A DNA stretch of 64,000 nucleotides from Ignavibacteriaceae bacterium (GTDB lineage Bacteria > Bacteroidota > Ignavibacteria > Ignavibacteriales > Ignavibacteriaceae). A program made the translations under genes and the position numbers. Positions 1 through 64,000 of this stretch are shown in pieces (the first letter of the stretch is position 1; each line of letters starts with the position of its first letter). Under the pieces are notes generated by a model. That model was given only the letters and a program-made list of their open reading frames with translations, did no database searches and was not told where the DNA came from. The stretch covers positions 186,001 through 250,000 of the forward strand of contig JABWCL010000001.1 in assembly GCA_013360295.1 (NCBI GenBank), written 5' to 3'.

Positions 1-1152
1 AATTACATTAAAGTTTTCGAAGCTGCTGTTCTCAACTTGCCCTGAATTGTCGGTGACAATTAAAGTAGCAGAATAAGGGCGCTGTTCAGAATAACGGTGC
101 TGAGCGCGCATTCCTTTTTCCGAAGTACCATCGCCAAAATACCAGTGGTATTCAAGCCTGTCCCCGTCAGCATCGGTAGTACCCTTCGCGTCAAACACTA
201 CGGTGTAGCAGTCAGATAACTGATAATGGCTTCGAGATATCTTTGGTTTGTTATTCGTTTTAAATATCTTGACCGGTAAAGACATCGGGAGTGAAGCTCC
301 TTTGTTATCCCTGATATAAACAGAGATATCATTGGGATTTTCCCGTCCTTTGCCTACCATTACTCCACTCATCCTTCCAAACTCTTTCTGATCGGGGAAG
401 ACTACATTCTTGTTCCAGACTCCGTCTCCGGATGCCTTTAGCGCATAGTCACCTTTGAAAGGGCTGACATAATTATATTTAGCCTGAGAAAAATCAAAGT
501 CATATATTTCCAGAAATTCTGTATCACCCGGAACGATGAATGGTACGACAGCGGAGGCAACTTTTTGCGGAATATTAAAAGTAAGGTTATAACTGATAAT
601 CTCAGTACCGTTGAAACTTAGATTATCGATTGAAGTGGAAGAAATGAAGAGATCATATAAATTCGCATCGTTACCGCTCACTCCTCTCACGACTAATTTA
701 AAATAATGATACCCGTCCTTCTGATCACCCATAGAAGGACCCAATTCAGCGAAAGTCATCCATTCCCCGTCATATTTCGCATCAACTGAAAATTCAAGAG
801 ATTTTATCAATTCACCTCTATCAATTTCCTCCGCTGACGGAGCGCTCGATTTAATCGCTTCACCATATACACCCGCGCCGCCATAGAGACTAAAACGAAA
901 GTTTGAATTGAAATCTTCAAATTTAATATCATTGACTCCGGCACACTCGGGATCAAATACTCTTAGATAGGCCTTTTCAGTCTCGGTGAACTTTACTTTT
1001 AAAAGAAAGACCTGGACAAAATCATCATCACCCTCTTTCGATGACGCCTGATTCCCATAGTTTACATACAGAACCCGATCCTGGGCGCTAAGCTCAAAAC
1101 TGAGGGAAACAAGGAATAGGATAAAAAATATTTTCATTACTGATTTCTGCAT
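1..1152 (-). CDS. Secreted PKD-domain protein, C-terminus cut by the window edge
   Basis: The minus frame is open from an ATG at 1152 to base 1 (384 codons, no stop), so the C-terminus lies outside. The ATG at 1152 follows AGAAGAG at good spacing and is preferred over a second in-frame ATG at 1137. About 24 N-terminal residues form a signal peptide ending in SAQ. The middle is beta-rich and I do not recognise it. The last 60 or so residues before the edge form a PKD domain, with a DADGD motif followed by YHWYFGDGT and a closing strand SATLIVTDNSG. PKD domains are common extracellular modules in surface and T9SS-exported proteins; a C-terminal sorting domain may follow beyond the edge. It lies 22 bases downstream of the LysM-FecR gene, so co-transcription is likely. 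The function is unknown. Confidence 0.85.
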   Translation of the reverse strand, partial: MQKSVMKIFFILFLVSLSFELSAQDRVLYVNYGNQASSKEGDDDFVQVFLLKVKFTETEKAYLRVFDPECAGVNDIKFEDFNSNFRFSLYGGAGVYGEAIKSSAPSAEEIDRGELIKSLEFSVDAKYDGEWMTFAELGPSMGDQKDGYHYFKLVVRGVSGNDANLYDLFISSTSIDNLSFNGTEIISYNLTFNIPQKVASAVVPFIVPGDTEFLEIYDFDFSQAKYNYVSPFKGDYALKASGDGVWNKNVVFPDQKEFGRMSGVMVGKGRENPNDISVYIRDNKGASLPMSLPVKIFKTNNKPKISRSHYQLSDCYTVVFDAKGTTDADGDRLEYHWYFGDGTSEKGMRAQHRYSEQRPYSATLIVTDNSGQVENSSFENFNVI

Positions 1153-1174
1153 TTATAACTCTTCTTTTAGTCCG

Positions 1175-2953
1175 TCATGGAATTAATACTTTTACCTTTT
1201 TCTCCAGTTTGTAACCCGTTCTGGTCTCAACCTGAAGAATCAGCTCTTCTCCGGAATTAACATTTAGTACATTAAAAACAAAGCCACCTTCGGAGTCTGA
1301 TTTAGTCCGCAGCGTCCTGTTGTCTCCGGAGTAGACAAGATTGACTTTTGCAAGCGGGCGGGTCTTACCCCTGAGAGTGAACGACTTCATCGAGACGGAT
1401 ATTTCATTAGCCTGGTTCAGCACAGGGTCTACTAAGGTAATTGTTGAACTCAGGTCGTCTTCATGAAATACAGTGATCCTGACAGAAGAAACATTATTGC
1501 TTGAATCTTTTGCTTCTACAACAAACGGGTTCGCGCCTTCTTTCAGTGGTAACATTCTTGAAAACTCTTCGGTTCCGTAGGCCAGATTGAGCGGTTCACC
1601 ATTAAGGCTGATGATGGCTCCCTTTTCAAATCTGCTTTTGAGTTCAACTTCCGGTTTATTCGTAATCAAACTATCTGCCGGAGAAGAAATAGTGATGAAG
1701 GGGGGCGTCACATCAACAGTCAGATTGCAAAAAACAAAATCACTAAAGGGGCCAATAAACCCGTCTTTATCTTCTGAAGCAATCCGGATAAAATAATTAC
1801 CCGCTCCCAATTTTACTCCGCTAAGTGAAGTGGTTTTTGATTTAGCAGTGTAGGCAATATCTTTAAAGTTCTGCTCAGTGGCTATCTGAACAAGATAATT
1901 TACTGTACCTTCCACTGTGCTCCAGTTAAGTGCTAATTCAGGAGAGTAAAAGACCTGCTGATTCTTAGGATGAGTAATGAGAGGTGCAGGCAGAAGATCC
2001 TTCGGATCTGAAATATTTCCATTGTCTGATACAGTAGATCCCTGATTTTCAGCGATCTTGACTTTCTTCGTTTTTGACTCTACTTCAATCTCACCTTCGT
2101 AGTTCGCTATTTTAGTATTCTTTTCCTCGCGCTTCACCCAGAAGGATTTGGATTTAATGTCTGCCTTAACACCTGGTATATTAAAATTAAAATTCTTCTT
2201 TCCCTTTCCTCCGCTTAATAGGGCAAATGCATCACCTTTTTCAAGTTTTACAGTTGCTTCACTCTTATTTTTCAGTAGGTCAACTCTGGTCTTTTGAATG
2301 AGAACCTGCGAGTTTTCGTTGAGCTTAATCCTGCTTTTATCATTAAAGAGAATCTCCGCGTAGGAACCGGAAAGTGTTCTTACTTTATCTTCTTCGAATA
2401 ATTTGGAATTGATAGCCAGATTTTTCCACAGTTCGGCACCTGAGAGTTTACCTTCAACTACGCCCTTTATGTAATTCAGTACAGCCTCAGTTGCGGTCTG
2501 GCTTTTTGCTTTTGCTTCTTTTTCTGCCTCAAGAGCAAGTGCCTTGGCTTCTTTGCCTAATCTGGTTGCTTCACTCCACTGCGCGTTTTTCCGGGTTTTA
2601 ACTCCCTGTTCGTAGCTAGCCACCGCGGCATTTATCTTATCCGTGGCAAATGACTTTGCTCCTGCCTCAGTTGCAGATTTAATCGAACCCATTGCGTCAT
2701 TAAGTATAAGATTGACCGCCTTGACCTGCTCAACGGGGATAGTAAGCTTCAGGCCCTCGCTTACTTTATCCGGAGATGGTACATTATTTGCTTTTAATAT
2801 TTCTTCCCAAAGATCAGCATCGCCAAGGTATTGCCGGGCAATCTCGCGTATCGACTGGTCTTTTCCTACTGTAATGACGGTTTGTGCTTCCAGCGAAACG
2901 CTAAAAGCAACAAGGAGAAATAAAAAAGAGAACGCTTTTATTTTGAAAATCAT
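1175..2953 (-). CDS. LysM-FecR-Ig multidomain envelope protein
   Basis: 592 residues with a signal peptide (about 1-24, ending EAQ). A LysM-like domain follows at about 25-73, with the IREIARQYLGD and LWEEILKANN elements typical of peptidoglycan-binding LysM. Residues 75-165 are Ala/Lys/Glu-rich and helical. A FecR-type beta domain covers about 190-310 (GSYAEILFNDKSRIKL, then an EKGDAF element). The C-terminal half is a fibronectin-III-like domain (about 330-415) and two Ig-like domains. FecR domains were first described in iron signalling with a sigma factor and TonB receptor. Neither is present, and the LysM plus FecR plus Ig order instead suggests a wall-anchored structural or sensor protein. 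It lies 89 bases downstream of a histidine kinase in the same direction. What it binds is unknown. Confidence 0.85.
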   Translation of the reverse strand: MIFKIKAFSFLFLLVAFSVSLEAQTVITVGKDQSIREIARQYLGDADLWEEILKANNVPSPDKVSEGLKLTIPVEQVKAVNLILNDAMGSIKSATEAGAKSFATDKINAAVASYEQGVKTRKNAQWSEATRLGKEAKALALEAEKEAKAKSQTATEAVLNYIKGVVEGKLSGAELWKNLAINSKLFEEDKVRTLSGSYAEILFNDKSRIKLNENSQVLIQKTRVDLLKNKSEATVKLEKGDAFALLSGGKGKKNFNFNIPGVKADIKSKSFWVKREEKNTKIANYEGEIEVESKTKKVKIAENQGSTVSDNGNISDPKDLLPAPLITHPKNQQVFYSPELALNWSTVEGTVNYLVQIATEQNFKDIAYTAKSKTTSLSGVKLGAGNYFIRIASEDKDGFIGPFSDFVFCNLTVDVTPPFITISSPADSLITNKPEVELKSRFEKGAIISLNGEPLNLAYGTEEFSRMLPLKEGANPFVVEAKDSSNNVSSVRITVFHEDDLSSTITLVDPVLNQANEISVSMKSFTLRGKTRPLAKVNLVYSGDNRTLRTKSDSEGGFVFNVLNVNSGEELILQVETRTGYKLEKKVKVLIP

Positions 2954-3042
2954 ACTGTGAAAAATATCTGTAAACTATTGTTAAAAATGAACTTAAAGAT
3001 AATTAATATAAATGACAATCTATTCAACTCAGAGTACAGTAT

Positions 3043-5076
3043 TTACTGGTTTTTGGGTAATACTATAATAAATTCCGAAAATTCTCCCGGCTCAGTAACC
3101 ACTTTCAGTTCCCCTTTGTGCATCTGAACAATGATATCGTAAGTCAGTGAAAGGCCAAGCCCGGTTCCCTCACCGGTAGGTTTAGTCGTGAAAAATGGTT
3201 CAAAAATTTTCTCTACTACCTCTTTTGGTATACCTGTTCCGTTATCCCTGATCCTGACCTCAACCTTTTCTCCAATATCTTTGGTGGTGGCGGTGAGGCA
3301 AGGTGAATACTTTTCCCCCTGCTGTTCTCTCTTTTTATGCATCGCGTAAAAGGCATTATTAAAAATATTTATAAACACCTGGTTGAGCGCCTGCGGAGTT
3401 CCCGTGATTTGCAGAGATTCAGATTTAAAAGTCTTTTCAAGTTTGGTATTGAATGATTCAATCTGGCTTCTCATTCCGTGATAAGCGAGGCCCATAGTCT
3501 CCGTGACAAGGCCATTAAGGTCAAACTTTTGCATCTCGCCTTTTTCTGTGCGCGAGTGTTCAAGCATTGATTTAACTATATTGTCAGCGCGTGAACCGTG
3601 TTCAGCGATCTTCGTGGCATTAGTTTTGATATCACCCAGGATTTCCTCAAGATAACCAAAATCCATATCCCCTTCTTTTCCTCGCTCCATTTCCTCCTGC
3701 AACTCTTCCACAAGGCTGCCGGTAAGCTTAGCGAAATTATTCACAAAATTAAGCGGATTCTTTATCTCATGGGCGATTCCCGCGGTAAGAGCGCCAAGGG
3801 ACGCCAGTTTCTGCTGAACAATCAACTGATCCTGAGTCTCTTTCAATTTGACCAAAGTAGCTTCAAGTTCGGTGTTCTTTTCCTTCAATTCTTTGGTTCT
3901 TTCATCCACTTTAATTTCGAGTGTCCTGCTGTATTCTTCCAGTTCCTTGTTCTGTTTCTCGATCTTCGCGAAACTGGCTTTTAATGATGAGCTCATATCA
4001 ACAAGCGACTTCCCGAGCCTGCCGATTTCATCATCTATTTTATAGTCGACATCAATATCAAAATTCCCCTTGGCGATCGTTACCGCAGTCTTACTGATAT
4101 TTACGATCGGTTTACTTATAGTACTTGAGAACCCAAACACAGCAATAAAAGCAAACACCAAACCGATGGCTACGTAAATCAGAAGATCATTTGACATTTT
4201 GATGACCGCAGCGTAAGCTATACTGACTTTCTTCTGTGCAACTACAGCCCATTCGAGATTAACAGGAATTGCAACCGAAGTCACAATATCCTCGTCTCCC
4301 CCCAGATCGTATGAGTTAGTGATCTTCATGCTTGAGCCTTTTTCAAGCATAAGCATCACGTCGCGTTTAACATTTTCGTGCACTGATGATTTAGAGCGGG
4401 TGAATAAGGAATTCCCTTTTTTGTTTAGTATGAATAGTTCACCGCTCTGACTGAATGTATCATCACGTAAGAGTTTTTCAATCTGGGCGGCAGAAAACTT
4501 GGCAATAAACATCGCCGGGGGCGCTCCGGGTATATTGATTTGCATCCCGATTGACATCATCCACAGGCTATCCACTTCAAGGGCTGATGGCTGCGGGTCG
4601 AGATAAACAATATTAATTTTTTTTTGCTGTTTGAGCGAAACAATAAAGCTGTTATTTACACGAAAAAGAGAATCAATACTGATCTTCTTTGCCTCCGCCT
4701 TCTTAGTGAAGTACTCTTTTGAGATACTGAACGCGGAGGTATACTCATTTGGTGCGGTTTCAAAAACAAGGTCTATAAATAGAAGATCGGGAATATTCTC
4801 CACGGCAGCCTGAACCAGCGCTAATTTTTCTTCAACTCCAAGGTTGGGATTTTCGATCCCGCTCCGCAGGAAATATAAAGGTGATATCCATTGCAGAGTA
4901 TATATGTTGTTGATCTGATCACTCAGGCGGGATGAAGTATTCATCAATTCTGAATTAGTGCTCGACTTCAATTCAGAACTTGCAGTATCGATCATATTGT
5001 AACTCGAGATCGCGAGAGGCAATAACGCGATTAAAACAGCAAAAATGATCAGCTTATGGCGCCAGGAAAGTTTCAT
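3043..5076 (-). CDS. Membrane sensor histidine kinase (Cache-like sensor, HAMP, HisKA, HATPase)
   Basis: 677 residues. A membrane helix at about 9-27 and another at about 297-318 flank a roughly 270-residue extracytoplasmic region that looks like a double-Cache sensor. HAMP follows (about 320-372), then a long coiled coil (about 365-425). The HisKA motif [13 protein letters not shown] places the phosphoacceptor at His436. The ATPase domain has an N box near Asn574, DNGTGIP at 611-617 and GTGLGLSL at 637-644, so all catalytic boxes are intact. The receiver-PP2C protein encoded 58 bases upstream is the natural phosphotransfer partner, because this protein has no receiver of its own. The ligand of the sensor domain cannot be told from the sequence. 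Confidence 0.93.
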
Positions 5077-5134
5077 TGTTTAAAATACCTTGAAGAGTGG
5101 TGGATAAATATTGAACCTCCCCCCGATTAATAAA

Positions 5135-6295
5135 TTAAATCTTTTTTACCGCCATCATAGTGATATCATCGAACTGGGCGGCATCCTGTTTAAAATCAAA
5201 TAGTTTGGTCTCCATTACGGAAAGCAATTCTTTTGCATTCGCAAAGTTTTGTTTCATATCTTCCTCCACACGTTCTGACGTATAAGCATCTCCGGCCGGA
5301 TTCAGTATATCGGTCACACCGTCAGTAAAAGCAAAAATCGTGTCTCCGCTTTCTAGCTGAATTTCACCCATCACAAAAGCATCATGAGGGAAAAGGCCAA
5401 CAAGGGGATTGTTTGGCTCTATGAAATGTTTAATCGCTCCGGAGTTTACAATATAAGTAGTATTATGCCCGCAACTTGAGTACCTCAGAACCGAAGTTTC
5501 CGTATCAACTATTCCAAAAAAGACGGTAGCGAACATATTTGCGGCTTCGTGGTTCTGCACAACATAGCTATGAGCGGCGTGGATGGATTCGATAGGGCCA
5601 CGTGGATCGCCCGATTGTTGAGTGGAGAACGCTCTGATCAGGCTTCTTATAAGTGTCATAAAGAGCGCGGCGCCGAGTCCCTTTCCGCAGACATCAGCAA
5701 CAACAAAAGCAATGTATCTCCCTTCAGCGAGCAGGAAGACATCATAAAAATCACCTGCGACTTCCTTGGCGGGGGTAAAGTGTGATTCAATTTCCCACCC
5801 CTCTTTTACGGGTATGGAATCAGGAAGAAAACTTGCCTGTATTTGCCTGCCGATCTGCATTTCCTTCTGCAGGGACATCAACTGATCCTTCGAGCGGGCA
5901 GCTTCCTTTAGCGCCTCCACCTCCAGAATAGTTTTATTCAGCGTGATTTCGAGGTCGGAGAAGTCTATCGGTTTGGTAACAAAGTCAAACGCACCATTAT
6001 TCATAGCCGTTCTGAGATTTTTCATATCGCCATAGGCGGAAATGATAACAGACTTAACCTGCGGGAATTTCTCAATGATATTCTTGAGCAGCGTTAACCC
6101 GTCCATCTCAGGCATATTGATATCCGAAAAAACTATGTCGATATCGGGGTTCGCGCTGATTGTATCTAACGCTTCGAATCCATTATGCGCGAAGAAAAAT
6201 ATATAATCTCCCGATCTGATTTTACGTCTGAAATTCTGGCGCATTAATAGTTCCAGATCCGGTTCGTCGTCTACAGCTAAAATCTTTAGTGGCAT
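5135..6295 (-). CDS. Response regulator fused to PP2C/SpoIIE phosphatase (RsbU/RsbP type)
   Basis: 386 residues. An N-terminal receiver domain (about 3-125) has the acidic pair D9/D10, phosphoacceptor D58 in FSDINMPEMDG, S85 and K108, so it should be phosphorylatable. A helical linker (about 125-155) carries QIGRQIQASFLP, the sequence usual before SpoIIE-type phosphatases. The PP2C domain keeps its metal-binding acids: GDFYD (D182), VADVCGKG (D201), FTDGVTD (D325) and FDDITM (D376/D377). In known partner-switching systems such a phosphatase dephosphorylates a STAS-domain anti-sigma antagonist. A STAS gene lies 6 bases upstream and a histidine kinase downstream. The likely chain is kinase to receiver to phosphatase to STAS protein. 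Confidence 0.95.
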   Translation of the reverse strand: MPLKILAVDDEPDLELLMRQNFRRKIRSGDYIFFFAHNGFEALDTISANPDIDIVFSDINMPEMDGLTLLKNIIEKFPQVKSVIISAYGDMKNLRTAMNNGAFDFVTKPIDFSDLEITLNKTILEVEALKEAARSKDQLMSLQKEMQIGRQIQASFLPDSIPVKEGWEIESHFTPAKEVAGDFYDVFLLAEGRYIAFVVADVCGKGLGAALFMTLIRSLIRAFSTQQSGDPRGPIESIHAAHSYVVQNHEAANMFATVFFGIVDTETSVLRYSSCGHNTTYIVNSGAIKHFIEPNNPLVGLFPHDAFVMGEIQLESGDTIFAFTDGVTDILNPAGDAYTSERVEEDMKQNFANAKELLSVMETKLFDFKQDAAQFDDITMMAVKKI

Positions 6296-6301
6296 ATAAA
6301 T

Positions 6302-6646
6302 CTATAAGTTATTCAGATATTGTTCTGCTTCTTCTAAGGTATTAAATATGGTCAGTTTTTTGTCGAGCATTGTAATTTGAAAGGTCGCTTTAACGGATTT
6401 CTGCAGACCATAAAAACATGCCGCTCCCTTCATTTCCACAGCTTTTTTGTGCGAAAGTACGAGCGCTCCCAGAAAAGTTGAATCCACGAAATCAACGCCG
6501 GAGAGGTCAAAAAGAACTTTATTGCTGCCGCTCCCGATAAGATCTATCATCGAGTTCTTAAATTCCTGGGCGATTGCCAGCGTACCTCTCTTTTCAAGGA
6601 CCTGAACCAAAGTAAATTTACCCTTTTCTTCACTTCTAAAACTCAT
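6302..6646 (-). CDS. STAS-domain anti-sigma-factor antagonist (SpoIIAA/RsbV type)
   Basis: 114 residues, the usual size of a single STAS domain. The phosphorylation loop reads LSGVDFVDSTFLGALV. Ser56 is the expected target of an anti-sigma serine kinase, and an adjacent Thr57 could substitute. It is the first gene of a tight unit with the receiver-PP2C gene (6-base gap), which supports a phosphatase-substrate pair. The matching serine kinase (RsbW/SpoIIAB type) is not in the window, so the final output, whether a sigma factor or another switch target, is unknown. Confidence 0.93.
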   Translation of the reverse strand: MSFRSEEKGKFTLVQVLEKRGTLAIAQEFKNSMIDLIGSGSNKVLFDLSGVDFVDSTFLGALVLSHKKAVEMKGAACFYGLQKSVKATFQITMLDKKLTIFNTLEEAEQYLNNL

Positions 6647-6730
6647 TCAATAACCTGTCAGATATTAAATAATTGTAAACTAATGGTCTAAGATACAAAA
6701 TCCCTGCTTTTATGTGAAGGGTCTTTAAAA

Positions 6731-6759
6731 TAAAAAAAGCGGGCAAAAAGCCCGCTTTT
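6731..6759 (-). terminator. Rho-independent terminator (AT-flanked, works on either strand)
   Basis: A perfect 10-base-pair stem (AAAAGCGGGC with GCCCGCTTTT) encloses a five-base loop at 6735-6759. Read on the minus strand it is followed by a run of seven T. It lies just past the stop codon of the T9SS cargo gene, and separates that gene from the STAS gene. Confidence 0.9.
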
Positions 6760-6779
6760 ATTAAGAGAAATAAACAAAA

Positions 6780-9584
6780 TTATTTCATCATAATCATCTT
6801 CTTGGTACTTACGAATTTACCTGCAACCATACGGTAAATATAAATACCCGAAGAGACTTTGTTACCGAAGCCGTTCCTGCCATCCCAGTCCACGGTGTAG
6901 TAACCGGCTTTAAGATGGTCGCTCATAATCGTCGCAACTTCAGCGCCAAGCATATCATAAATCTTCAGGTCAACCCTTGCGTCTTCAGGTATTGTGAACC
7001 TGATCTGTGTTGTCGGGTTAAACGGATTCGGATAATTCTGGCTGAGGCTGTATACATCAGGAATCAGATTTGGCTCGGCATATATGCTGGTAAGAGGATT
7101 TCCGGCCTCTTCAAAGATAACTGCGTCTGCCCTGACGACGTGAGAGTCACGGCGGGCAACGTTTTCGATGCTGTCTCTGTAATACCAGCTTACTTCAGAA
7201 GTATCATTTACTAAGTAAACTGAACCAAAGATAGTACCTGAACCGTGAGAATCCTGCCCGCCACGGAGGAATAGATACCTTCCAACGTACAATCTACCGG
7301 TTGAAGGAACCTGTCCGCCCGGTACGACTCCAACACCATTCTGATTAACAAATACAGTATCAGGCGTAGGATCATTCGGATTAGCGTGGTTAATGATGTA
7401 TTTTGCCCTTGGTGAACTAATGCTCGAAGAAGCCGAGAGGTTCAGGAATACATCAAAACTATCGAGAGTATTTGTTGTTGAACCAGCTTCATACGGGAAG
7501 TAAGGATAAAATTCAACTGTTTCAACTCCTGTCGGAGGATTAAAATAGATATAGTGGAATAGCCTGTTGGCGTTAATTCCGCCGGAGCCCTGTACTCTGT
7601 ACCACTTATCCATATTTAATGGATCCGGTGTGCCTGTCCAGACAACCGGGTCAGCAGGGTATATATATGTGAAAGGATCAGTATCGTCTACCGTAATACC
7701 GGTTCCTACACCTTGTCCTGCCAGACGAACAACAACGAGTGAGTCAGAAGGATCATTAGCCCTGATGATTATGGAATCACTGTAAGAAATGATTTCATTA
7801 GGTAAAAATTCAACCAGCACATTTAACTGACCGTCAATAGCAGGGAGAGTGACGGGCAACTGCGGAAGATTTACGAAAGAATATGTTGTTGCGTTCTTTA
7901 AATAAATGGAATCAATTCTCAGCGGTGTCTCACCGTTTGAACCGATGATAAAGTTTCTTCTGTAATTCAGGTTTCCCTGGCGGATAGAATCATAAATAGA
8001 TACTGAACCAAAGTTCAATAACCTGCCCGGATCAAGACTTGTACTAACAGTAGGAGCAATAGGTACTAGACGCACTCTGATTAAATCGGCTCTTAACAAA
8101 TCTGAACCTTGAGCTGGATTAGTCATCCTAATTGTTGTTTCTCCTCCACCGTTTAGTTGGAAAATCTGATTACCCCCAATTCGCGACCAGAGAACTGTGG
8201 AGGGTATCCTCGAATTGAAACCGATTACTCTTTGTGTATCGGCGAGCGCTGGATTGGGATTCACATAGAATGGTGTTACTACATCAACAGTGACACTCTG
8301 CGCAGCATTAGACGAACCCTGAGGACCGGAATACTCTATAAAATAACTTCCGGATATTGTATCTGGAATGTTAAATTTGTAAATACACGCAATATTAGGA
8401 TCAGAGCCGGTATTAACGACGCTATTAATATTACCGCCTACGATTGGATACTGGAATGGTGAGGGAGAACTGGGTGCAAAGGTTCCGATCGTTGTAAACT
8501 GCCCGCCCGGAGGAGGAACGTTCCAATGCGGTTCCTGACCGGTTACGCTCGCATTCAGAATGAAGTTAAAATTGATTCCTGTACCTGATAGCGGGAGAGG
8601 AGCTTCAGGTTCAGCAGCATCGTTACTCATCACCAGAAGAGTGTCTACTGTGGTTTCTTCACCTCTTGGGGAGAAGCGGATTGTAATATTCGCCTTGCCT
8701 CCAGGAGGAATATTAATCGGAGTGGGGGTAGTGACGCTAAATCTGTTCGTCTGGGTAGTGAAACCAGTGATTGTAAGAGTCTGGCTGCCTAAATTATAAA
8801 CGGGTATCGCTCTTTCACTGTAAATCCCCCACTTGAAAGTTGTCTGTGGGAAACCGACAGGAGCACGATGCCTGTAAAAACTGTTATCAAGTGTGGTATC
8901 ACCGGTAACAGGGTCTACTATCAACTGGGTATATCGTCTGTTCCCCATTTCAATATCTGCACCGGTTGCACGGCTACGAAGGAGCGCCACCGCGTCAGTT
9001 CTTAAAGTATTTGATCCGAGCGAATCAAGACCAATTTCAACAGTTACGGAGCTATCAGCAGCAAAAAGCTCAAGTATACTTAGCGGATGCCAACTACCCC
9101 TTGTAATTAAGTCAGGGGTTACATTGAACTGCATATTATACCTTAAACTATCAGCAATTGTTCCTTCACCGAATCTACGCAACGTAACGTAAGCATTTGT
9201 TGTGGCATTGGGGGAATACATATGATGATATACCAGATAGTGGTCTGTGTTCTGAAGGCTACCATAGAAATGGGCGTGCGCTCCGGTATTGTTTCCCGAT
9301 CCCCAACGGCTCGCTCTGCGGCTGGTCCCTCCAAAAAATGTGGCACCGGCATTATGCCACCATCCGTAAACATCTGTGGGTAAACCAGGTGTTGTCTGAG
9401 GAAATTCGCGATAGCGCGGATCATTCATAAACGAACCAATGGTAGTCGCATTACCATCCGATGTATTATCTATGTAGATTACATCAATGCTATCGATAAC
9501 CTGCACAGCCTGGGCGTGAACATTCATCCCGAGTCCGGTTACAAGGACAAGGAAGAAAGTGTAAATGAGTAACTTGTATTTCAT
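6780..9584 (-). CDS. T9SS-exported protein with choice-of-anchor (SPD-2/Hydin-like) domains
   Basis: 934 residues with a signal peptide (about 1-25, ending VHAQ). Start ATG is preceded by AGAGG. The N-terminal part is beta-rich and resembles golvesin/xanthan-lyase C-terminal-like modules (weak call). Two choice-of-anchor D-type regions follow, each with a GKANITIRFSPRG-like or LNVLVEFLPNE-like strand before a NDAAEP or NDPSDS turn and a LSGTG or LAGQG end. A golvesin-like stretch lies between and after them. The last 85 or so residues are a canonical type A T9SS domain: LSQNYPNPFNPTTQI, a DLKIYDMLG strand, then GYYTVDWDG and GIYIYRM. T9SS carries such proteins across the outer membrane and removes the domain. 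No catalytic motif is visible; a surface adhesin or structural role is possible. Confidence 0.88.
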   Translation of the reverse strand: MKYKLLIYTFFLVLVTGLGMNVHAQAVQVIDSIDVIYIDNTSDGNATTIGSFMNDPRYREFPQTTPGLPTDVYGWWHNAGATFFGGTSRRASRWGSGNNTGAHAHFYGSLQNTDHYLVYHHMYSPNATTNAYVTLRRFGEGTIADSLRYNMQFNVTPDLITRGSWHPLSILELFAADSSVTVEIGLDSLGSNTLRTDAVALLRSRATGADIEMGNRRYTQLIVDPVTGDTTLDNSFYRHRAPVGFPQTTFKWGIYSERAIPVYNLGSQTLTITGFTTQTNRFSVTTPTPINIPPGGKANITIRFSPRGEETTVDTLLVMSNDAAEPEAPLPLSGTGINFNFILNASVTGQEPHWNVPPPGGQFTTIGTFAPSSPSPFQYPIVGGNINSVVNTGSDPNIACIYKFNIPDTISGSYFIEYSGPQGSSNAAQSVTVDVVTPFYVNPNPALADTQRVIGFNSRIPSTVLWSRIGGNQIFQLNGGGETTIRMTNPAQGSDLLRADLIRVRLVPIAPTVSTSLDPGRLLNFGSVSIYDSIRQGNLNYRRNFIIGSNGETPLRIDSIYLKNATTYSFVNLPQLPVTLPAIDGQLNVLVEFLPNEIISYSDSIIIRANDPSDSLVVVRLAGQGVGTGITVDDTDPFTYIYPADPVVWTGTPDPLNMDKWYRVQGSGGINANRLFHYIYFNPPTGVETVEFYPYFPYEAGSTTNTLDSFDVFLNLSASSSISSPRAKYIINHANPNDPTPDTVFVNQNGVGVVPGGQVPSTGRLYVGRYLFLRGGQDSHGSGTIFGSVYLVNDTSEVSWYYRDSIENVARRDSHVVRADAVIFEEAGNPLTSIYAEPNLIPDVYSLSQNYPNPFNPTTQIRFTIPEDARVDLKIYDMLGAEVATIMSDHLKAGYYTVDWDGRNGFGNKVSSGIYIYRMVAGKFVSTKKMIMMK

Positions 9585-9603
9585 AGGTACCTCTTATATA
9601 TGG

Positions 9604-10017
9604 TTATTTAGTGAAAATTACTTGGAGTGTATCGGAAGCCTTTCCTATAAACCTGTCCTTTCCCGTAGGAACAACAGAATAATAAGCATAGGTCGTATCA
9701 CTTGTAATGGTAAATGAGTCAACTATTGATGTGGTTGTGACCGGGGGCTGCATTGGATTGTATTTCGTAACTTTTCCGGTCTTATCAAATACGCTTACAG
9801 CCCGCTGAACCTCAAACGTCCGGATATTCGTCATATCTGAAACCGTCCAGGTTAAACTTATCCTGGCTTTTCCTGTGTCGGTAGTATCCTTTGTTGCCTG
9901 TAGATTAACGGCTACTGGAACCCTGGTGCTGTGTGAAGGTTCGACAATCGCTTCAGGAGGATTGCAATTGAGATAAAAAAAGCTAAAAAACAGAGTAATA
10001 AAAAGACTTTTATTCAT
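9604..10017 (-). CDS. Small fibronectin-III-like putative lipoprotein
   Basis: 137 residues. The N-terminus MNKSLFITLFFSFFYLNCN is a short hydrophobic signal ending at Cys18. The residues before the cysteine (YLN) depart from the classic lipobox, so lipidation is likely but not certain. The rest reads as one fibronectin type III-like domain: ARISLTWTVSDM, then IRTFEVQRAV, with a late YAYYSVVPTG strand. It lies 19 bases upstream of the T9SS cargo gene and 11 bases downstream of the DUF5683 gene, all in one direction. No specific function can be assigned. Confidence 0.75.
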   Translation of the reverse strand: MNKSLFITLFFSFFYLNCNPPEAIVEPSHSTRVPVAVNLQATKDTTDTGKARISLTWTVSDMTNIRTFEVQRAVSVFDKTGKVTKYNPMQPPVTTTSIVDSFTITSDTTYAYYSVVPTGKDRFIGKASDTLQVIFTK

Positions 10018-10028
10018 AACAAAATAAT

Positions 10029-10655
10029 TTATGGAAGATAAATCTTAAGTTCAACTATATTATTCGTCCCCAAGTGCGCTGCGTCATACCGGATATCCGT
10101 ACTGATCTGACCGAGGACATCGTCTGCTGAAAGGTCTTCAGTAAGGAATAAAATATCCGCTATATTGTAGACATATAACACCGCAGTGATTATATTAAAA
10201 AGGTTTCTGCGTTTATAATCGTTATCCCTGTTCCCTTTTTCAAAAAGAATATCTGTGTAATATCTTTCCGCGAGAGTGTAAGTCCCAGAGTTTTTATACT
10301 CAGTCGTTAAAAGTTTGATCCTGTCTTCCCTGCCGAGGAAATTATTCTGCGCCAGCATCGCGGTAACGGCTGCGCCCCAGAATGCAACAGTGATACCGGT
10401 GCCTTTAAGGTTATTCCCAAGGTAAACCTGGCCTGCACCGGGAACCAGGACTGAGAGGATTAGTGCTTTGGAGTACTTGGAATTCAGATCGAAGAAATTT
10501 TTCTCCTCAAATGATGGTGAAGCGCCGTCAATTGACGGTGAGAATTGCCTGGCTTCACTTAACATTTTCAGGTTCGTTTGAGCCTGTAATGATGGCAAAC
10601 CGGCTACAAAAAGGATAACAATCAGTATTAAAATTTTTTTCATTATCAAACTCAT
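10029..10655 (-). CDS. DUF5683-like membrane protein
   Basis: 208 residues. The N-terminus (about 1-26, ending LQAQ) is a signal peptide. The conserved block SKALILSVLVPGAGQVYLGN, followed by a hydrophobic segment (GTGITVAFWGAAVTAML), matches the DUF5683 family of Bacteroidota, whose role is unknown. A second hydrophobic segment lies near residues 155-170. Its ATG overlaps the stop of the upstream DUF4159 lipoprotein gene as ATGA, so translation is probably coupled. A second in-frame ATG lies four codons later. Confidence 0.8.
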   Translation of the reverse strand: MSLIMKKILILIVILFVAGLPSLQAQTNLKMLSEARQFSPSIDGASPSFEEKNFFDLNSKYSKALILSVLVPGAGQVYLGNNLKGTGITVAFWGAAVTAMLAQNNFLGREDRIKLLTTEYKNSGTYTLAERYYTDILFEKGNRDNDYKRRNLFNIITAVLYVYNIADILFLTEDLSADDVLGQISTDIRYDAAHLGTNNIVELKIYLP

Positions 10656-12115
10656 TTATTCTTAAATGCGTACGTAAATAGGTTCACCCCAAATTCCAGT
10701 TGTTTTGTAATATCAGTATTACTTACTTCCTCTGCCCATAATACCGGGTATCCCTTCGTGGAAAGAATAACGCGCAATTGTCCGTCCAGATAAAGGCCAA
10801 GAAGATGATCGGCTTTAAGCAGGATCCTCGGATTAAAATTATCCATTCCCTGCGGCAGAGCTCCTAACTTATTTGGGTCAGTGAAAATTTCATGATCTAA
10901 AGGTATTTCCTTTATCTCAGCCTTGCCCTTGACGTGCGCCTGTACTGATTTCATAAGGTCTTCAAATTGTTGTTTGAAGGGATAATCAGTATTAAAGAAA
11001 CAGTTATCAATGAACACAGTCCCGCCGTTATTTATGTAATCTCCCATCTGGTGGACAAAGGAGGAACTTAGTTCGGGGACTAATCCGTTCCCCATTATGA
11101 AGGCAATCTTGCTATTAACAACATCCTCTTCACCAAACCCGCCCATAACAAGACGAACGGTATACTTGGAATTCCTGCCGACATAGTTGATCATATTCGG
11201 AAGGCTCCTCGGAACCGGATTCCAGGAGTTTTCATAGATAAGCTGGCCCGGCTGTGAGTTGTATTTAATCAGTGCTGCATTCATTATCACCTTAGTGGAA
11301 TCACGCCTGCCGGGAATAACACCGCGCTGCGCGAGTATTTCCTCGTCAGTCATCGCCCTCTGGTCGAAACTGAAAGTAAGGTCGGTAAATTCATTCGGCT
11401 CATTATTCTCATCATATGAGAGGACAAAATTCTTAATTGTGATCCTTAATCTCTTCACTTCTTCAACCACCGGATCAAAAACAATCAATCCGTCACGGCT
11501 GTCACCTTTATAAATTGGTTTACCGTAATAATGCATTGTGCGGCGGGCAATTCCCATACGCGTTTCAAAAACGTCATCTTCAACACCGCTGGTACCCTTC
11601 AGTTTCTGAAAATACTCTTCAATGGAGTAATTTCTGGCATTTTTCTTCTCTCTTGCGTAAGTCTTGAAATTATCCCCGCGATCTGTCTGTAAAAGAACTT
11701 GCTCAGGGTCAAAATTTATTTTCGTATTGGTGTAATTATAGATAGTGACCTTAAAGACTGAAAAGCGGCGAGGAGTGACCCCGGTTTCAGGGTCAACCCA
11801 GTTTGCGTAAGTATAAGGATTACCTGAAAATTCCTGGGCTTTTGACTCTTCGGGGAATTCAAAATTGTTTAACTGGTAATCCGACATATATTTTATTTCG
11901 AATTTCCACGATTTGGCGTCATAAACAAGGCTCTGACTTCCGACGGACAGCTTATAAAGAGTATCTTTACTATTTTTAATGAAATCATCGGACGGAACGA
12001 TCACATATTCTTCCTTTTCCGGCGGAAGGAAAATATACTTATAAACGGAATCACATCCGCTGAAAGCGATTAAGGCGAATAAAAAAAGAAATTTAAACTT
12101 CATCATTAATTTCAT
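10652..12115 (-). CDS. DUF4159 lipoprotein
   Basis: 487 residues. The lipobox AFSGC near residue 20 predicts an outer- or inner-membrane lipoprotein. Residues of about 50-290 form a beta-rich region that I do not recognise. The last 170 or so residues are a DUF4159 domain, shown by INNGGTVFIDNCFF, a charged LMKSVQAHV helix, the IPLDHEIFTDPNKL segment, and LRVILSTKGYPVLW followed by LEFGVNLFTYAF. DUF4159 has a flavodoxin/glutamine-amidotransferase-like fold with no proven activity. It is a paralogue of the C-terminal half of the protein at 14783-16216 in the same operon. The PstS-like gene ends 14 bases upstream. Confidence 0.85.
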   Translation of the reverse strand: MKLMMKFKFLFLFALIAFSGCDSVYKYIFLPPEKEEYVIVPSDDFIKNSKDTLYKLSVGSQSLVYDAKSWKFEIKYMSDYQLNNFEFPEESKAQEFSGNPYTYANWVDPETGVTPRRFSVFKVTIYNYTNTKINFDPEQVLLQTDRGDNFKTYAREKKNARNYSIEEYFQKLKGTSGVEDDVFETRMGIARRTMHYYGKPIYKGDSRDGLIVFDPVVEEVKRLRITIKNFVLSYDENNEPNEFTDLTFSFDQRAMTDEEILAQRGVIPGRRDSTKVIMNAALIKYNSQPGQLIYENSWNPVPRSLPNMINYVGRNSKYTVRLVMGGFGEEDVVNSKIAFIMGNGLVPELSSSFVHQMGDYINNGGTVFIDNCFFNTDYPFKQQFEDLMKSVQAHVKGKAEIKEIPLDHEIFTDPNKLGALPQGMDNFNPRILLKADHLLGLYLDGQLRVILSTKGYPVLWAEEVSNTDITKQLEFGVNLFTYAFKNK

Positions 12116-12129
12116 TATAAATAACCTAA

Positions 12130-12975
12130 CTATCTTACGACTTTGACCGGTACTGTCGCCGGCCCTAATTTATTATCAAGTACAAACTTTTGTCCCAGAT
12201 TACCCGTAAGGTACGAGGTGAACCCGGAAGCTAAACCGATATTTATTTCGGTTAAATATATAACGCATAAGCGGGTTAACGGATACAAATCCTGCACATA
12301 ATACCCCGGATGCGGTTCGAGATATTGTATCGTATTTCGTAACGAATCCTGAACGCCAATTTTATAGATAGTATATTCGGATGAATCCTGCATAACGTTT
12401 GCTGAAACAAACCCTATTACATTCTTCCCGCTCTTCACTGCCGTCAGAACCTCAGACTCGGTAGCTTTCACCTCAGCCCCTGCGGGATCAGTCCCCCCAA
12501 GCAACCCGGTTTTCAGGAACTCATACACTCCGCTGTTTACAGAAGGAATAACCGTTCTGTAAGTTTTCGATCTTCCGCCGAGAAAATTCTTTAATGAGCT
12601 ATAACTTATGGTATCCGTGCCTGCATCAAATCTCCCAATGACATAAACACCATCGTAGCAGAACTTAGCTTTTTTATACTCCAGTTTATTAGCGCGGGCA
12701 GCGTTAATTTCCTCATCGTTAAACTCTCTGGTGGAAATGAACATTTCCGCTTCACCGTTAACGATCTTCACGGCGCCTTCCCGGGCCTTTACAACCTGAA
12801 CACTTATCTCTGCGTTTTTATAGGTGGCTAAAAATGAATCCGCCAGCGCTTTAACCACATTCTCTAACCCCTCATCAACATATACAGTAAGGCTTCCCTT
12901 TACCGGTGTCTCTCTGCTCTCATCGCAACCGGAAAATAGAGATAATAAAAGAAGAAGCGAAACGATAATTCTCAC
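12130..12975 (-). CDS. PstS-like periplasmic substrate-binding lipoprotein
   Basis: 281 residues, with GTG start overlapping the TGA of the upstream exbD gene (GTGA). Lipobox LFSGC at about residue 17. The sequence GSLTVYVDEGLENVVKALAD and the segments VKIVNGEAEMFISTREF and VNSGVYEFLKTGLLGG match the PstS-like phosphate/anion-binding fold. The canonical Pst system needs pstC, pstA and pstB; none is here. In Bacteroidota, similar proteins are often encoded beside ExbB/ExbD/TonB genes (recalled, not checked), so it is better read as part of the energised envelope complex than as a phosphate importer. The ligand is unknown. Confidence 0.8.
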   Translation of the reverse strand: MRIIVSLLLLLSLFSGCDESRETPVKGSLTVYVDEGLENVVKALADSFLATYKNAEISVQVVKAREGAVKIVNGEAEMFISTREFNDEEINAARANKLEYKKAKFCYDGVYVIGRFDAGTDTISYSSLKNFLGGRSKTYRTVIPSVNSGVYEFLKTGLLGGTDPAGAEVKATESEVLTAVKSGKNVIGFVSANVMQDSSEYTIYKIGVQDSLRNTIQYLEPHPGYYVQDLYPLTRLCVIYLTEINIGLASGFTSYLTGNLGQKFVLDNKLGPATVPVKVVR

Positions 12976-13475
12976 TTTGGCGCGTTCGCCTTTTTCAATT
13001 CTTCTTTTTCCTCCTCAGCAAGAGATCCGACTGAATATTTGGAAAGTTTGGCCATATTCAATTCATCAATAATATCTACCATTATCTGGTACTTTGCTTT
13101 ACGGTCAATCTTTACAAGAATAACAGCATTCGGATCTTCCCGATACTTATCCTTCAAAAATCCCGGCAGAGCAGTGAATTCCATTTTTTCAGGAGCTCCA
13201 AGCCCCTTGCTGAAATAAAGCTCACCCCCCTCATCAACACGAAAGATGAGAAGGCCAGCTTCAGAAATTTCTGATTTTGTACTGCTTGGGGGCAGTTTAA
13301 TTTCGAGAGTCTGCGGCCGACGGAACACAGTTGTGAGCATAAAGAACGTCAGAAGCAGGAATGCGACATCGACCATTGGGGTCATATCCATCCTGACACC
13401 CATTCTTCTCTTTGGTTTGTGTTTCGATTTTTTTCGTTGGGGCCGTTGTTCGCCGCCGCCGGCATCGCCTGCCAT
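12972..13475 (-). CDS. ExbD/TolR family proton-channel subunit (second copy)
   Basis: 167 residues. A basic, glycine-rich cytoplasmic N-terminus (about 1-28) precedes one membrane helix with the family signature MDMTPMVDVAFLLLTFFMLT. The Asp in PMVDV is the expected proton-path residue. The periplasmic domain (about 55-167) follows. Together with ExbB it would form a proton-driven stator. It lies 13 bases downstream of another exbD; paired, divergent ExbD copies are common in Bacteroidota. The 4-base overlap with the PstS-like gene suggests coupled translation. Confidence 0.95.
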   Translation of the reverse strand: MAGDAGGGEQRPQRKKSKHKPKRRMGVRMDMTPMVDVAFLLLTFFMLTTVFRRPQTLEIKLPPSSTKSEISEAGLLIFRVDEGGELYFSKGLGAPEKMEFTALPGFLKDKYREDPNAVILVKIDRKAKYQIMVDIIDELNMAKLSKYSVGSLAEEEKEELKKANAPK

Positions 13476-13488
13476 ATACCTCTATACC

Positions 13489-13968
13489 TTAATTCTTTTT
13501 TGTTTTGGGTTGTTCTAGGTTCGTTACAAAAGAAAACTTTGAGACCATATTCTTCTGCAATATTTCCATCACATCTGAGACAACTCCGTATTCCGCGTCA
13601 GCATCGCTTTTTATCACTGTCTCGAGTTTTTTGTTCGAGATCCTTGCCTGCGTTACAAGAGCCTCCAGATTATTAAGCCTGACTTCCATTGCCCGTTTAT
13701 TCCGGAAATCATCGCCGAATAACTGTGCCATCATCCACTGTGAATCAAATCCGAGAAAGATTCTCCCTTTCTGCTCGATTGTTATGGTCATAACGTTTGA
13801 TTCCGGCAGTTTGAGATTCGAATTTGATTCCGGCAGTATCACGGTCACTTCTTCAGGCGGACGGAATTGTGTCGTCAGCATAAAAAAGGTCAATAACAGG
13901 AACGCGACATCCACCATCGGTGTCATATCAATCCTGATGCTAACCCGGGCTTTTTTGATTCTTGGCAT
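13489..13968 (-). CDS. ExbD/TolR family proton-channel subunit (first copy)
   Basis: 159 residues. The very short N-terminus MPRIKKARVSIR leads directly into the membrane helix signature MTPMVDVAFLLLTFFMLTTQ. The proton-path Asp is present in PMVDV. The periplasmic part (about 40-159) differs from the other copy, which suggests the two bind different partners or form a heterodimer in the ExbB pore. It starts 8 bases after the ExbB gene ends, in the usual exbB-exbD order. Confidence 0.95.
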   Translation of the reverse strand: MPRIKKARVSIRIDMTPMVDVAFLLLTFFMLTTQFRPPEEVTVILPESNSNLKLPESNVMTITIEQKGRIFLGFDSQWMMAQLFGDDFRNKRAMEVRLNNLEALVTQARISNKKLETVIKSDADAEYGVVSDVMEILQKNMVSKFSFVTNLEQPKTKKN

Positions 13969-13976
13969 AAACCGGA

Positions 13977-14744
13977 CTACTTGCTTCTTAAGATCTGCAT
14001 TACGTTAAAAGAGGCTTCGTCCACCATATAGGTAAAGTTATCAACGTTATTGATGAAAACGTTATAAGCCACAATACCCAGGATCGCGACAAAAAGCCCG
14101 CCGGCAGTATTTACAAGTGCTTCGGAGATACCGGTAGCGAGAGCCAGAGCATCCGGCGCGCCTGCCTGCGCGAGCGCTTTAAATGCCCTGATCATACCAA
14201 TGGTCGTTCCCAGCAGCCCCACCATCGTAGCAATAGATGCAATCGTTGAGAGCGCGATCAGGTTCTTTTCAAGCAGCGGAGTCTCCAGCATAGTGGCCTC
14301 CTCGACTGCCCGCTGAACTTCAGCGAACTTTTTCTCTTCGTCTATCTTCTCATTATCTTTAATTTCTGTATACCTGGCTAATGCGGCGCCTAAGATATTG
14401 GCAACAGCGCCCTTCTGAGTCTTGCATTCACTTATTGCTTCTTCATAATTATCGCTCTTGGTCAGATCCAGTATCCTCTTCAGAAACTTATCGGTTCCTC
14501 CCTTGCCGGAAGATTTTTTAAGCGAAATGGTTCTTTCGATAATGATAGCAAAGTCCATAATCGAAAGGGCAATGAGTACTGATACAAGAATACCGCCGTG
14601 ATACATCTGTCCCATCAGGTTGATCGGGATTGCGCGGGCAGCATCCTTAAAATTAGCAGGGCTTCCGATAATGTATTCATATATCACAAAACCGATTGCC
14701 AAAGCGCTGGCTGTTAAAACTACTATAAAAGTAGATTGTTTCAT
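13977..14744 (-). CDS. exbB: MotA/TolQ/ExbB proton-channel protein
   Basis: 255 residues. The start ATG is preceded by AGGAG at good spacing. An extra N-terminal membrane helix (about 5-25) precedes the family helices at about 48-68, 165-190 and 208-232. The signature TMVGLLGTTIGMIRAFKALA and the alanine-rich segment that follows (LATGISEALVNTAGGL) are typical of the pore-lining helices. The soluble loop (about 70-165) faces the cytoplasm. It powers ExbD and an energy-transducing partner using the proton gradient. The gene directly upstream encodes a TonB-like/DUF4159 protein rather than a normal TonB. Confidence 0.95.
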   Translation of the reverse strand: MKQSTFIVVLTASALAIGFVIYEYIIGSPANFKDAARAIPINLMGQMYHGGILVSVLIALSIMDFAIIIERTISLKKSSGKGGTDKFLKRILDLTKSDNYEEAISECKTQKGAVANILGAALARYTEIKDNEKIDEEKKFAEVQRAVEEATMLETPLLEKNLIALSTIASIATMVGLLGTTIGMIRAFKALAQAGAPDALALATGISEALVNTAGGLFVAILGIVAYNVFINNVDNFTYMVDEASFNVMQILRSK

Positions 14745-14782
14745 TCTGAATATTCTCCTGGAATTATTTCATAATTATTAAA

Positions 14783-16216
14783 CTATTTCTGTGCCGCCTG
14801 ACGCTGATTCTGACGGTCAATAATACCGCCTTTCTGTGTACAGGCAAAAATTACAACGTTCAAACCAAACTGTAGCTGTCTGGTATTATCCAAAGGGCCG
14901 CCTAAAGAAGACGGGTTCCTTGGCCAGTCACCCCAGGCTTTACAGTAACCTTTACTGCTTATCAATACCGCGAGGCGTCCGTTAAGGAAAATCCCTTCCA
15001 GAAACCTGTACCTTTCTTTCACCGGATGCCGGCTGTTCGGCCTGACTTCATCCTCTCCCGGAGGCGGTCCTTCAAAGTCTTCCCAGCAATGATATAGCCA
15101 GTGATTATTAGGGATCTTTTCCCACTCGGCATCATAACCAAGCGCATCCTCAACCAGTTTCCTGGCTTTCTGGTTAAAAGCGCCCCATCTAGCCGCGTAA
15201 CCGTCGTCGATAAACAAGAATCCGCCGTTTCGCAGATATTTCTCAAGGTTTTTAACCTCTACCTGTGAGTAAACCGGAGCTCCTTCCGAGCCCATCATAT
15301 AAACTATCGGTACTTCAAGTATTAACTTATCGTCAAGCCTTATTGCACCCTTAAGTTCAAAATCAATCTTTGTCTTCTTTTGGGCATATTCAACAAGCGC
15401 AGGCAGTGCCTGAGGCACAACGTTCCACGAAGGTTCACCGTTTTCATCCAGTTTACTGGCTCTGTACTGCAACTGGTAGAGGTTCAGGTTCCCGCGAACA
15501 TCTTTTTTATTCCTTCCCTGAACAACTTTTCCTTCCCACCTGTCCTTAAAATTAGAATAATCGAGCAGGTCGTCACCGTAAGTCTGTGCCGGCCTTCCTG
15601 AACCCCTGGTATTTGAAACTTCTTCCACGATATCCGGACCATAACTCATACTTCCGTCATCCCTGCCAACAAGCCCGCCAGTGCCGCCCCGGCCAAGGCT
15701 ATGCCCGTAACTCCGGGTACCACCGGGAATAGACCAGCCTTCCGCGCCGCCTGTTTCACCTGAAGAAAAAGCACCGTGAAAAACACTCCCCTGTCCACCC
15801 ACGCTGGATGATATAGCACTTGGCCGTATATCCGCTGAACGAAGATCAGAAATATCGGCAGCTTCTGTGATACTGTAATCTTTCGGCTCATACTCCGACG
15901 CAGTTGCCTGCTCCTTCACCATATCAAAAGACTTAGCTAGTTTTGGCGGAGTAGGTTCGTATTTTATTGGCGGCGGAATTTTTTCGTAATACGTTTTTAT
16001 CTTTATCGTTTTAACTTTAGTGGTGTTCTTTTCCGAGAAAAAATAAACCCATCCGATTATTCCAAGGTGCAATATGGATGAGAGCAGAATGCCGTAACCA
16101 AATGCTCTCTTATAAGAGATCCGCCACCTGGAGGATTCAAAAACCAGTTTCCCGGCCTGCTTTTCCTCTCGCTTCCGGAGATATTCTGCGATATTACTTA
16201 CTAGCGGTAGTTTCAT
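14783..16216 (-). CDS. TonB-like N-terminus fused to DUF4159
   Basis: 477 residues. A basic cytoplasmic N-terminus (about 1-45) is followed by one membrane helix (about 46-67: FGYGILLSSILHLGIIGWVY). This contains the Ser/His pattern seen in TonB helices. A proline-rich stretch follows (IPPPIKYEPTPPKLAKS), as in TonB, then a glycine/serine-rich linker (about 130-200). The C-terminal 230 or so residues are DUF4159, not a TonB C-terminal domain: GGFLFIDDGYAARW, WYHC-like aromatic/charged motifs, and LAVLISSKGYCKAWGDW. It is encoded between the TPR protein and ExbB. My inference is that ExbBD energy is passed to a DUF4159 domain in the periplasm. The gene overlaps the upstream TPR gene by 23 bases. 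Confidence 0.85.
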   Translation of the reverse strand: MKLPLVSNIAEYLRKREEKQAGKLVFESSRWRISYKRAFGYGILLSSILHLGIIGWVYFFSEKNTTKVKTIKIKTYYEKIPPPIKYEPTPPKLAKSFDMVKEQATASEYEPKDYSITEAADISDLRSADIRPSAISSSVGGQGSVFHGAFSSGETGGAEGWSIPGGTRSYGHSLGRGGTGGLVGRDDGSMSYGPDIVEEVSNTRGSGRPAQTYGDDLLDYSNFKDRWEGKVVQGRNKKDVRGNLNLYQLQYRASKLDENGEPSWNVVPQALPALVEYAQKKTKIDFELKGAIRLDDKLILEVPIVYMMGSEGAPVYSQVEVKNLEKYLRNGGFLFIDDGYAARWGAFNQKARKLVEDALGYDAEWEKIPNNHWLYHCWEDFEGPPPGEDEVRPNSRHPVKERYRFLEGIFLNGRLAVLISSKGYCKAWGDWPRNPSSLGGPLDNTRQLQFGLNVVIFACTQKGGIIDRQNQRQAAQK

Positions 16217-19200
16217 TCTCTATCCACTCAATATGTTGCTGAGCGAAATACACGACTCCGGCCGCAACGGGATTATCTTTATGTTTTTCGACAATTTTCT
16301 TAAATAGCTCCAGAGCCTTCTTCCTGTCACCGATCTGCTCGTAAGAGGAAGCAATATTTGCTTCACACGCGAGTGAGACCTCGGTATCCGGGTATTTTGC
16401 TACGATGGCCGAAAGTTCCTCTATAGCCTTTTTATAGTTCTTTTTATCGAAGATGGCGATCGCTTTCTGATACTCCTGGAACGCGTCAATCTGGGAAAGT
16501 TCCTTTATGAAACTTCTGGCCTCCTCAGACTTATAATGGTCCGGGAACTGATCTAAAAAGGTTTTATACTCAAGCAGAGCCTTCGTGTATTCCTTTTTAT
16601 TATAGTAATAATCCCCAATAGTGAACTGAGCCTCCGGTACAAGTGTGTTCTTTGGAAACTCTTTAATAAGTTTTTGCAGAGGCGGAATCATTTTATCAAT
16701 TTCTTTTAACTGGTAATTACACCAACCGACATTATATAAAGCTGCGGCCGCGAAATCACTTTTATTGAAATTGGCATAAACCAGTTCATATTCAGGAATA
16801 GCCTCAGTAAATTTACCGTTATTATATAATGCCTCTGCCGCGTTATACTGTGCTTCAGCGGCATAATTATCTTCCGGAAATTTCTTTACAAATTCCTTGA
16901 ATTCTTTGTAAGCGTCGTTCCATTCGCCGAGCTTAAAGAACGCGTATCCGATGAAGAATTCCGAGTTCTTCCGGTTCGGTGACTCGGGATATAGTTCCAC
17001 ATATTTTCTGAAGGCGGGGATGGCGTTTTTATAATACCCGTTATCATACAGATTTACCGCGAAATTGAAGAATACATCAATATTTATTTCAGGATATCTG
17101 GCAGCCGAACGGGTAAGGATAGCCATCGCTTTATCAAAGTTGTTCAGGTTATTATACGAAGTTCCGGCGAGGTAACCGGCTCTCGAATATAGAATGTCAT
17201 CATCAAAATTAAGGTCCAGTGCCTGTTCGCCGTATTTGGCTGTATTCTTGAAATCACGCATCTCATAATAGACCTCCGTAAGCGCAACGAGATAACGTGC
17301 CTTTTCAAGCGTGTCAGCCGCGTTCTTTATATAATCCAGCATCAGGTTTATCCCCTTCTGGGTCTGACCGATCTTGGTATATGCCGTAGCAAGCCTGCCG
17401 CGGGCATTCGGAACGAATTGCTTCATTCTTTCGTTGAATTTCGGATCATTAAGAACTAGCTCGAGGTCCGCGATGGATTCCTTATCCTTTTTAACTTGTC
17501 CCAGTAATGTCCCTCTGAGATAGATGGACTGCAGTTTTAGGAGTTCGTTGGTTTTGGAATCATCAACCACAACTGTCAGTTCCTTAATGGCATCGTCAAA
17601 TGAGTTCTTGTTGATCATTACATCAGCGAGCGCGAAATGAGCTTCAGGAATAAAATATACCGAATCCTTCATTTGATTAGCAGCTTCTACTAATTGCTTA
17701 GTAAACGCTTCCCCTTCCGCGATCTTTTTGCCGAGTATAAAGGATTTCGTTGTCTTGATGATCGCGGGAGTAAAATAGGGTGAAACCTGCCTTATTTTCG
17801 CAAACGCGGACGGAATAGAATCGTAATTTTTCAGATCATAATGCGCCTGGATCAAATAGTAATTGATTTCATCAACAAACCGCGTATCTGAGTGAAGCAT
17901 ATCAAGCTCAGTAAGTATCTCGACGGATTTTCGGAAATTCTTCAGTTCATATTCCGCCCTCGCAGTGTATATCAGCGATGGAATATAAAACTCTCCGTCG
18001 GGTTTAAGATCAGCAACTATCTTGAATCGGCGCAAAGTTTCCGGGTAATCTTTGAGCACAAACGAGGATACTGCAGAGATGTATTCAAGGTCGTAAATAT
18101 ATTCGCTTTGAGGATAATTATATATAAATGAATCCGATACAGCGATAGTCTGCGAGTAGAATTCACCACTGTATAACGAAGTGGCCTGAGTATAAAGCGC
18201 GTCCTCAACTGTAAAGTTGATATTATTGGCTACTTCAGCATATGCTTTCGCGTAAAACTCAAATTCTTCAGCAGCGCGCTTATAGTTTTTCTCTTTCAGA
18301 TAAGTATCCGCGATCTTATACTGCATCTTTGCCTGAAGTTCTTTATTCGCGAAATTATCATCGATGGCTTTACGGTAAATATCAAGGCCTTCTTCGAGAG
18401 ATTTATGCTGGCGTGTGTAATCCGCCATCTTTATATAGGTGGCTTCCACAAGAACAGGGAGTAATGAATAATTAGTAATTACTTTCCTGTAATTAAACAT
18501 CGCCGAATCATAATTAGCCTTTTCCCGGTAAGAGTCACCTATTTTCACCTGACTCTTCGCAACAAGTTCCAGATCACTCTCGTCTGTTTCGCGGCTTGAA
18601 GTGGCTTCGAAGATCTGGCGTTCTTTCACGGATTTCAGCTGGACATTCTCCCAGTCTTTATCCTTGAATGCATCTGGTTTGAACCTGATGTTCAGAACAT
18701 TCCAGTATGAGATCGCGTCATCATATTTTTTTAATTCAAAACTGTTTTGTCCAAGCTGATATAGCGCTTTGGACTGATACTCAGTCTCTGGATATCTCTC
18801 AAGAAGTTCAAGCAGCGCGTAATTGCTGCTGTCGAGATGCGATAATTCTCTGAAGCACCAGCTGATATCATAGAGCGCACTCTGAGCTTTAGGATGTTCA
18901 GGGTATGAATCCGCCAGTTTGTAAGCATCATTTATGGCCTCATCATACCGTTTGAGGTTATAGAGTATATCATATATCTGGAACTGGGACAGCGCGCGCA
19001 GTTCTGCCTCATAAGGTTTACTTTCAACCAGCCTGAAAATAGTAATAGCTGAATCAGGCATCTTGAGGTTTTTAAGAGCGTTGGCTTTCTGGTAGTATGC
19101 TGCCGCTACAACACCGAGTGTCAGTTCACCATTGAAGAGAGTTACTTTTACGCTGTCTTCATCAAGAAAATTGCTGGATGTGTTAATAATCTTGTCATAC

Positions 19201-19337
19201 TGCTCAATAGCCCGGATATAATTGCTGGACGCGAACAGCAATTGTCCGCCGGTGAAGTCATCTTTCAGTTCCTGCGGAGTAGGAATGAAGAAACTTGCGG
19301 CAGCAGATGCAAGAAATATGATAACTTTCCAGATCAT
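16194..19337 (-). CDS. Large periplasmic TPR-repeat protein
   Basis: 1047 residues with a short N-terminal hydrophobic signal (about 1-18). Nearly the whole chain is tetratricopeptide-like helical repeats; clear ones include YRKAIDDNFANKELQAKMQY, YPESPNRKNSEFFIGYAFFK and FPDHYKSEEARSFIKEL. The repeat type resembles that of YbgF/BamD-family scaffolds (Y-pAxxxFxxFxxxyP). TPR proteins of this size accompany ExbBD/TonB loci in Bacteroidota and probably organise envelope partners. The stop lies 23 bases inside the next gene, so the two are translationally linked. It starts 6 bases after the upstream barrel gene ends. Confidence 0.88.
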   Translation of the reverse strand: MIWKVIIFLASAAASFFIPTPQELKDDFTGGQLLFASSNYIRAIEQYDKIINTSSNFLDEDSVKVTLFNGELTLGVVAAAYYQKANALKNLKMPDSAITIFRLVESKPYEAELRALSQFQIYDILYNLKRYDEAINDAYKLADSYPEHPKAQSALYDISWCFRELSHLDSSNYALLELLERYPETEYQSKALYQLGQNSFELKKYDDAISYWNVLNIRFKPDAFKDKDWENVQLKSVKERQIFEATSSRETDESDLELVAKSQVKIGDSYREKANYDSAMFNYRKVITNYSLLPVLVEATYIKMADYTRQHKSLEEGLDIYRKAIDDNFANKELQAKMQYKIADTYLKEKNYKRAAEEFEFYAKAYAEVANNINFTVEDALYTQATSLYSGEFYSQTIAVSDSFIYNYPQSEYIYDLEYISAVSSFVLKDYPETLRRFKIVADLKPDGEFYIPSLIYTARAEYELKNFRKSVEILTELDMLHSDTRFVDEINYYLIQAHYDLKNYDSIPSAFAKIRQVSPYFTPAIIKTTKSFILGKKIAEGEAFTKQLVEAANQMKDSVYFIPEAHFALADVMINKNSFDDAIKELTVVVDDSKTNELLKLQSIYLRGTLLGQVKKDKESIADLELVLNDPKFNERMKQFVPNARGRLATAYTKIGQTQKGINLMLDYIKNAADTLEKARYLVALTEVYYEMRDFKNTAKYGEQALDLNFDDDILYSRAGYLAGTSYNNLNNFDKAMAILTRSAARYPEINIDVFFNFAVNLYDNGYYKNAIPAFRKYVELYPESPNRKNSEFFIGYAFFKLGEWNDAYKEFKEFVKKFPEDNYAAEAQYNAAEALYNNGKFTEAIPEYELVYANFNKSDFAAAALYNVGWCNYQLKEIDKMIPPLQKLIKEFPKNTLVPEAQFTIGDYYYNKKEYTKALLEYKTFLDQFPDHYKSEEARSFIKELSQIDAFQEYQKAIAIFDKKNYKKAIEELSAIVAKYPDTEVSLACEANIASSYEQIGDRKKALELFKKIVEKHKDNPVAAGVVYFAQQHIEWIENETTASK

Positions 19338-19343
19338 GAAATA

Positions 19344-22300
19344 TCAGAATCCCGCAAAGACTGTAAAAAATATTGTTGACTCTGCGGATCCTTTCGACTG
19401 ATCGGCCGGACGAAGGAAATCAATCGTCGTGTACTTATAACCGAAGTCGAATACAACATTATAGCCGTTAAATGAAGTCCGGTTACTGAGTGAGAGCCCG
19501 TATGTGGCTCTGTTCTGACTCTCGAAATTATCCTTTAGATTTCTGATCTTATAGTAGAACAAGTCTGATCCGTCACCGACATCGAGCCCCTGGAATCCCA
19601 GACGGATATCAGTATTATCCGTTAGCCTGTAGTCCACTCTGAATATCGGAATGATTTCCTGATCGTGTTTGTCCACTTTCAGGGTAGGATTACCCTGCTG
19701 ATCTTCCGATCTGAGAACGATTTTCTGAGTACGCACTTTGAACTGCGGGCTTAATTTTAACTGTCCGTTGAGCAAATAAAATGTATAATCAATTTTATTG
19801 ACGATACCCCAGAATACGATGTTTCCGGGCACCTGGTCGCCAAGTTTCTTGGATTCAGGCAGGAACGCATTTGATCGTGAACCTGATTTATATTGGTTAT
19901 TGTATTCAACACGGAAAATATTCTCAATATTCAGATTTTTAATCTGTGTATACCTCGTGCCAAAGTAAACAGAGTTAACAAGGGAGTTACGGTAGTTCAG
20001 AGGGTCTTCCACAAAATCAGGAATAGGATCAGAAGCGGTGATCACACCTTTGAACTGATAACCGTGGTTTTCGATATTATCTTTAACCTGTTTGAGAACA
20101 TAATAAAGTCTTAGTTCACCGAACCTTGGAGTCCCTGTGAAATAATTAGCTTTAAAGTAGTTCACATCATTTGAACCGCCGCGCGCGATAGCTTCTTCAT
20201 ATATTTTACCAACGGCAACGTTCAGCCCGTCGAGCAATTCAAGATTCGTAAAGAGATGGTATCCGTCAATATCCGGTTCATACGGGTAATCAGGATGAAT
20301 ATCGTTTTCCTGCTCATCTATAACACTGTTATTATTCCAGTCATCTCCGTAATCAAGCGAAGGCGGATCTGAATAATATGTAAGGAAGTCCTGCGCGAAA
20401 TCCGGTACGCCGTCTGCGTTCTTATCATCGTCAGGTATTCCGTCATTGTCCTTATCTTTTCCGGGGAATATACCCGCATCAGGCTGCCTTGTAATAGCAT
20501 CAAGACTCCGCAGTTCATAAGTACTCTGACGATAACCTAACTTAAAGAAGTCTCCACCTGCCGGATTGAGGACGTCCCGGTTCCGCTGATTAACATCAGT
20601 AGGACGAACGTTATAAAAATAGAAACCGTCTTCCCAGCGGTCATCATCGTCGTTATCATCAACCAGTGGGTAAAAAGCACCGCCCGGGAAGAAGACTCTT
20701 CGCTGATATGTAAAACTGGCGTCATACTCAGTGTAATCCGGAGGGGTTAAAGTAGACGGAAGCCAGGTGCTCGGAACGGCTGATGTACTATTAAATTGAA
20801 AATAACTATTTTCAAGAACGTAGGTGTTCAGCCACGTTGTATACCTGGGATCAATCTGGTATCTCTCACCGCCAAGAGTCATCCTTCCGATCTTCTTCTT
20901 TCCTTTAAGGAACCAGGCTTTTCCTTTACTTTCAAAACGGTTTCCTGAAAGTAAAGGATATTTCATGAACTCAACACTCTCATTAAATTCGCCTGAGATT
21001 TCGAATCCCTGCCATTTGAAATCAAAGTTCAGTCCATAAACGGACATTCCCGATGCCAAGCCGTAATTTACTGTCACTACCCTTTTATTGCTTGCGTCCC
21101 TTACATTTCCGTCTGCCCGTTCACGGACAAAGAAAGGTGTGGGAAAGCCAATCGTGCTTTCGACGTGATGTTTATTGAAACGAGCGTCGCCGGTGTAGTC
21201 ATCCAACTGCCAGTTAACGTAATCATTCGCCGTTTCGATCTTATAATCATTCGCAAGGATTATCTGGAACTGTACTGATTTAACGCCTTCCGGCATAAGA
21301 AACGCGTAAACATAACCTTCATCAATTGATGAGGGTACCTGCACAGGGTAGAGTGGCGGAGGAATTGAATATTTACTGCTGTTGCTGTAGTACTGATGAG
21401 AACTGAAACTTGTAGTATCAGCACCGCCGAAGAAACGCTGATCAATCTGGAATCCTTTTTGCCTCTCAACATCTCTTAATATCCAGTACTGGATAGGATT
21501 GAATTGAGTCGGATTAGTGGGATTCATTAATGATGTAGAAGCCTCACTCGGAAGTTTTTTATGAATATTTACAGTCGGAATCGCGTTACCGTTAATGATG
21601 ACCCTTGGAGCGCCAAAAATGATTGGCCCGGAGTTATCGCCGGGCGAGTCATCGGTAATCCTAACGAATATTACTCTTGGAATCGCGGTCGTAACAACAC
21701 CTTCGAGGGATGCTTCTTTACTGTCAAGACTGGTTTTCCTCTGGTGCTGGTTAACATAAGTCAAACCAACCGTAAGCACATCACCGATATCTGTTTCGAA
21801 GTGACCGCCGAAGAGATACTGAGTCCAGTCTCTGATCCTTCTGACGCCATCAATGTAGATACCCGCATCAAATCTGAAACGGATGGGGTCCGAAATCCTT
21901 GAAGCTAAAAGTGTACCGCGCAGTTTGGAAGTACCCATATCCCACCTGATACCGTTAAAACGCGCCCGGTTGAGAGTTAGGTTCGTGAATTTTGTCCTGA
22001 TAGCATCTCCAACCATCAGCCTGGTCTGGAAACCGCCGTAAGAATCTTTGCCGATAACCAGGTTGTTAAAATAATTCTGGTAGTATCTTGATTTTATAAT
22101 GTCGCTCGTTCCGCCGGCAAATTCCGCAGAGGATAACTGCTTTTGTGTTTCACCCAGTTCGTAAACTGTAGTTCCCTCAACAAGGAAGTTACCGAAGTTA
22201 TCAAAGAATTTTTTCTTAATGAAGGCAGAACTATAATTTTCATAGTTCCTTCCGGAATAATTCAGGTATTTCCCTTCATTTTTACCTTTATTGGAAATGA

Positions 22301-22364
22301 ACTGGGCATCCGAAAAACCGGCGATTATAAAAATTAAAAATATTATATAGTAAACTTGCTTCAA
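19344..22364 (-). CDS. Large putative outer-membrane barrel protein with Ca-binding-like Asp-rich insert
   Basis: 1006 residues. The start is TTG at 22364; GGAGG lies five bases upstream and no in-frame ATG is nearby. The first 21 residues are a good signal peptide ending SDAQ. The rest alternates short aromatic-ended strands, as in large outer-membrane barrels, and ends in Phe (FTVFAGF), the usual terminal residue for Bam recognition. Around residues 630-680 is an Asp-rich insert (DKDNDGIPDDDKNADGVPD, then DDWNNNSVIDEQEND) similar to thrombospondin type 3 calcium-binding repeats. I do not recognise the family. It lies between a PorV-like gene and a TPR gene, all in the same direction. Confidence 0.75.
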   Translation of the reverse strand: MKQVYYIIFLIFIIAGFSDAQFISNKGKNEGKYLNYSGRNYENYSSAFIKKKFFDNFGNFLVEGTTVYELGETQKQLSSAEFAGGTSDIIKSRYYQNYFNNLVIGKDSYGGFQTRLMVGDAIRTKFTNLTLNRARFNGIRWDMGTSKLRGTLLASRISDPIRFRFDAGIYIDGVRRIRDWTQYLFGGHFETDIGDVLTVGLTYVNQHQRKTSLDSKEASLEGVVTTAIPRVIFVRITDDSPGDNSGPIIFGAPRVIINGNAIPTVNIHKKLPSEASTSLMNPTNPTQFNPIQYWILRDVERQKGFQIDQRFFGGADTTSFSSHQYYSNSSKYSIPPPLYPVQVPSSIDEGYVYAFLMPEGVKSVQFQIILANDYKIETANDYVNWQLDDYTGDARFNKHHVESTIGFPTPFFVRERADGNVRDASNKRVVTVNYGLASGMSVYGLNFDFKWQGFEISGEFNESVEFMKYPLLSGNRFESKGKAWFLKGKKKIGRMTLGGERYQIDPRYTTWLNTYVLENSYFQFNSTSAVPSTWLPSTLTPPDYTEYDASFTYQRRVFFPGGAFYPLVDDNDDDDRWEDGFYFYNVRPTDVNQRNRDVLNPAGGDFFKLGYRQSTYELRSLDAITRQPDAGIFPGKDKDNDGIPDDDKNADGVPDFAQDFLTYYSDPPSLDYGDDWNNNSVIDEQENDIHPDYPYEPDIDGYHLFTNLELLDGLNVAVGKIYEEAIARGGSNDVNYFKANYFTGTPRFGELRLYYVLKQVKDNIENHGYQFKGVITASDPIPDFVEDPLNYRNSLVNSVYFGTRYTQIKNLNIENIFRVEYNNQYKSGSRSNAFLPESKKLGDQVPGNIVFWGIVNKIDYTFYLLNGQLKLSPQFKVRTQKIVLRSEDQQGNPTLKVDKHDQEIIPIFRVDYRLTDNTDIRLGFQGLDVGDGSDLFYYKIRNLKDNFESQNRATYGLSLSNRTSFNGYNVVFDFGYKYTTIDFLRPADQSKGSAESTIFFTVFAGF

Positions 22365-22390
22365 ATGAACCTCCGAAGTCCGGTATTAGC

Positions 22391-23308
22391 TCAAAAATTA
22401 TAAGTTAATGAAATTTTATTATTCCCACCTGTATTAGTAATTGCGAGCGGATAGACGTATGCATAATCAATGGTGACATTATCTACTACAAGTCCAAACC
22501 CGCCGTTTAACCCGCTCTCTTCAGCAAAGTCAGACTGCACGATATTATTGTAACCGCCCCTGATCAGGAATCTGGTATCATAGCCCATTATATTACTCTG
22601 CATTCCCAGAAACTCAGCGCCTCCCTTTACCTGGTAGATATCTTCCTCCCTATAGATATCGAGTGTCACCTGGTAATTGTATTGAGTGGATACAATTCCT
22701 ACACCCAAACCTATCCTCATAGGCAGAGTGCCGTCAGTCCCTTCAGACGCTATGGATGGCTGATTAATGTTTTGCACGGAAAGTCCCAGGTTCAGGTTAT
22801 TCGTGGCAAACAATTTCTCAAAACTATAAAACACCCCGGCATCGACTGAAAATCCTATATAGGAAAGAGCTCCTTCGCCGGGTGCCGCTGCAGCTGACCA
22901 GCCAATAAACTTGAAGGACCCGCCCACGCTCAGATTATCAATAAGCTCCCGGCTATAGGTACCGACCAGCATATATTCTTTCCACGCCTCAGTGTTCAGG
23001 AAATTTCCTCCTACACCAAGCACGCCAATAAAATCGAGGGGAATAATTCCGCTCAATGAAAGAAAATTAAGATTATCATCTTCAACATTGGGATATAGTT
23101 TTGCATAAGTCGTGGACACAACCGGTTTACTAAGACGGTAAATGTTCGCCGGATTGTAAAAAAGTACGTATGGAGCGTCGGTAAGAGTAAGCGCACTACC
23201 GCCCATCGATGCGACTCTCGCGCTGTTCCCTAAATCGTCGAATCCGCCGGAATAAATCCCAGGCATAAAAAAGAGTGTAATTAGCAAACTTAGCTTTATA
23301 ATTTTCAC
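22391..23308 (-). CDS. PorV/PorQ-family outer-membrane protein
   Basis: 305 residues from the GTG at 23308. GAGG lies five bases upstream of that GTG. A longer reading from TTG at 23344 would add 12 unlikely residues and overlap the preceding gene. A signal peptide is followed by GGFDDLGNSARVASMGGSAL, then TLTDAPYVLFYNPANIYRL, the hallmark N-terminus of the PorV/PorQ (UPF0164) family, then amphipathic strands. PorV helps T9SS cargo leave the translocon and reach the attachment complex; PorQ-like members act in cargo processing. The sequence does not separate PorV from PorQ. It follows a gene for a secreted protein with a gliding-type C-terminus. Confidence 0.87.
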   Translation of the reverse strand: MKIIKLSLLITLFFMPGIYSGGFDDLGNSARVASMGGSALTLTDAPYVLFYNPANIYRLSKPVVSTTYAKLYPNVEDDNLNFLSLSGIIPLDFIGVLGVGGNFLNTEAWKEYMLVGTYSRELIDNLSVGGSFKFIGWSAAAAPGEGALSYIGFSVDAGVFYSFEKLFATNNLNLGLSVQNINQPSIASEGTDGTLPMRIGLGVGIVSTQYNYQVTLDIYREEDIYQVKGGAEFLGMQSNIMGYDTRFLIRGGYNNIVQSDFAEESGLNGGFGLVVDNVTIDYAYVYPLAITNTGGNNKISLTYNF

Positions 23309-23327
23309 AAATACCTCGATATTTTTT

Positions 23328-25007
23328 TTAATAAGCAACGACAACGGTTTTTGTCACAGTTTCCCCTCCATTGTCACTATCAAGGTGGATCTGGTACAGA
23401 TACACCCCAGGCCTGACTTTTCGTCCGTTATCATCATTACCGTCCCATAACACTCCGTTATCGGAAATAAACGCATAGGCTTTCGTTTCCGATTCCAGAA
23501 GATCCTTCACCATTCTGCCGTTTAGATCAAAGATCTTAATACTGATCTTTCTGAATTCCTTCCCGATGAGATTGCCCGGTTCTCCCACATTTCCGAGGAA
23601 GAATTCAATTCGAGTCTGATCATTTCTCCCATCACCGTTTGGTGTGAAAGGGTTAGGGTCCGCCTTAGCGTTAATGATCAGTTTCTCCGGAACCCCCACC
23701 GTAAGAACACTCCACGCCTCAATAAGATTGCTCATCTTAGAATCTATCTTCTGCGGATTGTTCGATACAAGTTTGCTGCTTACCTGTATTTTATATGGGT
23801 TCACCGCGAGAAACGGAGTTGAAGTGAATACAATTCTGATCGTGGAATTAGATTTAATAGTTGAATTGAACACAATTGTAAAATCATTTGCCGAGACCCT
23901 CGCTAAATATCCCGCGGGGACGTTGTTCACCAGAACATTCCTGAGATTAACAGGAGAAGGAACTTTCACATAAATCGTATCAATTCCGTAATCGTCTGCC
24001 GAAAACTGTGTCTCAATAATCAGGCTGAATTCCTGCTCCTTTAAGACCTGTGCCTCCTGCGGGTCAATTCTCGCGTCACTTACGGAGACTACTTTCACGG
24101 TATCATAATTTATTTTTAGCTCATCTATTTCCGGTGAGAGAAGAGTTGTAGTGGTAAGCCTGACCCGGTACTGCAGATAGCGGCGTGCTTCATCGACAAA
24201 AAATAGGGAGCCGGAGTTGGCAATGGAATCTGACCAAGGGCTCCAGGTAGAGTCTACCGCGGCAACACTTCCCGTTCTGAAACTGAAAAATATATCTGTC
24301 CCTGTGGGCTTAATCCCGGTATATTCAAGCGTAGAAAAATTAACCGGTTTCCCAAAATCCCTGACGCTTGATAAGAATACGCCGGTCGGAAGGAACCCTT
24401 CACCGAAAACTTCTATCTCTGACACGACAGTACTGTTATTCTGTGCAATTACATCAAATACTATCTTCACGAATTTTGCCACTACGGGAGTAAACTCCGC
24501 GATAGGCTGAGCGATCGTATTGTCAGTTTCCTGGAACACCTTTTCCATAGTAACAGTGTCCTCACCCGCAAAAATGGAGTATGCCCTTGGGCGAAGATTA
24601 AGGTTATTTCCAAGAGTATACATCTGCACTTTCTTAATTGTGCGGAATGCCTGAAGGTCGATGATAATATAGCATCCCTCTAATCCTCCAAGATTGAGTG
24701 GAGGAAGTTCGACGAAGGACGGCGAACTGTAAATCCCGTCCAATAACCTCAGAGCGTTACGCCTGGAAGTATCAGCAGGCATGTTACCTGTATAAACGAT
24801 ATAGGCATAGCGGCTTTTTGCCAGGTTTTCTCTCTCCCCTGTTTCCAACTGCAAATAACCAGGGCGGGATTTATAATCCACTGCAGAGGAATTAAGAGTG
24901 TCAACAAAGGGAGCAGTAAAAGTTGTGTCAGTCATTGAAAACTGAGAATATAGGTCAGAGACAAAAATAGACAGGAAACAAAAAAGTAAAAATATTCTAT
25001 AAAACAT
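23328..25007 (-). CDS. Secreted protein with discoidin-like domain and gliding/FlgD-type C-terminus
   Basis: 559 residues with a signal peptide (about 1-21). Residues of about 80-205 contain a discoidin/F5-8C-like region (GLEGCYIIIDLQAFRTIKKV, with VKIVFDVIA near its end). Two or three beta-sandwich domains follow. The C-terminus, from about 445, reads ADPNPFTPNGDGRNDQTRI, then ISIKIFDLNGRMVKDL, LWDGNDDNGRKVRPGVYLYQI. This is the FlgD-Ig-like/gliding-motility C-terminal form and differs from the NYPNPFNP type A domain of the other cargo here. Its neighbour encodes a PorV-like protein, which supports T9SS handling. The ligand is unknown. Confidence 0.83.
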   Translation of the reverse strand: MFYRIFLLFCFLSIFVSDLYSQFSMTDTTFTAPFVDTLNSSAVDYKSRPGYLQLETGERENLAKSRYAYIVYTGNMPADTSRRNALRLLDGIYSSPSFVELPPLNLGGLEGCYIIIDLQAFRTIKKVQMYTLGNNLNLRPRAYSIFAGEDTVTMEKVFQETDNTIAQPIAEFTPVVAKFVKIVFDVIAQNNSTVVSEIEVFGEGFLPTGVFLSSVRDFGKPVNFSTLEYTGIKPTGTDIFFSFRTGSVAAVDSTWSPWSDSIANSGSLFFVDEARRYLQYRVRLTTTTLLSPEIDELKINYDTVKVVSVSDARIDPQEAQVLKEQEFSLIIETQFSADDYGIDTIYVKVPSPVNLRNVLVNNVPAGYLARVSANDFTIVFNSTIKSNSTIRIVFTSTPFLAVNPYKIQVSSKLVSNNPQKIDSKMSNLIEAWSVLTVGVPEKLIINAKADPNPFTPNGDGRNDQTRIEFFLGNVGEPGNLIGKEFRKISIKIFDLNGRMVKDLLESETKAYAFISDNGVLWDGNDDNGRKVRPGVYLYQIHLDSDNGGETVTKTVVVAY

Positions 25008-25146
25008 TATTCTTCTGTTTTAATTGGTTGGTTTCGTTAGAAGATTTAAGATTCATTATCAGGTAATCACATTATCCAAAACTTGAATATAAAGATAATA
25101 GAAGGAATCCAAATACCCAAACTACAACTGGATTAATTATTAATTA

Positions 25147-26118
25147 TCAGTTCAACATACCCGTGAATTTACCTCTTTTCATGAGTAATTTTCCATCCAA
25201 ATAGACATCCGGTCTCAGGACAACTCCATCCAGATGAAGCTGAACGCCGACACTGCCGCCCATTGACTTGTTATTACCCAGGGCTATGTGAATGGTTCCC
25301 ATTACTTTCTCATCCTCAAGCAATACTCCGCTCAGTTTTGCCTTATCATTCGTACCTATTCCAAACTCAGCAATATTCCTTCCATCCCTTCCGACTTCAT
25401 CGAGCATCTTAACTAATTTTTTTGCTAAAACTCCACCGGTTATTTCCTCCGCGTATCCGTCACGAACCACTATCTTTATATTTGTATTTTTCACAAGTCC
25501 AAGCCCTGCCATCGAACCATCAACAACCACTATCCCGTTCGACGTACCTTCAATGGGTGCAAGGTAAGTCTCGCCCGTAGGGAGATTCCCGCTCTCACCT
25601 TTCGCGTGGAACAATCCTTTCGAAGCGTATGATGTTCTCCCTTCAATACTGAATGAGATGTCTGTGCCGGCAGGAGAAGTTACTCTTACGTGCTTAACTT
25701 TTTCGAGAATGCCCTTCAGTTTGATCGAAAGCGCCGCGATTTTTTTATAGTCCGCGTTCAATCCTCTGATCATCACCTCTTTTGTTATGCCCGGGAAAGT
25801 GGCGATCCTAACCCCCTGTGCTGAAGCCTGCTGCCTCGCTTTTGTGTGCGTGAGAGAGGTCGTGGTCGGACAAAAAACCACATCAAACTTCTTCATCATT
25901 TCTCCGATATCTTCAGGCGGTTCCTGACCGTTCCTTTCCAGCGGTTTCATCTCCAGATAAAAAGATTCGTGCCCCAGGCCTACTGCATTCTCAAAAAGTG
26001 ATAAACCGATCTCGCGTTTATTTTTATCACAGATAACCAGCACACGCTCACTTGGTGAAGTACCCATACAATCTCTGATTGCTATTCTGCTTGCCAGGTC
26101 TAATTTTGACAGTTTCAT
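25147..26118 (-). CDS. M29-type metallo-aminopeptidase (aminopeptidase T-like)
   Basis: 323 residues. AAGGAG precedes the ATG at good spacing. The N-terminal half has a Rossmann-like fold pattern. The C-terminal half carries the M29-type metal-site motifs: GESGNLPTGETY, IAEFGIGTN, GTIHIALGNN and LHLDGVV, which supply Glu, Glu, His, His and Asp ligands. Members of the thermophilic aminopeptidase family cleave N-terminal residues from peptides and are cytoplasmic; some related proteins are dioxygenases of pyridine degradation, so the substrate is not fixed by family. It lies in a minus-strand unit with an MFS transporter and a small outer-membrane protein. Confidence 0.85.
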   Translation of the reverse strand: MKLSKLDLASRIAIRDCMGTSPSERVLVICDKNKREIGLSLFENAVGLGHESFYLEMKPLERNGQEPPEDIGEMMKKFDVVFCPTTTSLTHTKARQQASAQGVRIATFPGITKEVMIRGLNADYKKIAALSIKLKGILEKVKHVRVTSPAGTDISFSIEGRTSYASKGLFHAKGESGNLPTGETYLAPIEGTSNGIVVVDGSMAGLGLVKNTNIKIVVRDGYAEEITGGVLAKKLVKMLDEVGRDGRNIAEFGIGTNDKAKLSGVLLEDEKVMGTIHIALGNNKSMGGSVGVQLHLDGVVLRPDVYLDGKLLMKRGKFTGMLN

Positions 26119-26129
26119 TTGATGCTCCT

Positions 26130-26906
26130 TTAAAATGGAAATCCTAAATTTATTTGAATTAATGTGTTAAGTCCGCCGGAATTAATCGCGGGATCCATAC
26201 TTGATGGATTAATTTCGCTGACGGGAAGAAAACTGTTTTTATCATCTTTCATTCTCCCGACAGAAAAAAACGTGTAAGATGCCGTGCCTTCGAGACTAAT
26301 ATAGTCTTCAATTATGTGCCATATAAATCCTGTCCCCACAGCATAACCTAGAGAATTCTCATTCGTGGTATATTTAGTACTAAGGAAAGTAATCGCCGCG
26401 GTATTTATTGTTTTAGTGAACGAAGCCCGGTTCACAGTAAGATTAACATCAACGATTTTCCAACTCAATAGACGTGTAATCGGAGTGACTATATCCACCC
26501 CGATCCCGAATTTATCAATAGCAAGTTCAAGAGTATTATTCTGCCTTTCTCCCTGGCTTAAAAAAACAAGCGTCTGCTTCTTCCCGCTTAGTCTTTCATA
26601 GAAAGTTGTGAAATTCAAGCGGAAACCTGTAAACTGCAGACGGTAAACAAGCAGCCCAAATCTGAATCCCTGAAGTTCGGTAAAATCAGGGAGGGCTTTT
26701 TCAAGTGAGTCTTTTCTGAGATCATTGAAAACAGCAATATAATTATTAAGCCCGCCGGCATTTATAAGCTGTGTCTGATATCCTGCATATGCCCCGGTAA
26801 GGCCGAGACATCCGAATCCGAATTCCTGCGGGTAGATATCACCGCTGAATATAAAAGCGAGCACCAGAAGGGTGATTATTCGTTTTATACTTTTGTAAAT
26901 TTTCAT
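26130..26906 (-). CDS. Putative outer-membrane beta-barrel protein
   Basis: 258 residues. A signal peptide (about 1-27, ending IYPQ) is followed by alternating amphipathic strands and a terminal aromatic (LIQINLGFPF), as expected for a Bam substrate. There is no sequence motif I can link to a function. It lies 11 bases upstream of the aminopeptidase gene and 21 bases downstream of the MFS gene. Confidence 0.7.
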   Translation of the reverse strand: MKIYKSIKRIITLLVLAFIFSGDIYPQEFGFGCLGLTGAYAGYQTQLINAGGLNNYIAVFNDLRKDSLEKALPDFTELQGFRFGLLVYRLQFTGFRLNFTTFYERLSGKKQTLVFLSQGERQNNTLELAIDKFGIGVDIVTPITRLLSWKIVDVNLTVNRASFTKTINTAAITFLSTKYTTNENSLGYAVGTGFIWHIIEDYISLEGTASYTFFSVGRMKDDKNSFLPVSEINPSSMDPAINSGGLNTLIQINLGFPF

Positions 26907-26927
26907 CGGTGTTAATGGACGATAATA

Positions 26928-28187
26928 CTAAGACTGCATTTTTTCTTTTGCTTCCGCTCTCCGCAGGAGAAAACTGAATAGAACGCCAAAGAAGCCGAGT
27001 GAAGAAAATATCCACATCCCAAGGCTATAACCGTCAGGATTCTGGGGAGAAGCCATAGAAATATCATTGGCGTAACCGATAAGCCAGTTGAAGCCTGCGA
27101 GACCGACTTGTTGAATGAGAGTCATCAGTGCATAAGCAGTACCAAGTTTTTTCTCATCTACAATATATGCCACGTAAGGCCACATAACCGCTGGAATAAG
27201 CGAGAACGCAATACCCATCATTGCAATCGGTACATAAAGCGTGATACCGGTATAAGTCATCATCAGAAATACGGGTAGTAATAGAACTGATCCGATAAAC
27301 ATAAATAACGCTCTCTTGCCGACCTTATCCACAAGCAACCCAAAGAGAGGCGTGGCAATCATCGCGGAAAGAGGGAGTATACTATTTAAGAAACCGGCAA
27401 ATTCTCTTGTTTCACCATGCGCCTCCATAAAAAACTTTATCGCGAAACTCCTGAACGGAAAGACTGCCGAGTAAAATGTAACACAAAGAGCAACCACAAA
27501 CCAGAATGTTTTTTTGTATGAGAACAAACTCTTAATTTCAAGTTTATCAGTATCCCCCGCCTTTCCGAGAGTGTAATTCTTTTCAGCGTAATTTTCGAGA
27601 AAATAATATACGATTCCGCCGATAAGGCAGGCTAAGGAAATTATCAGCGCGAGATAAAGGGGGCTCTGCCAGTCTCCATAAAAACTGCTGCCCCACGAAG
27701 GTGAATTATCCGCCGCGACCGAGCCGAGACGGGCAATAGTGAGGTTTAACCCGAAAGCAAAACTAAGTTCTTTACCTTTGAACCACTTGGCGATTGATGT
27801 GGTGATCGCAACGATAAGAGGTTCTGAACCTATCCCAAGCAATACTCTGCCGGCAAGCATCACATACTTGTCTGATGATGAGGCCGTTACAAGCGCAGCA
27901 ACCGCACATAATGCACCAAAAAAAAGAATAGATTTTTTCGTTCCATATTTATCAATTATGACCCCTCCTATCAGCAATATAAAGATGGCAGCCACGCTGT
28001 AGACTGAGTACATTGCGCCGATAAATTCATCATCATACCCGAGGCTTGCCCTTATCATGTCCGCGATCGGTGCAATGCTGTCATAAACATAATAGTTACC
28101 GAACATAGCCAGAGAAATAAATATCAGTACTATCCATCTGAATACGACTGCTGGTTCTCTTAATTGCGTCTCTCCGTTAACGGCCAT
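26928..28187 (-). CDS. MFS transporter
   Basis: 419 residues and about 11-12 membrane helices. AAGGA precedes the ATG. The A-motif between helices 2 and 3 is partly kept (GGVIIDKYGTKKSILFFG). A corresponding motif in the second half reads FGLLVDKVGKRALF. The N-terminal half resembles MFSD1-like carriers, which transport dipeptides in animals (family knowledge, not proof here). That would suit the neighbouring aminopeptidase and PepD genes. Substrate unconfirmed. Confidence 0.88.
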   Translation of the reverse strand: MAVNGETQLREPAVVFRWIVLIFISLAMFGNYYVYDSIAPIADMIRASLGYDDEFIGAMYSVYSVAAIFILLIGGVIIDKYGTKKSILFFGALCAVAALVTASSSDKYVMLAGRVLLGIGSEPLIVAITTSIAKWFKGKELSFAFGLNLTIARLGSVAADNSPSWGSSFYGDWQSPLYLALIISLACLIGGIVYYFLENYAEKNYTLGKAGDTDKLEIKSLFSYKKTFWFVVALCVTFYSAVFPFRSFAIKFFMEAHGETREFAGFLNSILPLSAMIATPLFGLLVDKVGKRALFMFIGSVLLLPVFLMMTYTGITLYVPIAMMGIAFSLIPAVMWPYVAYIVDEKKLGTAYALMTLIQQVGLAGFNWLIGYANDISMASPQNPDGYSLGMWIFSSLGFFGVLFSFLLRRAEAKEKMQS

Positions 28188-28237
28188 TCATTTTTCCTTG
28201 AATAATATTTATGATAAGAATATTAATAAAATATAAA

Positions 28238-28277
28238 AATAAAAAACCTCCGCAGGAAATATTTTCCCCGGAGGTTT
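28238..28277 (-). terminator. Rho-independent terminator of pepD
   Basis: A nine-base-pair stem (AAACCTCCG at 28244-28252 with CGGAGGTTT at 28269-28277) has a 16-base loop. On the minus strand it continues into a T-rich tract. It begins 21 bases past the pepD stop codon. Confidence 0.88.
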
Positions 28278-28297
28278 GTACAAATCAACAATACAAA

Positions 28298-29758
28298 TTA
28301 GTTGCGGGGAATATTCTGAAGAACATTCTGCAATAATTCGTAAAATCTTGGAACGGTATCGATCTTTAACCTTTCATCAGGGGAATGAACACCAAACATC
28401 GTGGGTCCAAAGGAAATCATATCAAGCCCGGGATATTTTTCACCGATTATTCCGCACTCAAGGCCCGCGTGGATTGCTTTTACTTCCGGTTCCTTTGAGT
28501 AGAGTTTTTTGAAAGTGGATTTAAATATGCCTAGAACCTCTGAGTTCACATTTGGTTTCCAGCCCGGATAACCGTCACCGAAAGATATCTCCGCGCCGGC
28601 GAGCCTCATCACTGAAGCAGTCATATCAACGATATCAATTATCTCGCTGGCTACAGAACTGCGCTGGCTTGTTACAATCGAAACTGTACTGTTCTCAGTT
28701 TTGATCGTCGCGAGGTTGGTGCTGGTTTCAACTAACTCAGGAATGTCGGCTGACATCTTGATCACTCCGTGCGGGATGGCATAAAGTGCCAACAATAATC
28801 TTGACTGAAGCCCGGCAGGGAGAACATTTGGCGGCATACTGTGTGGTTCAGCGGAGACTTCAAGAGTTTTTTCAACAGTCGCGTTTTCATCTTTCACGCT
28901 TTTGTTAAACTCGGCAACATAAGCCTTGAAAGCGGTTTCCTGATTTTTCGGAACGACAACAACGGCAAATGCCTCCCGCGGGATTGCGTTGTGTTTATTC
29001 CCGCCTTCGATCTGAGCAAGGCTGATTCCGAAATTTTTCTCTGCATTGATAAGCAGGCGGTTAATTATTTTAATCGCGTTACCTCTGCCGGTATGAATTT
29101 CCAATCCAGAGTGTCCGCCTACTAAGCCGGCGACTTTCACTTCGTATGCCACTGTATCAGCCGGAACGGGTTCAGGATTATACTTAAAAAATGCCTGTGT
29201 GTTTTTACCGCCAGAGCAGCCGATATAGAGGCTTCCTTCCTCTTCGGAGTCCATATTAATAAGTATAGTTCCGTCAAGTAAACCCTGCTCCAGATTACTG
29301 GCTCCGGTCAGTCCGGTCTCTTCATCTACCGTGAAGAGGCATTCGATCGGTCCGTGCTTCAGTGTCTTATCTTCAAGCACCGCAAGAGCCGCGGCAACAC
29401 CGATTCCGTTATCGGCGCCAAGTGTAGTGCCTTTCGCCTTAACCCATTCACCATCTATGTATGGCTGGATGGGATCGTTGTCGAAATCGTGTTCAACTCC
29501 GCGGTTCTTCTCACAAACCATATCAATATGGCCTTGCAGAATTACTGTTTTCAGATTTTCAAGTCCGGGTGTAGCCGGTTTTTTTATGACAATGTTGCCA
29601 GAAGAATCAACCTTGGTTTCAAGATTGTTTCTCTCGCCAACTGATTTCACATACGCGGCTATCTTCTCTTCGAATTTTGAGGGGCGTGGATATTTGCAGA
29701 TTTCCTCAAAATGATTCCACACTAACTCAGGTTTTAGGTGTCCTAATACGGTACCCAT
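28298..29758 (-). CDS. pepD: Aminoacyl-histidine dipeptidase (M20, PepD)
   Basis: 486 residues, the usual length. The motif QGHIDMVCEK gives metal ligand His77, TLGADNGIG gives Asp116, DEETGLTG gives the catalytic/metal Glu pair at about 146-147, and NMDSEEEG gives Asp170; a late GVHSPDER supplies the last His. The lid domain between (about 205-385) is typical. The enzyme hydrolyses carnosine-like and other Xaa-His dipeptides in the cytoplasm. Its ATG overlaps the TGA of the upstream PqqD-like gene by one base, so the two are probably co-translated. Confidence 0.95.
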   Translation of the reverse strand: MGTVLGHLKPELVWNHFEEICKYPRPSKFEEKIAAYVKSVGERNNLETKVDSSGNIVIKKPATPGLENLKTVILQGHIDMVCEKNRGVEHDFDNDPIQPYIDGEWVKAKGTTLGADNGIGVAAALAVLEDKTLKHGPIECLFTVDEETGLTGASNLEQGLLDGTILINMDSEEEGSLYIGCSGGKNTQAFFKYNPEPVPADTVAYEVKVAGLVGGHSGLEIHTGRGNAIKIINRLLINAEKNFGISLAQIEGGNKHNAIPREAFAVVVVPKNQETAFKAYVAEFNKSVKDENATVEKTLEVSAEPHSMPPNVLPAGLQSRLLLALYAIPHGVIKMSADIPELVETSTNLATIKTENSTVSIVTSQRSSVASEIIDIVDMTASVMRLAGAEISFGDGYPGWKPNVNSEVLGIFKSTFKKLYSKEPEVKAIHAGLECGIIGEKYPGLDMISFGPTMFGVHSPDERLKIDTVPRFYELLQNVLQNIPRN

Positions 29759-30123
29759 CAGCTATCGCCTTTCTTCTTTATTTCTAAGAATGTTATATAA
29801 TCGTGATTCATTAATGATGATAAAAACTTTGTCAGCCGCAGTTCGGCCGGCTCAATTTTCTCACCGAAAATATTTTTAAGTTCTACAGCAATTTCGTGAA
29901 CTTTCTTCTTTCCGTCAATAAGTTTCCAGGTATTTGACCCGAATTCATCAAGTTTAACCTTGATAAACTCACTTTTTTTGAGCGGGCTTACCAGTTTTTT
30001 CAGCCAGGTGCGCTTGAACTTCGGTTCGAGAAGGATGACTACATCCCCTTCTTCCTTAGACTGAATAAGCCTGACCGGGGTTAACTCAAGATAATTATGA
30101 ACGGGTTTATTTTTTTTCAACAT
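29758..30123 (-). CDS. PqqD-superfamily protein (RRE-like fold)
   Basis: 121 residues. The core KVKLDEFGSNTWKLIDGKKK, then VHEIAVELKNIFGEKI and FLSSLMNHDYITFLEIK, matches PqqD-type winged-helix domains. In peptide natural-product pathways these bind a precursor leader peptide (RRE). There is no radical SAM enzyme, precursor or other maturase next to it, so it may be a stand-alone member. The start lies just past a terminator hairpin and has no clear Shine-Dalgarno. It is linked to pepD by a one-base overlap. The function is unknown. Confidence 0.75.
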   Translation of the reverse strand: MLKKNKPVHNYLELTPVRLIQSKEEGDVVILLEPKFKRTWLKKLVSPLKKSEFIKVKLDEFGSNTWKLIDGKKKVHEIAVELKNIFGEKIEPAELRLTKFLSSLMNHDYITFLEIKKKGDS

Positions 30124-30130
30124 AATCGAT

Positions 30131-30167
30131 AAAACAAAAAGGGCTATCCCTGTTTCAGGAATAGCCC
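30131..30167 (-). terminator. Rho-independent terminator of the OPT gene
   Basis: A 12-base-pair stem (30141-30152 with 30156-30167) and a three-base loop. On the minus strand the one irregular pair is a G-U wobble, and T5-G-T4 follows. It lies 14 bases past the OPT stop codon and 18 bases before the PqqD-like start codon. Confidence 0.88.
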
Positions 30168-30180
30168 CGAATGATCTTTT

Positions 30181-32226
30181 TTACATTACTGCCGTAGGAG
30201 GAGCAGGTTCATCCGGCTTTCCGGCGTTTCCTAATGGATATTTAGTAAGAACAAATGCTACAACTACAAATACAAGTATGCTAATCAGGAATGATGGTGA
30301 TTCGAAAATGATAGGTGTTTTAATCTCTATCACAGCCAGGAATGCAAACAGCAAACCGACCAGCGCTTCACCTGCGATGAGTCCTGATGCAAGCAGTACT
30401 CCTGTGTTTTCAACTCTTGCTTTCTGTGCATCATTGTGTTTCTTTGCGGCTGAGAACTTCTCAAGCATACCTTTTATAAGTCCGCCGATAAAAATCGCGA
30501 ATGATGTTTCAAGAGGTAAATACATTCCAACGCAAACAAGCATCGGGCTTTTAACCTTGACAAGGATAAAACCGACAGCCATTAAAATACCAACAATAAT
30601 AAGCGGCCATGCCATATCGCCTCCGACAATACCTTTGGCGAGAATAGCCATAAGGCTTGCCTGAGGAGCGGAGTAGTTCTTTCCGCCTAAACCGGTTTCA
30701 CCGGGAATAAATGTTCCGCCCTGCGCCATAATGTCCCCCTGATGTAAAACCATGAGCGGGAAGAACATAACGGCTGCTGAGAGCAAGACACCAAAGAGAT
30801 CGCCTACCTGCATTTTCCAGGGGGTACCGCCTAAGATGTGCCCGACCTTTAAGTCCTGGAGCATCTCTCCGGCTACGGCCGCTGCAACACAGATTACAGC
30901 AGCAACTCCGAGAACCGCTGCTATTCCTTCCATTCCTTTTACACCCAAGGCAACCATAAGTAGAGCCGCTATAATAAGGGTGGATATTGTCAGTCCTGAG
31001 ATCGGGTTGTTGCTGGATCCGATGAGTCCGACCAGATAGCCCGAAACCGCAGCAAAGAAGAAACCTGCGACAAGCATAACGATTGTTGCAACGAGAGCCG
31101 CGGTGAAATCACCAGCGAAATAGTTGTAAATGATAAAGATCGCTACCGAAGATAAAGCAAGTCCGATGAAGACCCATTTGAAGTTCATATCTTTTTCGGT
31201 ACGTATTTCGCCTGCGTGTGAGCCGGAAGCAGCTTTTTTAACATCACCGATAGCACGGCTTAATCCTGCTCCTAGTGATTTACGCATTCTGAAAAGTGTG
31301 AACGCGGCACTCATAAGCATTCCGCCGATTGCCACCGGACGAACGATGTTTCTCCACACCTGTGTGCCGAGACCCATCCAAGTTTCATCCGTCACTTCTG
31401 TAACTCCGTTTGACTGAAGGGAGGCAATCAATTCGGGGCCGAGGAAATAAAGCAGCAGAGGTACAAAAAGTCCCCAGGCAAGAAGTCCGCCCGTGAAGTT
31501 AAGTGCGGCAAGATTAGGGCCGATGATGTAACCAACGCCCATATATGCAGGGCTCACGCCGGGGGTGCTCAGGATTGCGCCGCCGCTTGCTTCCACAGAA
31601 GCTGATTTGCCCAGCATTATCTTTTTATTTGCAAAAGCAATGAATTTTTCCCAGGAGGCTGCAAAGAACTGAATCTGCTTGAGAATCTGGATTATTGCAC
31701 CCAGCGCCATTGCCCAGAAAAGGAATTTCGCACCGGACTGGCCGCTCTGCCCTGCCTTGTGAATTTCAGAGGCAGCAACAGATTCGGGAAACGGTAATTC
31801 TTTATCTTCGACCATTACTCTCCTGAGAATAGTCACGAACATAATACCAACAACGCCTCCGATGAACATAATTGCAGAGGCCTCGAGGTAATGCTGGAGT
31901 GTATAAAACTCAGTCCATACTCCCGCGATAAGAAAAGCCGGAATCGTGAATATCGCGCCTGCGGCAACTGATTCACCGATAGAACCGACTGTTCTGGCAA
32001 AGTTTTCTTCGAGTATGGAACCTTTCATGATACGCAGTACTGCCATTCCAATTACTGCAGCCGGGTAGGTCGCAGCAATTGTCATACCTGCTTTAAGTCC
32101 GAGGTAGGCGTTTGCCGCACCTAACACCACAGACATCACCAATCCGATGACTAACGCTCGGATTGTAAATTCGGCCATATTACTGTCCGGGGAGACAAAT
32201 GGCACAAATGGTTTGTTTTCTGACAT
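30181..32226 (-). CDS. OPT-family oligopeptide transporter
   Basis: 681 residues with about 15 membrane helices. GAGGAG precedes the ATG. The N-terminus FTIRALVIGLVMSVVLGAAN, then AYLGLKAGMTIAATYPAAV, is typical of the bacterial OPT family; later elements such as AGEMLQDLKVGHILGGTPWKM and the MYLPLETSFAIFIGG helix agree. OPT proteins import oligopeptides or, in the YSL branch, metal chelates, by proton symport; the substrate is not predictable. It is encoded upstream of PqqD-like and pepD genes, which suggests peptide use, but a terminator separates them. Confidence 0.93.
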   Translation of the reverse strand: MSENKPFVPFVSPDSNMAEFTIRALVIGLVMSVVLGAANAYLGLKAGMTIAATYPAAVIGMAVLRIMKGSILEENFARTVGSIGESVAAGAIFTIPAFLIAGVWTEFYTLQHYLEASAIMFIGGVVGIMFVTILRRVMVEDKELPFPESVAASEIHKAGQSGQSGAKFLFWAMALGAIIQILKQIQFFAASWEKFIAFANKKIMLGKSASVEASGGAILSTPGVSPAYMGVGYIIGPNLAALNFTGGLLAWGLFVPLLLYFLGPELIASLQSNGVTEVTDETWMGLGTQVWRNIVRPVAIGGMLMSAAFTLFRMRKSLGAGLSRAIGDVKKAASGSHAGEIRTEKDMNFKWVFIGLALSSVAIFIIYNYFAGDFTAALVATIVMLVAGFFFAAVSGYLVGLIGSSNNPISGLTISTLIIAALLMVALGVKGMEGIAAVLGVAAVICVAAAVAGEMLQDLKVGHILGGTPWKMQVGDLFGVLLSAAVMFFPLMVLHQGDIMAQGGTFIPGETGLGGKNYSAPQASLMAILAKGIVGGDMAWPLIIVGILMAVGFILVKVKSPMLVCVGMYLPLETSFAIFIGGLIKGMLEKFSAAKKHNDAQKARVENTGVLLASGLIAGEALVGLLFAFLAVIEIKTPIIFESPSFLISILVFVVVAFVLTKYPLGNAGKPDEPAPPTAVM

Positions 32227-32358
32227 AGAGCTCTCCTCTATTAGTTGAGGTTTAAAGTAAGCAAATATTTAGTTAAGAAATTTCTTTTAAATAAGTCTAG
32301 TAAATATATCAATCCGTGTTTGTTCTTCAAACAAAATTTAATTTTTTTTAACAATTTC

Positions 32359-33147
32359 TCAGAACTCAAGTTTCCTCATCCCAATGTGACAAAGCGCGAA
32401 ATCGTACTTGACAGGATCCGTACCGTCAAATTTTCTGAGGTTTTCGGTTATCTCCTCCGCCATTGTCCAGCTTACGTTCTTCCTTTTAGTCAGTCCAAGT
32501 TTCCTGGAGATCCTTGCGATATGTGTATCCACGGGAATAATAAGTTTAGAAGTCGGAATATTATCCCAAATGCCCAGATCGATATCATCTTTTCTTATCA
32601 TCCACCTGAGGAACAGGTTCATCCTTTTACACGCGCTTCCTCCTGATGGGCGGGGGAAAATAAACCTCATTCCTGCCGTCATCGGTAGTTCATTAGATAA
32701 TACGATTTCTTCAAAGTCAGAGGAAGTCGCTTCGAGCATTTCTTTCACGTTTGGGTATAAAGGGTTAAAATTCCTTGAGAAAAAATTCTGAAGCGAACTA
32801 TATTTTATGAGAATTTTTTGTAAAGCAGAGAGAAGATTTTGAATGTCCGTTGGGGTGTAAAAACGGTGGCCAAATGAGATCGATTGTAGATATTTCATTT
32901 TAGTGTTCCCCAGGATCGCTTCCACTGGGGAATTTCCTAAAGCTGAGAAAATCTTCCTCAGCGTTGAGTCAATCTGTTTAATATTTCCGTATGCCATCGC
33001 CGCGGAAATGAAAGCGGCTATCTCAGCATCGCCCGGGTTACCCATCATTAGAGGATATTCCACCGGATCCGGTGAAATGCTTCCCCGGTCAAATTTGCGA
33101 TAATGGTATTCTAGTTTTTCTTTTAGCTTCTTCTTACTAATACCCAA
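32359..33147 (-). CDS. TIGR02757 (DUF2400) family protein
   Basis: 262 residues. The start is TTG at 33147; an in-frame stop lies just upstream, and no ATG is available until about codon 34, which would remove the conserved N-terminus. The family motifs are clear: DPVEYPLMM, GDAEIAAFISAAMAYGNIKQ, HRFYTPTDI, MNLFLRWMIRKDDIDLGIW, PVDTHIARISRKLGLTKRKN and DPVKYDFALCHIGM. The PVDTH block resembles helix-hairpin-helix DNA glycosylase folds. The family is conserved in Bacteroidota and has no proven role. It lies 21 bases downstream of the Asp-box T9SS gene. Confidence 0.85.
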   Translation of the reverse strand: MGISKKKLKEKLEYHYRKFDRGSISPDPVEYPLMMGNPGDAEIAAFISAAMAYGNIKQIDSTLRKIFSALGNSPVEAILGNTKMKYLQSISFGHRFYTPTDIQNLLSALQKILIKYSSLQNFFSRNFNPLYPNVKEMLEATSSDFEEIVLSNELPMTAGMRFIFPRPSGGSACKRMNLFLRWMIRKDDIDLGIWDNIPTSKLIIPVDTHIARISRKLGLTKRKNVSWTMAEEITENLRKFDGTDPVKYDFALCHIGMRKLEF

Positions 33148-33168
33148 TTCAAAAAATCAATCTTGAAA

Positions 33169-35016
33169 TTAACGCAGGTAGATCATTTTCATTTCAGCAG
33201 CTTTAGCGTCACTGATCATCCTTACTAGGTAGATACCTGAAGCAAGGTTACGTGGTTTAAATTCGACTTCATGCTCTCCTCCCGGCAACGTTTTGTCAAT
33301 AAGGACTTCGATTTCTTCCCCAAGGGAATTATATATAGAAATTTTCACCTGCGCTTCAACCGATAGTTCGTAACCAATCGTTGTTGAAGGATTGAAAGGA
33401 TTTGGGTAGTTTTGACGCAGCTTTATTCCCGGCTGTGAATTGTTGTCGATTTCTATTTCTTTACTCAAAACGTACGCACCGTCATAATCCGTTTGCTTCA
33501 ACCGGTATACACGCTTGCCTGATCTGTTCTCGGAGTCGATAAAATAATAAACCGATTTACCGCTGAATGTCCCTTTTCCCTCAACGAATCCCAAAGAGTG
33601 CCAGTTGGTCAATAAAGGATTATTGGAATTAAATAGTTTTCGTTCCACTTCAAATCCTTTATTATTAAGCTCAGAGGCTGTCGCCCATTCAAGTCTTACC
33701 CTGCCGGATTCATAGAATCCGTTGAATCCGGTCAATTCAACCGGGACAATATTGGAAGTATCTGAATAGATCGCAGTCCACACAGATAAACTGGTTCCGT
33801 CCATTCGCATCCATATGGGGTAAACTTTTTTGTTAAACGCCGCGATATTCGAATAATCTCCGAAGAACACAGAGGAGGTAGGTGTAAACGAAGACTGGCT
33901 TATTTTGAAGTTGTGGAACGTTGCGCCTCCGTCAGTAGATTTTGCCAGATAAACATCTGTTGCCGAACCTGTCGTATTTCTCCTATCATAAAAAACCGCA
34001 TATATTATCCCTGTGATCTGATCAATTGTGATCCAGGGGAAAAACTGATGACGGTCTGTCTGATCATCGTTAATCTTAGTTAATTGTCCCCAGGTGTTTC
34101 CGCCGTCAGTGGACTTTTTAAGCCATACGTCGGTGTTCGAGGTTCCGTTTCTCTGGTCGCCCCACATTACATAAATGTGCCCTCTGAACGGTGACTTACT
34201 TGTATCACAAAGAGTAACGGGTAATCCGTTACATCTGTTAATTCCCGGAATATCGAAATCCCATCCTCCCGGCTGGTCGCTGACAAATATATCCTGTCCC
34301 CAGGTGATACCTCCGTCTGTAGATCTGTCAAACATAATTCCAAGCGGGCCTGACCAGGCGGTATATATCTCTCCGTTCAGCCCTACCGCAGGAACTGCTC
34401 CTTCAACGGTAAGGTCTTCATCCACACAGTTGCCGCTTCTGTCACTGACCTTTTTCGGCTGGCTCCAGGTTATCCCTTTGTCCGTAGATCTCGAAAAGAG
34501 TATCCTGCTGCTGTCCTGCGAATTATAGCTTCCATAGTTGTCAAACTCAGTCCAGGTCATATAAATATTTCCTTTATACAGAGGTGTGCTAAGGTCAACA
34601 GCGAGCCATTCTTTATCCTGTTCCTTTGGGTAATTATATCCAATACCCGCACCGTCATTCCAGCTAACTCCGTAGTTCGTTGATTTCTGCACGACAATCC
34701 GGTCTATCCAGTAACCCTGCATCGGATTTGATAAATGCGCGAAGTAAAGGTTATTGTCTGCGTCAAAGATAACACAAGGGTCTCCCCAGACACCCAGGGA
34801 GGAAGTGAGATTCTTCTGCCCCCAGTTCAAGCCACCATTTGTGGAAGAATAAAAATAACTGATATTGGCACCAGCGGCAAGTATATCAGGATTCGAAGGA
34901 TTTATTGCTATTACAACCTCTTCCGGGTCGTTGCTAGAGGTGCTGCTGACACGAACATTTGGTATCTGCGAAAAAACCGTCAGCGTAAGGAGAATAAAGT
35001 AAAATAATATTTTCAT
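33169..35016 (-). CDS. T9SS-exported Asp-box (BNR) propeller protein
   Basis: 615 residues with a signal peptide (about 1-16). The N-terminal 400 or so residues are a beta-propeller with six Asp-box (BNR) repeats of the S-x-D-x-G-x-T-W type (STNGGLNW, STDKGITW, STDGGITW, STDGGNTW, STDGGATF and a variant STNYGVSW). A fibronectin-like domain follows (VRLEWATASELNNKGFEVER). The C-terminus is a type A T9SS domain (LRQNYPNPFNPSTTI, ISIYNSLGEEI, SGIYLVRMI). Asp boxes are shared by sialidases and many other propellers; the sialidase FRIP motif is missing, so I do not call it a sialidase. The protein is probably cell-surface or released; substrate unknown. Confidence 0.88.
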   Translation of the reverse strand: MKILFYFILLTLTVFSQIPNVRVSSTSSNDPEEVVIAINPSNPDILAAGANISYFYSSTNGGLNWGQKNLTSSLGVWGDPCVIFDADNNLYFAHLSNPMQGYWIDRIVVQKSTNYGVSWNDGAGIGYNYPKEQDKEWLAVDLSTPLYKGNIYMTWTEFDNYGSYNSQDSSRILFSRSTDKGITWSQPKKVSDRSGNCVDEDLTVEGAVPAVGLNGEIYTAWSGPLGIMFDRSTDGGITWGQDIFVSDQPGGWDFDIPGINRCNGLPVTLCDTSKSPFRGHIYVMWGDQRNGTSNTDVWLKKSTDGGNTWGQLTKINDDQTDRHQFFPWITIDQITGIIYAVFYDRRNTTGSATDVYLAKSTDGGATFHNFKISQSSFTPTSSVFFGDYSNIAAFNKKVYPIWMRMDGTSLSVWTAIYSDTSNIVPVELTGFNGFYESGRVRLEWATASELNNKGFEVERKLFNSNNPLLTNWHSLGFVEGKGTFSGKSVYYFIDSENRSGKRVYRLKQTDYDGAYVLSKEIEIDNNSQPGIKLRQNYPNPFNPSTTIGYELSVEAQVKISIYNSLGEEIEVLIDKTLPGGEHEVEFKPRNLASGIYLVRMISDAKAAEMKMIYLR

Positions 35017-35331
35017 GTCAAAGTAAAGGTTTTATGAATTAAATTTATTGATTCCCGAAAGAATAAAAAACAGAAATTATAATACTTGCATTAGAATAAC
35101 AGATCACTAATCAAATGCCTGAAGAAAATGAATGATAGCGTGGGATAGACTATAAATACACCAAATATCAGGCTCTGAGTTTGTTATGAGATTGCAGAGG
35201 TATATTATTGGACAAACTCAATTTATATAGATAGTTAGCTTTAAATATTCTCTAAAATATAAGAGAAAGCACCCTGCATTTTGTTGATCCCTTACTAAAT
35301 ATTATTGACAATTTTTTAGATATTGAAAACT
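35017..35331. other. 315-base gene-free stretch
   Basis: AT-rich, between an APC permease gene (downstream end) and the Asp-box T9SS gene (upstream end), both minus strand. No open frame of useful length and no RNA gene is seen. It holds a putative promoter for the T9SS gene at 35076-35081 and a 6-base-pair stem (35248-35253 with 35262-35267). A 10-base inverted repeat (35304-35313 with 35334-35343) overlaps the end of the permease gene and has no following T run. Confidence 0.7.
35076..35104 (-). promoter_or_regulatory. Possible -10 box of the Asp-box T9SS gene
   Basis: On the minus strand a perfect TATAAT lies at 35081-35076, 60 bases upstream of the start codon. The hexamer 17 bases before it (ATCTGT) is a poor -35 match, and Bacteroidota promoters often follow a different consensus. 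The call is therefore weak. Confidence 0.25.
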
Positions 35332-36798
35332 TCAATTGTCAATAACAGTCTTTCTGACTTTATTCCATAAAAAATAAACCGGAATTCCTAAGAGGACAAT
35401 TATCAGTCCTGGCCAGGTATATAATGGTTTTGTTATCAACAGGATCAATGAGATTGATGAAGCTAGAAAAATATAGAGCGCGGGTATAGCCGGGTATCCA
35501 AATGCTTTGTATTTACGTTCGGCGTCAGGTTTCTTTTTCCGCAGAATAAAGATACCTGCGATAGTCAGACAGTAGAAAATAAGAACCGCAAAAATGACAT
35601 AATCCAAAAGTTGTCCGTATGTCCCTGAGAGACAAAGCAGGCTCGCCCATACTGCCTGAATAATAAGCGCGAATGCCGGCACACCTTTTTTATTTAATTC
35701 ACCCGCGGAACCAAAGAACATATTATCTTTTGCCATCGCATAATAGACTCGCGCTCCGGCAAGTATAAGCCCGTTATTGCACCCGAATGTAGATACCATT
35801 ATTAGTGCTGCCATAAACACTCCGGCACCTGAACCAAATATCTCCACAGCCAACGAAACTCCTACCCTGTCTTCAGGGGCGAACTGGATTCCCAAACCTG
35901 AAACTTCCGCGGAGGCGGGATCCCCTGCGAGAGGAAGAACAAACAAATAAGCCGTGTTGGCAAGTAGATAAATAACTGTCACAATAAGAGTCCCGTAGAA
36001 TAAGCTGAGAGGTATATTCTTCGAAGGGTTCTTAACTTCCCCTGCCGTAAAAGTGATGTTGTTCCACGCGTCGCTTGAAAAGAGAGAACCTACCATAGCT
36101 GAACCGATCGCGGCGATCAGTCCAAAACCTGTTAGTGTTTCTATCCCCGTGATGATATTTCCTTCAAAACTGAGTTTTTTAGCTTCCCACATACTCGCGA
36201 AATTAAAGCTCACGACATCCCAGTTTGCACCTAGAGTTAAACCCAGGAATATTATAAATACAAGCGCGAGGGCCTTTACAACGGTAAAGATATCCTGCAA
36301 TATCTTCCCCTCCCTCAAACCTTTTATATTAATAAATGTTAGGATGATTATGCTCAGAATTGCAAGCAGTTGCGCTGAACTGATCTTCATGAAGCTCAGG
36401 TCAAGCAGAATATTATTCTGGCTGAAGAACGGTATCAGGACAGAGGTGAACTTTGCAAACGCAACGGCTACTGCGGCGATCGTCCCCGTCTGAATCACCA
36501 TAAACAGCGTCCAGCCATACAGAAAGCCGATGAGCGGATTATACGCCTCCCTGAGATAAACATACTGTCCGCCGGCTTTAGGCATCATAGAAGCCAATTC
36601 TCCATAACTGAGCGCGCCGATCAGAGTGATGATACCGGTTAGCAGCCAAACTACCAAAAGCCAGCCTGATGAACCGACAGTCCGGCTTATATCCGAACTG
36701 ACAATAAAAATTCCGCTCCCGATCATTGAACCTACAACTATCATAGTCGAGTCAAATAATCCAAGCTCTTTCCTGAATCCGCTGTTCTGATCCTGCAT
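35332..36798 (-). CDS. APC-family amino acid permease
   Basis: 488 residues, 12 predicted helices. The first helix carries the APC substrate-binding signature MIGSGIFIV. The stretch GALSYGELASMMPKAGGQYV is the conserved second-helix/loop element, and GSMVGSLFSSDAWNN supports a LAT-like member. Such carriers move amino acids by exchange or proton symport. The last codons (IDN plus TGA) form one arm of an imperfect hairpin. It follows a terminator at 36811-36841, so it is an independent unit. Confidence 0.92.
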   Translation of the reverse strand: MQDQNSGFRKELGLFDSTMIVVGSMIGSGIFIVSSDISRTVGSSGWLLVVWLLTGIITLIGALSYGELASMMPKAGGQYVYLREAYNPLIGFLYGWTLFMVIQTGTIAAVAVAFAKFTSVLIPFFSQNNILLDLSFMKISSAQLLAILSIIILTFINIKGLREGKILQDIFTVVKALALVFIIFLGLTLGANWDVVSFNFASMWEAKKLSFEGNIITGIETLTGFGLIAAIGSAMVGSLFSSDAWNNITFTAGEVKNPSKNIPLSLFYGTLIVTVIYLLANTAYLFVLPLAGDPASAEVSGLGIQFAPEDRVGVSLAVEIFGSGAGVFMAALIMVSTFGCNNGLILAGARVYYAMAKDNMFFGSAGELNKKGVPAFALIIQAVWASLLCLSGTYGQLLDYVIFAVLIFYCLTIAGIFILRKKKPDAERKYKAFGYPAIPALYIFLASSISLILLITKPLYTWPGLIIVLLGIPVYFLWNKVRKTVIDN

Positions 36799-36810
36799 AA
36801 AACTCTCTGT

Positions 36811-36841
36811 AAATAAAAAAAGGCAGTTATTAAAACTGCCT
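36811..36841 (-). terminator. Rho-independent terminator of the carboxyltransferase unit
   Basis: An eight-base-pair stem (AGGCAGTT at 36821-36828 with AACTGCCT at 36834-36841), five-base loop, followed on the minus strand by seven or so T. It lies 46 bases past the biotin-carrier stop codon. Confidence 0.88.
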
Positions 36842-36887
36842 AATATATGAAGTCTTCATTAAAGAGAAAACGGCTGGATAATAATTA

Positions 36888-37202
36888 TTACTCGAACTCC
36901 AGCAGTAATTCTTCCTTCGCAACTCGTTGACCGGTGACAATGTGCACTGCCTTAATTTTTACATCATCATGAGCCGTTACTCTGTTTTTCATCTTCATGG
37001 CTTCCAATATCAACAGGGGATCCCCTTTCTTTACGGAATCACCAGCCTTAACAAAAAGACTATGAATGACGCCCGGTATAAAAGCAGTAAACTTCTTCGG
37101 GTCTTTTGGGGTATATGGTTTTCGCCTCAGGTATTTTTTTGTTAAACCGGTTTCGTACCTGGTACCATCTACAAGAAGTGATTTTTTATTGGCATTTTCC
37201 AT
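36888..37202 (-). CDS. Biotin carboxyl carrier protein of an acyl-CoA carboxylase/decarboxylase
   Basis: 104 residues, mainly one biotinyl domain. The biotin-accepting motif is EAMKM, with biotin on Lys70. The surrounding IPGVIHSLFVKAGDSVKKGD and GQRVAKEELLLEFE are typical. The stop codon of the carboxyltransferase gene overlaps this ATG (TAATG), so both are made together. The short N-terminus (about 35 residues) has no Ala/Pro-rich hinge, unlike many decarboxylase carriers. Confidence 0.92.
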   Translation of the reverse strand: MENANKKSLLVDGTRYETGLTKKYLRRKPYTPKDPKKFTAFIPGVIHSLFVKAGDSVKKGDPLLILEAMKMKNRVTAHDDVKIKAVHIVTGQRVAKEELLLEFE

Positions 37203-38746
37203 TAGAATGGCGGTACTCCGTGTTTGCGATAGGGTTTTAATTCCGATTTATTCGCAGTCGTTTGAAGCGACTGGATAAGGTACTTGCGTGTTTCCGTAGG
37301 GTTAATTACAGCGTCAACATGTCCGTTTTTAGCAGCAACATAAGGATTAGCAAACTTCTCGGTATATTCTTTTACTTTTTCTTTTCTCACGAGATCAGGA
37401 TCCGTGGCTTCTGCAATTTCACTCTTAAAGATAATATTCGCGGCGCCTTCAGGCCCCATTACCGCGATCTCAGCAGTTGGCCAGGCGTAGACAAAGTCAG
37501 CTCCAAGGTGCCGGGAGCACATCGCTATATAGCCTCCGCCGTATGCTTTCCGCAGTATCACCGTTAGTTTGGGAACACTCGCTTCGCTGTATGCATAAAG
37601 CAGCTTTGCTCCATGCCGGATCACCCCGTTATGTTCCTGGTCAATTCCGGGAAGATAACCCGGGAGGTCAACTAAGGTGATGAGAGGAATATTAAATGCG
37701 TCGCAAAAACGAATGAACCTTGCAGCTTTGTCAGAAGAATCAACATCAAGAACGCCGGCAAGAACCAAAGGCTGGTTCCCGACTATACCTACTGTTTCCC
37801 CATTCATTCTTGCAAAACCAATAACAATATTCGGCGCCCAGTACTCCTGAATTTCAAGAAAGTCAGAACTGTCAATGAGGCTTTTAATAATATCCCGGAT
37901 ATCATATGGCTGTGTCGCTTCCTGAGGAATGATTTTATCAATATCAAGCAGCTGTTTCGGGGGACGAGGAGGAAAAGCATCAGCTTTCTTTTTGTTATTC
38001 CACGGAATAAAAGACAAGAGCCGTTTTACCTGTTCGAAACATTGGACCTCGTTCTCGGCATAAAAATGAGCATTACCGGATATCTCCGCCTGTACTCTTG
38101 CTCCGCCAAGGTCTTCCATTGAGATCTCTTCGCCAAGGACGGTCTTAATAACTTCAGGACCGGTAATAAACATCTTCGAGATCTTATCTACCACAAACAC
38201 GAAATCTGTCAGTGCAGGAGAATAAACTGCTCCCCCGGCGCACGGTCCAAGTATTACTGATATCTGTGGTATAACCCCGGATGCCTGAGTGTTACGATAA
38301 AATATTTCACCATATCCAGCTAATGAATTAACGCCTTCCTGGATTCGTGCTCCACCGGAATCGTTAATTCCGATAAGTGGCATACCGTTCCTTATGGCCT
38401 GATCCATTATCTTTGTGATCTTCCGCGCGTGCATCAGTCCTAAAGAGCCGCCTGCAACCGTAAAATCCTGTGCGAAAATGCCTACCGGTAAACCCTGAAT
38501 TTTACCCATTCCAGTAATCACACCATCGGCAGGAAGAAATTTTTTGTCCATTCCGAAATCTTTACCGGAATGTTCTACAAAGAGATCTGTCTCGCAAAAG
38601 GAGTCCGGATCAAGAATATATTTAATTCTTTCCCGGGCATACATCTTTCCCATAGAATGTTGTTTTACAACTGCTTTATCATCCTTTGCGGGAGTAATTT
38701 TCTCTCTCCGTTTAAGGTAATCTAATATTTTATCAAAAATTGCCAT
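37202..38746 (-). CDS. Acyl-CoA carboxyltransferase, beta subunit (propionyl-/methylmalonyl-CoA type)
   Basis: 514 residues, the usual length for PccB/MmdA-type carboxyltransferases. GGARIQEGVNSLAGYGEIF and LGPCAGGAVYSPALTDF form the N-terminal crotonase half; GYLPGIDQEHNGVIRHGAKL and YGGGYIAMCSRHLGADFVYA belong to the C-terminal half. The enzyme moves a carboxyl group between biotin and an acyl-CoA. With the downstream biotin carrier it would make propionyl-CoA carboxylase or part of a sodium-pumping decarboxylase. Neither a biotin carboxylase nor a decarboxylase membrane subunit is encoded nearby, so the direction of the reaction is undecided. Confidence 0.9.
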   Translation of the reverse strand: MAIFDKILDYLKRREKITPAKDDKAVVKQHSMGKMYARERIKYILDPDSFCETDLFVEHSGKDFGMDKKFLPADGVITGMGKIQGLPVGIFAQDFTVAGGSLGLMHARKITKIMDQAIRNGMPLIGINDSGGARIQEGVNSLAGYGEIFYRNTQASGVIPQISVILGPCAGGAVYSPALTDFVFVVDKISKMFITGPEVIKTVLGEEISMEDLGGARVQAEISGNAHFYAENEVQCFEQVKRLLSFIPWNNKKKADAFPPRPPKQLLDIDKIIPQEATQPYDIRDIIKSLIDSSDFLEIQEYWAPNIVIGFARMNGETVGIVGNQPLVLAGVLDVDSSDKAARFIRFCDAFNIPLITLVDLPGYLPGIDQEHNGVIRHGAKLLYAYSEASVPKLTVILRKAYGGGYIAMCSRHLGADFVYAWPTAEIAVMGPEGAANIIFKSEIAEATDPDLVRKEKVKEYTEKFANPYVAAKNGHVDAVINPTETRKYLIQSLQTTANKSELKPYRKHGVPPF

Positions 38747-38884
38747 AATCAGTCTTAATTAATTTAACCTTTAAGTTATTCAGAAAACGGCTGATAAACA
38801 ATGCACGAAATTGTAATTAAAAGGACTGTAAAACCATTCAGCCAGTGCGAAACATTGAAAACCTTCATTTTTCAAAAGCTGTAA

Positions 38885-40153
38885 TCAATTCTTGAATTTT
38901 ACCCATTTTACGATCTCATTCCATTTAGGTGATTTCCCTGTCCTCAATATTCCGATACGGTAGAGCTTAGCGGCTATTCTGAAGATCACATAAGCGGTTA
39001 ATATGTTTACAACGATCGCCAGAAGAAATTCCCATACAGGCACTTCAATCACTGTAACTCGCGCAGGCATAACTATCAGTGAAGCAATAGGCACCATTGA
39101 TGAAATACGTGCAATAGTATTTTCAGGATTACTCATCATCGACATCGCGATGAAGAAAGGAATCATAATGCTCATTGTCACCGGCCAAACGCCATTCTGT
39201 GCATCCTGATCGTTACTGAAGATCGCGCCGACCATAGCGAATAATCCAAGGAAAGTAACAAGGGAAATCGCGTAATTATACAGAAAGAAAAGTACCAGTC
39301 CGAAATCGACGTCCATTAGCAGTTCCGGCGGAAGCACAAACCAGCTCGTGCTAATTAATAGCATTATGGGTGTAAGCCATATTGTCATCTGCACCATCGA
39401 TGTAATTACCATTCCTATGATCTTACCCGAAATGAGCTCCAGGCTGCTCACGCTGGAGAGCAAAACTTCCACTACTCTCGTATTCTTCTCCTCCTGAACT
39501 GACCGCATCATCATGGTACCGATAATGAGAAGCGCGAAATAAATGAGGAATGTAAATACAAACGCAAGGATTGCGTTTCCCGGTCCCTCTTCCTTTACTT
39601 CCTTCTCCTTACTGACCTTGAAACCTGTGATATCAACCCGTGATTTTGCGTACTCCAGGTCTTTAGCTGATAAGTTTGTCCCTTCAAAATAGGTTTCCAC
39701 AAGCACTTTATTAATGACATCCCTGATCTTTAAATGCACAGTATTGTTGTTCGGATTCGTGGAATAATACCCGACTTTTTTGGAAATCAGCGCGGAATCA
39801 GGAACGTGTACAATCGCGGAGATCTTGCCAGAGAGGAGATCGTTTTTACGTTCTGAGAGAAAGCCCTCGAAAGTTGATCCGGCAACCGTCACGGGAACGA
39901 TCGAATATTTCTTTTCCTTAACATAATCTTGTGTATTGAATTCTTCCTTAAGCCGGTCTTTAAGCAAATCATTTCCGGCTGCAATTAGTAGTATGGTATC
40001 AGCGTCGCTCTCATACCGCATTAAATAGGTCTGGATTCCAAGTATGCCGATCATAAAAAGCGGAATGAACAAAGTCATTGAAATGAATGACTTGCTGAGA
40101 AGTTTGGTCTTAAGTTCCCTCTTGATTATCGCGGCTGTTCTGTTGTTAAACAT
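38885..40153 (-). CDS. ABC-2 type exporter permease (NatB-like)
   Basis: 422 residues with one N-terminal helix, a large extracytoplasmic loop (about 40-185) and five or so C-terminal helices. The segment MMRSVQEEKNTRVVEVLLSS plus SGKIIGM is the signature of NatB-type ABC-2 permeases. GGAGG precedes the ATG at good spacing, inside the end of the ATPase gene; the two are separated by two bases. With the ATPase it forms an exporter; NatAB-like systems move sodium or drugs, but the substrate here is not known. Confidence 0.92.
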   Translation of the reverse strand: MFNNRTAAIIKRELKTKLLSKSFISMTLFIPLFMIGILGIQTYLMRYESDADTILLIAAGNDLLKDRLKEEFNTQDYVKEKKYSIVPVTVAGSTFEGFLSERKNDLLSGKISAIVHVPDSALISKKVGYYSTNPNNNTVHLKIRDVINKVLVETYFEGTNLSAKDLEYAKSRVDITGFKVSKEKEVKEEGPGNAILAFVFTFLIYFALLIIGTMMMRSVQEEKNTRVVEVLLSSVSSLELISGKIIGMVITSMVQMTIWLTPIMLLISTSWFVLPPELLMDVDFGLVLFFLYNYAISLVTFLGLFAMVGAIFSNDQDAQNGVWPVTMSIMIPFFIAMSMMSNPENTIARISSMVPIASLIVMPARVTVIEVPVWEFLLAIVVNILTAYVIFRIAAKLYRIGILRTGKSPKWNEIVKWVKFKN

Positions 40154-40155
40154 TT

Positions 40156-41058
40156 TTACTCCTCCTTTCCGGCAAGTTTTATAAAGATGTCGTGAAGAGA
40201 TATCTGATTCGCGTCAAAACTTGAGATATTTATGTTATTCTCCACAAGTAATTTAAGAAGGGCCTGCGTCCCGGCTTCTTTTTTAACTTTTATACCGGTG
40301 GTGTTACCAAAGTCCTCGATCGATTCGACAAGCCGGCTTTCCCGTAGGAATGAAATATCACCGTTAAAGCTGAGAGTAATATTATCCTCGGCAAACCTGT
40401 TTTTGATTTCAGGAAGGGAGCCGCTGAGAATTATTTTACCGTGATCGATCATGGCGATTTCATCACAAAGTTTTTCGGCAAAATCCATCAGGTGTGTTGA
40501 GAAGATGATCACTTTACCGCTCCGTTTGAGGTCGAGTATTATCTCTTTAATAATATTAATATTAACCGGGTCAAGTCCCGAGAATGGTTCATCCAGTATT
40601 AAGAAGTCCGGGTCGTGCAGGATAGTAGTTATAAATTGGAGCTTTTGCTGATTACCTTTGGAAAGATCTTCAACTTTGGAGTTTTTCCGGTCGAGTAATC
40701 CAAAACGTTCAAGGTATTCATCCGCCTTCTTAAGCACCTTTTTTCCGATTTTACCCTTCACTTCCGCGAAGAAAAGCAGAGTATCAAGAACTTTCATCTG
40801 TTTATAAAGCCCGCGCTCCTCAGGCAGGTAACCGACTTTGTTCCTGAAATCCTGTCCGATTCGTGTTCCGCGTAAGATGACTTCACCGGAATCAGGAAGA
40901 TAAATATTCATCATCATCCTGATAGTGGTAGTCTTACCGGCACCGTTCCTGCCGATAAGTCCAAATATTGAGTTCTCAGATATGGTGAAGGAAACATCGT
41001 TCACGGCCGTCAAACCGTTGAACGTTTTTATGAGGTTTTTTACTTCAAGAGCATACAT
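40156..41058 (-). CDS. ABC transporter ATP-binding subunit (NatA-like)
   Basis: 300 residues. Walker A GRNGAGKTTT, signature LSKGNQQKL, Walker B FLILDEPFSGLDP and switch His in STHLMDFAE are all present. The LSKGNQQKL form is typical of NatA-type exporters. The last 75 or so residues form a DUF4162-like C-terminal domain. It pairs with the permease encoded two bases downstream. Confidence 0.95.
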   Translation of the reverse strand: MYALEVKNLIKTFNGLTAVNDVSFTISENSIFGLIGRNGAGKTTTIRMMMNIYLPDSGEVILRGTRIGQDFRNKVGYLPEERGLYKQMKVLDTLLFFAEVKGKIGKKVLKKADEYLERFGLLDRKNSKVEDLSKGNQQKLQFITTILHDPDFLILDEPFSGLDPVNINIIKEIILDLKRSGKVIIFSTHLMDFAEKLCDEIAMIDHGKIILSGSLPEIKNRFAEDNITLSFNGDISFLRESRLVESIEDFGNTTGIKVKKEAGTQALLKLLVENNINISSFDANQISLHDIFIKLAGKEE

Positions 41059-41182
41059 TGAATTTCCAAAAATATTGATCCCGAAAATTAGCTGGAAAAT
41101 GCCGGACGGCGGATTTTATCTTCACAAGAATTTACCTTCTGAGGTTTCCTTTAGCCGTTCATCACAATGAAGTGCTGCTGAG

Positions 41183-41209
41183 GCAAAATCCCGGCGGAAT
41201 ACCGGGATT
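41183..41209 (-). terminator. Probable terminator at the end of the aldehyde dehydrogenase gene
   Basis: An eight-base-pair GC-rich stem (AATCCCGG at 41187-41194 with CCGGGATT at 41202-41209), loop of seven. On the minus strand only four T in a row follow, so termination may be partial. The stem begins within the stop codon of the dehydrogenase. Confidence 0.55.
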
Positions 41210-42773
41210 AAAGCTTAAAGCCCTTGATGATCTTTTGAATTTCAGCTTCCGTAATCCCTGATCCGTAAACCTGGGGATCCTTCGCGGGTTCTGAAGATTT
41301 CTTTGAACCCGATGGTTCTGGTGTATATACAGGATTCCCGGCACGTGCCCTCAGGCGGTCTTCAATCTGGGCAATAAAATCGTTGTTCGCGTCAGCCCTG
41401 CTGACCTGAGTAAGCGTAGGTCCCTGATTAACAGGATTAGTCTCAAATGCAACATATTTTATGTTCATCATATGGCGTGCGGTAACGTTTTCCGAAATAA
41501 TCGAACCTCCCCAGGTTCCGGGGCCAAGCGTCATCGAAGGAGCAAGGGATGTAGTATAGCCAACTGCACCAACGGAGGAGACAGTATTCACAAGTATTCT
41601 GAAAGCCGGTTTTTCGAGGGCGAATTTCATAATTATTTCGTTATCACCTGAATGTATTACCATCGTGTGGCCCATCCCACCGAGCTGGAGGAGGTCAATG
41701 CATTTATGACACCCTTCAAGCCATCCGTCAACAGTGTAAAACGCCAGTACGGGAGAAAGTTTTTCTACTGATAGCGGCTCATGTTTGCCAACTTCTGTAC
41801 ATTCGGCTATCAGTACACTTGTGTTTTCAGGGACAGTGAATCCCGCGTATTTTGCAATCCAGACTGCAGGCTTACCAACAATCTCAGGATTAATACCCGA
41901 ACCGGTCAGTATAACTTTACCCAGCAGTTTTTTCTCCTCTTCGTTTACGAAGTGTGCATTTAGTTTTTTTGCTTCCGAAATAACCTGATCGCGTATACTT
42001 CTGTCAACGATCATTGCCTGCTCAGATGAACAGAGAGTACCGTTGTCGAATGTGGTTCCGTAAATAATATCAGCGACCGCTTTTTTATAGTTTGCTGTTT
42101 TTTCAATGAATGCGGGAACATTTCCAGGACCAACCCCGTAAGCAGGTTTTCCCGAACTGTAAGCAGCACGTACCATCGGTGTGCTTCCGGTTGCCAGGAT
42201 GAGGGCAACATTCCTATCGTGCATCAGCGCATCTGTTCCCTGGAGCGTCGGAACTGTCATACATTGGATCAATCCTTTTGGGGCGCCGGCTTTTTCTGCC
42301 GCGTCGGATAATACACGCGCAGCCTCCATCGTACTGTTAGGTGTTCTCGGGTGCGGACTAAGTACAATACTATTTCTGCACTTCAGCGAAATAAGAATCT
42401 TATACATTGCCGTTGAAGTCGGATTTGTGGAAGGAATCAATGCAGCGATAACACCCATCGGCTCTGCGATCTTCAATATTTTACCATTTGCTTCAGTCGC
42501 TATTACTCCGACTGTCTTAAGGTCTTTGATGGATTCATAGACATTCTTTGTGCCGAACTGGTTTTTAATCACTTTGTCAGTCCACTTACCAAATCCAGAT
42601 TCTTCAGCAGCCATTTTCGCAAGCCGTTCTGCTTGCGCATATCCGGCTTCCGCCATCGCTTTTACAATTTTGTCAACCTGATCCTGAGTATAATACTTGA
42701 ACTCAAGTTGGGCTTCCCTCGCCTTTTTTGCAAGGTCCCTTGCCTCTTGAATTGATAGTAGGTCTTTATCCAT
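41208..42773 (-). CDS. CoA-acylating aldehyde dehydrogenase with putative encapsulation peptide
   Basis: 521 residues from ATG 42773. A longer frame begins with TTG at 42788 and adds five residues, so the ATG is preferred. The protein matches the EutE/PduP/AdhE-N group: MGVIAALIPSTNPTSTAMYK, GPGNVPAFIEKTANYKKA, and FDNGTLCSSEQAMIV with the catalytic Cys at about 248. It converts an aldehyde, NAD and CoA to acyl-CoA. After the catalytic core comes a flexible Pro/Ser/Lys-rich linker (about 475-502), then a short amphipathic helix GITEAEIQKIIKGFKL at the C-terminus. This fits the pattern of encapsulation peptides that send enzymes into bacterial microcompartments. No shell protein gene is in the window. 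A sulfoacetaldehyde dehydrogenase (SauS-like) is an alternative. Confidence 0.88.
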   Translation of the reverse strand: MDKDLLSIQEARDLAKKAREAQLEFKYYTQDQVDKIVKAMAEAGYAQAERLAKMAAEESGFGKWTDKVIKNQFGTKNVYESIKDLKTVGVIATEANGKILKIAEPMGVIAALIPSTNPTSTAMYKILISLKCRNSIVLSPHPRTPNSTMEAARVLSDAAEKAGAPKGLIQCMTVPTLQGTDALMHDRNVALILATGSTPMVRAAYSSGKPAYGVGPGNVPAFIEKTANYKKAVADIIYGTTFDNGTLCSSEQAMIVDRSIRDQVISEAKKLNAHFVNEEEKKLLGKVILTGSGINPEIVGKPAVWIAKYAGFTVPENTSVLIAECTEVGKHEPLSVEKLSPVLAFYTVDGWLEGCHKCIDLLQLGGMGHTMVIHSGDNEIIMKFALEKPAFRILVNTVSSVGAVGYTTSLAPSMTLGPGTWGGSIISENVTARHMMNIKYVAFETNPVNQGPTLTQVSRADANNDFIAQIEDRLRARAGNPVYTPEPSGSKKSSEPAKDPQVYGSGITEAEIQKIIKGFKL

Positions 42774-42973
42774 AATGCAATTTTCCAATTAACTTTGATC
42801 TCAAATATATCCTTAATAGTCAAAAATTCAAAGGGGCAGGCAAATTAAGATGAGTTGCCGGAAATCTTTACAGATAAAAACAGTAAAAATTTTGTTTGGG
42901 CACTAATTCCTGATGTGTATTTTAGAGCTAATTAATATCCTATTTTGTCTCATTCTATTTCAAGGAACTGAAT
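42774..42973. promoter_or_regulatory. Divergent intergenic region
   Basis: 200 AT-rich bases separate the minus-strand aldehyde dehydrogenase from the plus-strand acyltransferase; it must hold promoters in both directions. No hexamer pair stands out enough to be called. A TTGTTT at 42892 and TATTTT at 42918 are 20 bases apart, too far for a standard sigma-70 promoter. AAGGA before the acyltransferase ATG is a good ribosome binding site. Confidence 0.4.
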
Positions 42974-44119
42974 ATGAGTAACGGTACAAGCGACCGCCTT
43001 GTTTCTCTCGATGTTTTCAGGGGTATTACGATTGCAGGAATGATTTTAGTAAATAATCCCGGAGACTGGGGAACAGTATACGCTCCGCTTCTGCACGCTA
43101 AATGGCACGGCTGTACGCCCACTGACCTGATCTTTCCCTTCTTTCTTTTTATCGTTGGAGTTGCGATAACCCTTTCTCTGACCAAAAGGAAAATGAAGGG
43201 TGATAATATGTCAAAGCTTTACCTGCAGATCACAAGGCGCGCTCTTATCCTGTTCTTTCTTGGACTCTTTAGTGCGGCTTATCCTTTTTATAATGTGTTT
43301 TCGGGTGAATGGGTCAACTTAGCCTCACTCAGAATTCCGGGTGTTTTGCAGCGTATCGGAGTTGTATATTTTGTCGCCGCGATCCTCTTCCTGAATACTA
43401 ATATTCGTACCCAGGCAATTACTGGCGCTGTTTTACTGCTATTGTACTGGATACTAATGTCTCTCGTCCCTGTGCCCGGAGTTGGATACGCGAACCTCGA
43501 ACCGACAACAAACCTGGCGGCATATTTCGATAATCTATTATTGGGCGGTCATCTATGGTCAGCCAGTAAAGTCTGGGATCCCGAAGGTATTCTATCCACT
43601 CTCCCCGCGATTGGCACAGCGATAAGCGGAATAATGCTCGGGCACTGGCTGAATACGAATCACGATAAAATTACAAAGGTTGCCTGGATATTTGTTGCCG
43701 CGAACATACTCCTCGTGGTAGGATGGTTCTGGGATCTGGTATTTCCACTAAACAAAAGTATATGGACCAGTTCATACGTATTATGGACCTCGGGTCTTGC
43801 ACTACACTTCTTTGGGTTCTGCTATTGGTTTAATGATATTAAAGGTGTTACCTGGTGGACAAAACCCTTTATCGTGTACGGCTCGAACGCCATCACAGTC
43901 TTTTTCCTGTCGGGACTAATGGCAAAATCAATGGCAATAATTAAATGGACGAACGAAGCAGGAGAATTGATTTCTCTCAAGACCTACATCTACAAAACCT
44001 TTTATGCGCCGTTCTTCGATCCGTATTTCGCGTCTTTTATGTTCGCAATTACTTACGTTCTGCTGTGGCTTGGACTTATGTGGATACTTCACCACAAAAG
44101 GATTTTCATTAAAGTATAA
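42974..44119 (+). CDS. DUF5009/HGSNAT-like membrane acyltransferase
   Basis: 381 residues with about 10 membrane helices. AAGGA is seven bases before the ATG. The N-terminal signature RLVSLDVFRGITIAGMILVN, followed by LHAKWHGCTPTDLIFPFFLF, matches the family of heparan-alpha-glucosaminide N-acetyltransferases and DUF5009 proteins; the conserved His in HAKWHG is present. These proteins move acyl groups across a membrane onto glycans. It is the first gene of the only plus-strand block, 38 bases before the receptor-kinase gene. The acceptor is unknown. Confidence 0.88.
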   Translation: MSNGTSDRLVSLDVFRGITIAGMILVNNPGDWGTVYAPLLHAKWHGCTPTDLIFPFFLFIVGVAITLSLTKRKMKGDNMSKLYLQITRRALILFFLGLFSAAYPFYNVFSGEWVNLASLRIPGVLQRIGVVYFVAAILFLNTNIRTQAITGAVLLLLYWILMSLVPVPGVGYANLEPTTNLAAYFDNLLLGGHLWSASKVWDPEGILSTLPAIGTAISGIMLGHWLNTNHDKITKVAWIFVAANILLVVGWFWDLVFPLNKSIWTSSYVLWTSGLALHFFGFCYWFNDIKGVTWWTKPFIVYGSNAITVFFLSGLMAKSMAIIKWTNEAGELISLKTYIYKTFYAPFFDPYFASFMFAITYVLLWLGLMWILHHKRIFIKV

Positions 44120-44157
44120 CAATATCGCCTTACGTATTGAAATCCGGCTCCCCGGTG

Positions 44158-47100
44158 ATGAAGCAAAAGTTTAATCACTTTATAGTGATACCGATCTTTT
44201 TTTCTTTACTGTTCAGCACAATCCTCTTTTGGGGATGTATCAGGGAAGGAGAGAAATCTGCTCATAGTGATCATTCAACTGTGCACGATCCGTTCGTTCC
44301 GGATTCCTGGTTTAAACAAACCGAAGTCGATCTCGGGAAGAAAATTATTATGCTCTCCCCGGCTCTCGGTTATTCCATCACAAGCGGAAGAGGAAACATA
44401 AACGGACAAGTACTAAAATTCAACGGCGGTACGTGGGATGAAATCAGTTCTCACCCCTATTCAGACTTTCCTCAGATAAGTGTGGCAGACTCAAATTCCC
44501 TGATTGCCATTACACATCGGACTCATTTTGGTAATTACAAACCCGTACTCCAGCGGATAACCGGCGGTATCAGTCAGGAACTCCCCATTGCCCTCCATAT
44601 GTGGGATGAAATTGATTTTGCAATGTATAAATCTCTCTGGAATTTCGGAGGCAATAAATTTCTTGCTGCAGGACAGCAAGGATATTTATCCTTTTTCGAC
44701 GGCACAGCGTGGAATCACGTGAAGAGCCCGGTTAAAAGAGATACCCTTAAAACTCTCCTCTCCGGAGATATTAACTCCTTGTATATGTTTTCGCAGGACT
44801 CCGGCTGGGCTGTCGGTAAAGATGGGATGATACTGCAGTGCAGGAACGGAGTCTGGAATTATTATCCTTCTCCTACAAGATTTCAGTTAAATTCAATTGT
44901 TATGACCTCCTCCGAGTATGGAGTTATCGCCGGTGATTACGGTACCGTTCTGGAATTCGATGGAGTAAAATGGAAGAAAACAGACATTAATTCCTCCGAA
45001 AGACTCACCGCTGTTAAAGCTGCAGGAAGTAAAAATATATTTATATGCGGTTCGAATTCAACTCTTTTCCATCTCTATGATGGAGTTTGGCACCACAATA
45101 AATCTCTCTCAATCTTCGAAGATTCTTTTAACGATATGGAAGTTATTCAGGATGAGAACGGAAAGTTCCTGATATGGCTCATTGGTGAAGACGGGATCTA
45201 TTCTAATTCCAGCACCCTGGGTTTCTCGTTTACCAACATAACCCAGCGCGCGGGGCTGCCAGTTTATGGGAAAGGAGTACTTTTTATCCCCGCTGAAGAT
45301 AATTTCCCGGATTTGCTTATTCTCAACGAGGGAGCTAAAGCAGCTTACTACCGCAATGAAAAAGATAAAGGGTTTACCCCCGAACAAACTACATCAGGTC
45401 TGATTAATTCTATAAACGAAACGGTTGTAGCCTCCCTCAGCGATATCAATAATGACGGACTTGAAGATCTTTTCCTTTTGCAAAACAGCAAAAAATTCAA
45501 CCTTATGCTGAAAAAGGGAGAGGACGAATACATCCTTCCCTACCTCCCGCCTTCAGTGAGACTTAAAGAAACCGAAATCTACAGCATCCCTTCTGTCCAG
45601 AGTGCAGATTTTAACAATGACTCTTACCCTGATATGTATATATCCATCGCGGAAGACAACGACCAGCTTCTTGAAAACAGACAGGGGAAAAAATTCATCG
45701 ACCGGTTTGATGCTTCCGGTATATCAAAAAGTATTCCGCACAGATCTTATGGCCCTGTGCTATCGGACTTCGATAACGACGGTAGAGTGGATATATTCAT
45801 TCCTTATAATCTGCCGAAGGATGGATATATGGGGGAACTGTTCATTAATAAGGGCAATTTTAATTTTGTTAAAAAAGAGTGCGAAGCCTTTTTATCTGGT
45901 TCCTCCTCATCACTTGCTACTACTATCGCGGTCGCCTTCGATGCGAACAATGACGGCTGGACGGATATACTCCTCCACCATCAGAAGGGCAGCCCACATT
46001 TATTCCGAAACACCGGGGGAGCGGATTTTCAAAGAATAAACAACACGGGAGCACTTGATTCCCTCATATTCCACCCGGAACCACTAAACGGTTTTATGGG
46101 AACCACCGACCTCAATAACGATGGGTGGATAGACGTAATTATCGGCGGCAGATTGTTTCTGAATAACCAAGACCTGACTTTTTCAGAAGTAAATAAACAG
46201 ACAGGTGTTTCTTTTACCGGTAATCCTTCCTTCGCGGATATTGACAATGACGGTGATGTCGATATTTTCTTCGGTTCATCCAGGTGGTCGTTCGGCAAGG
46301 GAGAACGGGTAGCCCTCTTCAGAAACAACCTGAATCCGTCAGACTACTTTAAAGTTTCTCTGATCCCCAGCGCCGGTAATACTTCCCTATCGGGAACGGC
46401 ACTCTATATCACCGCTCTGAAAAATGGGAAGGTAATTTACAGACAAAAACGCGAACCGGGACTTGGGAACGCTCCAATGATTCCGCAGAATTTAGATAAA
46501 TTGATTATCGGCAAGAATCCCGGTTATAAATATGAAATCGAAGTTGTTTTCCCTTCCGGAATAATCAGGAAGATCGCACCCGCCGAATCCCAAAAAGAGA
46601 TAATAGTATATGAGGAAGACCTGTTACCCCGTGCTGCGTCTCATTTAGAGAAGCATTTAAAAAACAAAATCATTGAGATTAAGTTAGCTGAAGAGGCAGG
46701 GAAAATATTGATTCTGATCGCTCAGTTGTTCCTCTTGTTCTATTTTATCCGGATAAAACTTTTAGAGAAATACTTCCTTACATCACGGCTGTTTCTGTTT
46801 TTCTTTTTTGGGTTATTCCTGATACTGAATTTTTCATTTTCTTCAATTACTTTCTTCAGTAAAAATATACTCCCTGTCCTGAGTTTTATCCCTGCATTTT
46901 GGGGATTTATTTTCATAAGAAACTCCGCGATCAAAGCGGACAGAGAAAAGCATCTCTCACATTACAGGCTGGATGAAAAAATCGGCGAGGGAGCAACTTG
47001 TAAAGTTTATTCCGCTTATGATGTCATTAACAAGCGCAGGGTTGCGCTTAAAGTTATGAATCAGGAACTGATGGATAATGAAGAAAACAAGAAAAGGTTT

Positions 47101-47745
47101 AATCACGAAGGAATGATTCTTACAAAAATTGAATCAAGATTTGTTGCGAAGATGTATGAGTACGGCGAATTCGAGAAAAAATCATATATCGCCCAGGAAC
47201 TCCTCACAGGCGGAACCTTAAAAGATTATATTTCAACCTCCTTTCCGATTCCGAAAGAGAGAATGAAAGAACTTCTGTTATCCATAGCCTCAGGGCTCTC
47301 AGAAATTCATAACGCAGGCATAATTCATAGGGACCTAAAGTCAACCAATATACTTCTTGACGCATCAGGCAATGCACGTATAACTGACTTCGGCCTCTCA
47401 AGATCATCACTTATCAGTTCATTTACTTCCGCTGGAACCATTCTGGGCACATTGGGCTTCTGCTCTCCTGAACAGATTACAGGATCTTCCGTTAATCATC
47501 AGACGGATATTTTTTCGTTCGGGGTTATAATGTATGAGCTGGCAACCAATAAACTCCCCTTCTCCGGAGACAATGAAATTATGCTGATCCATTCAATTTT
47601 TAATGACACTCCGGCTGAGATAGGTGCTTTCAATCCGAGTATATCGGAATTTTACCGTTCCGTCTCACTGAAATGCCTCGAGAAAAATGCATCCGACCGC
47701 TATTCGGATATGCAGCCGCTGCTTAATGATTTATATAAGCTTTAA
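44158..47745 (+). CDS. Receptor-type Ser/Thr protein kinase with FG-GAP/ASPIC ectodomain
   Basis: 1195 residues from the ATG at 44158 (an upstream TTG at 44137 is less likely). A lipoprotein-like signal ends at WGC (Cys27). Residues of about 55-350 look like a beta-propeller (repeated GWAVG/GVIAGDYG-type turns). Six FG-GAP/VCBS calcium-site motifs follow at about 429, 484, 537, 595, 651 and 694 (DINNDGLEDLF, DFDNDGRVDIF, DIDNDGDVDIF and others). An ASPIC/UnbV-like domain covers about 728-805. Three hydrophobic helices (about 849-867, 873-900, 903-921) place the C-terminus in the cytoplasm. The kinase domain (about 935-1195) has a Gly loop (IGEGATCKV), VALK Lys at about 965, HRDLKSTN, DFG and a SPEQ variant of APE; it should be active. 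The extracellular ligand is unknown. Confidence 0.85.
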   Translation: MKQKFNHFIVIPIFFSLLFSTILFWGCIREGEKSAHSDHSTVHDPFVPDSWFKQTEVDLGKKIIMLSPALGYSITSGRGNINGQVLKFNGGTWDEISSHPYSDFPQISVADSNSLIAITHRTHFGNYKPVLQRITGGISQELPIALHMWDEIDFAMYKSLWNFGGNKFLAAGQQGYLSFFDGTAWNHVKSPVKRDTLKTLLSGDINSLYMFSQDSGWAVGKDGMILQCRNGVWNYYPSPTRFQLNSIVMTSSEYGVIAGDYGTVLEFDGVKWKKTDINSSERLTAVKAAGSKNIFICGSNSTLFHLYDGVWHHNKSLSIFEDSFNDMEVIQDENGKFLIWLIGEDGIYSNSSTLGFSFTNITQRAGLPVYGKGVLFIPAEDNFPDLLILNEGAKAAYYRNEKDKGFTPEQTTSGLINSINETVVASLSDINNDGLEDLFLLQNSKKFNLMLKKGEDEYILPYLPPSVRLKETEIYSIPSVQSADFNNDSYPDMYISIAEDNDQLLENRQGKKFIDRFDASGISKSIPHRSYGPVLSDFDNDGRVDIFIPYNLPKDGYMGELFINKGNFNFVKKECEAFLSGSSSSLATTIAVAFDANNDGWTDILLHHQKGSPHLFRNTGGADFQRINNTGALDSLIFHPEPLNGFMGTTDLNNDGWIDVIIGGRLFLNNQDLTFSEVNKQTGVSFTGNPSFADIDNDGDVDIFFGSSRWSFGKGERVALFRNNLNPSDYFKVSLIPSAGNTSLSGTALYITALKNGKVIYRQKREPGLGNAPMIPQNLDKLIIGKNPGYKYEIEVVFPSGIIRKIAPAESQKEIIVYEEDLLPRAASHLEKHLKNKIIEIKLAEEAGKILILIAQLFLLFYFIRIKLLEKYFLTSRLFLFFFFGLFLILNFSFSSITFFSKNILPVLSFIPAFWGFIFIRNSAIKADREKHLSHYRLDEKIGEGATCKVYSAYDVINKRRVALKVMNQELMDNEENKKRFNHEGMILTKIESRFVAKMYEYGEFEKKSYIAQELLTGGTLKDYISTSFPIPKERMKELLLSIASGLSEIHNAGIIHRDLKSTNILLDASGNARITDFGLSRSSLISSFTSAGTILGTLGFCSPEQITGSSVNHQTDIFSFGVIMYELATNKLPFSGDNEIMLIHSIFNDTPAEIGAFNPSISEFYRSVSLKCLEKNASDRYSDMQPLLNDLYKL

Positions 47746-47902
47746 ATGTCTGTCTTATTAATATTTTGAGTAACGGGGGTGTGTTGTCTCAATTTCGTTT
47801 GAGCCTCCTGTAACTTTGTCGCTTTTGTCCAACATAATTGCAAATACTGTTCACTTTTTCGGGTGGAACGAGTTTTGATATTTTCTATTCAAAGTGAATA
47901 CG

Positions 47903-48106
47903 ATGAAAGCCCAAATTCTTATAATTGACGATAATACCGGTGAACTGAAAAAACTGAGAGAAATCCTCGCCAGTTATGGGTATGGTATATTGACCGCGAC
48001 AGATCCTGTAATCGCGGAACAGATTTCAAAAAAACTGCCGGTGAAGTATGTATTGTCAAAAAAAGAGTATGTAAATTTCTCCGAAAAAGAGCCCACAAAA
48101 AGCTGA
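47903..48106 (+). CDS. Truncated/degenerate response-regulator receiver (67 residues)
   Basis: An ATG at 47903 (a GTG at 47894 is a less likely start). The sequence ILIIDDNTGELKKLREILAS, then YGYGILTATDPVIAEQI, matches the first two-thirds of a receiver domain, with the acidic pair DD kept. Where the phosphoacceptor Asp should follow (LVLLDxxMP), it reads KYVLSKKEYVNF, so there is no phosphoacceptor; the chain then ends 20 residues later. It may be a remnant of a response regulator or a small non-phosphorylated interaction module. It sits between the receptor kinase and the sigma-54 activator. Confidence 0.55.
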   Translation: MKAQILIIDDNTGELKKLREILASYGYGILTATDPVIAEQISKKLPVKYVLSKKEYVNFSEKEPTKS

Positions 48107-48184
48107 TTCCTGCCAAAGAAATCACTTCCCCTTTCGCTTCTCTTTTTTATCTTAGGCCTGTATTTAAACATTTTTATGTGAACA

Positions 48185-49906
48185 GTGTCAGAATCAGAAG
48201 CCAAACAAACAATCGAAAAAAAAGTACAGGATTACTCAGCGGGTTTCACATCTTTCCTGAATGAAGTGAACTCATCTTTTCCGGAAAAGAAAGAAATAAA
48301 AAGCCTGACGGCAAACGCCCTGAAGGAATTCCTCGTTTTTACCCGAGAATTAAATCAGTTGCTTAAGAACCTTTCAGATCTGTCCCCGGGCACCTCAGAG
48401 GAAGTTGAGAAACTTAAGGATGAAATTAAAAAACTCGAAACCCTTTACTCAGCCGGGATCACCTTTACATCAAAATCAGAACGGACTGAACTTCTCGAAA
48501 CCGCCATTGACATCGTTGTAAAAGCACTGAATGCTGATACGGGATTTATTATGCTATCGGATGAAAAAGGTGAACTGGAATCGATCTATTCCAAGAACTC
48601 CAGTATCTCACTGAATCCGGATGCTTTAAGGATAAGCACAAGCATTGTTAAAGAATCCCTGAAAAGTACAGGTCCGATACATTTAGAAAACATTAAAGAT
48701 TCTGCCCCCCTTGCTCAGCAGCGGAGTATAATTCAATTAGGGATTTCATCCGCGATTTGCGTACCCATGATTTCCAGCAGCCGTGTTTACGGAACAGTTT
48801 ATCTTGACCGCCGGAATATTAATGATCCTTTCAAAGGCAAAGACTTAAAATACCTTATTTCGTTTACCAATCAGATCGTTAAAAATCTTGATCTCTTTTC
48901 TCAGATTGATTCTATTAAAAAAAGAGAACTTGCAGATTCCGTTCAAAAAATGGAAGATATAAGGAACAATTTCCGTAGTTCGGAAATTGTTGGATCAAGT
49001 AAGAAAATTTTTGATATCCTCAGGATCGCTTCGAAAGTTTCCAAGTCTGATGCCTCGATAATGTTATATGGCGAAAGCGGAACCGGTAAAAACCTGATTG
49101 CTAAAGTAATCCATAATAACTCTAATCGAAGTCGAGGACCTTTTTACACCGTCGACTGCGGGTCGATACCATCTGAATTACTTGAGAGTGAATTATTTGG
49201 ATATGAATCAGGTGCTTTTACGGGAGCAAACAAAACTAAACCGGGAAAACTCGAATTAGCGGATAATGGGACCCTCTTCCTTGATGAGATCGGAGAAATG
49301 AGTCTTTCACTCCAGCCAAAATTATTGAGAGTTATTCAGACGAAAGAATTCGAAAGGCTCGGAGGAACCACTCCGATAAAAATAAATGTCCGGATTATCG
49401 GAGCGACAAATAAAAATCTTACTGAACTTGTTGAAAAAGGAGCTTTCAGGGAGGATCTGTTTTACAGGTTAAAAGTGATTGAGATGGTAGTCCCGCCGCT
49501 TCGTGAGAGGCGGGAGGATATTTCAGACCTCGTTGATTTCTTCACTGCGCATCATTCATCTGAGAAAAAGTTCACCGTCTCGCACGAAGCCTTACTGGCG
49601 CTGGAAAGTTATGACTGGCCGGGTAATATCCGTGAACTGGAAAATGTAATTCTCAGATGTATTGTCCTAGCACAGGGAAATGTAATCGGGTTAGAAGAAC
49701 TTCCGCCAGAGATCGTTTCGGATCTCGCGCCGCTCGAAACAGTGAATTCTGTAAAAACTCTCTCGGAGGCTGAGGATGATTTCAGAAGGATGTATATTAT
49801 GAAAATTTTAAAAAAGACTCAATCCAAAGCTGAGGCCGCGCAGCTGCTCGGAGTAAACCGCACACACTTTTATAAAATACTTAATCAACTCGGTATTGAC
49901 GCCTGA
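48185..49906 (+). CDS. GAF-domain sigma-54-dependent transcriptional activator (NtrC family)
   Basis: 573 residues, start GTG at 48185 (an in-frame TGA lies six bases upstream). Residues of about 40-90 are coiled. GAF domain at about 90-235. The AAA+ core carries Walker A GESGTGKN at 296-303 (Asn in place of the common Glu), the sigma-54-contact loop GAFTGA at 343-348, Walker B LFLDEIGE, and an arginine finger FREDLFYRL at 421-429. A Fis-type helix-turn-helix ends the protein (about 545-570). It has no receiver domain; a small degenerate receiver is encoded just upstream. It activates sigma-54 promoters, none of which I could identify nearby. Its 3' end overlaps menD antisense by 22 bases. 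Confidence 0.95.
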   Translation: MSESEAKQTIEKKVQDYSAGFTSFLNEVNSSFPEKKEIKSLTANALKEFLVFTRELNQLLKNLSDLSPGTSEEVEKLKDEIKKLETLYSAGITFTSKSERTELLETAIDIVVKALNADTGFIMLSDEKGELESIYSKNSSISLNPDALRISTSIVKESLKSTGPIHLENIKDSAPLAQQRSIIQLGISSAICVPMISSSRVYGTVYLDRRNINDPFKGKDLKYLISFTNQIVKNLDLFSQIDSIKKRELADSVQKMEDIRNNFRSSEIVGSSKKIFDILRIASKVSKSDASIMLYGESGTGKNLIAKVIHNNSNRSRGPFYTVDCGSIPSELLESELFGYESGAFTGANKTKPGKLELADNGTLFLDEIGEMSLSLQPKLLRVIQTKEFERLGGTTPIKINVRIIGATNKNLTELVEKGAFREDLFYRLKVIEMVVPPLRERREDISDLVDFFTAHHSSEKKFTVSHEALLALESYDWPGNIRELENVILRCIVLAQGNVIGLEELPPEIVSDLAPLETVNSVKTLSEAEDDFRRMYIMKILKKTQSKAEAAQLLGVNRTHFYKILNQLGIDA

Positions 49907-51624
49907 TCATCTGCGCTCTGGCGCCTGATGAGTTCCCGCAGTTTTTTCGACTTTTCGGAATCAGTCTTCACTTCAATCACATTGATCCCGGTTCCTTTTG
50001 AGAACTTTTTCAGTGCCGGGATAAATGCTTTATAAGTGTTCACTGATTGATAAGGAATTACGAATCCCTTCAAAAGTTTCCGTAATGATAAACCAACTGA
50101 TGTCTTAAAATATTTCAGGTACTGCTTCTCATACCTTCTAACTGGAAGCATTCCGAAAATCGCTCCGCCGTCGTTGTTAATAACTATAATTGTTAATTTT
50201 ATCTTCTGATCTTTCAAAAAGATAAGTGAACTGATATCGTATAAAAATGACAGGTCCCCGATCACAAGATAAACTCTCTTGTTTGCCCCTGATGAGACAC
50301 CCGAAGCAGTTGAAATGATTCCGTCTATTCCGCTGGCCCCCCTGCTTGAGAAAATTTTAAGCTTCTTTTTTGCGTGCGTGCCGAAATTATCCAGGTCTCT
50401 CACCGGTAAACTATTGCCAATGAACAATATTGATTTTCCCGGTAAGTATTTTATAAGTTCATTAATGATACCCGGTTCATTTAACCCCCCATTCCCGATA
50501 ATCTCCGTTTTCATTTTTTCAAACCTGCCATCAACCAAAGTGAGAACAGGCTTAACATTTACACTTTCATCAGACGCGGAAAATTTACTGATTAAATCTA
50601 TTATGGAGTCCGGGTCCATTCTGTACGTGGCAGAAACGGGTATAGCCGGATTTACTCTTTCACCATACTCATTTATCGCGGCTTTGTCACAGTCAAGTCC
50701 TCTGATATATTCTATCAGTACCGATGAATTGACCGGCCCGCCAATATGTATTACCAGGTCAGGATTTATTATCCTCTTCATTGCCTCTGTCCTGAGAAGA
50801 GTATCATAATTATAAATAAAATTTCTGGCATCAATGCCGGAATATTTTACTTGTGAAGTTACATCCGCGAAGATAGGAATGTTGCTCCGCGAAAGCGTGT
50901 CAATGAGAGGAGGTATTAGCAGGTTTTCCGGATTAAGCCTGCCAATAATTACCAGGGGGCGTTTAGGATTAATTTTCTCCGGATAAACCTTGTCAGGACT
51001 TTTCTTTGTCACATTTACGGTAATTGAATAGCCAATCGAAGAAATTTTTTCAAATAACTTTTCATCAATCTCATCAGTATGATGATCCGGCTCGAAAGGT
51101 TTTTGCAACTGAACGTTAATGTGTACCGGCCCGGGATTATCTGATTGCTGAGATGAAAAAAGATCTTGCAGTCCGGAGTTTACTTTATCGAAATGACTGT
51201 GAGTAAGTTCTGTTAATCCCGGGTCAAAAAATCCTCTAATATGATTGGCATAAATATTTTCCTGGTTAATGCACTGGTTCTCTCCTGTATTCCTGAGGTA
51301 TGCCGGCCTGTCAGCAGTGATGATAACTAGCCTGACCCGTGATTGAAACGCCTCAATAATAGCCGGATAATACTCCGCAACAGCGGTCCCGGAAGTACAA
51401 AGAAGGGCAACAGGGCGATTTGCATATAAAGAAAGTCCTAAAGCAAAAAATGCAGATACCCGTTCTTCAACAATAACATGTTTTCGAATCTTTTTGTTTT
51501 TATCAAAAGCAAATACCAGTGGCGTACTTCTTGAACCGGGAGAGATACAGACATCAGTTACCCCGGAGGCGGCTAATCTCTCAACTATAAAATCTGCTAA
51601 GAATATACTGCGATTGATTTTCAT
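49885..51624 (-). CDS. menD: 2-succinyl-5-enolpyruvyl-6-hydroxy-3-cyclohexene-1-carboxylate synthase
   Basis: 579 residues. Joins isochorismate and 2-oxoglutarate (as a thiamine-diphosphate adduct) in menaquinone synthesis. The opening VTDVCISPGSRSTPLVFAFD and RPVALLCTSGTAVAEYYPAI match MenD; the late segment GGAIFGMLP belongs to the thiamine-site half. Its ATG overlaps the TGA of the menF gene as ATGA. The 3' end overlaps the sigma-54 activator gene in antisense. Confidence 0.95.
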   Translation of the reverse strand: MKINRSIFLADFIVERLAASGVTDVCISPGSRSTPLVFAFDKNKKIRKHVIVEERVSAFFALGLSLYANRPVALLCTSGTAVAEYYPAIIEAFQSRVRLVIITADRPAYLRNTGENQCINQENIYANHIRGFFDPGLTELTHSHFDKVNSGLQDLFSSQQSDNPGPVHINVQLQKPFEPDHHTDEIDEKLFEKISSIGYSITVNVTKKSPDKVYPEKINPKRPLVIIGRLNPENLLIPPLIDTLSRSNIPIFADVTSQVKYSGIDARNFIYNYDTLLRTEAMKRIINPDLVIHIGGPVNSSVLIEYIRGLDCDKAAINEYGERVNPAIPVSATYRMDPDSIIDLISKFSASDESVNVKPVLTLVDGRFEKMKTEIIGNGGLNEPGIINELIKYLPGKSILFIGNSLPVRDLDNFGTHAKKKLKIFSSRGASGIDGIISTASGVSSGANKRVYLVIGDLSFLYDISSLIFLKDQKIKLTIIVINNDGGAIFGMLPVRRYEKQYLKYFKTSVGLSLRKLLKGFVIPYQSVNTYKAFIPALKKFSKGTGINVIEVKTDSEKSKKLRELIRRQSADDQASIPS

Positions 51625-52970
51625 ATCTTAAAAAGAGATGCCATTGATTTCATTTTCATTTCAGACTCACCGAACTCCTTCCTCGCGTCAGACCCGCAGA
51701 CCAATCCGCACCCGGCATATAAAGTAACTTCGTCTTTATCTGCTTTTCCGCACCTCAGATTGACAGCAAACTCTGCCTGATTATTACTGTAAATCAGTCC
51801 GACCGCCCCTGTGTAATACTCCCTGTCGTATTTTTCGATTTCAGGAATTTTTGAGACTACCTTCCGCACGGGATAACCGGTTGTAGCCGGTGTTGGGAAA
51901 ATCTTCTTTAAAATTGAAATGAAGCCCGGAGGGCGACGAAACACTGCTTTAACCGGAGTATAGTAATGATTATAGTCTGAGTATGATTTGTTTAGAGGCT
52001 CCGGCGGAAAGACGCAGTTACCTCCTGCTCTCGAAAGTTTATCAACCAGATGATCCCGTACAAGATAATGTTCGTAAAGATTCTTATTCCGGTCAGGATC
52101 CGGTTTCCCTTTTTTAAATGTTCCTGCAAGCGCCTCCGTTTCTACGATATTCCCGTTCAGAGTAAAGAGCCTCTCGGGTGTTGCGGCAAAATGCAGGTTC
52201 GATTTTTCTTCAATTAAATATTTATAACTCGTGTTTTTAAGAGTATTGAGCTTTTGCCACATTAAGTTTTGATCAAGCTTCGACACAAGCTGATACTTCC
52301 GGTGTCTTGAAAGTACAATTTTTTCAACATCCCCGCTTACGATCAATTCAACAGAAGCGTTAAACTTTTTTTCCCAATCATCAAAACCGTTCTGCGCTTC
52401 GATAGTTTTTCGAAGTGCAGCTGCAGGAGCTTCGGTCTCAGGGCTGCTCGATGCTTTGAGCAGAGAAGCTAAGAATTCTTTAACTTTGGTTCTGAAATAA
52501 TCCAACTCTTTTTTGGTTTTACGGTTCATCAGTATTACTTCAATACGCTCCGGTGTGATCCTTGCAGCGATTCTTGGGACAATGACCTGAGAAGTGAAAA
52601 CAGGAATATTTCGAACATACTGGACAGGCGATTTTACAAGACAAAGGGCACGCGGCAGATTGTGTTCAGCGGTTCCGCGTTTTTGAATAAGAATTTTCTC
52701 CATTGATTTTTTGAATCGAGTCAACCCCTTAATTAGCAAAGTTTTTTTTAACGCGATGAATGCCAAAACCTCATTCTGGTCCCTTTTACTGAAAATGAAT
52801 GGATATCCGGAGCCGAATCGGATTTTACTCATTTTAAAGGATTCACCGAAAAAATTCACAGTGTCGAGGTTAATGTAACCGCTCTCATTAAGGTCGACAA
52901 GACTGATAAATTCGTTCTGTGCTAAACGGGCACGTTTATTTCTGCGGAAATTAGAATTTTTTCGTGTCAT
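51621..52970 (-). CDS. menF: Isochorismate synthase (menaquinone-specific)
   Basis: 449 residues. The chorismate-binding fold fills the C-terminal 260 residues: KIVLSRHRKY, HFAATPERLFTLNG, VETEALAGTFKKGKPDPDRN, FPTPATTGYPVRK, YDREYYTGAVG and VTLYAGCGLVCGSD. These are the usual motifs of isochorismate synthases. It converts chorismate to isochorismate for MenD, whose gene overlaps by four bases. The N-terminal 180 residues are variable, as in the family. A dhbC/pchA role is possible but the menD link decides. Confidence 0.92.
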   Translation of the reverse strand: MTRKNSNFRRNKRARLAQNEFISLVDLNESGYINLDTVNFFGESFKMSKIRFGSGYPFIFSKRDQNEVLAFIALKKTLLIKGLTRFKKSMEKILIQKRGTAEHNLPRALCLVKSPVQYVRNIPVFTSQVIVPRIAARITPERIEVILMNRKTKKELDYFRTKVKEFLASLLKASSSPETEAPAAALRKTIEAQNGFDDWEKKFNASVELIVSGDVEKIVLSRHRKYQLVSKLDQNLMWQKLNTLKNTSYKYLIEEKSNLHFAATPERLFTLNGNIVETEALAGTFKKGKPDPDRNKNLYEHYLVRDHLVDKLSRAGGNCVFPPEPLNKSYSDYNHYYTPVKAVFRRPPGFISILKKIFPTPATTGYPVRKVVSKIPEIEKYDREYYTGAVGLIYSNNQAEFAVNLRCGKADKDEVTLYAGCGLVCGSDARKEFGESEMKMKSMASLFKI

Positions 52971-53010
52971 TTGATTTTTATGGCAGAGTTAGTACTCTGA
53001 CTGCGGATTT

Positions 53011-53487
53011 TTAGTTTATGCGTTTGAGCGCCTCTAAAACACAGGGAGGAACAAAAGCTGAAACATCTGCTCCGAACTTTGCGAGTCCCCTGATTAGTGA
53101 AGAGTTCAGATAAGTATATTTTTCATTAGGCATGAGAAAAACAGTATTTATTTCTTCGGCGAGCTTTCTGTTCATCAGAGCCATCTGGAATTCATATTCA
53201 AAATCACTGACCGCCCTTAAACCACGAATGATGGCACTTGCACCAACCTCGCGTGCGTGTTCAACCACGAGCCCGGAAAACTTATCTATCTTAACGGTTG
53301 GATAATTATTAAGGCTCTCCTGAAGAAACGCAACCCTCTCATCTATGCTGAATAATGGCTGCTTGCCCGGATTAATTGCAACAGTGACCCAAAGCTCATC
53401 GAATAGCTCAACTGCACGCTGGATAATATCAATATGCCCGTTAGTTACGGGATCAAATGTACCGGGATAAATTGCTGTTCTTTTCAT
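53011..53487 (-). CDS. coaD: Phosphopantetheine adenylyltransferase
   Basis: 158 residues, the standard length. Catalytic motif YPGTFDPVTNGHIDI (TxGH), then SAIIRGLRAVSDFEYEFQM and a YTYLNSSLIRGLAKFG block, match CoaD. It makes dephospho-CoA from phosphopantetheine and ATP in the cytoplasm. It lies 40 bases upstream of menF and 32 bases downstream of an Omp85 gene. Confidence 0.97.
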   Translation of the reverse strand: MKRTAIYPGTFDPVTNGHIDIIQRAVELFDELWVTVAINPGKQPLFSIDERVAFLQESLNNYPTVKIDKFSGLVVEHAREVGASAIIRGLRAVSDFEYEFQMALMNRKLAEEINTVFLMPNEKYTYLNSSLIRGLAKFGADVSAFVPPCVLEALKRIN

Positions 53488-53519
53488 TTAAATAAATAGT
53501 TTAATTCAACATTTAATTT

Positions 53520-55271
53520 CTAAAAATCATTTATTATTCCAAAGTGGATTTTCCCCTGGTTAAATGTCTCCCCCTTTGCCAAAGCGTAACTAACATTAAG
53601 AACCCCTACGCCGGTCTCCAGGTTGAGTCCGAATCCGTATCCGGATTTTGCTTCCTCCGCACCTGTAATTTTAAGTTTGTCATTCCTGTCCCGTTTATAA
53701 AATCCCAGGTCATAAAATAGAAAAGCAAACGAGCGCCTCGTTAATAAAAACCTGTATTCAAAGTTAGACCAGCCAATTACTGACCCAAAAAATTGATTCT
53801 CCCTGTATCCTCTCAAAGATCTTGTCCCGCCAAACTTATAAAGATCGCTTACTTCCACAAGCCCTCCTTCAATATGTTTTCCGTTTATTCCCAGCATTGC
53901 CACCTGGCGGGGGAATAACGAATAAAACAAATTAAGGTTGAGAGTAATTCTTTTAATAAAATATTCTCTTGGCATTTCCGGGGTTAAATATTCCGCAGGT
54001 CCGTTTATTCCCTTTTGACTGCTGCCAAAAGTGGTCTGAAAGAATGACCCTTTAGTTGGGGAAAGCGGGTCATCCCTGGTATCAATCTTTAATCCCGCGG
54101 AAAATGTATTTTGATCCGAGTTATAGACTGTGAATATAGGAACTTCCAGGATCGACGGAATAAGGCTCTCCCTGCTGAATTGCAAAAGAAAAAATATTTC
54201 ATCGGTTGCCGGGAACTCAGCAAAAAGATCCACTTTATTCTGGATATAAATGGAATCCTGTTTCTTCTGAAAAAATCCCCCTCCTGCATTTAATCTAAAG
54301 CCGAAGACTCTCGGTTCGTAATAATTGAATTCCAGTTCATTTGAGAGCCGGTCTATTTTCTGCCATCTCAGTAATGTTCCTCTCCCTGTACCAAAAAGAT
54401 TTTTTATTGAGACAGTTACAAGCCCAGTAAAATATCCCTTCTCTTCATCATTCGAGGGAGGTATAAAACCGACAATCCCGTCAAAATTATTTACTTTTCT
54501 TTCAACTACTTTTATTTCCAGCACTCCCTGCCCCCTGGAATCCAGATAATAATCCGGTATCTGAACGGGATCAAAAAACCTGAGGCGGTTTAATTTAAGG
54601 GGTATGGAATTTATTTTTTGCTCAGAGAATTTTTCTCCTGGCACAAGATCTATCTCTCTTATGATAACGTAATCGGCTGTATTTTCGTTCCCCTTTATCA
54701 CTATTCTATCAATATTATAGGGAGCGCCTTTCTCAATCCTGATATTTACAAATAGCGACTGTTCCTCAGATGTATCTCTGACGACAGATTCAACGACTAC
54801 TTTTATGAAGGGATGACCGCTGTTTTCATACAATTCAATCAGTTCTGCAATATACTTCTGTAATGATAAGGAGGAAAAATCTGAACCTTCAAGTTTTCTT
54901 GTCAGTTCACCCGTTGAGCCGCTGAAGGAACTATCGTCACCCGCAATATTTACCACCTTGATGCTGTAACGATCCCCTTCTTTAATGTTCAGCTTAAGAA
55001 GCACCGGAATAGTGTCGTTTAAAAATTCGGTCTCCCTGGTTAAGTCGCAGTCCAGGAAACCGTTATCGAAATATAGCCTTGCGACCACGCTGGTTAAAGA
55101 ATCAGCCCATTTAATAAAATTATCAGCAGGTATTGCCGATGTCGCCGATAGAAGTTCATTCTTGTCAAAAAAATAATTACCGGAAAAATCAACCCTTGGT
55201 TTGGGTTGTGAAAGGATAAGAAGATGGAAGGAGATCAGAAAAAGAGAGGTACTAATTAGCCCGCGGTACAT
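53520..55271 (-). CDS. Omp85/BamA-superfamily outer-membrane protein
   Basis: 583 residues with an N-terminal signal. POTRA-like domains at about 25-240: KEGDRYSIKVVNIAG is one, and IRIEKGAPYNIDRIVIKGN another. A 16-stranded barrel follows, with the lid-lock motif VRGF replaced by LRGY in FGGTRSLRGYRENQF. With about three POTRA domains and 583 residues it is shorter than BamA (about 800), so it is probably a TamA-like or accessory family member. Its start overlaps the upstream PfkB gene by 20 bases. Confidence 0.88.
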   Translation of the reverse strand: MYRGLISTSLFLISFHLLILSQPKPRVDFSGNYFFDKNELLSATSAIPADNFIKWADSLTSVVARLYFDNGFLDCDLTRETEFLNDTIPVLLKLNIKEGDRYSIKVVNIAGDDSSFSGSTGELTRKLEGSDFSSLSLQKYIAELIELYENSGHPFIKVVVESVVRDTSEEQSLFVNIRIEKGAPYNIDRIVIKGNENTADYVIIREIDLVPGEKFSEQKINSIPLKLNRLRFFDPVQIPDYYLDSRGQGVLEIKVVERKVNNFDGIVGFIPPSNDEEKGYFTGLVTVSIKNLFGTGRGTLLRWQKIDRLSNELEFNYYEPRVFGFRLNAGGGFFQKKQDSIYIQNKVDLFAEFPATDEIFFLLQFSRESLIPSILEVPIFTVYNSDQNTFSAGLKIDTRDDPLSPTKGSFFQTTFGSSQKGINGPAEYLTPEMPREYFIKRITLNLNLFYSLFPRQVAMLGINGKHIEGGLVEVSDLYKFGGTRSLRGYRENQFFGSVIGWSNFEYRFLLTRRSFAFLFYDLGFYKRDRNDKLKITGAEEAKSGYGFGLNLETGVGVLNVSYALAKGETFNQGKIHFGIINDF

Positions 55272-56214
55272 TTAGCTCATTCATTTTTTTCCCGACAGGA
55301 CTCACTTTCACACTCGTTATGAATGGCTCTATTTCTGAAAGAGTATTTCTGCATACTTCTTTCTTAGTAGCTTCAAGCGCTCCGAACGCCGTGGCAATTT
55401 CAAGGCCTTCTTCAAACTTCTTATACTGAATCATCGAATAGATTATCCCGGAAACAAAAGCGTCACCGCAACCGATTGTACTTACAGTTTTTACAGCAGG
55501 AGGCTCCACGAGATATATGTAACCGTTGTTCGAGGCATAGAACCTGTCAGCCCCGTTCGTAAGATACACCTGCCTGACCCCTTTACCGTGTATTTCCGTA
55601 ATTGTCTGGAGAATCGCGTCTTCTGAGTCCAGGGAATGGCCAAGCGAGGAACGTATCTCTTCAAAATTATTATGCACAATAACCGGGGAGTAATCAAGGA
55701 GTCTTCCGAGACCCGGCCCGTAGTAGTCTAGCAGTGTCAACTTATTGGCAGTGGTAGCTTGTTTAAGAATTTCGGCGATAATATCAGCAGATCCTTCGTC
55801 AGGAGTACTCCCCGAAATGACGATCGTATCAACAGTTGGTATAATCTTAAGGAGTTTAGAAAGGATTTCTTCCCTCTCTGCCCCTGATAGGGTCTGGTTC
55901 AGCGAAAAATAATTTTTTTGTTCGCTCTCGTTTCCTATCAGAACTGAAATTCGTGTTTCACTGAGGGTCTTAAAAACAACAGATTTCAGGCCATCTTTTT
56001 CGAGATTTTCCAAAAATCTTTTTCCGTTCAGCCCTGAGGCAGTTGTAAATATAAGAGAATCAATTCCGAGCGCTTTCAACTGACGTGAAACATTAACCCC
56101 TTTGCCTCCGGCTGAATAAGAAAGTGTTCCGCCGCGGTGAACTTCTTTCCCGATATCACCCTGATAATCGAGCCTTATCTCAAGAAGCGGATTGAGTGTT
56201 ATTGTGAGTATCAT
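55252..56214 (-). CDS. PfkB-family sugar kinase (1-phosphofructokinase/tagatose-6-phosphate kinase type)
   Basis: 320 residues. The N-terminus reads TLNPLLEIRLDY; most relatives have an Asp where the Glu stands (TxNPAxD), and that residue binds sugar, so substrate choice may differ. The SAGGKGVNVSRQLKALG motif and the anion-hole/base motif TIGCGDAFVSG (catalytic Asp in GCGD) are intact. It belongs to the FruK/LacC group, which phosphorylate sugar phosphates with ATP. No phosphotransferase genes are near. It overlaps the Omp85 gene. Confidence 0.88.
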   Translation of the reverse strand: MILTITLNPLLEIRLDYQGDIGKEVHRGGTLSYSAGGKGVNVSRQLKALGIDSLIFTTASGLNGKRFLENLEKDGLKSVVFKTLSETRISVLIGNESEQKNYFSLNQTLSGAEREEILSKLLKIIPTVDTIVISGSTPDEGSADIIAEILKQATTANKLTLLDYYGPGLGRLLDYSPVIVHNNFEEIRSSLGHSLDSEDAILQTITEIHGKGVRQVYLTNGADRFYASNNGYIYLVEPPAVKTVSTIGCGDAFVSGIIYSMIQYKKFEEGLEIATAFGALEATKKEVCRNTLSEIEPFITSVKVSPVGKKMNELNVPRAN

Positions 56215-56259
56215 AGTGATAGATCATTATCAGATACGTACATATTCGGATTAATCCTT

Positions 56260-57543
56260 TCAGGGACGGTATCTGTATGAGTCTCCGTAAAGTGGGGTTA
56301 TCAGTCTGTAGTCACCGAATCCGGTGTTGTCAATAAAAACGAAACGTCGGTTAAGTTCAAAATACTCCCAGATTTCATACGGCTTGGAATTATAATCAAA
56401 AGGGTGCCTGTCAATATTATCGGGTGCACCGAGAATTATATACACCATTCCCATGTCGCTCCTCCACCCTTCCATATAATTGGAAAAATTCTTGTTTGCG
56501 AACTCGACACGCCTGAAGTATTCGTTAAATATTTCATTTTCTTCCGTGGCTGTACTGGGATCCCTCTTTTTCCAAAAATCAAGGAATAACTTCAGTTTAT
56601 CATTATAATTTTCCGCTTTCTTCATATCATCAAGCTCTGATGCACCCGCGATGTATACCATCTGGTCAATTGCCTTTTCCAGGTCTTTGATTACAAAGGT
56701 TAGACCCGTAAGGCGTGACCTGACAATTTTCGTTACCGAAGTCAATGGGCTGAGGTTTTCATTCAGAAGGCTGAACGTGATCATATAATCGCCGACCGCG
56801 ACATCGATGGAATCAAGAGTATAAAAAATCTGGTTAATTCCGTTCTCAAGACTCCGTTCAATAAAATTGGTGTAGACCAGATTTTTATTTCCCATCGAAC
56901 TCATCTTTACCTGAAAGTTTCTTTTAACGACAGAGTCAGAATATACTTCCACAAAGAAAGGAATCCCGGTCCGCTGGGAAACGATATTGCCCGATACATT
57001 AGGAGTGATTTTATTTCCACCGGGATCCTGTACCTGGCTTGCGATAAGGATAATATCGCTTAGAGAAATTTCTCCTGAGAGTTCCCTGATCTCATAACTC
57101 ATCTCTGCCGTATATTTTTTCCGTGTATCTTTATCTTCAACGGCAACCTTAAAGTGATAATCTCCTGGTCGAAGAGAAAATGTACGGAGACTGAGATTGT
57201 AGTTATTTCGTGAAACTGATTGGTTATAATCTCCGGTTTCAATTTTTTCATTCCAGGTCCTCTCGGTGATCAGCTTTGTTTTAGTGCTGTCGTAAACAGA
57301 TACGGTAATAGAATATTCAGCCTGAAATGTTTTATTGGTCTTTAAAAATTTTACCCTGTCAAAAGGCACCTGAACAAAAATATCCACCTTAGTTTCAGAA
57401 GGTGAACTCCCTTTAAGGCAGATAATATCAGTATAAAAATTAGGTGAATAAAAGAAATCACTCTTTCCCGGATAGAGTTTTGTCTGGCTTTGCGTAAGCG
57501 GATAAAAAACACAAAGAATAAAAAAAAGAAAATAATAAATCAT
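56260..57543 (-). CDS. GWxTD domain-containing protein
   Basis: 427 residues with a signal peptide (about 1-19). The N-terminal half is beta-rich (about 30-280). The C-terminal GWxTD domain is clear from LDFWKKRDPSTATEENEIFN through YFRRVEFANKNF to the motif itself, GWRSDMGMVYIILGAPDNI, then PYEIWEYFELNRRFVFID. The motif here has Ser in place of Thr (GWRSD). The family is frequent in Bacteroidota, Chlorobi and Acidobacteria; its function is unproven. It lies 8 bases downstream of rimO. Confidence 0.85.
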   Translation of the reverse strand: MIYYFLFFILCVFYPLTQSQTKLYPGKSDFFYSPNFYTDIICLKGSSPSETKVDIFVQVPFDRVKFLKTNKTFQAEYSITVSVYDSTKTKLITERTWNEKIETGDYNQSVSRNNYNLSLRTFSLRPGDYHFKVAVEDKDTRKKYTAEMSYEIRELSGEISLSDIILIASQVQDPGGNKITPNVSGNIVSQRTGIPFFVEVYSDSVVKRNFQVKMSSMGNKNLVYTNFIERSLENGINQIFYTLDSIDVAVGDYMITFSLLNENLSPLTSVTKIVRSRLTGLTFVIKDLEKAIDQMVYIAGASELDDMKKAENYNDKLKLFLDFWKKRDPSTATEENEIFNEYFRRVEFANKNFSNYMEGWRSDMGMVYIILGAPDNIDRHPFDYNSKPYEIWEYFELNRRFVFIDNTGFGDYRLITPLYGDSYRYRP

Positions 57544-57550
57544 AATTTCC

Positions 57551-58858
57551 TCATTGCTTTCCGGGAACTACAGAACCATAAAGATCGTATTCATTATGAT
57601 CTGTAATTTTAACTGTGTAAAATTCACCTATTGAGAGGTCGCTTCCGTTATTTATAATTACTTCGCCGTCAACTTCAGGCGCGTCACGGTACGAACGTCC
57701 GAAGTATACTCCGTTTTCATACCGGTCTATAAGTACATTTAATTCCGTTCCAACGAGCCGGGCATTAATACTGTTCGAGATATCTTTCTGTAATTCCATC
57801 AGTACTTCCTTCCGCCTCTCTTTTTCGTTCTCATCTATTGAATCGCCAAGAATGAAAGCTGGAGTCTTTTCTTCAACAGAATAAGTGAAAACACCCATCC
57901 TGTCAAACCGGGTTCTACTGACAAATTCATATAACTCATCAAAATCTTTTTGTTTCTCAGCCGTGTAACCAACAATAAAAGTTGTTCTGAGTACAAGGTT
58001 ATCAATCTTATTTCTTAAAGTATCAATTAATTCAATAGTTCTTCTCTTGCTTATTCCCCTTCGCATAGATTTTAGACAGTCTTCAGAGATATGTTGCAAG
58101 GGCATATCAATGTATTTCACAATCTTCGAATTCGAATTTATCTCTTCCATTATATCCAGGGGGAAATGTGATGGATAAGCATACATCAGCCTTATCCATT
58201 CTATACCGTTAATCTGACTCAATTTATTAAGAAGTACTGCCAGATTTCTTTTTCCATAGAGATCTTTCCCGTAGTCGGTCGTATCCTGACCGATAATAAT
58301 TAATTCCTTAGTTCCCTCTCCCGCAAGAAACGAAGCTTCCCGCAAAAGCATCTCCATCGGAACTGACTTATGCAGACCCCTCATTAATGGGATAGCACAA
58401 AATGAACAAGGATTATCACACCCCTCTGAAATTTTGAGATAGGCAGAATGTGAAGGAGCCGTCAATACTCTTTCACCCAGCAGTTCATACTTGAACTCAC
58501 CTCCGAGAGTGTTTACTATATCCTCGTATTTCTCGGTGCCGAAATAAGCATCAACTTCCGGTATCTCTTTTTCAAGATCATCTTTATAACGTTCTGAAAG
58601 GCACCCGGCAACGATTACCTTCTTAATTTTCCCCTTCTTCTTTAACTCTGTGGCATTCAGAATTGTATCGATAGACTCCTGCTTTGCTGCTTCAATAAAC
58701 CCGCAGGTGTTAATAATCACTGTGTCCGCTGACCGCGGATTATTCTTTATCCGGAATTCATTAGCTTTCAACTGATTCAGAAGCCTTTCTGAATCTACTG
58801 TATTCTTCGAACAGCCCAGCGTGATAACACTGACTTTGTCTTTAGATCTGATTCTCAA
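57551..58858 (-). CDS. rimO: Ribosomal protein uS12 methylthiotransferase
   Basis: 435 residues. An N-terminal UPF0004 domain with VITLGCSKNTVDSERL and NTCGFIEAAKQESID provides one iron-sulfur cluster; the radical SAM motif CDNPCSFC (CxxxCxxC) provides the other. A TRAM domain ends the protein. The wording of the N-terminal motif (CSKNxVDSE) and NTCGF favour RimO over MiaB. It adds a methylthio group to Asp89 of S12. It lies 6 bases downstream of cdsA. Confidence 0.96.
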   Translation of the reverse strand: MRIRSKDKVSVITLGCSKNTVDSERLLNQLKANEFRIKNNPRSADTVIINTCGFIEAAKQESIDTILNATELKKKGKIKKVIVAGCLSERYKDDLEKEIPEVDAYFGTEKYEDIVNTLGGEFKYELLGERVLTAPSHSAYLKISEGCDNPCSFCAIPLMRGLHKSVPMEMLLREASFLAGEGTKELIIIGQDTTDYGKDLYGKRNLAVLLNKLSQINGIEWIRLMYAYPSHFPLDIMEEINSNSKIVKYIDMPLQHISEDCLKSMRRGISKRRTIELIDTLRNKIDNLVLRTTFIVGYTAEKQKDFDELYEFVSRTRFDRMGVFTYSVEEKTPAFILGDSIDENEKERRKEVLMELQKDISNSINARLVGTELNVLIDRYENGVYFGRSYRDAPEVDGEVIINNGSDLSIGEFYTVKITDHNEYDLYGSVVPGKQ

Positions 58859-58864
58859 ATTATT

Positions 58865-59680
58865 TTACTTGCCAACAAAAAAATTAATGTAGATAAAAAC
58901 GAACGGTGAAACCGCAATAAGCGAATCGAACCGGTCAAAAATTCCGCCGTGCCCGGGGATAAGCGCCGAGGAGTCCTTTACACCCGCGTCTCTCTTCAAG
59001 AGTGATTCAGCCAGATCGCCCATCTGTCCGATCGTTCCAATGATCACCCCAATCACCACCGCATCCTGAATTGTCAGAAAATCCAAAACAAGATATTTTG
59101 CTCCAACGAGGCCAAGAACAGAAAAAACGAAACCAAATATCGCGCCTTCCCAACTCTTTTTTGGACTAACACGTTCAAATAGTCTGTGCTTGCCAAAAGT
59201 CAGACCCCCGAAAAAAGCAGCAGAATCACATAACCAGATCCCGGCAAGAAGTGACATGATCATATACCCGCCGCTGAGTGGTTCAACAAAGTATTCTCGT
59301 ATCTGCACGAGAGACAAGAAACTTAAACCTATATAAAAAATTCCAAGAAAAGTTGAACCTAAATTAAGAATTGCAGAACCTCTGTTACGGTAAAGTTCGG
59401 TAAATAAAACGAGCATTACAATACCAAGGATCAGTAGTTCAAATTCAATGGCCCGGAAATATCCGTTGGTTATAAGAAGAATTATCGACAGCATAGCTGT
59501 GGCCTTCTGCGGCTTCGCATTCTTCTTTTCGGTGATCGCAGCCAATTCATGGTAAGCAATCAGCGCTATGACAAGAAAGGAGATAAGGAAATAGTATCCA
59601 CCGAGATAACAGACGAGTAAAATTAACGGAATGGCAGCTGCAGAGACAGCAACTCTAACTCCTGTGTTATTCCCTTTCAT
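58865..59680 (-). CDS. cdsA: Phosphatidate cytidylyltransferase
   Basis: 271 residues with about 7-8 membrane helices. The C-terminal CDP-DAG synthase signature is intact: SLLKRDAGVKDSSALIPGHG, then GIFDRFDS. SPKKSWEGAIFGF is the upstream conserved loop. It makes CDP-diacylglycerol for phospholipid synthesis at the inner membrane. The start overlaps the DUF2007 gene by four bases. Confidence 0.96.
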   Translation of the reverse strand: MKGNNTGVRVAVSAAAIPLILLVCYLGGYYFLISFLVIALIAYHELAAITEKKNAKPQKATAMLSIILLITNGYFRAIEFELLILGIVMLVLFTELYRNRGSAILNLGSTFLGIFYIGLSFLSLVQIREYFVEPLSGGYMIMSLLAGIWLCDSAAFFGGLTFGKHRLFERVSPKKSWEGAIFGFVFSVLGLVGAKYLVLDFLTIQDAVVIGVIIGTIGQMGDLAESLLKRDAGVKDSSALIPGHGGIFDRFDSLIAVSPFVFIYINFFVGK

Positions 59681-60027
59681 TCACCTTCGCTTTCATTTTC
59701 CTCAGGAACTGATGGCAGATTAGTAATATAATTCTTTGCAGCCTCTGCCTGTTCTGCAGGTACAAAAAGCTTAATGATGGCAAAATCGCCAACAGCAGGA
59801 AAATTCTGATCTTTTTGTGTAAGGATCGTAACATCAAGGTCAATACTCTCAAGATTAGCTCTGATCATCTCGGCTTCAATCTGATCGCTGCAAGTATAGA
59901 TAAGCTCGAGATCACTTGATTTAAGGTGCGCCTCAGCCTGCAGTTCGGTAACCAGATCAACACCACAATCAGCACAAACTAAAATACCTTCCTGGTATTC
60001 TGACTTACAGTTCGGACAGTACGGCAT
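59677..60027 (-). CDS. Zinc-ribbon DUF2007 protein
   Basis: 116 residues. The N-terminus is a zinc ribbon with two CxxC pairs (MPYCPNCKSEYQEGILVCAD and CGVDLV). A DUF2007 (putative signal-transducing) domain follows: LELIYTCSDQIEAEMIRANL, then LFVPAEQAEAAKNYI. The last part is acidic. It lies between a CPBP protease gene (2-base gap) and cdsA (4-base overlap). The role is unknown. Confidence 0.85.
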   Translation of the reverse strand: MPYCPNCKSEYQEGILVCADCGVDLVTELQAEAHLKSSDLELIYTCSDQIEAEMIRANLESIDLDVTILTQKDQNFPAVGDFAIIKLFVPAEQAEAAKNYITNLPSVPEENESEGE

Positions 60028-60029
60028 AC

Positions 60030-61082
60030 TCAGCCTTCCTTTCTATTTTTATTTCTGTAATAAAAAATAATGGTAATGACAGGAATTAAAGCCAATAAGG
60101 AGAAATAGGATAATTTAATCAGTATCGAATTCAGTGACCCCACAGCTTCCCTGCCGTTACTCACCAGGTCTTGTGTACCGAAAATAAAGTACAACATCAC
60201 CGCTGAAAAATTGTTTACAAAATGGATCGCGATTCCGGTAAAGATTGAATCGGTTTTGTAAACGGCGTAACCAAGATAGACACTCAATAAGATCAAAGAA
60301 AGAGTCGCGTAAGGATTCATATGGAAGAGAGCGAAGAAAACCGAAGTGATGAGTATCGAACCAAACACCCTGAATTTGAATTCAAAGCTTCTTTGTATAA
60401 AACCGCGAAAAAGGACTTCTTCACAGATTGCAGGGGAAACAGCTACCACCGCGATTATTATCAATCCCTCCATTATCGATTCCGCCTTGAGAAAACTCGC
60501 GTAAGTATCTGTAACAAGTTTATCGAGGCTGTCAAACATACTTTTCAAAGATTTAAAAATAATATTTGATTCAGCTGCCTGATTAATAAAATAAATCTGA
60601 AGTTCACTCAACGTCTCAAGTAGCGGCATCAGCGCGAATGCACCGACTGAAAAAATTAACAGCCCTTTCCAGTCGGGAAGGTGAAAACGAATAATTATGC
60701 CCACCTTCTCATAAATGATCTTACTAAAGATCAAAGCGGGCAGTAAAAGAAACAGGAACTGAGAGGCCATTTGAAGTAGCCGGACGGAATTCATATCGTG
60801 TTTGGAAAGATCCAGCCCAAGTATCAGAAGAGTAAGCAACGATCCCAATACCTGCATTAGAATAAATCCTCCGAAAAGGCCAAGGAATCCGGCTTTCACC
60901 GGTGACATTTTTGGAGTAATCATTTTAAGCGGATCACGGTTCCCGGAAGAGGAAAGGTACTCAGTCTCGTTTTCCGTCAGATCATTTTTCTCCGTGGGCA
61001 GTCCCGAATTAAACTTATCTTCGTTCATTTCCGGGGGCTGGTCGCTTTTTTCTTGATTGTTATTATTTTCAGTATTCATCAA
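60030..61082 (-). CDS. CPBP-family intramembrane metalloprotease
   Basis: 350 residues, eight or so helices. The first 65 residues are hydrophilic, Asn/Glu-rich and probably cytoplasmic. The motifs of the CAAX-protease/bacteriocin-processing (ABI) family are present: CEEVLFRGFIQR (motif 1, EExxxR), FALFHMNPYA (motif 2, FxxxH) and IHFVNNFSAV (motif 3). The family includes proteins that process prenylated or membrane substrates; here the substrate is unknown. Two bases separate it from the DUF2007 gene. Confidence 0.9.
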   Translation of the reverse strand: MMNTENNNNQEKSDQPPEMNEDKFNSGLPTEKNDLTENETEYLSSSGNRDPLKMITPKMSPVKAGFLGLFGGFILMQVLGSLLTLLILGLDLSKHDMNSVRLLQMASQFLFLLLPALIFSKIIYEKVGIIIRFHLPDWKGLLIFSVGAFALMPLLETLSELQIYFINQAAESNIIFKSLKSMFDSLDKLVTDTYASFLKAESIMEGLIIIAVVAVSPAICEEVLFRGFIQRSFEFKFRVFGSILITSVFFALFHMNPYATLSLILLSVYLGYAVYKTDSIFTGIAIHFVNNFSAVMLYFIFGTQDLVSNGREAVGSLNSILIKLSYFSLLALIPVITIIFYYRNKNRKEG

Positions 61083-61110
61083 TTCAATTGTTCAATTTGC
61101 ATCGTACAAT

Positions 61111-61140
61111 ATAAAAAATCCACGAATAAAATCGTGGATT
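61111..61140 (-). terminator. Rho-independent terminator of the DUF3108 unit
   Basis: A nine-base-pair stem (AATCCACGA at 61117-61125 with TCGTGGATT at 61132-61140), six-base loop, followed on the minus strand by a T-rich stretch. It starts 24 bases past the DUF3108 stop codon. Confidence 0.9.
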
Positions 61141-61163
61141 CTTTAGTGAAATTTCTCACAATT

Positions 61164-61958
61164 CTATCTTTTTGAAGTAAGTTTTCCGGCAAGCCCTTCA
61201 TATGCCGTCAGTTCAGCATCTATCGAACCAACCACCACTTTAGTCTTAACCTTGACAGGCACTTTCAGGTCATCATCTGTAAGCCAGATAATGATATTAC
61301 CTTCACTCTTAAATAAACCTCCTTCGAGTACCAAAGGTTCGACAATTACACAATCGAATGTACCGGCGGCAACTTTAACTCTCTCTTTACCAAGGTACTT
61401 GACGTCAAGATCATATACCCTGTCCTTGTAAAAATTCTGCAAATGAATTTTATCACCGGTTTTCATTTTGGAATAGTCGACTGTCCTGGCATAATAAAAA
61501 GCAGAGACAATATCATGTACATATTTTGGAATATCGTACTGCCCTTCGCTGGTCCTCGCTTTTCCCTTTCTCTGGTCGAAAAACGCGGAGAAATCACGGG
61601 AATACTTTCCCTCCCTGATATGCTGTTCAAAGCGCCAGGGGAATAATCCTTCAACATCCATAAAAGTTTCATAACGGTCGCGGACCCTGTACATCCAGTC
61701 AAAACTTTCGACTGAATTTACTTCAAAATTAATGTGATAAGCGTCCCTCCCGGAAATCTTCCTGATCCTTGGTATGCTCATAACCGCGACTCCGGCGGTT
61801 ACGAATCCGTACTTGACATCAAAGGTAAGTTTTTCTCCTGCTCTGAAAGCATTATTAGGCATTTTTCTGAAACCTGACTGAGCATAAAGAATTTCACTTC
61901 CTGCGAACAGGATCACAAACAAGGCAAGAAGAGCTGTTTTTTTGTGCGAATTTGACAT
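61164..61958 (-). CDS. DUF3108 domain-containing periplasmic protein
   Basis: 264 residues from the ATG at 61958, preceded by AGGA at eight bases. A longer reading from 61982 overlaps the upstream gene by 20 bases and lacks a ribosome site. A signal peptide (ending LYAQ) is followed by FRAGEKLTFDVKYGFVTAGV, then YRVRDRYETFMD and LYEQHIREGKYS-like segments, typical of DUF3108. The fold is lipid-binding-like. It ends the GT9-mpg-TPR unit and is followed by a terminator. Confidence 0.85.
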   Translation of the reverse strand: MSNSHKKTALLALFVILFAGSEILYAQSGFRKMPNNAFRAGEKLTFDVKYGFVTAGVAVMSIPRIRKISGRDAYHINFEVNSVESFDWMYRVRDRYETFMDVEGLFPWRFEQHIREGKYSRDFSAFFDQRKGKARTSEGQYDIPKYVHDIVSAFYYARTVDYSKMKTGDKIHLQNFYKDRVYDLDVKYLGKERVKVAAGTFDCVIVEPLVLEGGLFKSEGNIIIWLTDDDLKVPVKVKTKVVVGSIDAELTAYEGLAGKLTSKR

Positions 61959-61962
61959 AAAA

Positions 61963-62991
61963 TTATTCCTGAATTCCAACATTTAATATTCTTGTTACTA
62001 AATTTAACACCTTTTTAGTATCTATAGTATTCATACAATCCAAACGTTCACATTGTTCCCTAGTACAATCCGAACAGTCAATTTCAGGCTCAAAAGTATA
62101 ACCTTTGGAAGAGTATGGCCCCCACCTTTTAGTGGATAAAACCCTTATTTTGGAGTAAAATCCGATGGTATTAAGACCCAGCGCTGAGGCGATATGCAAC
62201 GGGCCGGTCGAGTTAGCAATTAAGAGGTCAGTACAGGAGATCAGTCCGGCGAACAAATCAAGACTAAGATTACCCTGAACAATGATAGCGCCGGTCCCGG
62301 CCGCGACAATTTCACACTGTTTTGATTCTTTTGAAGAGCCTGTAATTATAAGATTACATTCTCCCAGAGCTGATATCTGCCTTGCAAGCTCATTCATTTT
62401 TGTAAGAGGCAGATCAACAGAACTTCCTCCGCTGCCAGGATGAATAATTATGTTTTTCTTCCCTTTATTCGCTCCGGCTTTTAACAGAATCTCTCTTGCA
62501 GCACTCTTCACGTTTTCAGGGACACTGAGCGTAACCGGCTCGCTTCTGGATATCTCTGCCGGACTAAATTCACTGCTTAGCATACTGAGATTATACTCAA
62601 GTTCGTGTTTTTCCACCTTACTGCGGTGATCATAAATTTTGTGAGTATACAAGAAGGAGTAGAGGCGGTATCCGTTCCCGGTTATTTTTCTGAACCCGGC
62701 TGCTTTCATTATAAAAGCTAGCCTGAATTCCGAAGAAACGACAAAAACATTATCAAATGTTTTTCCTTTTAGTAGACGGATATTCCCGGCAATATCAATC
62801 TTTGAGCCTGACTTCCTGATTTCTATGACTTCATCAATCTCCGGACAGAGCCGAACAACAGGAGCAGCATAAGTATCACACATAAAACTGATTTGTGCCT
62901 CACCAAAATGCTTCTTCAGCAGCTTCGCCATCGGGAGCGTTAAGACAACATCCCCTATCCGGTCTGATCTTACGATGAGGAATTTTTTCAT
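61963..62991 (-). CDS. Glycosyltransferase family 9 (heptosyltransferase-like)
   Basis: 342 residues. The N-terminal FLIVRSDRIGDVVLTLPMAK and the C-terminal NSTGPLHIASALGLNTIGFY are GT9 motifs; Asp in RSDRIGDV is the expected catalytic base. A Cys-rich C-terminal patch (CSDCTREQCERLDCM) is common in this family in Bacteroidota. Such enzymes add heptose or other sugars to the lipopolysaccharide core. The sugar is not assigned. Four-base overlap with the upstream glycosylase gene. Confidence 0.9.
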   Translation of the reverse strand: MKKFLIVRSDRIGDVVLTLPMAKLLKKHFGEAQISFMCDTYAAPVVRLCPEIDEVIEIRKSGSKIDIAGNIRLLKGKTFDNVFVVSSEFRLAFIMKAAGFRKITGNGYRLYSFLYTHKIYDHRSKVEKHELEYNLSMLSSEFSPAEISRSEPVTLSVPENVKSAAREILLKAGANKGKKNIIIHPGSGGSSVDLPLTKMNELARQISALGECNLIITGSSKESKQCEIVAAGTGAIIVQGNLSLDLFAGLISCTDLLIANSTGPLHIASALGLNTIGFYSKIRVLSTKRWGPYSSKGYTFEPEIDCSDCTREQCERLDCMNTIDTKKVLNLVTRILNVGIQE

Positions 62992-63617
62992 TTGTGTTTC
63001 GAAACGAATTGGTTATCGCGGATGAAATAGCGCCACTCGAGGTGAGTGCCCTTTCGGATACCGATTCTCTCCGAGCGCCCGATTTTCATTCTTCCGGAGA
63101 ATAATCCGGATTCAGCAATAAATATTTTTTCTCCCATTAAGTTAAGTCCGTTATGCTTCCGGTTAACCTTCATTGCCTGACATACTTTACCGGGGCCGTC
63201 AGTTAATCCACGTAGTGCTGAATCCATACTCAGATTTTTTAAGCCCCGATTAGCGGCCATCTGTTTGATCCCCGTTACCGGCTCAATCGACCTGATAAGC
63301 ACAGCTTCCCCTGTCCCCTCACACCCGGTCACAACATTCATACAATCATACATGCCGTATATCAGATACACATAAATTACGCCGCCTTCCTGAAACATTA
63401 CTCTGTTCCGCTTGCTTATCCCTCGGTATGAGTGGCTAGCTTCATCGTTCTGTCTGTATGCTTCGACTTCCGTTATCATGCCGGAATAAAATACTTTCCC
63501 TGCCTGATGAACAATAATTTTCCCAAGAAGGTCTTTAGCGACAGCGGTAGCCTTCCGTATGTAAAAATCCGCAGGAAGTTTTCTAAGACTCTGTTTTAAT
63601 GTGGTAAATTGGTCCAA
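62988..63617 (-). CDS. mpg: DNA-3-methyladenine glycosylase (AAG/MPG type)
   Basis: 209 residues, start TTG at 63617; no in-frame ATG is available. Motifs of the eukaryotic-type MPG family: AKDLLGKIIVHQ, ITEVEAYRQNDEASHSYRGI (catalytic Glu in EVEAY), NRVMFQEGGVIYVYLIYGMY and GLTDGPGKVCQAM. It removes alkylated and deaminated purines from DNA. It overlaps the GT9 gene by four bases. Confidence 0.93.
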   Translation of the reverse strand: MDQFTTLKQSLRKLPADFYIRKATAVAKDLLGKIIVHQAGKVFYSGMITEVEAYRQNDEASHSYRGISKRNRVMFQEGGVIYVYLIYGMYDCMNVVTGCEGTGEAVLIRSIEPVTGIKQMAANRGLKNLSMDSALRGLTDGPGKVCQAMKVNRKHNGLNLMGEKIFIAESGLFSGRMKIGRSERIGIRKGTHLEWRYFIRDNQFVSKHK

Positions 63618-63637
63618 GATGTGTGATTATTTTATAA

Positions 63638-64000
63638 TCAGGTCCCGGTCAGTTTATTAGAGAGTGCCTGGATCTTTGAAGTGAATTCATCCGTTTTTTC
63701 AGGAAATTTCCTGATCAGCTTTTTATACATCTTGATTGCTTCGGGATAGTTAGACTGCGATTCGTATATCTGTGCCAGTGTCTCGGATATTATTTCAGCA
63801 CCTTTAAATTCAAAGTTGTCTTCGGTGGTATCTGCAGGCGGCTTTGTATCCGCGGGAGGTGAAATCTTCGCTTTCGAAATCCTTTCAGCGAGCTCTTCCA
63901 GATTCGGAAGTTTTACTCCCCGGGCCTGTACCAGCGGCTGTTTTTGCACTGAGTTTATTTCCTCTTCAACAAAAGTAGTTCTTTTATTGATTTCAAAAGG
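63638..64000 (-). CDS. TPR protein, N-terminus cut by the window edge
   Basis: The minus frame stays open from the stop at 63638 to base 64000, so this is the last 120 residues of a longer gene. A GTG at 63949 is internal, not a start. The C-terminal region has a tetratricopeptide-like repeat (EIISETLAQIYESQSNYPEA, then YKKLIRKFPEKTDEF) after a Pro/Asp-rich linker (about 35-50 residues from the edge). The gene lies 20 bases upstream of the mpg gene. The function is unknown. Confidence 0.8.
   Translation of the reverse strand, partial: PFEINKRTTFVEEEINSVQKQPLVQARGVKLPNLEELAERISKAKISPPADTKPPADTTEDNFEFKGAEIISETLAQIYESQSNYPEAIKMYKKLIRKFPEKTDEFTSKIQALSNKLTGT

Follow-up and report, generated by a model that had tools for sequence, protein, structure and literature searches.

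The window, a 64,000-nucleotide stretch of the genome of an Ignavibacteriaceae bacterium (contig JABWCL010000001.1), encodes a receptor-type Ser/Thr kinase at positions 44158 to 47745. This locus raises two questions. What kind of receptor places FG-GAP repeats ahead of a Ser/Thr kinase, and where in the cell would its signal go? All features described below lie on the forward strand.

Architecture of the receptor kinase

The gene starts with an ATG at 44158 and encodes 1,195 residues, the stop codon being included in the coordinates; an alternative TTG start at 44137 would add 7 residues. A sequence-only reading had proposed a receptor kinase with a lipoprotein signal, FG-GAP repeats, six calcium-type loops, three membrane helices, and an intact kinase. 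Pfam searches, alignment, hydropathy, and loop counts bore this out. The lipoprotein-type signal (44158 to 44238) closes with Cys27, which is conserved in the family, and the family hydropathy peak spans residues 11 to 27. A Cys closes the first hydrophobic stretch at all 19 readable N termini among the 21 orthologue rows; the N termini of L093 and L095 start too late for this reading and were left out of the count. The protein's own lipobox, FWGC, is atypical. Because the signal ends in a conserved Cys, we predict a lipoprotein.

The same reading had placed a propeller at the N terminus, and here only the repeats were recovered. The region from 44305 to 45207 (residues about 50 to 350) is YCF48/BNR-like and would form a propeller by inference. 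All 21 rows gave a PSII_BNR (YCF48-like) match at E ≤ 0.01 (best, 9.6e-11). However, the window protein's own match (residues 270 to 371, E of 0.0016) is below the cut-off, and the AF2 confidence of the N-terminal third was mostly <50, so that its fold was not obtained. The FG-GAP β-propeller follows at 45214 to 46332 (residues about 353 to 725). FG-GAP_3 matched with an E value of 6.9e-25, in five stretches at E ≤ 0.1 and four at E ≤ 0.01 (Pfam). A regular expression found six DxNNDGxxD-type loops in the window protein; each of the other 20 rows has 3 to 7.

The next segment, at 46360 to 46620 (residues about 735 to 821), had been called ASPIC/UnbV-like. It aligns with CRTAC1 by fold and with FG-GAP relatives, most of which (32 of 38) have UnbV, and Pfam matched UnbV/ASPIC in 5 of the 21 rows. 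However, the window protein itself gave no Pfam match to UnbV/ASPIC at an E limit of 0.1, and we describe the domain as degenerate. UnbV/ASPIC was also absent from a search of the organism's own genome, a search that matched none of 14 control genomes either.

Three transmembrane helices (46696 to 46917; residues 847 to 863, 878 to 894, and 904 to 920) were placed by family hydropathy. The window protein's own maxima (2.49, 2.42, and 2.21) coincide with the family-mean peaks. A stricter per-protein scan gave three helices in 13 of the 21 rows, two in 7, including the window protein, and one in a single row. The Hanks-type Ser/Thr kinase domain (46963 to 47715; residues 936 to 1186) matched Pfam Pkinase with an E value of 4.5e-51. 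K965, E984, H1057-R1058-D1059, N1064, D1077-F1078-G1079, P1104, and E1105 are invariant across the 21-row alignment. With a Pkinase domain that holds the catalytic Lys, HRD, and DFG, the protein classes as a Hanks-type kinase, and we predict it to be active. HisKA and HATPase_c had no match in the sensor protein at E ≤ 0.1 (Pfam), which sets it apart from the histidine kinases of two-component systems; it may nonetheless work like a two-component sensor. Since the whole architecture is conserved, a chance assembly is excluded.

Membrane topology and ectodomain fold

The mean K+R count is 4.15 at residues 864 to 878, 0.10 at 899 to 904, and 3.19 at 921 to 936. This charge bias puts the predicted kinase domain on the cytoplasmic side. 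The charge distribution, together with the fold matches to CRTAC1 and integrin, supports the earlier proposal of a transmembrane receptor with the kinase inside and the FG-GAP/UnbV ectodomain on the opposite side. The window also encodes an Omp85 protein, and we therefore took the cell to be an apparent diderm, in which the ectodomain should be periplasmic.

An AlphaFold model of the ectodomain was built with 23 of the 38 FG-GAP relatives. CRTAC1 was its best fold match by Foldseek and VIA-align: model residues 326 to 794, equal to protein residues 353 to 821, superposed with a Z score of 30.9 over 434 residues (rmsd of 3.0). Integrin alpha chains also scored high, alpha-V chains reaching Z of about 24 to 25 over model residues 328 to 703. 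The best Foldseek matches were CRTAC1 and fungal GlcNAc lectins; the ectodomain of BT4673 (PDB title, putative one component system) was the ninth row. Therefore, the ectodomain, previously termed integrin-like, is in its modeled fold nearer to CRTAC1 than to integrin. The model has the FG-GAP propeller of a CRTAC1-type protein. It has this propeller in common with integrin alpha chains, as a shared predicted fold and not as membership of that group.

Occurrence of the FG-GAP kinase

A homologue count had been proposed as a check. Full-length orthologues were present in 20 other genomes of the 164 in the order (identity, 32 to 39%), and, when copies truncated at the edge of a contig are counted too, the FG-GAP kinase was present in 24 of the 164. 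Six more genomes had it among 391 of the class outside the order, and all 6 also had the activator described below. These searches scored the best few candidates per genome (4 kinase and 8 activator candidates in the order, 2 and 3 in the class), so misses are possible, and lengthy lists of matches were truncated. Most of the compared genomes are drafts.

The fusion of FG-GAP to a kinase had been called unusual. In favor of this, Pkinase was not among the 25 listed of 28 Pfam families matched in the 38 FG-GAP relatives from named genomes, and a search of open-licence papers found no description of an FG-GAP Ser/Thr receptor kinase. PMC1262709 mentions WD and PQQ propeller kinases and has 0 occurrences of FG-GAP. 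On the other hand, the fusion is conserved in many genomes, and a separate FG-GAP kinase family occurs in f21 (4 genomes), outside the kinase clade of the window protein. The f21 family looks independent of the window's family.

A co-inherited sigma-54 activator

Downstream of the kinase, at 48185 to 49906, lies a gene for a sigma-54 activator of 573 aa, composed of an N-terminal region, a GAF domain, an AAA+ domain with GAFTGA, and a Fis-type HTH. The Sigma54_activat domain matched with an E value of 6.1e-69, and GAFTGA is invariant in a 19-row alignment, as in a sigma-54 activator. Its best NCBIfam model, NifA, scored 363.9 bits against a cut-off of 528.85, below the level of a NifA equivalog. 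RpoN is present.

At a threshold of E ≤ 1e-150, activator orthologues were found in 23 of the 164 order genomes, all of them among the 24 with the FG-GAP kinase. In the 24th, G141, no activator orthologue was found, and the kinase is no more than a fragment at the edge of a contig. The co-occurrence has a Fisher p of 3.6e-27, not corrected for descent. In genera g1, g56, g58, and g61, some members carry module genes and others carry none. Two further class genomes have the activator: G689, with a kinase end at a contig edge, and G753, with a kinase of another head 15 bp upstream.

In 17 of the 23 order genomes, kinase and activator are neighbors on the same strand, separated by nothing more than the half receiver and one further small ORF. 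With each start set at the earliest possible codon, the gap is −1 to 31 bp in 14 of these 17 loci. Of the remaining six, three have 3 to 4 ORFs between the two genes and three have them on different contigs; in G010 and G011 the genes are whole on both contigs. In f39, activator and half receiver lie side by side in 4 of 4 genomes, with the kinase on another contig. A weighted promoter scan for the −24/−12 consensus found no consistent site upstream of the kinase, activator, or half receiver or of frequent neighbors (the F3 lipoprotein, families F9, F10 [a barrel], and F4, amtB, and glnK). The best score, 7.0 of 9.1, was upstream of the G121 kinase and was reached by 2.1% of 234 background genes.

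The half receiver

Between kinase and activator, at 47903 to 48106, is a gene for a protein of 67 aa (family A3). It resembles the first half of a receiver and has Lys at the acceptor Asp position. Its Response_reg match covers positions 1 to 47 of 111 with an E value of 0.0058, below the cut-off. By its sequence, then, this is not a complete receiver with an acceptor Asp. A model from one sequence had a mean confidence of 78.6, and its fold matches had E values of 0.013 or worse.

The half receiver was found at ≥87 bits in 22 of the 164 order genomes, all inside the 23 with the activator; the next match scored 41.8 bits. It was also found in 7 of the 8 class genomes with the activator outside the order. 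With the 4 of 4 f39 genomes added, 33 of the 35 genomes that have the activator also have the half receiver; none was found at the level sought in G121 and G689. At the acceptor position of the 33 copies, Glu occurs in 10 and Asp in 4, all from f39; Asp is missing in 29. The dN/dS ratio was 0.04 to 0.12 in 4 of 5 pairs (dS saturated in two), and the fifth pair had one nonsynonymous and no synonymous change. In G010 and f39, where the kinase lies elsewhere, half receiver and activator remain neighbors. In G144, G150, G124, and G011 the two are on separate contigs, which end close by in G124 and G011. These four genomes indicate that a fixed operon is not needed.

Sensor heads and the kinase tree

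Trees were built from 48 tblastn hits of >200 residues without stops, plus the query; a second tree dropped 4 of the 49 rows (two long kinases of the organism's own genome and two duplicates). The kinases of G753, G232, G376, and G425 carry a Reg_prop/Y_Y_Y head and fall in the same kinase clade (support, 100/98). Activator and half receiver are kept in two other lineages where the clade kinase bears Reg_prop/Y_Y_Y. At the level of sequence, then, both partners persist when the kinase carries another sensor head. G084 is the exception: its clade kinase has a Reg_prop head, and no activator orthologue was found (best, 8.5e-110). The tree needs 3 changes for the Reg_prop head, of which the starred branches force 2. 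A single origin, with the five rows held together, was not rejected (p-AU, 0.065), so the head may have been exchanged once or several times.

The 4 genomes with the f21 FG-GAP kinase had no activator orthologue at 1e-150 (best, 1.3e-132). At 3 of the 4 f21 loci, a histidine kinase and an OmpR-type regulator are encoded next to the FG-GAP kinase, which indicates that a related head can function in a different context.

Neighboring genes

A DUF5009 membrane protein (Pfam) is encoded just upstream of the kinase, at 42974 to 44119. Locus comparison found it next to the kinase in four genomes, all from the window's family (G000, G058, G059, and G011), and at no other compared locus, and it is probably outside the core module. 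We considered the F3 lipoprotein (about 256 aa) as a fourth part. It directly follows the half receiver in 6 of 18 listed loci (G110, G150, G091, G126, G147, and G138) and is present in 19 of the 23 module genomes. Since 15 of the 141 remaining genomes have it too, we regard it as associated and not core. In G145, G147, and G144, P-II and ammonium transporter genes, identified by Pfam in L087, separate the kinase from the activator; in G148 they adjoin the activator. These neighbors are confined to genus g61, and a role in nitrogen control was set aside as local context. A defense role was also rejected: among the best 25 of 34 kinase matches, PADLOC covered the kinase domain only, and for the activator it covered only the AAA+/HTH part. 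The sequence-only reading made no mention of a conserved module with the sigma-54 activator and half receiver.

Discussion

Sequence comparison establishes the anatomy, predicted topology, and intact catalytic residues of the receptor, and the co-inheritance of three genes across genera and families, partly unlinked. Such co-inheritance shows a shared pathway and not the direction or chemistry of a signal. The reading we favor, and hold to be somewhat probable, is a three-gene signaling module in which a membrane Ser/Thr kinase with an exchangeable periplasmic sensor governs a sigma-54 activator of its own and the half receiver plays an accessory part. In this scenario, the ectodomain would be anchored by lipid in the periplasm, as its lipobox suggests, and would bind a calcium-dependent ligand. 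Binding may alter how the three membrane helices pack and so switch the cytoplasmic kinase. The kinase would then control the adjacent activator, the simplest route being phosphorylation of the activator's N-terminal/GAF region. The activator in turn would open sigma-54 promoters elsewhere in the genome. The half receiver may bind the activator or be a kinase target.

The half receiver might instead stand at the center, as the direct target of the kinase, with its modified form binding or releasing the activator and replacing the cis receiver of NtrC-type activators. Its presence with the activator in 33 of 35 genomes, its place beside the activator in G010 and f39 where the kinase is elsewhere, and the Glu in 10 of 33 copies and Asp in the four f39 copies are consistent with this. 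We nevertheless consider it unlikely, given that 29 of 33 copies lack the acceptor Asp, that four genomes have the half receiver on another contig than the activator, and that it was not found in two more. Thr31 is invariant in a 17-row alignment, yet receivers often have Thr at the equivalent position.

Through its GAF domain, the activator could respond to a small ligand and need no phosphorylation. Kinase and activator might then share a regulon without mutual signaling, the activator reading its GAF ligand and the kinase modifying other proteins. The separation of the two genes in G010, G011, and f39 and the clade kinase without activator in G084 would fit, but the near-exact co-inheritance, the 14 loci with gaps of −1 to 31 bp, and the retention of the activator after a head change make this improbable. 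It is very improbable that the protein serves mainly in adhesion or matrix binding and that its kinase is a minor or inactive appendage. CRTAC1 and integrin folds are typical of extracellular binding proteins; however, the catalytic residues are invariant in 21 rows, the ectodomain is probably periplasmic, and the tie to a transcription activator is strong.

The favored module has parallels in known systems. PknB and StkP share with the window protein a Pkn-type kinase, a membrane anchor, and a sensor across the membrane, and its best PDB sequence matches were StkP and then PknB. However, in these PASTA kinases the kinase domain is N-terminal and a single helix precedes a C-terminal ectodomain, whereas here the ectodomain comes first, with three helices and a lipoprotein signal. 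The NCBIfam PASTA-kinase model scored 246.8 bits against a cut-off of 450, below equivalog level. CRTAC1 and FG-GAP/UnbV proteins have an FG-GAP propeller and then UnbV, an order that the window protein, with its putative UnbV-like domain, appears to share, but in the window protein the propeller heads a membrane kinase. The Reg_prop + Y_Y_Y sensors known from Bacteroidetes also join a propeller ectodomain across the membrane to a cytoplasmic kinase and a transcription output, and the same head is borne by our kinase clade in G753, G232, G376, G425, and G084. Those sensors are of the hybrid two-component type, with histidine kinase and receiver, in contrast to a Ser/Thr kinase with a separate sigma-54 activator.

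The activator resembles the NifA/NtrC group in its GAF, AAA+ with GAFTGA, and Fis HTH, but its gene is linked by inheritance to those of a Ser/Thr kinase and a half receiver. Myxococcus Ser/Thr kinases act on FHA-type sigma-54 activators by a similar logic. The window system differs in its large periplasmic sensor and half receiver, and no FHA domain was found in its activator at E ≤ 0.1 (Pfam).

Taken further, and only tentatively, these genes may form a Ser/Thr kinase pathway that rivals two-component systems, with swappable FG-GAP/UnbV or Reg_prop/Y_Y_Y heads, a dedicated sigma-54 output, and a free-standing half receiver, passed on as a separate gene, that couples them. The joint inheritance of receptor kinase, activator, and half receiver suggests an undescribed signaling pathway. 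To our knowledge, a dedicated transcription output has been identified for few bacterial Ser/Thr receptor kinases. In this case the genomes point to an output, the sigma-54 activator, and to a third partner, the half receiver, so that receptor, target, and accessory are directly testable. The change between FG-GAP/UnbV and Reg_prop/Y_Y_Y heads suggests that Ser/Thr and histidine kinases share one periplasmic sensor pool. A half receiver that is stable as a separate protein, if true, would also put a very common fold to a new use.

Domain architecture and predicted structure of the kinase

The kinase gene runs from an ATG at 44158 to a stop at 47745 on the forward strand and encodes 1,195 residues. 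Pfam placed a Pkinase domain at residues 936 to 1186 (E = 4.5e-51) and FG-GAP_3 in five stretches (E = 6.9e-25), with a PSII_BNR match under its cut-off. There are six calcium-type loops. Pfam found no UnbV/ASPIC match in the window kinase and matched this domain in 5 of the 21 rows of the kinase family alignment.

The family-mean hydropathy has a signal peak at positions 11 to 27 and three helices, at 847 to 863, 878 to 894, and 904 to 920. Because the K+R counts are 4.15 at 864 to 878, 0.10 at 899 to 904, and 3.19 at 921 to 936, the kinase side and the loop between the first two helices are predicted to lie inside. A stricter per-protein threshold gave three helices in 13 of 21 proteins, two in 7 (including the window kinase), and one in 1. 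A Cys stands at the signal end in all 19 N termini that can be read. The window also encodes an Omp85 protein; we therefore assume a diderm cell and take the ectodomain to be periplasmic.

The ectodomain was modeled over residues 28 to 828, with an input that included 23 of the 38 FG-GAP homologues that had been retrieved from named genomes. The pLDDT was about 80 across the FG-GAP part and mostly below 50 in the N-terminal third. The top PDB match was murine CRTAC1 (Foldseek E = 9.2e-22), which VIA-align superimposed over 434 residues with a Z score of 30.9; the aligned stretch of the model (326 to 794) covers the propeller and the UnbV region. Next came fungal GlcNAc lectins in Foldseek, whereas VIA-align placed aldos-2-ulose dehydratase and LGI1 second, at a Z of about 28, ahead of integrin alpha-V chains (Z about 24 to 25). 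The sequence-only reading had called the ectodomain integrin-like. As a statement of fold this agrees with the model, but CRTAC1 is the closer match.

The kinase and the activator are inherited together

A full-length FG-GAP kinase is present in 21 of 164 genomes of the order, the window's own included, and pieces cut by contig ends occur in three more (G148, G128, and G141). The 20 orthologues are 32 to 39% identical to the window kinase. The full-length kinase of genome G144 (locus L093) has one in-frame TGA near its start, a possible frame break. In the 391-genome class set, kinase matches at E ≤ 1e-150 were found in 22 genomes, 6 of them outside the order. The window's own genome also encodes a second kinase (G000:C20:61999-63654; L002, L006, L013), in which YCF48/BNR-like repeats follow the kinase domain, so that its order is opposite to that of the window kinase. 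Several genomes of the order carry Ser/Thr kinase genes in runs, a few kb apart (e.g., G018:C12:159476-173308 and G060:C73:24529-33575).

The next large gene after the kinase encodes a sigma-54 activator with GAF, AAA+, and Fis-HTH domains (48185 to 49906). Its GAFTGA motif is invariant across 19 alignment rows, and RpoN is present in the window's own genome. A sigma-54 promoter scan for putative targets of the module returned zero. Activator orthologues (E ≤ 1e-150) occur in 23 of the 164 genomes, every one among the 24 with an FG-GAP kinase (Fisher p = 3.6e-27, computed without correction for descent). The two genes are same-strand neighbors in 17 of the 23, spaced by -1 to 31 bp in 14 of these 17; they are separated by three to four ORFs in 3 genomes and lie on different contigs in 3, where the G148 contig stops inside the kinase gene. 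Across the class, 22 of the 24 genomes with the activator (of 391) are kinase genomes at E ≤ 1e-150; of the other two, G689 has the end of a kinase at a contig edge and G753 has a kinase with a different head immediately upstream of the activator. The activator of G121 (L122) has a TAA within the matched stretch, a possible frame break.

A half receiver accompanies the activator

Between the two genes lies a 67-residue frame (47903 to 48106) that matches Response_reg at positions 1 to 47 of 111 only (E = 0.0058, under the cut-off). Aligned across 17 copies, it is a short protein of 64 to 76 residues. Its predicted fold is b-a-b-a-b-a (single-sequence model), and the model can be superimposed on one half of a receiver, DivK for example, over about 50 residues (rmsd 1.5, E = 0.013 or worse). 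At 87 bits or more, the half receiver was found in 22 genomes of the order, all among the 23 with the activator, G121 being the one without. The best match below this set scored 41.8 bits, and the weaker matches, among those listed, were mostly frames of at least 200 residues, like ordinary receivers. Outside the order, 7 of 8 activator genomes have it. Four genera (g1, g56, g58, and g61) have kinase, activator, and half receiver in some members and none of them in others. In G144 and G150 the half receiver and the activator are on separate contigs, and so linkage alone does not account for the co-inheritance.

The window half receiver has a Lys at the acceptor-Asp position of receivers. Among 33 copies, this position is Glu in 10 and Asp in 4, all from family f39 (L253, L254, L255, and L256). 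Because they retain the Asp, the f39 copies could in principle be phosphorylated at this position, though the receiver's second half is missing. The dN/dS was 0.04 to 0.12 in four of five pairs, with dS saturated in two; the fifth pair had one non-synonymous and zero synonymous changes.

The sensor head has been exchanged

Genome G753 encodes a kinase with a Reg_prop plus Y_Y_Y head, 15 bp upstream of the activator, and f39 genomes G232, G376, and G425 have kinases with a head of this type; the fourth, G469, has a kinase end only. In all four f39 genomes the kinase and the activator (E = 3.0e-232 to 1.7e-235) sit on separate contigs, and the half receiver adjoins the activator in convergent orientation. 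The Reg_prop/Y_Y_Y kinases and the window kinase group form one clade (support 100/98; G469 fragment left out). At least two head exchanges in this clade are favored by the tree, but a single exchange was not rejected (p-AU 0.065).

The divergent FG-GAP Ser/Thr kinases of family f21 (Pfam; L147 to L150 in G173, G178, G169, and G164) fall outside the clade, and no activator orthologue was found in their genomes (best E = 1.3e-132). Since the activator is kept with a Reg_prop head inside the clade and is absent with FG-GAP kinases outside it, its distribution for the most part tracks the kinase domain. However, G084, which has a clade kinase with a Reg_prop head and no activator orthologue, counts against this.

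Three of the four f21 loci (all but L149) have a histidine kinase and an OmpR-type regulator directly adjoining the FG-GAP kinase, on the opposite strand. In G116, the same kind of head as in the window kinase, FG-GAP plus UnbV, is fused to HisKA_3/HATPase_c (L151:6292-9591; HATPase_c under its cut-off), and the gene after it (L151:9632-10273) encodes a LuxR-type response regulator.

Other neighbors and a model for signaling

In several genomes the half receiver is followed by a member of a 256-residue lipoprotein-like family (L102:13596-14366 and ten relatives), which occurs in 19 of 23 module genomes versus 15 of 141 others; three members scanned had no Pfam match above the cut-off. In genus g61 (L087, L092, L093, and L197), opposite-strand genes for P-II, a small unknown product, and an ammonium transporter separate the kinase from the activator or adjoin the latter. 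A DUF5009 membrane protein gene (window 42974 to 44119) is upstream of the kinase in four genomes of the window's family; any link to acylated sugars would be speculative.

Each part of the module belongs to a known kind. Searches of an open-licence literature library turned up no case in which a C-terminal Hanks kinase, a CRTAC1-like head, a sigma-54 activator, and a half receiver are combined. Sequence comparison establishes the anatomy, the co-inheritance, and the exchange of heads. In the most probable scheme, a ligand in the periplasm, with calcium in the loops of the propeller, would set the kinase state via the three helices. The kinase would in turn control the activator encoded next door, presumably by phosphotransfer, and the half receiver would assist.
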